Shown piece by piece: positions 1-29,725 of a stretch of 29,725 nucleotides of DNA (positions within the stretch are counted from its first letter, which is position 1; the number at the start of each line of letters is the position of its first letter). Both the position numbers and the translations under genes were made by a program. The DNA lies in NCBI GenBank assembly GCA_025201365.1, contig JAIXMF010000157.1:1-29725 (forward strand), written 5' to 3'. Source of the DNA: Syncephalis plumigaleata. Lineage: Eukaryota; Zoopagomycota; Zoopagomycetes; Zoopagales; Piptocephalidaceae. The notes below the pieces were generated by a model. That model had not been told where the DNA came from and did not search any database. It saw nothing but the letters and a program-made list of their open reading frames with translations.

Positions 1-995
1 TATCCCTAATCTTTAATTTTTTGCAACGATCCAGGAATTTCTGTACTTCCTCGCTGTTGGCTACCGAGAATAGATCCATGTATAATTTTTTCAAATTGTT
101 CATGAAAACGTCGTTATCTTGGTCGATCATCGATTGTCCCTCTAAACGACCGTACTGTCTGTATTCACTAAGATCGGTTGGTGTTGCTTTTGCGATATAT
201 CTAAAAGCCATGTTGCCTTCCTTGGTATAGCATACTTTATCACAATGTTAGCTAGTGTGTACCTGTGAAGACATAGAGCAATACTTACATGTGGGAAATG
301 TTTTTTGAAGGTAAAAGCCCTGGTTTTGCATGTACTCGTACACTAGAATGATCATCTCCTAGTTAGTAATTGTGCATCTATTTAGTGCATCATGCTCATA
401 CTTCGTATAACTTGGTTAACTAGTCCATGCTTTCCATAATAATTCAACTTAAACGACAAGGTGGAGATAGCATCGACCTTTAAGCACATGTGTCTCTTAG
501 AATGTGGCACAGACTACCCTTGTGATAAAAGCTTTTATCGATTCTAGGAAAGTGCACCTTCATCTTAGCTGATGGTCGACCATCAGGAATCTTTGCTATA
601 TGCTATGATAAACCATTAGTCAGATACGGCTTGACTAGTAATGATCAGTGTATCACTTACTTCTATGGCTTCAAATGAAGCGAATTCCACTCCAGGTTTA
701 TTGCAGATGATGTCCACTTCCTCTTTTCCCCGCAACAAGAAAGGATTATCTATCTTGCCATACAGTCTACCTTCGTATGCATCGATTACTTTTCCGTTTA
801 GTTTCTCGAATGTGGGTATCTTTCTAAACATATTTGGTATTATTGTGCCTAAGCATGATGAATACGATTAGTATTACACATAATATGCTTCTATATTGAG
901 GACACATTACCACTGCATGGTGTACTGTTTATGATGGACACTAGCGCGAAGCCATACACTAGTGCCTTGCTAATAGAACTGGATGCAAACAACAT
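1..995 (-). CDS. Secreted multi-exon protein, unknown function, 5' part (runs off left edge)
   Basis: I do not recognise the family. Exon 1 (995-911) starts at ATG 995 and encodes a signal-peptide-like start (MLFASSSISKALVYGFALVS). A 62-nt GT-AG intron (910-849) has the branch site TACTAAT. Exon 2 (848-661) is in phase and ends at a GTAAGT donor. Further coding exons are clear at 358-289, which encodes a stretch with ILVYEYM, and at 234-<1. They are separated by a 54-nt intron (288-235) with donor GTAAGT and branch GCTAAC. The 660-359 stretch probably holds another small exon near 600-490 (one frame reads KIPDGRPSAKMKVHFPRIDK), but I could not make its phase fit, so that part is unresolved. 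The hinge-like LVYEYM recalls protein kinases, which is too little for a call. The 3' end lies outside the window. Confidence 0.7.
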
Positions 996-1455
996 TCTAG
1001 GAGGAGTGAAACAAGTACACGGAACACACTTTAACAAATAGCTACTGCTAGGGTTTGGTAAGATAAAACGTAGATACCCCTCCCATCATAATGCGGCGAG
1101 GGGTTCTCTTTTATTAATATTTATGTGGTACAATTGTGTAGGGAAAACGTGGAATGGTGGTTTGATACAAACGTGGTTACCGTGTTGCAAGGATTGTAAC
1201 AATAGTCTAAAGGTGATGATAGCGAGTCGAAGGAGATGATAAGCAAGAAGGCGGAAAAGTAAAAGCATCCCACTCTCTTTTATAATGATATACGAGTAGC
1301 AGCTGTTGAACTATAATAAACGCCGACTTGAGTGATTGCTTATAATGAATATCGTCACATGGTATCATCCCCCTAGATTTATTAGGTATAATGACGAGAG
1401 ATCTTTTTAATATAGGATCCATACGCATGGTTCTATATATAAATACGGGGATTAA
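996..1455. other. Gene-poor spacer
   Basis: No convincing gene, RNA or repeat. Short reading frames on the minus strand here lack splice-consistent extensions, signal peptides or recognisable motifs. Confidence 0.5.
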
Positions 1456-1803
1456 TTAGATGATACATGTTTTCAGTATCGTGATCCATAGTACACGTAA
1501 ACCTCGTACGTTTTTAGGAGAAAAAAGCGGACTATAAGGGTCATCACCGCATGCGAATACTGGCTTGTACGAACCGTTACGGATGCCCGCATGTCGAAAC
1601 TTGCATTGAATGCCACGAGCAAGCTCCTCTAGTATTTCCCTTCTACACCTATCGGGTAATATGATGACGAAACGGTAACTTGACATTAGTGCTGAGCTCC
1701 TACCGCTTGTCAACGTGAATCTCTTATTGTAGCTATTGCTATGCGATTGTTACTTTGCACACTGCGATGCAGACACTACCGACAAGGCTATCTTCCGAAT
1801 CAT
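1456..1803 (-). CDS. Candidate small protein, two exons (99 aa)
   Basis: Exon 1 would be 1803-1754, with ATG at 1803 and a short basic-then-hydrophobic start (MIRKIALSVVSASQCA). A 48-nt GT-AG intron (1753-1706, donor GTAACA) follows, then exon 2 (1705-1456), which ends in TAA. The phase is kept across the junction and the total is exactly 100 codons. Exon 2 is of mixed composition and includes CRREILEELARGIQCKF, with no domain that I recognise. The signal peptide is weak and the donor is not optimal, so this could be chance. A shadow frame continues upstream of exon 1 through a poly-A/T tract (about 1827-1840), which argues against a longer N-terminus. Confidence 0.3.
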
Positions 1804-2065
1804 TGACCTTTACGGTCCTTTTCCTTTTTTTTTTTTTTCTTGTTAGAACATATTTGGCTATATGCCGTCTTTTATTATAAATGAATAAACCAGGGTTATA
1901 ATAACAAACAATTTGACAAACAGCCCAATGCCCACGGAATGGAAATGTGTCTTGCGAGTGCAGAACACGGTTGTGTAGCAGAAAACCAACTAGCATATAG
2001 TCGGTAGGTTAATAAATGTCAACATTTCTGTTAACTAGTTAGAAATGATACCTTTTTCCCTATGA
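1804..2065. other. Spacer with T-tract and first copy of a 19-bp repeat
   Basis: Contains a homopolymer T run at about 1824-1838 and the first copy of the 19-bp direct repeat (1809-1827). No gene seen. Confidence 0.5.
1809..1827 (+). repeat. 19-bp direct repeat, copy 1
   Basis: The 19-mer TTTACGGTCCTTTTCCTTT at 1809-1827 recurs exactly at 2145-2163, 336 bp away. The pair brackets the tRNA-like gene at 2066-2137. Confidence 0.8.
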
Positions 2066-2137
2066 CGGGATTGGCAGGAATCGAACCCAGGACCTATTCG
2101 TCCGAGAAATAGAGCGTAACCACTTGGCTACAACCCC
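2066..2137 (-). tRNA. tRNA-like gene, anticodon CGG (Pro), possibly degenerate
   Basis: A 72-nt cloverleaf can be drawn on the minus strand. It has a 7-bp acceptor (GGGGUUG/CAAUCCC, one G-U), an A box (TAGCCAAGTGG), a 6-bp anticodon stem closing on U-G around loop CUCGGAC (U33, anticodon CGG), and a perfect B box GGTTCGATTCC. Weak points are a D stem of only three pairs, a T stem with a C-C mismatch and two wobbles, a four-base variable loop, and no nearby run of four or more T for Pol III termination. A 9-base anticodon loop is an alternative pairing. It is either a divergent proline tRNA or a tRNA pseudogene. Confidence 0.55.
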
Positions 2138-2144
2138 ATCCTCT

Positions 2145-2163
2145 TTTACGGTCCTTTTCCTTT
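2145..2163 (+). repeat. 19-bp direct repeat, copy 2
   Basis: Exact second copy of the 19-mer at 1809-1827. It lies just 5' of the minus-strand tRNA-like gene. Confidence 0.8.
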
Positions 2164-2703
2164 ACCAATTTTTCGTTGCGCGTAGATCGGCTGGCGACTC
2201 GGCGAGTTGACGCTAGCACTACTTACTAGTGTAACGCGGCAATTTGTTCTGCCTGAAATAATGTTACGATAGATTCGAGAGCTCGTGTTAAGATAAGACA
2301 CTATGATAAGTTGAGAGAATTGTAGAGTAGAGGGTATTGTTCGATGAGTAAGTGTGTGATAAGATAATGTCTTTATTTCGTATAAATGTAAGTACGCTTA
2401 TATAGCTAGAACAGCTATGAATGTAAAGAGGTACCAGCAGTAGATGTGAGTTTGCTACAGCGCATCTTTGCCGAGTTAGTCGAAGATGTACTAGTTCGCG
2501 TAGTACTTGTTGATGAGCGGGAAGCGTAGCATGGCGAATGCTACTTTATGTTGAATCGTCGGGTGGTTGTTGATTGTTTGTGTAAGGGAATAAGAGGCGA
2601 GTGGGTGATCGTTATAGATCCTGACGTAATAATGAGCAAGTGTATCATCACGTGATCAAATCTAGGTGGAGATTCGTTAAAGTGAGGAAATCCTACTGTG
2701 AAG

Positions 2704-2716
2704 TTCATATATCACA
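2704..2716 (+). promoter_or_regulatory. TATA-like element upstream of tRNA-Sec
   Basis: CATATATC lies about 22-30 bases before the tRNA-Sec 5' end. Vertebrate tRNA-Sec genes are known to use an upstream TATA box near -30, so the position is suggestive. The motif is short and could be chance. Confidence 0.35.
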
Positions 2717-2734
2717 GGAGCGGATTACACTAGT

Positions 2735-2821
2735 GCACTGATGACATTCACTGGTGTGGATAGCGGGCTTCAAACCCGTTGACGATTTGTTTCGTAGCGG
2801 TTCGATTCCGCCTTCGGTGCG
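2735..2821 (+). tRNA. Selenocysteine tRNA, tRNA-Sec(UCA)
   Basis: This 87-nt gene folds like eukaryotic/archaeal tRNA-Sec. It has a 9-bp acceptor (2735-2743 with 2812-2820) carrying one U-U mismatch at pair 8, as in the human tRNA. The two-base linker is followed by a 6-bp D stem (2746-2751/2756-2761) with a four-base UGGU loop. The anticodon stem (2763-2767/2775-2779) closes on loop CUUCAAA with anticodon UCA at 2770-2772. A variable arm of about 17 nt contains a short stem (ACGA/UCGU). The T stem is 4 bp (GCGG/CCGC) on loop UUCGAUU, and the discriminator is G2821. A perfect B box GGTTCGATTCC is present. In known systems this tRNA is charged with serine by SerRS, phosphorylated by PSTK and converted by SepSecS, then delivered to in-frame UGA by eEFSec with a SECIS element. 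No T4 terminator follows until about 2961; a hairpin follows instead. Confidence 0.93.
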
Positions 2822-2826
2822 TGGCC

Positions 2827-2845
2827 CCTCCTTAGTAGAAGGGGG
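2827..2845 (+). terminator. Hairpin directly 3' of tRNA-Sec (possible 3'-end element)
   Basis: CCTCCTT (2827-2833) pairs with AAGGGGG (2839-2845) over a five-base loop, starting five bases after the tRNA. No T run follows, so it is not a standard Pol III terminator. It may take part in 3'-end formation or be incidental. Confidence 0.3.
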
Positions 2846-3061
2846 ATGTGTAACAATGTACAAGAACAACCTTACATACAAGACGAAGAATCCGTATCAA
2901 TCTCATCTATTAATGACATGACAAACCAACATCACTTTACTAATTATAACGTGTGAACGATTTTACCATTCAATTCACGTGCCACTTGTACAAGTATCGT
3001 GTGAGTATGGGTAGATCAAAGGAATTGTCGCACGCACGCAAGATACGTCCGATGTTTTTGG

Positions 3062-3070
3062 TATAAAAAG
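3062..3070 (+). promoter_or_regulatory. TATA box of the F-box gene
   Basis: TATAAAAAG lies about 90 bases before the ATG at 3156, a usual distance for a fungal TATA-containing promoter. Confidence 0.55.
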
Positions 3071-3155
3071 AGCGTACTAATCAACTGCATGCTGTTGTCA
3101 TCACCATTGTTATAATCATTTTGCGTTGTTCCCTTCTTCCTTTCCGTATGTAATA

Positions 3156-4475
3156 ATGTCTACCGAACGAAACAATCTACCCTATGAATTATTAATGCTG
3201 GTCTTCCAGCGACTTGACACTGTGTCGTTATTTGCACTGGCACGGGTCAATAGAAAGTTATTTTGCGCGATAGCAGCAAATCACGATCTATGGAAGCATA
3301 TTTATAAGCAGAAATACCTGGTCAATCATGCAGAACAAGCATACTACACCGTTGCCAAATATCTAATAGATCAATCGGCTACAATTTGCCATGCATCCGT
3401 TTATATGTTGCTTTGTATGAAGCGCGCCAACGCTAAAAGCAACCGTTATAGCCAAGGTGTCCTTACGAATATCGCGTGCTATTTGGAGAGTCATGCTATA
3501 TGCAATAGTATAAAAGTGTTGACTGAATTTGCAGGACAAATGGTAGTGCTCGATTCAAGTAAACAGCTTTTATTCATAGATGGCCGAGTACAACCAATTG
3601 ATGTCCGTAAATTACCGGTAGTCAGCAATAGCGATAGCGTAATGGACATGCGGCATGATGGCAAGCTAATTCGAGCCGAGCAAGTTCATCTAACTAGTTC
3701 ACTGATCATTGGTAAACTATTTATGGATGACGGGGTAGAGATGCACGTAAAACTATGTGCATGGAGGAAGCATGATGGATCGCTAGTCTGCATGGTTAAC
3801 AACTTGGATAGATCGTTTCGTTTGGTGGATATACTCGACGATTGGTTATTGCTAGGGGAGTCGAGTCGCTGTGGCGCACACATAATCTACAAAGTGTGCA
3901 GTCTTGAGTCCGGTAATGTTTGCAACGTATTTCAACTTGATCGCAGTGCAGCTTGTCATTTGCAAAAAGCGAAGCAACATCACGTTTACTTGCATTGTAC
4001 ACTTCCCATCGATGAAGGCCGATACGCGCAATGGCAACTATGGAAGATATGTGCCAATGGATTGAAGCGGTGTGTTGTGCAGGGCACGACTACACTGCCA
4101 TCTACCGGTGGATATAACTTGATATTAACACGCCGGATTAACGAACATGCGGTGGTGTCACAGTTCTGGATTAATGCCGCCGTGGAGAAGGCGTGCCACT
4201 TGACCTTTCATACGCTTGCTAAACGTGGCATCTCATGGGGAAGAGCACTTGCTGGGGATAGTGCGCTGGCAGTTATCCATGAAAGTGGAGCATTGTTTAC
4301 GAGTGGATTCGGACGCAGCTGTAGCGTTATCAACATGGCAGATGGCGCTACCTTACGGTGTTTGAGATTCCCGACCAAGTGCTATATGAAACTAGACTTG
4401 GGTTTTGTAGCACGTGTTTACGGGCATGACGATGACCGTTACATACGTACGACCGATTTACGATATATGATGTAG
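3156..4475 (+). CDS. F-box domain protein (439 aa, intronless)
   Basis: The N-terminal F-box spans about residues 4-50: NNLPYELLMLVFQRLDTVSL, then a hydrophobic helix and the DLWKHIYKQKYL end. By family knowledge it would bind Skp1 and recruit substrates to an SCF ubiquitin ligase. The rest (about 60-439) shows no leucine-rich or WD signature that I can name; alternating hydrophobic strands would fit a divergent beta-propeller, which is inference. The first in-frame ATG is 3156. An ATG at 3148 is followed at once by TAA, a minimal start-stop upstream ORF two bases before the main start. The gene ends with TAG and AATAAA-type signals follow at about 4491-4503. The convergent hydrolase gene stops only 121 bp away. 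Confidence 0.85.
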   Translation: MSTERNNLPYELLMLVFQRLDTVSLFALARVNRKLFCAIAANHDLWKHIYKQKYLVNHAEQAYYTVAKYLIDQSATICHASVYMLLCMKRANAKSNRYSQGVLTNIACYLESHAICNSIKVLTEFAGQMVVLDSSKQLLFIDGRVQPIDVRKLPVVSNSDSVMDMRHDGKLIRAEQVHLTSSLIIGKLFMDDGVEMHVKLCAWRKHDGSLVCMVNNLDRSFRLVDILDDWLLLGESSRCGAHIIYKVCSLESGNVCNVFQLDRSAACHLQKAKQHHVYLHCTLPIDEGRYAQWQLWKICANGLKRCVVQGTTTLPSTGGYNLILTRRINEHAVVSQFWINAAVEKACHLTFHTLAKRGISWGRALAGDSALAVIHESGALFTSGFGRSCSVINMADGATLRCLRFPTKCYMKLDLGFVARVYGHDDDRYIRTTDLRYMM

Positions 4476-4596
4476 AAACAATAATTATAAACAAATAAAT
4501 AAATGCTTTTTGTGTATTGCTATTCCATTGACATCTTTATTATACGAATGGGTAAAATGCCGTTAACTGCAACAGCAACGACGACGATCTACTAGT

Positions 4597-5764
4597 TTAC
4601 CGAGATATTCCTCCTGTCGAGAAGTAACTGGACAATACACGATTTAAACGCTCCCATTCCTGTACACATATGTTATGACCGCAGCCTTTGAACAGCTCTA
4701 ATGGTGCTTTCAGTTTCGTTGCAAGGAACCTCGAGTTGGACGCTGAAATCACATTGTCCGCATCGCCTGTACAAATCAATATCGGATAACGAGCCTCTAT
4801 TATACGCTCAAGACCCTTCTCGCCAATATCGTAGTGTTCTACCGCCCATAGTTGTCGCGCATAACCTGCAGGTGTGGGTGGCACACTACTCGATAGTCGA
4901 GTTTGATAAAGCTTTCACGGAAACAATACTAGTTAATTATAGTTCTACGCTATCTATATTATTGTTATTGCTGCCACTCACTTCAATGATATACTCATGA
5001 TTCGTTTGTCGTGGATTATACGGATTCTTTGCGTTCAACCATTCCTTGGGATATTCTACCTGAATCATTTCAGCTTCTTGATTGGGATTTGTCGGGTCCA
5101 GTACTCGTGGTAGTGCACCTGGTAACTATAAACACTACACTTAGTAAGATGATGGTATAGGGTGATACACGGTGATATACTAACGGGCGACGGTTGCCAT
5201 TTAGCGGTGGTACTAGCAAGACAGAGAGATGCCACATAGCTTGGATAATCGCTGGCCAATTGCATTGCAATCATCCCACCCATACTGGTGCCTACCACAT
5301 GATTATTCGACTTCCAATTGAGATGATCCAGCAGTTGTACAACATCTTCGGACATATCCTTAATACTACACTACTAATTAGCTAGATAACGGAATATAGT
5401 GAGCATGATACTTGCGTATAATTGCCATTGGGTACATCTAATAGGGATAGATATTTGTTAATTTATTTATTAGTACGCGGTGCATGCTCTTACCTGAATG
5501 TCCTACGCCACGATTATCAATGGTGAGCACCTGGTATCCCTGGTGAGAGAGAAACTTTGCCTGAATGATCCACCATTCACGAGAACAGCATAGTCCTACC
5601 GCTTTTTTCATTAGTGACGCACGACATGTACTATTTGCGATATGCTTAAAATTACCAGAGATTAATACAACATGTTTTTGACCAACTCCGTAGATTTCAT
5701 ATGCTATTTGTATTCGCTTCTTGGTACTACGATCTACCACGTTAAACGAACCCTTGACTGTCAT
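4597..5764 (-). CDS. Alpha/beta hydrolase (AB_hydrolase-1 fold), six exons, 289 aa
   Basis: Exons: 5764-5656, 5595-5494, 5437-5412, 5358-5185, 5125-4982 and 4911-4597. All phases agree and the stop is TAA. After a beta-strand ending VVLISG, the model reads through TIDNRGVGHSD to the nucleophile elbow GTSMGGM (catalytic Ser). The acid lies in TGDADNV and the His in GCGHN, completing a Ser-Asp-His triad. The family contains esterases, lipases and C-C hydrolases; the substrate cannot be read from sequence. Exon 3 is a 26-nt microexon. Intron 1 is 60 nt, so an unspliced frame also stays open through it. The acceptor of the last exon (AAAG before 4911) was chosen because the upstream frame has an in-frame TGA; the spliced product matches the family better. 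No signal peptide, so probably cytosolic. Confidence 0.85.
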
Positions 5765-6165
5765 GATTGATGTAGTAATCGAGGGAAAGAAGACGAGAAA
5801 AACAATAGCGATGACTTGATTGCCGTCAATTAATCATTTGTATTTATTGTATATTTGCCTTCAAAGGTATTGTACGAGAGTTGACGCAATGTGACTGGCA
5901 TTCTCTATACATCTGATGGTTAAGGTGTATGACTAATTATGCGTCTTTATGATCAATTATGCAACTTTTACCGACATGTATCCGTATTGAAATTACGTTT
6001 ATTTCTAAAACTCGTTCTTTGTTATGATTAATGATGGTGATGATAAATGAATTTATTATTATTATTATTAGTTTCACTCCCCTGATATAATGATTTATTA
6101 TGATATGTGTGTAATTTGCCTATACCAGTATGGCTATTGCCATTGAATTATAAACAAATGCTAGC
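5765..6165. other. Divergent promoter region between hydrolase and membrane-protein genes
   Basis: AT-rich and holds a (TTA)n run at about 6050-6070. Two short upstream ORFs precede the membrane-protein start: 6130-6153 (seven codons plus stop) and 6158-6172, which overlaps the ATG at 6166. Confidence 0.5.
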
Positions 6166-7407
6166 ATGGTGATAGAGCAAAAAGGTTTTCCTTATTTTAT
6201 CATGCAAAATATCATACGGATCTTTGACGTCGAAGTGGGCTTTCTTATTCCTGGTATATTCGTATATGGTTTGGTGTTTGCCATCCAGGCGAGAAATTGT
6301 TTGCACTCTGTATATTTATTATATGACTTTTACGAAACTAGGCTGATCACCAAATCGTTTTACTTGTCAAAGGAGCAGGCCTATCATTTGCGTAGGCAAT
6401 TGGTAGGTCATGGCTTCACGCTGCCTTACACGCCAAGGTATCGATCGGGCGTTCTTTATCATGGCAGTAAGCCTAGAGTACCCAAGTGGAATACACGCTT
6501 TCCAATGGCCATGTTCTCAAGGCGTAATAAGCATCGAAAGTTCCCTTACATCTTTCTGATCACCTTAATGCACGCGGTAACCGGGCTGGCCGAAGCAATA
6601 CTGTCCATCATTTACATCGTCTATTTGCCCACTAGCTGTATCACGCGAGCCGTTCTTACGGGCATCTTCTTTGAGCTCAACTCGCTCGGACTGGATGTCG
6701 TGCTCGCGACCAAGGCCTACGTGCTTAATCAAAAGTATCTCTACCAGAGTGCCTCGACACCGGACCCGATAATACGCGGTTGGATGACCATGTGGATATC
6801 TATCTCGGTGAAGAATACCACGCGATGGATCGGCATTATAGGAGCGTGCTTACTTTTGGTGAAACACGGCTTCGCCATTACCATGTTCACCATGTATAAC
6901 GGACTAGCTTACGTCGCAGCCCGTGGATGTGCAGCCACCTATTTTCCTAGATTCTTCCTAGTACTCGTCGGTCTGGATGGCGCAGTGGTTATATTTCTCA
7001 GTTTAATATTTGTGGTTGCGCTAAGAGCACATATACATCGGATCAAGGAGAATGTACAAGAGGCGGGTGTACTTGCCATTTATCATGGACTATTGCAAAG
7101 CGACATCCTTCAATTGATCGTATCGACCGTAGGAGCAGTCACAGTTGCTCTCGTCTACACATTAGTCACACTACCTGGTAATTTCGTGCTATTCTACCCT
7201 CTTGTATTGGCACGTAAGTAGTGCTACATATATGTATATATTTATATCTACATCTATTCATGGTAATACAATGTCTAATTCCGTTTTGTCATTCTAGACG
7301 CAATCACCGGTTTCTTCGCCATTGAATCGCTTAAAAGCGGTGTCAGAACAAGACGGCACGTACGAAGAAAAGGACTACAGGCACAGCTGGTTACGCTATA
7401 CGTGTAG
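6166..7407 (+). CDS. Polytopic membrane protein, about seven TM segments (385 aa)
   Basis: Exon 1 is 6166-7213 and exon 2 is 7298-7407, joined across a GT-AG intron (donor GTAAGT, acceptor TTCTAG). This replaces a premature TAG that follows if the intron is read through. Hydrophobic segments lie at about residues 25-45, 130-160, 165-190, 223-245, 264-288, 315-335 and 340-365. The C-terminus is short, basic and presumably cytosolic. The layout resembles seven-helix receptors, but I see no diagnostic motif, so the function is open. ATG 6166 is the first in-frame ATG; Met13 is a possible alternative because an upstream ORF overlaps the first start. It lies divergent to the hydrolase gene. Confidence 0.75.
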
Positions 7408-8132
7408 AATTGGTCGTCAATGACAGACTATCGTATGACAATTGTATATTTATTACGCTTAAAAAGAATAGATTTAAACTTTGTAATAATGCTAGTTTAG
7501 CACTACACTAATAGATGTTGCTAGTATACAATGATACACGATCAATGTATATAGATTATTCTTTAATGCATAGTGACAACGACATGCCAATCATAATGTT
7601 CAGTTCACATAAGTGAATTTCAAATGTCAGCTATCAAAATAATGCATATAAACAGATGCAACAATAGAATCTGCCATTGAGGTTGCAATTAGTGGAACAA
7701 AAACTCGCAAAAGTTGACATTCAGGCAAATTACCGATAACTAAATAGGGCATTTCCTATTTTGGTTGTTTGTCCAACCAATCACGTAGATCCTTGTTTAG
7801 CGAATTTGTTCAGCTCGACAAGCTGACCATTCCCATTATGATCGTTGTTCGATCCCACGCCACTTGTTAACGCGTAGAATCGACAATAGCAATATTCTCG
7901 TTCAAGTTGTCCTCCCTGATTCAGTATCGACGCGGAATTCTAAACAAGGCGGAGTACAGTCTAATTATTTGTGCTAGAAGGTCCGCTTGTAGTATGTTCT
8001 CATTGTTTCACGACAAATATTACTGCTGCTACATCACTCTCTCTTTCCATTTGTCTTCTTTTTTCCTTCATTATCGTTGCGTTGTTAGTCTGGCATCCCT
8101 TGTCGTCTCCTCTTATCTCTTTACAATATCCT

Positions 8133-8178
8133 ATTACTACTACTACTACCATTATTATCACCATCACTATTACTACTA
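8133..8178 (+). repeat. TAC/ATT trinucleotide microsatellite
   Basis: Imperfect run of TAC, ATT and ATC units. Confidence 0.8.
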
Positions 8179-8455
8179 CCGCGTTTAATACTATTTACAT
8201 TTTACCATTAACAGTCGTATTCAAGAAGAGACAGAACAAGCTAGCGGTCGATTTTACTTATACATACATACATATATTATTAATACAGCATCGGTTCTAC
8301 CTATTAGCTGCTAGTCACTCATTGGCGAATCGTTCGTACATTTGTTCGTTTATTCGTTATACAGAATAGCAGTTGTTCGAATCAACATCTCGGGTAATAT
8401 ACAGCGTATACACCTATTACACCCTTATATTATTACCGATATACTTTTGATCTAG

Positions 8456-8537
8456 GTGAGTGTTAATGGCAAATGCTCGTATTTCATTTATTTCTACATA
8501 ACTGTAATCTAACATTAATGATCAATTGACATTGTAG
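8456..8537 (+). other. Probable 5'UTR intron of the lectin-like gene
   Basis: Donor GTGAGT at 8456, a TCTAAC branch-like site near 8510 and acceptor TTGTAG at 8537, 17 bases before the ATG at 8555. It removes upstream ATGs from the leader. Confidence 0.6.
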
Positions 8538-8554
8538 CATTACTCGATAACATC

Positions 8555-9151
8555 ATGTTGGCTAACACTACACGTAGCATCGCTGTCATTATGACTCGCG
8601 TTGCTTCATTGGCATTGCTGCCCCTCCTCGTCATTACCATGATAAAGTCTTCCGTTGTATCGGTCGATGCGGTATTTCAGAACTACTTGATCGCCACCTT
8701 TAACAACTTTACCCTCCCCAGTGCTCAGCCGCCGATGCCTGGAGGTGAGGAGATGCCACCCATGCCAAATTGCTTGTACGCCCTGGGTCTAGGCGATCAT
8801 TATCCGATTGTCAACGATCAATGCGTGACGATACGCTGGCGTCCCGGACAAACGTGGAAGTTCGACCCCGAGATTACGGACGCTTATCAGCCGATTCGTG
8901 TTGGCAACAATTTCTGCTTCAGTATTGAAGATGCTGTCTACGGTGCCAATGCCATAGTTGTCGAGTGCTCGGGCGATTCCTCGCAAGTTCCAAACGAAGC
9001 GCAATGGCGTGTCGGCACGAACGGTTCCAACTACTGGTTCCGTAATTTGCGTACCGATCTTTGCCTACGTGGCCATGAGGACAAGGATGGGTTTAGCATT
9101 GAGGAATGCTCGGAGGATCCGTTCTTTATGTTTAAAGTGAAAACATTTTAA
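8555..9151 (+). CDS. Secreted beta-trefoil (ricin B-like) protein (198 aa)
   Basis: The N-terminus (about residues 13-38) is a strong signal peptide: MTRVASLALLPLLVITMIKS followed by a cleavable Ala-rich end. A proline-rich linker (PPMPGGEEMPPMPN) leads to about 125 residues with paired cysteines and a QWRV motif of the QxW type, typical of beta-trefoil carbohydrate-binding folds. Repeated blocks such as NNFCFSIEDAVYGANAIVVE, SNYWFRNLRTDLCLRG and the closing FSIEECSED match the pattern of trefoil lobes. It has no catalytic domain, so it would act as a stand-alone extracellular sugar-binding or structural protein. Two ATGs are possible (8555 and 8591); the second gives a tighter signal peptide. 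Single coding exon; stop TAA. Confidence 0.65.
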   Translation: MLANTTRSIAVIMTRVASLALLPLLVITMIKSSVVSVDAVFQNYLIATFNNFTLPSAQPPMPGGEEMPPMPNCLYALGLGDHYPIVNDQCVTIRWRPGQTWKFDPEITDAYQPIRVGNNFCFSIEDAVYGANAIVVECSGDSSQVPNEAQWRVGTNGSNYWFRNLRTDLCLRGHEDKDGFSIEECSEDPFFMFKVKTF

Positions 9152-9900
9152 TAGCGTCTAGAGTGGCATTTCTCTCGTATTCATTTTTTTTGTTGAATCG
9201 GCGAATGGTTTACACATCATTTCCTTGGCTTATTATTCCTAATATAAACATATACATAGTAATAGGTTAACGAATGTTCATTACGTGTACCACATGTCAA
9301 GTGATGATGGCTCATTTCTATCAACAAAAACGTATATACTCTAAGAGGTGAATATTCAGTATGAACTTATTTTTATTTAATTCTTAAGAAAGAATGTTTT
9401 CTACTGATATCTACTATGTGTATATTATTGCTATTATTATTATTATTCTATGTTTTAATCTTTCTAGAAATCATTTCTATAGTATCAATATACATATTAT
9501 ACTGATAATCTATCCATCTAAAGGAGGAGTGATGATCTGTGTTGCTATAGTGGTATGTTGCATAGTAATGCATGGATTCTCGTAGGGAAATAGGGAAAAT
9601 TAATGATCAAAAAATGATCTCCTTTAGCAACACCGAAATAATGATAAGGTTAATTGGTCAACGCCTCTTTTTTTAACAAGGATAATGGCGCAGAAAAGTG
9701 CGTCTAATAGAAATATAGTCAACTTGAGAGAATGCTGTATAGGATATAGTGACAACTAGCATGGTTATTGAAAAAGGGAAGGAAAAAGGAAGTTGCACGG
9801 ACAAACAGGTGTCTAGAAAGAAGTGGCGTCTAATATCAAATATATATATAAATATGGGCAGGGGAAGGAATAGTAAAGGACGACGGGATAACGGGCATAA

Positions 9901-9955
9901 ACACGCACACACACATATATATATATATGTATCTATATGTATAAATGTATAAATA
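9901..9955 (+). repeat. CA/TA dinucleotide microsatellite
   Basis: ACACAC followed by ATATATAT and degenerate TATGTATA units. Confidence 0.8.
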
Positions 9956-10020
9956 GTCAAGAGAATAAGAAAAGGAAGGCGAAATGGCCTACTAATGCGG
10001 GCGCGCTAATGGCGCATCTA

Positions 10021-10080
10021 GCAAATGAAGAAAGAACAGAAGAACGCAAGAACGCAAGAACAGAAGAAAGAAAGAAAGGA
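10021..10080 (+). repeat. Purine-rich GAA/CAAGAA tract
   Basis: Degenerate tandem units of AGAACGCA and GAAA. Confidence 0.7.
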
Positions 10081-10184
10081 GAAAATATTCGTGTATGTGT
10101 ATATGAGAATACAAAGAAAAATATACGTAAGTAATTAATGGATAGAATTAGTTATAATAAATATGGATTAATCGATAGTATAGG

Positions 10185-12555
10185 CTATTGCGAGGTTGAA
10201 TGATGATGACGTTCTAGATGACAGTTAAGCGCGTGCTTGCTAGCAAACTGACGCTTGCACTCTTCTACAGGACAAGAGAATGGACGTTCACCTAGATAAA
10301 TCGATAACAATGTTAATAAACTATCATTAAATGTTAGTGCTATATATGCAAACTTACCAGTATGTGTGCGTCGATGACGAGTCAATTGATCGGGTCGAGC
10401 AAATCGCTTGCCACATTGGAGCTCTGTACAAGCGAATGGTCGTTCACCTGTGTGGACGCGCATCTAAAGAAATATCGTTCATGAGTACATATGGTTCCAT
10501 TGTATTGTTACAGCATGGTATTTCTCCCCTCCCCTAATACTTACATGTTTTGTAAGGTTAGACGACTCTGAGAAACGCTTATTACAGCCGGGATATCGGC
10601 ACTCGTAGGGCTTCTCGCCTGTGTGCGTGCGAATATGAATGGTTAAGGCGGCAGCCACGGAGAATTCACGGGGACATCCCTCGACGGGACATTTGTAGGG
10701 ACGTTCGCCCGTGTGCGTGCGATGATGTTGTAGTAGGATGGATGCCTCGGAGAAGCATTTGCCACAGGTGGTGCAATGGAAGGGTTTATCGCCCGTGTGT
10801 GTTTGCACATGGCGAAGTGCTTTCTGACGTTGTTTGAACGGACGACCGGCACGCTCGCAATCCTTCCAGCAGCACACGTATTCGCGTCGACCCTTTCCAA
10901 CGTGGAATTGCGCGACATGTTCACGCAACGCGGCCATATCGGAGAATGTCTCGGTGCAGTCCTCCCAATGACATTGTAGTAGTGTGCCAGGCAGATGAGT
11001 GGACAGGACGTGTCCCTCCAAATCCGAACCATGAGCTGGTGAATCACAGCCGAGCCAACGGCAACGGGGTGGTGACGCGGTGGCACTACGATCCGTCTGA
11101 TGCAGTGTCAACAGGTGAAGTAGGATGTCACCGGCACTGGGCAGGGTGGCATTACAATCTTGCCATAGACAACGGTATACATCGGAATGGGGGCGAATAC
11201 CGCCAAGACCTTGCTTCTGCGACTGAGGCTGAGGCTGAGTCGTTTCGAATTTTGCCTGATGCGAGTTGTTGGATAGCTGCGCGAAATCCGATAGGTTAGC
11301 GGTGCCAACGACATGATCAGGTGAGTTTGGCATCTGCGTCATATTATCGGATGACGCCTGTACACCAAATGTATTCGCGTTGAATGACACCAATGGCATG
11401 GGTGTAGGCATTGCCAATGAGGCCGGGATATGTGTCGCGGTGGAACCGGAAGACATACTCGATGACGCATACATGGCGTTGGTGCTATTGGCTTGCGTAC
11501 TGTTCATGGCCAGAGCCGCCACCGCTGCCAAATGTTCATACGGATTCGAAGTGGTAGCCGGTGAGATTCGCTGCGATTGATGCGACAACGAAGTTAATCC
11601 GTAAAAATCGGTGGTAGCCTGTGAGTGTGGCGATGACGCGACATTCGATTGGAACACAGGTGATCGTGTCTGCAAGTGTGATTGAGCACCATATGATGAC
11701 AGGAGACTACTAGGCGGTGATGCCGCTAGAGGTGGTGTACCAGCTTCAACATTACTATTAGCGGTGCTGGTACTGGTATTAGTATGGGTAAGTTGTAAAG
11801 GCCAGTTAAGCATCATGGGCAGTTCATCCAATCGATCAGCATGGCCACCTATCGTGTTGCCAACATTCCAGCTAGTTGTCGATGCACTTTTAACCATACC
11901 CAAATGTCCCCCGGGACATTCAGTGGGACAGGGTGAGCCGGATAGACCACGTTGCGGACAATCGGGCGGGCAGCTATCCGAACGATCACGAGTGTTAAGA
12001 GATAATGACTGCACCCGTTGCGGCATTTGGTGGTTGACAACGGGAAATACGTGGAATCCCATAGATCGATGATGTTCACTATTGTCGATAGATCGCATTT
12101 GATTGTACAAATGAGATGATTCAAACGCGTAATTCGATGGCATATTAGCAGTATTGGTGGCAACTGCGGCAGCAGCAGCGGCAGCAGCAGAAATGTTCGA
12201 AGTTGGCGATGTCATTGTAGCAATTCCCGGATGTGCTTGTACGTGGCTATCGGATATTTGACATTCGTAACAGCTAGCGGATGCGTTAACTAGTTGAATA
12301 ACAAAGTGAAACGATAAATAGATGTTAGTAATTGGAATAATTGACATAATAATGTATACACTTACCATGCGAGACACCATTGTTAAAATGATTAGACAAC
12401 GCGACGTGATGAGGTACTTGGATCGTTGAATCCCAGGAATTGATATTGGATGAAGCTGCCATCGTGGCCAGCTTATTATGCGGGTCCTCCGACATTATCG
12501 CAGAATTAATGCTAATACCAACGGGCCCAAAGGTTGAAGTGGCGGCAAACGACAT
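10185..12555 (-). CDS. Zinc-responsive transcription factor, Zap1/ZafA-like, nine C2H2 fingers (715 aa)
   Basis: Exons: 12555-12366, 12289-10545, 10463-10358 and 10291-10185, all in phase, stop TAG. The long N-terminal half is rich in Ser, Asn, Pro and Gln with an Ala run (about residues 98-110), as in activation regions. Fingers run from about residue 434 to the end. The first four are of the CxWxxC type (CLWQDC, CHWEDC, CCWKDC) that in yeast Zap1 includes zinc-sensing fingers. Later fingers carry family hallmarks: [51 protein letters not shown] and [14 protein letters not shown]. These set the Zap1/ZafA group apart from other C2H2 proteins and fit a nuclear activator of zinc-uptake genes. 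An extra finger ([20 protein letters not shown]...) follows the one that usually closes the array. Introns 2 and 3 sit between or within finger linkers. The H-M-R-V-H linker forms only after splicing. Confidence 0.9.
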
Positions 12556-14340
12556 GAGTGTAGTTGACAATAGTCGAACGTTTAGCTAAGCAGTACCAAT
12601 AATTGTTATCGCTACTGTTTTTCTCGATGAATGGCAAAGTGGTATGTAGATATAAGTGGATGTATATATTTCTTGGAATAACAACGCGTTCCCTACTATG
12701 AATTGCAAATATTGACGAATTAAATGAGAGAATGCCGAATGACCAAAAAAAGCCTCCTGGCGAGCACGTCGTTTTCTACACTTGACGCGTGTTTGTCCGC
12801 TTGCTTATTACAGTATTTGTAAAAGTAGAATGAGTGAGGTCGTATAAGCACTTTTCTACGTATATGTTGTTAGGTGCTGCTGCAAGAAAAAAAATAAAGA
12901 TGCTGAATGGGAATGTTTGAAATAGTTTGATACTACCAAACTCGGAAATATCGGTTTGAACGAGAAGACAGTTTATCTGTGTGCCTCTCTGCGTGTCTCT
13001 GCGTGCTTGGTGTGCGTGTGGTGTGTAGTGCTTGTAACCGATTAAGGGTGCGATCGACTTTTGGAGATATACGGCATGAAGAGAAGCAGGTGCGCGTAAT
13101 TGCCCTATTATATCTTTGATTCAGAAAAGGGTCGCGATTGAAAAGCTCAACGCCCACGGTAGATGTTTCTATAAATACGAAACAACGTTTAATTAGTGGT
13201 TAGTTAATTGGTTGAAAGTTGCCTAAAACCAGGTGTAAGAGGTTTGATATGCGGGGCGTAAGAATGAAGGCGAAGCGTGTATTCGATGAACTTGTAATGT
13301 CACGCTTTCCCCAATTCAAGGATATCAAGTAATTGGGTATGCCTTATATGCGGGAATAAAACCGTGAAATCCGGTTAACAATTTCTGCGACAATGGTGTG
13401 GCGAGTAATGTAATTGGGTAGGTAATATCCAACAAAAGGCAATGACAAATAGAGGCCGTTTCAGTTGCAATGGTAACCGATGTAGTTTGCGAACAATGTT
13501 GGCAAATAAATGATGGACGATGAAATCTAAGAGCGAGCGAGTGAAACATCGTGACAACAACATCGATAAGTTAGTAGCGATTTATACAAGTGTTCGATGT
13601 AGACCTACCAGATTAAGATAGAATCAACGGGGTTTTACAGCAAGATAACCTAGTTTGTATTTGCCATTCAATTATCAAGGATACAACTGCGAATATGATC
13701 GTTTAAACTCGATAAAATGATGACTATTGTAGTGGCAGCTGATAATAATGACGGGGATAATAATGATGGTGGTAGTAACGATGGTGGTGGTAGTAATTAA
13801 TCAATTGGATCAGTGATTTACGAGAATGATTACTATGATTGTAACAATGGTTAACAGTGATTCCTAGCAGATGTAGATATCTGTAACATACGCTTGTAAA
13901 TACGACTTGATCAAGTAGATGAACCTTGGTCAACGGAGTTTAACGAAAGCTTTCGAGGTGACAAGTATGGTTTAATGTTAAAACAGGGGCGGTTACAAAC
14001 GATAGCGTTAGTAATAACTTGGACCATTCATGTAGCAGTAGTCCAGAAAGAAAGAAAGCGAAAAAGGAAGGGAGGAGGAGGGAGAGCGGGAGAGAGAGCG
14101 AGAGCGAATAAGCAAGTAAGCTGATATGACAAATTCTTAGAATAATCAAGGCAAAGCACGGAAGTAACAAAAAAAGGATGGATATGGAATAAATTTGGGA
14201 GATGGCGATTCAACGGTGTTTATTAGGAATGCCTTATAGGCAAGCGAACCATCTTCCAGGATAGAAATATATATATACATTACTGAGATAGTAGCGGTCT
14301 ATCCACGTGTATATGTATCACCGTAAAAGTAAAGGTAATA
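12556..14340. other. Long upstream region of the Zap1-like gene
   Basis: About 1.8 kb without a supported gene. It includes GTGT-rich sequence near 13005-13030, GGT/AAT triplet runs at 13745-13800 and a purine-only tract at about 14040-14108. It may hold the promoter and leader of the zinc-finger gene and the 3' end of the cyclin-like candidate. Reading frames here are short and lack motifs. Confidence 0.5.
14040..14108 (+). repeat. Polypurine tract (GAAA/GGAG/GAGA)
   Basis: Almost pure purine strand of about 65 bases. Confidence 0.75.
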
Positions 14341-15194
14341 TCACATATTCGGCATTAAATTAGGACAAAGGCTAGCTCTATCACGAGTTGATATCTCGCG
14401 CGATATACTTGATGTCAATATGACAACAACGATAATGCCAGTGATACCAATAAGCATGGTAATTATCCGAGGAAGTAAATGTTGTATGATTGTTTCTAAT
14501 GGAATTATACTTGCCAATGATATGGCAGATAGAATGAACTTTGATGTAACACATTGCCAAGAATAAACAAGTAAATTGCTGAATACTGGCCGGTAAGTGT
14601 GGTACGACGCGTCAAAGTTTTCTCATTGCCCGTGGCCCGGAATGGTGCGGATGTTAGGCAGCCGACTTCACTCCACTGCCTCACCTTCCCCAAGAAGTTG
14701 CTACCTAATGTTTCCTTTTACCACGCGATCAGCATAAGCGCGCATGCCAGACAGCTGGTGGAACAAACGGCGTAGCATAATGACATTTTGTACAAGGCAC
14801 ACACTAGTGACTGCTTTACGACGGTAAAGGCGAGTAAGAAAATTGTGGAAGTTCATTAGACGAAAGAGCAAATATACGAACACGTAGTCAAGGCACAAGG
14901 AAAAACAGCCTACAAATCCATGGAAGGGCAGGGAAGGAGGAATGAAGGGAGAGGGGTAAGCAAGCAAGTATGAGAATTGCCAATAGAGGAGAAAATTGAT
15001 AACCGGATTAGATGTCGCATTGTATCACCGGATTGGATTACACCTCCATGAAGATAATTGTTTAATAATTGGGGAGTGCTTGTCACGTCGAAGCAGATAT
15101 CAGCGTGTGTCATTGGCTTGAACACTCCTTCGGCCGTATTATCCATATTCGTATTTTCTGCATGAACTGTAATGTTATGGCATGTTGTTAACAT
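14341..15194 (-). CDS. Candidate cyclin-like protein with C-terminal TM segment, four exons (198 aa)
   Basis: Proposed exons: 15194-15044, 14909-14722, 14675-14587 and 14509-14341. All phases fit and the stop is TGA. The middle reads NFHNFLTRLYRRKAVTSVCL, then LVQNVIMLRRLFHQL, and after the 46-nt intron ADRVWSEVGCLTSAPFR and EKTLTRRTTLTG. This follows the helix pattern of Pho80/PCL-type cyclin boxes (F-x-x-x-L-x-R ... L-x-R-L ... R-V ... W/L-x-G). Exon 4 contains a strong hydrophobic segment (ITMLIGITGIIVVVILTSSI) and a short tail. Membrane-anchored cyclin-box proteins are known (animal CNPPD1), but a relationship is only a guess. Donor 1 (GTGTAA) is non-optimal and the start could be Met17 (15146). 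The intron before exon 2 has a clear polypyrimidine tract. Confidence 0.4.
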
Positions 15195-16096
15195 CTGTCA
15201 TCATAGCAACAATACCTGATTGCGGCTGGTAAATGTCGTTACTATTGCTACTGCTGGTGCTGCACGTGTGTGCGAGAAGGTACTTCATATTCGAAAATAT
15301 ACATTCAAGCATGTAAGATAACCTATTTCAGATGCTATAACAAGACGGAAAATGAGGCATGCTAGTTAGGCAAGGAAAAGTCGAGTTATCGCTTCGATGG
15401 AAGAATGACTTTGATCATTGGAATTATGCCAAGATGAATAAAATAGAAGGTAGGATTGTCGTACGATAAATAATAATCGGCTACATGTGTTATTACTAGT
15501 GGTTACTCATTAGTTACCTAGTATTTGGTGTTAAGAACTCTGAATTACACATATATGAACCTATATATACATGTATGTATAAACATCTACCTAGCTTGCT
15601 GCCTATTTACGGCTCACATTTCATTATTAGCATTCGCATTTCTACGCTGCACTAATATGAATATCTCATTTCACGTGAATATAAAACAAAAAACAACATG
15701 GCCAACATGCATTTGTGGTAATATTGCATATCTCCCTCTCCCTCGCTCTCCCCCACACTCCCTCTCCTTCTATCGTTTTGCTTGTTGTATCAGTATGCAT
15801 TTTAATTAATGGCACATCTGAAGCGATGCCAGATACAGCAGCTGCCATGCGGACTAGATAAAATGGTATAGAAAAAACCGACAACACGTGGTAATTAGGA
15901 AACATCACGGTTTGAAACGTTGTCAGCAAGGATAAAACATAAACTTATCCACCTCTCCCGGAGGAGAAGGAATAAGGAAGGAATAGCCACACATTAGACT
16001 GAAATTGACTTTTTGGTGTATACGTCTGTGTTTGTGAGGAGGGGGGAAGGGGAGGTATATTCAATGCGTAGATAGTCTAGTAACCTTTAGATTGTG

Positions 16097-16119
16097 TTAC
16101 CAATGAAATACATTGGTAA
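16097..16119 (+). other. Perfect 9-bp inverted repeat
   Basis: TTACCAATG (16097-16105), loop AAATA, CATTGGTAA (16111-16119). It lies about 280 bp downstream of the P450 stop codon. Confidence 0.7.
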
Positions 16120-16316
16120 TCCGTTAACCGTTTAGTCTAAACACCATTATCGTTACTTGTTTCCATTCGGAACGTGGTCATATTAGAAGCCGACACATTC
16201 GCTTTTACATCATGACTAAAAGCAGCTGCTACAAAGACCAAAACGGATATTGTTTGATGTGTATGTATGTTTTTATCATCAGGTGATGATGATATATGAA
16301 AACATTTATTATTATA

Positions 16317-16396
16317 GCAGCAGTTATTGTTGTTGTTGCTAATAATAGCTGTTGCTATAATTATTATTAGTGCTATTGTTGTTATTATTGTGGTCA
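16317..16396 (+). repeat. GTT/AAT trinucleotide tract
   Basis: Interrupted GTT, AAT and ATT units just downstream of the P450 stop; they produce an Asn/Ile-rich spurious frame. Confidence 0.7.
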
Positions 16397-16399
16397 TTT

Positions 16400-18789
16400 C
16401 TATATTGGTCTTGGTGTGGCCTTGACCATGAATTTCTCGGCACGCGGCCTCAAGGTAAACTGCATAATTGGTGTCATATCGACTTCAGCACCTTTTGGCA
16501 CGCAGAAATCGAAACGTCGGATCAACATGGCGAGTACCAATCGTAATTCAACCCATGCAAGACTAATTGTAATATGAATAATGATCATAATGGTTATCTT
16601 TCTGTCTTATTCTTCCTTTTTTGGTTACGTAAATAATACTTACGTGCGACCAATACACGCGCGTGAACCTAGGGAGAATCCAAAGAACATCTGATGCATC
16701 AAAGCCAGTTGTTCCGGACTTGAATCCAGCCAGCGATTAGGCCGGAATTCTTCCACATCCGGTCCGAAAACGTGCTCCATTCGATGAACGACATAGGTAA
16801 TTGGATATACGACATACTAAAGTGGAAGTCGCAAATCACAGGTTAGTGGAAATCACTCTCATCAGGCTAGTTGCCATTTGTTGGCTTACCTTTTCCGGGA
16901 TATGATGCCCGCAAATAGTCGCACCACCAGGTGGCATTTGCTTCGGATAGCCACTGGCTGGCACCGGTAATATACGCATCGACTCGTGTAGAACAGCGTT
17001 CAAATAGGTAAGATTCTTCACTTGACTATGAGTTATATCGGCATTACGATCGGGTAATGCATTGCACACCTCTTCCACGAGTAGTTGGTAGGTGTCTGGA
17101 TTTTGCAATAGCAAGTGGAGTGTCCTACAATAGGTTATATTCGAGCACGAGTAATTGTAATAAGTATCATGGTAATTAACTAAAAATAACAATAATAATA
17201 ATAAGAACTTACCAGGTGATTGTTAGTGCTACCGTCTCTGTACCTGCTACACTGTTTATGGAATGGAACGCATGGTTAATGATTACTTATTTGTCGACTA
17301 ACACGTATTCATCGATAGCTTACAGTTGAATAATGGATTCCGCAATTATCTGGTCTTCTGGTAGTCGTTCGTCAGTTTCGGGATCCTCCGCCATGATAAG
17401 ATTATACAATATACTTTTCCGTGACTCGTCTTGACCCGATGATTCCGCCTTCTCCTTGCATTTCCGTACTGCATTTTTAGCAAACTAATGTAATCGACTT
17501 GTTAGAATAGTCGCTAAGCATCGATATACATTATTGATTATTACCTCGAATAGTTTCTTTTCAGAATCAAAGAAACTAGGGAATAGCCAACGATTGCAAA
17601 ATGGCCCCAAAACAAATCGCTAATGAACGAGACGGTTATCAATGGTTGGTGAAATACGATTGAAGAGCATGCTTAGCTACTTACCAGCATGCCCAAGGCT
17701 GGCAACTTGCGTAGCCATTCTATAAGCGGGTGAAGTGATTCCCCAGGTTTTGCCAGCAACATATCGAATGATGTATCGAATGCAATCTCGCCAATAATGT
17801 CCTATACACACACACACACGGTAATCAAATCCACACAAGTATAATAAATATCAATGTTAACAATGACGCTAATCTAGGGCACGTGTTAATTACCAGTGTC
17901 ATATAACTTAAATACTGCAATATGTCAAAGGTATCTTCTGACGCGGCATACTGCTCAATCCTATTTGCTAGTCTTTTTATGCCAGTCTCGTAAATGATCG
18001 GTTCCAGGCTATTGATGGAAGCTGTCGAGAAGGTAGGGCCAATGACACGTATCTAGTATTGCGTTATTCGCCAATTATGAGCTAACAATCATCATGGTGT
18101 ATAGTTATTTCACGAGGATACACGTACTAATTTCTTATGAAATTCAACATCACTAAATAACAGGCAGGATGACGCGGTAGGCAATCGTGTTCATTAGTAT
18201 GATTGTAACATTCACTCATTATACTTTCAACTTACCGTGTTGAAAGGATGTTATCCTGATAAAACTCCAGCGTTTGATAGTGATCCGCCTTACGGAATCT
18301 ATTGGAGCTGAAGAGCAGTTTAATGGCCTCTACATCGGCCACCACCACCGAATCGGAGTCTAGTTCGTTCGTTCGTTCGTTCGTTCGTTTGTTCAATTAA
18401 TTAATAACCATTCATGGTAAGCACGATGTTACTTCCGCTGATAACCTTATTCGTAGTCTACTTACCAAGACGAGATATGGGGCCATATTTATGATATTGC
18501 CTAAGGAAACGCTGTGCCGCATCCTTACTCACAATACCAACGACAAGGTCGAACTTTCGCTGTAAGAAAAGCCAAGGCCCTGGTATTTTGGCCAATGGTG
18601 ATAAAATATCGTTTTGAAGTATCTACGCACGATATCGTCATCATAACAAAACAACAATCAAAGTCAGAGTGGCTCCTTACCCGTTTGCTATTTACACTAT
18701 ACACATACCTTAATTATGAACCAACCGGCCAATACGGTACTAATTGTTGGCCATTCCAATAGTAATGAAGCGACGCTACTAACTGTCAT
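16400..18789 (-). CDS. Cytochrome P450 monooxygenase, twelve exons, 502 aa
   Basis: Exons: 18789-18709, 18622-18466, 18359-18236, 18152-18128, 18052-17894, 17801-17685, 17619-17545, 17484-17324, 17251-17213, 17124-16890, 16816-16644 and 16562-16400. The phases fit throughout and the length is typical. The N-terminus has a hydrophobic anchor (TISTVLAGWFIIK) and the PPGP-like LAKIPGPW, fitting the ER membrane. The I-helix oxygen-binding motif is AGTET (about residue 303). The K-helix ExxR is HESMR. The PERF-type motif is EEFRPNRW. The haem loop is FGFSLGSRACIG, with Cys about 445 as the iron ligand. It resembles fungal CYPs of mixed lipid or xenobiotic type; the substrate cannot be told. Exon 4 is a 25-nt microexon. 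Introns carry (GTTC)n and (CA)n microsatellites next to acceptor sites. Confidence 0.93.
17807..17819 (+). repeat. (CA)n in P450 intron
   Basis: Short CA run beside the acceptor of exon 6 (GT run on the coding strand). Confidence 0.8.
18363..18394 (+). repeat. (GTTC) tetranucleotide microsatellite
   Basis: Six GTTC units, GTTT, then GTTC. It lies inside P450 intron 2, directly next to the acceptor. Confidence 0.9.
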
Positions 18790-19611
18790 GTTTGAGTAAA
18801 GTGAAAATATAGGGAAATATAAGAGAGGGAGAATAGCAATGAGATGACTTGTGGTCAACGTAACTTTGAGTACATATATACGCAAGACAATGAAGCACCA
18901 TATTGATGGCCTATGGTCTATATCCTGTTTTGTTCGTGCACATGCGTGCAAATACTAGTATTTTCATTCAATCGTGCTTGCTAGCGTGCAGCTTGCTTTC
19001 CACGCGCAATTGATGTGATCCTAATCGTCACATGCATGTGAAGCTTGGCGATGTATATTATTGATCCTGGTGTCTAGATTGATGTGTCACTACCGCCTTG
19101 TATATCCGGTGTAAACAATACACACCCTAGTAGCGCGAGGTAAGAGCATGAATAAACGGACTGTCTGTTGTCAACTAGTGTCGACTGGGCCATCTTCAAT
19201 AGAAAAGGGAAATATCATCGTTGATCTCATTGTCTAGTAGTTGTTTCGCCATTCCAGCCTTAATACTAATAGCCTACTTGCCAACCTGACATTGGACAGA
19301 CAACCATCAGAGGAAGTCGCGTCAATGTGTCGTGTAGAGCAGTGCTAGCGAGAGAGAAAAAAAGAACTTTTTTTCAAATTGATTAATTTATTGAGCGAAC
19401 GAACGAACGAACGAACGAACGAGCAATCAATCAAGCGAACGAGCAGAATTATTGATACAAATATATACACATAACCAAAATTGTTTAATCTTCCTCTTGT
19501 TTCTCATTTATCGTTTCTTTTTTTTCTGGAAAGCAAGTCTTGTAACAAGGAATACATATATTATTGTTCATTCATTGTAGTGTTACATCCTGCATCGTGA
19601 TATTATACGTG
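18790..19611. other. Divergent promoter region between P450 and RhoGEF
   Basis: No gene supported. Contains a (GAAC)6 microsatellite and T-rich tracts (about 19366-19376 and 19517-19527). Confidence 0.55.
19397..19420 (+). repeat. (GAAC)6 tetranucleotide microsatellite
   Basis: Six exact GAAC units, the inverted complement of the (GTTC)6 tract about 1 kb away in the P450 intron. Confidence 0.9.
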
Positions 19612-22600
19612 ATGTTAACCACGCAGATCACGATAGAGCATGCTACCGGCATCAGTTCATCGGACACGCTATCGGTGCTGGATAGCCCGACTCATTTGTC
19701 TAGAAAGTTACAAAGGCGCCAACGTGCGGGGGAACGTGCGAAATACGAGGATGATCAATACGTGGTAAGTCCTGTCGTGGTGATGACGTCCTCCCTTCTC
19801 TCCTTATTGGTATTGATTTCTATGTGACTAGCAAATGTTGGACAAGCTAGTGGAAATGGACTACAAGTTCAATCTAGCTAGTGATAGTAATATTCAACTC
19901 GTCGATAATATCATAAGTGCGCCCTGTATGGATAGTAGTATCAATGGTATTGCCACACTCCCTGACCGGTCATATCGGCTAGACAACAATCTATCCATCA
20001 ATGACACGGCCATTCCCGTACGTCGCAGCTCCCTGCTGAATGGTAGTCCAACCTTGGCCATCAACGAGAACACCAACGAATCCGTGTATAGTAGACGATT
20101 CTGGAAGACTAGTCTAGTGGCAAAGGGTAAAACGACTAGACGTGTAAGTCATTGCGTGAACATGTCTAATAGTCTTTGTATTTTATAGATCATCAAAATT
20201 ATATTGGCGAAATGTCAACACTGGGCTGGGGATGCGTTTCCATCATAAAGGAAAGCGATAACAGTCGGCATTACACGGCGTTTATTCGCACCGATCTAGT
20301 AAGTGTACCAGGTATATCTTAGTATCCACGAGTTATTGGTGCTCATATCCTCCAGAAATTTATGACAGTTCATGTGCCATTAACAGATGCCGAGGGTAGA
20401 TTGGGGGACATGACGACGCATGAAATGTCTGACAAATCACCTTATGCGAATTTTAGCAAGCTATTCCGTGCATTCACCATCTATAAAGAACGATTGCAGA
20501 AGGAGCTTTCCCGTGCCACCGAGACGGTTGTAGTTTCGGAAAGGGAGATGATCTACAACTATTTAAGCTTGGTGCAGAAGTTTGACCCCGTCCAGGCTGC
20601 CATGGGTCTTGAATTGGTGGAGGATGCACGTATTACACCCGCTCTTAAGAATTTAGAGGGGCAAATAGTAAGGGGTAGCGTACGATTATAATTGTTCTAT
20701 TCTAATATTTAAATGATCATTACCACATGCTAGGTGAATCAATCAGTGAGTGTTGATGTTGTGCTTACACACCCGTTGGAAGGTGGCCTAGAGCGAATTC
20801 AAGCGGCGGAAAGCTTTCTGGATATTTGCGGAGAACCATTGGTAGCACCGGCACTACTCGTTCATATCGAAAAGATGGCGTCAAGTTATGCGCCATCCTT
20901 ACAAGCGGCAGAAAATGTACTAGCGTGCCTTATGTTCATGTAAACTTTGCTAACCTACTCTTGCCTATTTGAATAGAGAAAGGAGCGTAAAGAAGAAATA
21001 ATCAGAGAACTCTTGGAAACGGAAAGAAATTATCTCCACAAGATCAATGCACTAATCGAGGCAAGTACGTTGTTGTTATTCGGTTCACGTAACTGACACA
21101 TCAATCAAGATACGATCTATGGTGCTAGATGAGCTACAGCGTACCAGTGATCGGTATTACGTTAACGCGATATTCTATAATATATCGAACCTCGCTCGGG
21201 TCAGTCAAACATTTATCAAGGCGTTGGAGCAAACGTTCTACGAGGAAGTAGATGGCAATGTCGTGTCTGTAATCTCGAATCATGCAAGTATCCGTAGAAT
21301 GAACATGCACACACATATATATCTATATATATAAATTGGACAATTAACCATGCTATAACATATAGATACAACGATCCTATTCGGCGTATCAATCATACTT
21401 GTTGAACTATGATACTGCTATCGAGCAACTTCGACAATTCCAAAACAAACATAAATCCTACAAGTCACTACTAAAGGTATTTATTCGCTAGGTGTGCTAT
21501 ATTTTTTATTTCATCAAAACATTAATGATTCCCTTTTACCAAAGAGAGCACGAAATCTAAAGAGTTGCGATCGACTCTCTGTTACAGATTTACTGGTACA
21601 GCCTGTGCAGCGTATTCCACGATACGCACTTATTATTACAAGCAAGTAAACATACGTTGACATCGTTCGCACAACTAATTGATCATTTCTGATAGATCTA
21701 CTTCGTTATACGCATGTGAAGCATCCGGACCACGCGCAACTCGTTAGTATTCTAGCCACGGTGGATAGTATCGGGTCGTTGCACGGGTATCAAGACAAAG
21801 ATCGACTCACACAGCTAAATGATATTCGCGCTACTGTCCACGGTTGCCCGGTAAGTTGTCAATAGCGTAGTAGGACTAGTCTAATGCATGCGTATCGTGT
21901 TATCGATCTAGGAGCAACTGCTTAGTGCATCGCGTACATTCATAGCCCAATTGGAAGTTAGTGAAATTGAACCTGCAACGTTCGCTGCCACACGACCAAT
22001 TACACTATTTCTATTCTGCGATACACTATTATTTGCAGAACGAACATCATCGGGTCTTCGTTTCCTTGCATGGACATCGATACTCGATTTATCGTTAACT
22101 AGTGTTGGCAAGCAAAGTAAGAGAATTGACAATGAACTAATAATAATAATGATAATGGTGATACGGTTGCTAACAATGCAAGTCTAGATAACTCGTCGGG
22201 TTTCTACCTTCGATATGATGCAAATGATACGGATGCCGACGGCTATTGGAGTGAACGAACTATTCGTCAATACTCTGCTCATAGCGAATTTGAAGGGCAA
22301 CAATTCAGGATGATATTCTACGACAATTGGGCGGCATTAAGAATGAAAGGTCAGTGGGATACATACAAAGTAGTACAGGGCACATGTCAATTAAGCTGTA
22401 TTATTGTTAATAGTTAACAATTGCAAAACATACGTGCAATCCTATAACAAAAACCTACAAGTGTATATCAACATTTATGACACGCAGGACTTGTACGATC
22501 AAGCGGTTTACAAGGTAGGCGACAACTTTTTAAAACTCTACAATTCGATACTTAATTGTGTTTCTATTAGAATGATACGAAGCTATTCTACGTCGATATG

Positions 22601-23665
22601 TTAACGCCAATGTCCGGAGGTGCAGTGTGTAGTCAGGCTACAATTCCAATTCTAGGTGTAATACAACCATGTAGAAATGATCGATTCAGGTAATGATGAG
22701 AATGATGATGATGTGCTCTAATACATATACAAATATACATATAAACATGCGTATACTAAATCAATACTATAGACTTTTACTGAAGAGTCGCGTTAATACA
22801 TGCGATACTCGCGGTGGTACTGGCTATAACAAGTCAACGGCTAATGCAACAGGCAGTATATATCATCAAATTCCGTGTATTTCTCGTCGTTTACATGACA
22901 TAAATTCTACACGATTATTATTTATTGAACGAGGTAACTGCAAGGATTGCTGTTCTATTTATCGAATACTAACGAGTTGTCATTCTAGTTGCGCAGGGAC
23001 AACAGGAGATATGTAATACATTCTATTATTTGCAACGACAAATGGCGTACAACAACACTTGGCTAAGTAGTGTAAAGTCGTTGAAACTTGCGGCGCAGCC
23101 TATTGTACTATTCACACAGATGCCCGGCTCAGCATCATCATCGTCGCGTCTAGGTCGTCGTGATTATCGAAATAGCAGCAACAGTAATATTAGTTTCCAT
23201 AAGACGCTACAACCGCAATACTTGACTCGAATAACCTCGAATAGATTGGCACGTGTGGTGAGCTCGATGACCTCGCGCGATGGATGGTCAGGTCGTGGAA
23301 CGGCATTCAGATCGACCGATGCGATGATGTCGAGGAGAGATGCAAAACACTCGACAGATGCAACCGATAAAGCGAGGCGAATTAGTTTCGGCAGGGAGAT
23401 TATCCAGAATAGACGTGTCACACTCAATTTCTCCAAGATTTGCGAGACTGGAAAAGTCGTTCGACCGGAGGGAAGTTGGGTTGATCTGAGGCGGTCGGAT
23501 AGTAATAGTTCTCGATCCACGCATTCTTCCTCATCGAGATCGCAACGATCACTGGAACGATTGTTACGCAGCACATGGGATTCAGTCTGCACGACAGTAG
23601 GTGATATACGCGATAGACGGGCCTCATCTTTCATGGGTGATAGCACCACGTTTCATAAAAAGTAA
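19612..23665 (+). CDS. Dbl-family Rho guanine nucleotide exchange factor (DH-PH), sixteen exons, 1032 aa
   Basis: Exons: 19612-19764, 19832-20126, 20189-20298, 20356-20667, 20734-20916, 20977-21060, 21110-21283, 21366-21476, 21545-21641, 21696-21850, 21912-22116, 22188-22349, 22414-22514, 22571-22689, 22773-22933 and 22989-23665. The phase is kept throughout and the stop is TAA. The first 350 residues are a Ser-rich leader and a helical region I cannot assign. The DH domain (about 352-560) opens with IIRELLETERNYL and has the signature DLLVQPVQRIPRYALII followed by LLRYTHVKHPDH. A PH domain follows (about 575-720; PITLFLFCDTLLFAE). The tail is Ser/Arg-rich and probably a phosphorylation target. 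It would load GTP onto Rho or Cdc42 at the cell cortex. Introns 6, 7 and 9 have GCAAGT donors (GC-AG). The GTAAAA donor after exon 2 and the GTACTA donor after exon 5 were set by phase. Confidence 0.88.
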
Positions 23666-23930
23666 CACTGAATTTGTAACATAAACAATAAACGTTTTTT
23701 CTAATAATATAAAAGGAATTAATTTATGTCGAGTGATAGATACATTGAGTAAACAGGACATGTGGTCACTCGTTAGTGCAAGTGCGTAATGGTAACATGT
23801 CACATACGTACAACTAGTAATAGTGATAATTTAATCTTGTTACAAAATAGGTGTGATTAAGTAATGAATCGTAAGTTATTAATTGAGATAGTATACCGAT
23901 TAGTAATAAATTCGTAAGAAAAAAGCTACG
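23666..23930. other. Convergent 3' region
   Basis: AATAAA at about 23687 serves the RhoGEF gene; AT-rich sequence follows towards the end of the subtilase gene. Confidence 0.6.
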
Positions 23931-25650
23931 CTAATCATAGATCAATGACAGAAGAAAGAAATACACTAATGCTATAGTTAGTAAACATGAATAATATGCA
24001 TAATAATGTGGATGATATGTCGCGGCAGCACTGTTTGCCTTTTCCTCCTGTCGGATTGTAGGAGATGGAGCGATAAGTGAAGTTGTCACAGTAGTGATTA
24101 GCCCGTTAATTGCCGTTACATTCGGTGATGTAATGTTATTCCTAGCAATAGTCGAGGCATTATCATGTCTTATATCGGATATAATGGTTACAGTTGAAGT
24201 ATTGCTGCTAAAGTTATACGGCAGATAGAGCAACCGATTAGGAGATGTGTAGTCATCGGGCTGACGGGTAATAGTGCCGTTAGTCGTCCATTGCAATAAT
24301 TGCTCGTAGATCGTCTCTGGATTATTGGATTTCGTTATACCTAGCAATATGGCTGCCGCACCAGCCACGTGAGGCGCCGCCATTGATGTGCCGCTAATGG
24401 TACGTGCTGTCGGCTCTGCACCAATCCACCAGGATGCAATGTCCACTCCCGGTGCGAATAACCGAATGCACGCGCCGTAATTAGAGAACTCGGCCGTTAC
24501 ATCATTTCGATCCACAGCGCCAACTGTGAAAGCAGTAGGCGTGCCAGATGGCGACCCGTCGCAGGCGTCTAGTTGCTCGTTGCCAGCGGCAACAATAACG
24601 GGAATTCCCGCTTTATAGGCTGCTTCTACGGTTCTATCGAGTGCCTCTGATCTTCCACCACTCAATGAAAGATTGATGATGGTGCGGCCGGGTCGTGCAT
24701 GCTTAGTGGCATACTCTATACCGGATAAAAGATAGGACATACGACCATCTCCGTAGGTGTTCAAGACTTTAACGCCATAAATATTGGCCTTTTTCGCAAC
24801 GCCATACGTTTTACTTGCAACGATGCCTGAAACATGCGTGCCTAATTTATAATTAGAATAAACATCACACACACATATGCCTATCAATTAACCATATCTT
24901 TATCTATCCCGCTATCTCTTTTGCCTACCATGACCGTTCGTGTCGTTGGCCGGTTCTCCCGGTATGAAACTGGCCGCCATATGTGCGCGGTTTTCAAAAT
25001 CTGGCAAATGTTCGTCAACACCAGTATCAAGTATCCAGACATCCACATCCTCGCCCGCTGAGTCAATATACGAGAATGATTCATTCAATTGCCATTTGGT
25101 ATGATGCGATATACGTGCTAGGCCCCAGTTGGCCAGTGGCGCCGTCTGCACATCCGCCATACGAATGATGGTGTCTTTCTCGATGCTGGCAATTTGCTCG
25201 GAGTCCTGCAACTTGCGCAACATAGCGGAATTAAATCGACCCGCATAACCTTTGAAACCATTTGGCTGGCTATAACGATGCAATAACGAGTTGGACGGTT
25301 CTTTTCGAGTATTCGTTTCGGCATTCGCCTGTATCATCACCTCATTGATCGTGTCATCAACTGGACAATTAGCGCGAATGAATATGCGTTAATGAACAAA
25401 TATGTACGTCATTTATGGGAACCGTATAATACCTACACTCGTCAATTCGTGCTTCATCCTTCAAATGAACAATGTAATAGTTAGGGATCGACTTGCCTAC
25501 CCATGCGGTGACTACGCCTTGCGCCTTAGCATTATCACGGCTATACTGGCGATAATGAGGACGGTTATCGGTAGAAGCCAGTCCGACTGCCATACTGAAC
25601 AGGCTTAAAACAGTCACACCTAATTGCGATATTGTAAATTGGCATATCAT
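23931..25650 (-). CDS. Subtilisin-like serine protease (S8, proteinase K type) with C-terminal anchor, 518 aa
   Basis: Exons: 25650-25437, 25360-24929 and 24841-23931; in phase, stop TAG. The order is a signal peptide (ISQLGVTVLSLFSMAVGLAS), an I9-type propeptide (YYIVHLKDE ... ASIEKDTIIRMAD) and the catalytic domain. Asp lies in WILDTGVD, His in NGHGTHVSG (formed across intron 2), the oxyanion Asn in VAAGNE and Ser in SGTSMAAPHVAG. After the protease domain comes a Ser/Thr/Asn-rich stretch with many N-x-S/T sites (about 400-480). The end is a hydrophobic segment (CLLTIALVYFFLLSLIYD). This fits a GPI-anchored or tail-anchored cell-surface protease, unlike its secreted neighbour. It is divergent to that paralogue and convergent with the RhoGEF gene. 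Confidence 0.9.
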
Positions 25651-26494
25651 AATGTCATTAACAATGATTAAATGTCGTTAAATTGAAACAAAAAAGGAAA
25701 TACAAAGAAATGAACAATAGATTAGAATGGAATAAAGAATGAAGATGATGTACAATTAGATTACGAATAGCGTATAAATATGAGAACAATGATAGTAATG
25801 ATGATAGTAGTAATGGTGATAACGATAATAATGGTGATAACGGCGAGTCAAATGAGTAACTCCGGTGACAACAACATCCCGTGACCCTTGTGATATGACA
25901 ATAGGTGGGCGGCTGTTGTGCAATGTAGACATTTGAATGTAGCCTAGGGACATTGTATAATTGTGTACTACTCATCCAAACATCCTTGTCTTCTGCTTTT
26001 ATTAGATAGACAAGCAAGTATCATGTGCCACTGCTTGTTACAAAAAATAATATAACACTATTGGATAGATAAACGCCGCACGAATCAACGTAGTAAATGA
26101 CATGGAAGAATGAATGAGGAACCTGCTCGGTTAATGACATCAGATGGTCACGAGCAATAGGCCAGAAAATGGCCGTCACAATCATCATCATCATCATTGT
26201 CATCAATAATAATCAGCTGACTGCTTGAACACAGGTGACACCATAGTATGGCGACATCTTCCTCCCTACACCCTATGGTCTTCATTATTCACGCTTGACT
26301 TAGCCCGTCAATTTTTGGATTATCCGTTACACATCACTTATTATGGATAGGCACACCATTAAACTAGTTATTAAAATGTGCATGCGAGCAGACTATTTTG
26401 GTGTAACTAGACACTGGCAAGTGGCAAAATGGTAAATCGCGATAATGAAATAACGCCGATAATGAAATAATAGTAGTCAATAGGAGGATACGGG

Positions 26495-26552
26495 CACACA
26501 TACACGTGCACGTGCACGTACACATACGCGTACGCGGCGCGCGCTTGTGTGA
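26495..26552 (+). promoter_or_regulatory. CACGTG-containing alternating purine-pyrimidine block
   Basis: Contains two overlapping-phase E-box palindromes (ACACGTGCACGTGCACGTAC) and then ACGCGTACGCGGCGCGCGC. It is GC-rich in an AT-rich neighbourhood and sits about 20-80 bases before the TATA-like box of the secreted subtilase, so a transcription-factor cluster is likely. Confidence 0.5.
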
Positions 26553-26573
26553 GCTGCCCGACAATTCGTACGG

Positions 26574-26581
26574 TTATTTAA
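26574..26581 (+). promoter_or_regulatory. TATA-like box of secreted subtilase
   Basis: TTATTTAA about 230 bases before the ATG, followed by a long CAA and pyrimidine-rich leader. Confidence 0.4.
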
Positions 26582-26625
26582 ACGGGTCATATTTTATTAA
26601 ACACGTCTCGTTTACTACAACAAAC

Positions 26626-26626
26626 C

Positions 26627-26661
<35 letters not shown>

Positions 26662-26662
26662 C
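26626..26662 (+). repeat. (CAA)12 in the 5' leader
   Basis: About twelve CAA units upstream of a CT-rich stretch that leads to the ATG at 26807. Unstructured CAA leaders favour translation in yeast; relevance here is inference. Confidence 0.85.
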
Positions 26663-26806
26663 TCACTACTCCACTTGAAATCCGTTCAATTTTTGCTACG
26701 CTTTATCGTTTACGAAACTTTCACGTCAACTTTTACCTTATCTCTCCCTCTCTCTCTTGTCTACTTCTTTTGTCTTGTATCTCACTATCCTTATCAAACA
26801 TTTATC

Positions 26807-27991
26807 ATGAAGTTTGTATCAACTCTATCACTTGTATCGGCAATTCTACTTGCTGTTACGCCAATTAACGCGGCCCTTCTCGATGGCAATACCTTTACGC
26901 CCGATAACTCGTTGTTAGCCGAAACCAATGGCACCTATATTGTCAAGCTTCGCTCGGACACCGACACCCAACAATTCCTCGACCAGACCAATAGCTTCGC
27001 CGGTGGCAATAAGACCTACAAGCACACCTATGACTCGAAGGTGTTCAAAGGTTTCGCCGCCAAGCTCACCCAAGAGGAAATCGATGGGTTAAAGCAAGAC
27101 TCCCGTGTCGAGTACATTGAAGAGGATGGCGTCATGCACGTTGCCACGGACCAGGCTAATCCACCAAGCTGGGGCTTGACCCGTATCTCCCAACGAGCCC
27201 TTAAACTCGACGCGCCCTACCAATACCCGGATAATGGCGGTGAAGGCATCGATATCTGGGTGGTCGACACCGGTATTCAGGATTCCCATAAGGACTTCGA
27301 AGGTCGCGCTAAAATGGCCAAAAGCTTCATTACCGGCGAGAAGGAGGTTGATCTAAACGGTCATGGCACTCATGTCGCCGGTACCGTCGGTTCCGCTAGC
27401 TACGGTGTCGCCAAGAAGGCCAAAATCTATGGTGTCAAGGTGCTTAACGGCTCCGGCTCCGGCTCCATCTCCGGTGTACTTGCCGGTATTCAATACGTGG
27501 CGCAAAACGCACGACCAGGCAAGTCGGTCGCCAACATGTCGCTAGGTGGCGGCAAATCCAAGGCTATCAACGACGCGGTCAATGCGGCCGTCAGTGACGG
27601 TGTCGCGTTCATTGTCGCTGCTGGCAATGAAGCGGCTGATGCGTGCACTGGCTCACCATCCGGTGCATCTAGCGCATTTGCAGTCGCCGCCAGCGATAAG
27701 GCCGACAAACAGGCCAACTTCTCCAACTACGGAACGTGCGTCAAGGTCTACGCACCGGGAGTCGATATCACATCATTGTGGAAGGGTGAAGACGGCGCGA
27801 AGAATACTATCTCCGGCACTTCAATGGCATCGCCACACGTTGCCGGTGTTGCCGCTCTTTACTTGGCCAGCGGTAAATACACGAGTGTCAACGCGCTTTA
27901 CGGCGCTCTCGTTAGCAATGCTACACCAAATGTAATCTCCAACCCTACGAAAGGCACTCCTAACAAATTGGCCTACAACACTCCCGCTTAA
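26807..27991 (+). CDS. Secreted subtilisin-like serine protease (S8, proteinase K type), intronless, 394 aa
   Basis: ATG 26807 opens a clean signal peptide (MKFVSTLSLVSAILLAVTPI, then NA). The open frame continues further upstream, but only through leader sequence. The I9 propeptide (about 43-112; TYIVKLRSDT ... VEYIEEDGVMHV) is followed by the S8 domain. Catalytic residues are Asp154 (VVDTG), His186 (NGHGTHVAG) and Ser339 (SGTSMASP), with the oxyanion Asn274 (AAGN). It ends shortly after the domain, with no anchor, so it should be an extracellular endoprotease made as a zymogen. The codons favour C/G in third position much more than neighbouring genes, which suggests high expression. AATAAATAA follows the TAA stop at about 28042. 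Confidence 0.95.
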   Translation: MKFVSTLSLVSAILLAVTPINAALLDGNTFTPDNSLLAETNGTYIVKLRSDTDTQQFLDQTNSFAGGNKTYKHTYDSKVFKGFAAKLTQEEIDGLKQDSRVEYIEEDGVMHVATDQANPPSWGLTRISQRALKLDAPYQYPDNGGEGIDIWVVDTGIQDSHKDFEGRAKMAKSFITGEKEVDLNGHGTHVAGTVGSASYGVAKKAKIYGVKVLNGSGSGSISGVLAGIQYVAQNARPGKSVANMSLGGGKSKAINDAVNAAVSDGVAFIVAAGNEAADACTGSPSGASSAFAVAASDKADKQANFSNYGTCVKVYAPGVDITSLWKGEDGAKNTISGTSMASPHVAGVAALYLASGKYTSVNALYGALVSNATPNVISNPTKGTPNKLAYNTPA

Positions 27992-28854
27992 TAATGTAAC
28001 GGTGAACATCATCCACACGCTAATGTTATCTTAATGACTAATGAATAAATAACTGTTAACACTATACGTGATACTTGTCTCCCTTTCCCTTCAAATGTTT
28101 AATTTCTTGTCTCTGGTTAAAGTATACCACAATAATGATCGTGCTTTAGTATTTTAATGTCTCATAATGTCCATTACGGTTATCATAGATGATGATTATT
28201 AACATGTATTGTACTGTTTAATATCTGTGTTTATTCAAGTATGTATCGTAAATATGGCAATGTAAGCTTCGTATCATTTAATGCCATTGTAACTTTGCTG
28301 CAATGGTATAACGCCGATTATAGCCCAGCAACAAATAGATAAAAGCAACAAGTGATGGTGGTATAATGTTGAACATTGCTAGTAATTGCACTAGTAGGAT
28401 TCAGTATGTGCTACGTAAGTCTATGAGCAATTGGAAAAGCTGTTGGTAGAGTTAACTGCATGTGTATGTAAGTGAATGAATGGATTTATTAGATCGCTAG
28501 TATGTTGGTTTATACAGCGTAATCAATAATGATAATTGATCATATTAACTGGATAAATGTCGTATCGCATTATAGATACCATCAAGTATGTTCATGTTCT
28601 ATTAACACGTCCATATGATTGTGGGATCATTCGATGACATGTCGTGATAGATTGCAATCAGTATCGATCACGTCAATTGACAATGGAATGAGCAATGATA
28701 GATGACATACAAATGGAAAAAAGCCTGTAATACTAAGAAAAATACTACAATAAATCCTATTTTATAACATAGCAATGCTATTTATTTCAAAAATGAATGA
28801 AAAAAGAGCAGGTATATATAGCTGCGAGTTAGTCTATACTACCTGTATGGCCTA
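27992..28854. other. Spacer
   Basis: AT-rich. No gene, tRNA or repeat structure recognised beyond the 3' flank of the subtilase gene and the 3' flank of the homeobox gene. Confidence 0.55.
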
Positions 28855-29725
28855 CTATTCAGTTGAAGGGGCAGCTTGTTCATCCACGTTAGTTAGCATA
28901 GCGGCCACTCCTTTGGACAGCGTTGTCTTGCCGCTACACAGGTATCTTCGACGTGCATTGACGAACCAGTCGTTAACTTGAGTGAGACTTAATTTTGTCT
29001 GCTCACATAACATCTTCTTGTCCTCGGCACTCGGATATGGCTGGTGTAGATTCTTGAGCAGCCAGTTAACTAAGGTAGCCAAGACATCAGCTTTATGGTT
29101 GGCTCGTGTCTCCTTATCGTACGAGGAATGCGTGACAATACGCATAGCACGTTCATTGAAGCATCGCATAATGACCCGTTCACTTGTACGGAAGGCATGC
29201 AATAGTTTAAAATAGTCTTGCAGCTGAACTAGTAGTCGATGAATTAGTCAACAAATGGTGTGACATCCGCAGGTAATGGTGACAATGACGAGGACGTGGA
29301 CGTGGTACCATTCAGCTTATCAGTAATCTGCTCTAACAAGATCGTTGAAAGATCGTTGGCGTATTGTATGGCAGCTACCGCCTCTTTGATATCATTGGTA
29401 GCCGAGTATAGCTGATTACGCAACAGGAACAGTTGCTGTGTAATCTGGTTTATAGGATTTTCCAAGCTAGTCGCAACATTGGTGGTACACGCATCTGCTC
29501 GCTGTTTACCAGTTGAATCGTATCATTTTCTGGATTAACGACAGTAGATGATGTGACCAAAAGGTGAGGATCAATTGTAGCGGGTGTAGTTGCATTAGCG
29601 GATGGCAACCAGGCAGCAACAATCGGGTCATTAAGATCAAGTAGATTTAGATCGAGCGCGCTGCTCAAACATAGATTCCAGGGGAATTCTTCAAAAAGGA
29701 CGTTGTAAGCACTGGAGTTGACGTT
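28855..29725 (-). CDS. TALE-class homeodomain protein, 3' part (runs off right edge)
   Basis: Visible exons: >29725-29510, 29444-29265 and 29223-28855, in phase, stop TAG. No start codon is visible in the first, so the N-terminus lies beyond the window. The last exon holds the homeodomain: LVNWLLKNLHQPYPSAEDKK, a loop with the three-residue TALE insertion (PYP), then LSLTQVNDWFVNARRRYL, the recognition helix with W-F-x-N-x-R. Upstream is a helical segment (ITQQLFLLRNQLYSATNDIK) and a Ser/Thr-rich linker. It would be a nuclear DNA-binding regulator; fungal TALE proteins include mating-type and stress regulators. The donor of the second intron (GTCACA at 29264) is weak. An alternative (GTACCA) with acceptor one step upstream also keeps phase. 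Confidence 0.8.

Follow-up and report, generated by a model that had tools for sequence, protein, structure and literature searches.

A selenocysteine tRNA gene and associated recoding genes in a fungal genome that very probably decodes selenocysteine

The tRNA gene described here very probably belongs to a fungus that decodes selenocysteine (Sec), in which it forms one locus in two haplotypes and would serve the pathway set out below. It lies in the window, i.e., the whole stretch of 29,725 nucleotides analyzed, which is the whole of contig C65 in a 32.6-Mb assembly of 383 contigs. At the level of sequence, the case consists of the tRNA-Sec gene, genes for five Sec-specific proteins, two UGA codons at Sec positions, and a hairpin downstream of SPS2; charging, recoding, expression, and the working together of these parts would follow from the known eukaryotic pathway. 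The coordinates of the principal features are collected in Table 1.

Table 1. Positions of the tRNA-Sec gene, the inserts next to it, and Sec-related features elsewhere in the assembly. Positions without a contig name refer to the window.
Feature	Position	Strand	Evidence
tRNA-Sec gene, anticodon UCA	body 2735-2820, discriminator G73 at 2821	+	RF01852, ARAGORN, haplotype identity, fold
500-bp insertion with TGTAA...TTACA ends and 4-bp CTAG duplication (2226-2229, 2730-2733)	2230..2729	.	haplotype comparison
SINE-like unit with tRNA-Pro(CGG)-like head, poly-A tail, and 19-bp duplication (1809-1827, 2145-2163)	1828..2144	-	haplotype comparison
SPS2 gene	C101:37785-36223	-	selD model, solved structure
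SECIS-like hairpin of SPS2	about C101:36156-36098		strict scan, fold
GPX gene, exon matches	C223:388371-388842	+	PF00255
GPX4-like gene with TGA and one-base frame shift	stretch L037 1501-2145 (C223:388.4-389.0k)		conserved GPX sequence
SBP2-ankyrin fusion	stretch L050 1340-2396 (C362:203k)		solved structure, Ank_2

The earlier note had proposed a tRNA-Sec gene at 2735-2821 from its structural features, and a covariance-model search bore this out. Using cmscan, the Rfam family RF01852 matched over its full length (model positions 1-91) at 74.7 bits, well over its gathering score of 47 bits (E 7.9e-14 in the 29,725-base window), as the sole Rfam match at the gathering threshold in the window, and ARAGORN called a tRNA-SeC with anticodon TCA over the same 87 positions. 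Eukaryotic tRNA-Sec is characterized by 9/4 stems, a 6-bp D stem, a UCA anticodon, a long variable arm, and G73. The hallmarks listed in the note are all visible in the cmscan alignment: a 9-bp acceptor stem (GCACUGAUG/CUUCGGUGC) with a single U.U mismatch, which the note reads as common to the human gene, a 6-bp D stem (AUUCAC/GUGGAU) with a loop of four bases (UGGU), a 6-bp anticodon stem carrying UCA in the loop CUUCAAA, a long variable arm, and a 4-bp T stem (GCGG/CCGC), then G73. Free folding of the RNA led to the same arms at -32.8 kcal/mol (z -2.8), a value equalled by 2 of 200 shuffles. Among the 14 prokaryote genomes used as controls, 5 also had RF01852 matches over the cut-off, so that assignment to the eukaryotic type depends on the lengths of the stems, for which 9/4 (acceptor/T) is the eukaryotic rule. 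Genome-wide, six RF01852 matches were listed, two of them at 74.7 bits, one per haplotype. The other four, at 37.7-41.1 bits and thus under the cut-off, were rejected as tRNA-Sec candidates; ARAGORN assigned all four to tRNA-Ser, which indicates that the model separates Sec from Ser in this genome.

Comparison with 30 kb of the 3.05-Mb contig C1 placed the gene in its allelic setting. Window positions 2729-26284, the furthest point compared, align to C1 in four blocks at 97.9-99.0% identity, and the part upstream aligns in three blocks (89.8, 96.4, and 94.4%) interrupted by inserts. From this block alignment we conclude that C65 is a haplotig and that tRNA-Sec is one locus in two haplotypes. 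Two inserts upstream of the gene are present in the window haplotype and missing from C1. The nearer one, which ends 5 bp before tRNA-Sec, looks like a solo LTR. Its last 81 bp recur at 100% identity on another stretch (L056), where they precede a tRNA-Ser(CGA) gene by 23 bp, and no match to this LTR end was seen in the haplotig stretch L057. The insert suggests a retroelement that targets sites just upstream of Pol III genes, where yeast Ty3 also inserts, and its position in one haplotype means that the two tRNA-Sec alleles may differ in expression. The second insert is a SINE-like unit with two further copies on L056 (6283-6601 and 6832-7148; 97.8 and 99.4% identical), and the units with this tRNA-Pro(CGG)-like head are a young family; one of the copies on L056 directly adjoins the 81-bp LTR end, and the two have a duplication of 17-19 bp in common. 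The tRNA-Pro that ARAGORN called at 2064-2138 is the head of the SINE-like unit, yielded no Rfam report at the gathering score, and was not accepted as an ordinary tRNA gene.

While the gene shares its full-length match and stem lengths with RF01852, it differs in what follows it: no Pol III terminator (T4) occurs within 139 nt downstream (window 2822-2960) in either haplotype. The absence of a four-T run just after the gene is unusual for a Pol III gene. Both the missing near terminator and the LTR-like insert 5 bp upstream would fit a relic, in which tRNA-Sec and its machinery persist while Sec decoding has been lost or is decaying. Against this stands the conservation of the gene itself, with 87 of 87 letters identical between window and C1, whereas 12 differences, all downstream of tRNA-Sec, fall in the remainder of the 571-nt alignment that starts at 2730. 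Elsewhere, the window contains two subtilase genes close together (23931-24887, minus strand; 26675-27991, plus strand), the latter closest to proteinase-K-like enzymes among solved structures, as well as an F-box protein, a C2H2 protein, and, at 8555-9151, a protein that looks secreted. This last protein has a match to ricin-B lectin under the Pfam cut-off, and a Zap1 finger match is likewise under the cut-off.

All five Sec-specific protein genes sought, PSTK, SepSecS, eEFSec, SBP2, and SPS2, were located in the genome, in agreement with the pathway that the earlier note had expected to accompany the tRNA. For SepSecS, PF05889 gave exon matches on C35 and on the haplotig C110, four on each (best E 2.1e-25), some of which run over stops, as expected across introns. 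Since PF05889 is unspecific, passing its cut-off in 3 of 14 prokaryote controls including B. subtilis, the exon pieces were joined and searched against solved structures; the best match reached 5.1e-85, and all seven structures matched were O-phosphoseryl-tRNA(Sec) selenium transferases. The joined exon pieces of eEFSec on C318 contain the eukaryote-specific Pfam domains of this factor, PF21208 (3.1e-20) and PF21131 (2.7e-15), both above their cut-offs, and match the Sec-specific elongation factor 5izk at 6e-84. PSTK was found on C223 and haplotig C58 with the wider family PF08433, at a locus separate from a stronger KTI12 match on C2. Its best NCBIfam match is the eukaryotic PSTK model TIGR03575 (E 1.3e-19), at a score of 70.6 that lies far under the family cut-off of 382; when the genome was searched with TIGR03575 itself, no match appeared at E 0.001.

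These genes also bear on whether the tRNA might read UGA as an ordinary suppressor, or as a UGA-reassigned tRNA, without selenium. Such a role would account for the UCA anticodon. It is opposed by the Sec-specific geometry in the RF01852 alignment and by the presence of PSTK, SepSecS, eEFSec, SPS2, and SBP2, a set for which we know of no other purpose, and we regard it as extremely improbable.

The preferred reading, a Sec-decoding fungus, calls for genes in which UGA is recoded, and SPS2 is the first candidate. Its eight exons join to 1128 nt; of the seven introns, which are 54-72 nt long, six have GT-AG borders and one has GC-AG. The spliced protein scored 233.7 bits with the selD model (cut-off 125) and matched a solved selenide, water dikinase at 9.3e-102. 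Apart from the terminal TAG, the sole in-frame stop is the TGA of codon 26. This active-site codon (LKG-TGA-GCK) aligns with the Thr that occupies the x of LKG-x-GCK in selenide, water dikinase 1 of known structure. A 59-nt hairpin begins 66 nt past the stop. It opens with AUGA, which is followed in the fold by a stem of 12 bp interrupted by a single bulged base; CAAAUUUG stays unpaired on the 5' arm, the apical stem has 6 bp, and UGA stands on the returning arm. Compared with the SECIS core and apical features given in the available text of PMC11227280, this element appears SECIS-like, with a predicted type-II plan. It is the only strict-scan candidate in 600 nt, at -15.1 kcal/mol, a value reached by 0 of 98 background stretches of 600 nt (best -12.7; a candidate in 10 of 98) drawn from both strands of one 30-kb stretch of C1, which are not 3' regions. 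The Rfam model SECIS_1 had no match genome-wide at E up to 10. When applied to 2 kb around the SPS2 hairpin, it missed the hairpin at the same limit, so the genome-wide blank is not evidence of absence. The retention of this hairpin in a gene with no internal stop except the Sec codon further argues against a relic.

The second candidate is a GPX gene, the only locus found genome-wide with PF00255. The first of its three exon matches in gene order carries an internal TGA, and the gene reads VSMEQYRGQVVLVVNVASK-TGA-GLTK (NVASK-TGA-GLT), so that the catalytic codon is TGA. When this codon is read as Cys, PF00255 matches the upstream part at 3e-47. Among natural proteins of solved structure, the nearest to it is GPX4 (phospholipid hydroperoxide glutathione peroxidase; 7l8m, 157.2 bits, vs 105.8 bits for HYR1, 3cmi). 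The gene here differs from GPX4 in lacking a clear canonical SECIS and in a one-base frame shift after YLKKKQK, which in this assembly is either an assembly error or a real lesion. A strict scan of 900 nt after GPX gave three overlapping candidates, all from a single GUGA start, 569 nt past the stop, best -10.4 kcal/mol; a loose scan restricted to the nearer 560 nt gave no candidate. Although this weak GUGA-type candidate was bettered by only 1 of 66 background 900-nt stretches from the same part of C1, it was provisionally set aside because it lies in GATGATG-rich sequence under a 146-aa open frame on the opposite strand. The TGA, the frame shift, and the weak SECIS candidate are together what a decaying gene might look like. 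Yet GPX sequence is conserved on either side of the shift, and tRNA-Sec and the five protein genes are all still recognizable, and we consider it very unlikely that Sec decoding has become a relic in this organism.

Under the favored Sec-decoding reading, SPS2 and GPX, each with TGA at a known Sec position, are the UGA-containing selenoprotein genes that the earlier note had predicted, and standard gene prediction would end both too early, as it had also claimed. As to its expectation of SECIS elements after such genes, SPS2 has the type-II-like hairpin, unmatched in the background yet missed by SECIS_1, and GPX has the one weak candidate. No genome match to PF10262 (Rdx; SelW/T/H-like) was found at E up to 1, from which the selenoproteome may be small, the families sought being SelD, GPX, and Rdx.

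SBP2 departs from solved SBP2 in domain architecture. It is one of 13 L7Ae matches in the genome, six of which were translated, and the SBP2 locus, on C362 and haplotig C335, was then compared with solved structures. The match to solved SBP2 (7zjw) reached 5.4e-23, with the alignment starting upstream of the L7Ae domain, and the next structure scored 0.0095. The part conserved with SBP2 in PDB 7zjw/7zjx starts at YCxQ and takes in the L7Ae RNA-binding domain; the protein here differs in extending, in frame, past this domain to ankyrin repeats (Ank_2 9.5e-41). No stop interrupts this frame in either haplotype, and the two are 99.0% identical over 3108 nt. To our knowledge, mammalian SBP2 has no ankyrin repeats. 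A literature search for SECISBP2 with ankyrin, covering titles and the beginnings of abstracts, showed nothing on point among the matches listed, and the in-frame fusion is possibly new. Mariotti et al. reportedly observed in 2019 that most fungal selenoproteins lack a consensus SECIS, and are said to have proposed an altered Sec insertion for fungi. We tentatively raise the possibility, which we hold with limited confidence, that Sec decoding in this lineage relies on a modified reader, SBP2 with C-terminal ankyrin repeats, for a small selenoproteome in which SPS2 uses a canonical type-II SECIS and the GPX4-like peroxidase is recoded via a weak or different signal. If true, the lineage would represent a naturally occurring intermediate stage between the use of canonical SECIS elements and altered fungal Sec insertion.

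The fungal identity of the genome is marked by a LYS2-type alpha-aminoadipate reductase, a hallmark of fungi. This gene, on C135 and haplotig C241, matched TIGR03443 at 1234.3 bits against a cut-off of 1030.1 that 0 of 14 prokaryote controls reached. Given the reported absence of Sec in Dikarya, we take the fungus to lie outside that group. The earlier note had considered that the contig might come from a non-fungal contaminant. We judge this unlikely because the Sec loci are distributed over six large contigs, namely C1 (tRNA-Sec, 3.05 Mb), C35 (SepSecS, 0.74 Mb), C318 (eEFSec, 1.55 Mb), C223 (PSTK and GPX, 1.95 Mb), C101 (SPS2, 0.40 Mb), and C362 (SBP2, 0.98 Mb), with like G+C (0.38-0.42 in the stretches read), and because four of them (tRNA-Sec, SepSecS, PSTK, and SBP2) also have haplotig copies. 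A co-sequenced non-fungal eukaryote, such as a host, prey, or symbiont, would be compatible with the position of LYS2 on a contig other than those of the Sec genes. The spread and uniform composition of the Sec contigs, the pattern of main contig plus haplotig common to LYS2 and four Sec loci, and the presence on C1, some 2 kb away from tRNA-Sec, of a gene with a fungalysin/thermolysin propeptide all speak against such a source, which we hold to be very unlikely. The Sec trait was most likely inherited vertically and retained where most fungi lost it.

The data thus support the Sec-decoding interpretation of the earlier note as far as sequence can. In the proposed pathway, SerRS would charge tRNA-Sec with serine, PSTK would phosphorylate the tRNA-bound serine, and SepSecS would convert the phosphorylated serine to selenocysteine with selenophosphate from SPS2. 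The Sec-tRNA would then be brought by eEFSec to UGA codons of mRNAs with an SBP2-bound 3' SECIS hairpin. SPS2 would itself depend on Sec decoding through its UGA active site and the type-II SECIS-like hairpin in its 3' region, and the GPX4-like peroxidase, as the only GPX found, would be the second target.

Sec in a few early-branching fungal lineages had been acknowledged in the earlier note, and the available text of PMC10778597 and PMC11378755 dates the report of nine such species to 2019, which lowers the novelty of the present case. As far as the accessible parts of these sources go, the nine belong to Chytridiomycota, Zoopagomycota, and Mucoromycota (PMC11378755), six of them are named (PMC7988114), seven are Harpellales (PMC10386755), and SelenoH is the selenoprotein common to Harpellales (PMC12611240). 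The fungus studied here resembles the Sec-decoding early-branching fungi of Mariotti et al. 2019, as they are summarized in such sources, in its tRNA-Sec, Sec machinery, selenoproteins, and probable non-Dikarya placement. It differs from the SelenoH-sharing Harpellales (PMC12611240) in that the Rdx search was blank and UGA is found in SPS2 and GPX. In literature listings on fungal selenoproteins, the Sec trait is not named in any further fungus. Its existence in fungi has been contested in PMC7988114 and PMC8559351, which, in the text available, deny fungal selenocysteine on the ground that annotated protein sets contain no U.

Sec decoding here may add to the few species so far reported in a kingdom long thought to lack it. 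A contiguous genome with two haplotypes that contains tRNA-Sec, the five protein genes, two UGA codons, and a SECIS-like hairpin provides independent evidence against the view that fungi have no Sec and supports the 2019 claim; truncation of genes such as SPS2 and GPX by ordinary gene calls is a likely reason why the trait was missed. A fungus that has SPS2 and a GPX4-like protein as selenoproteins would allow experiments on how fungi insert Sec, on variants of the SECIS, and on the fusion of SBP2 to ankyrin repeats.
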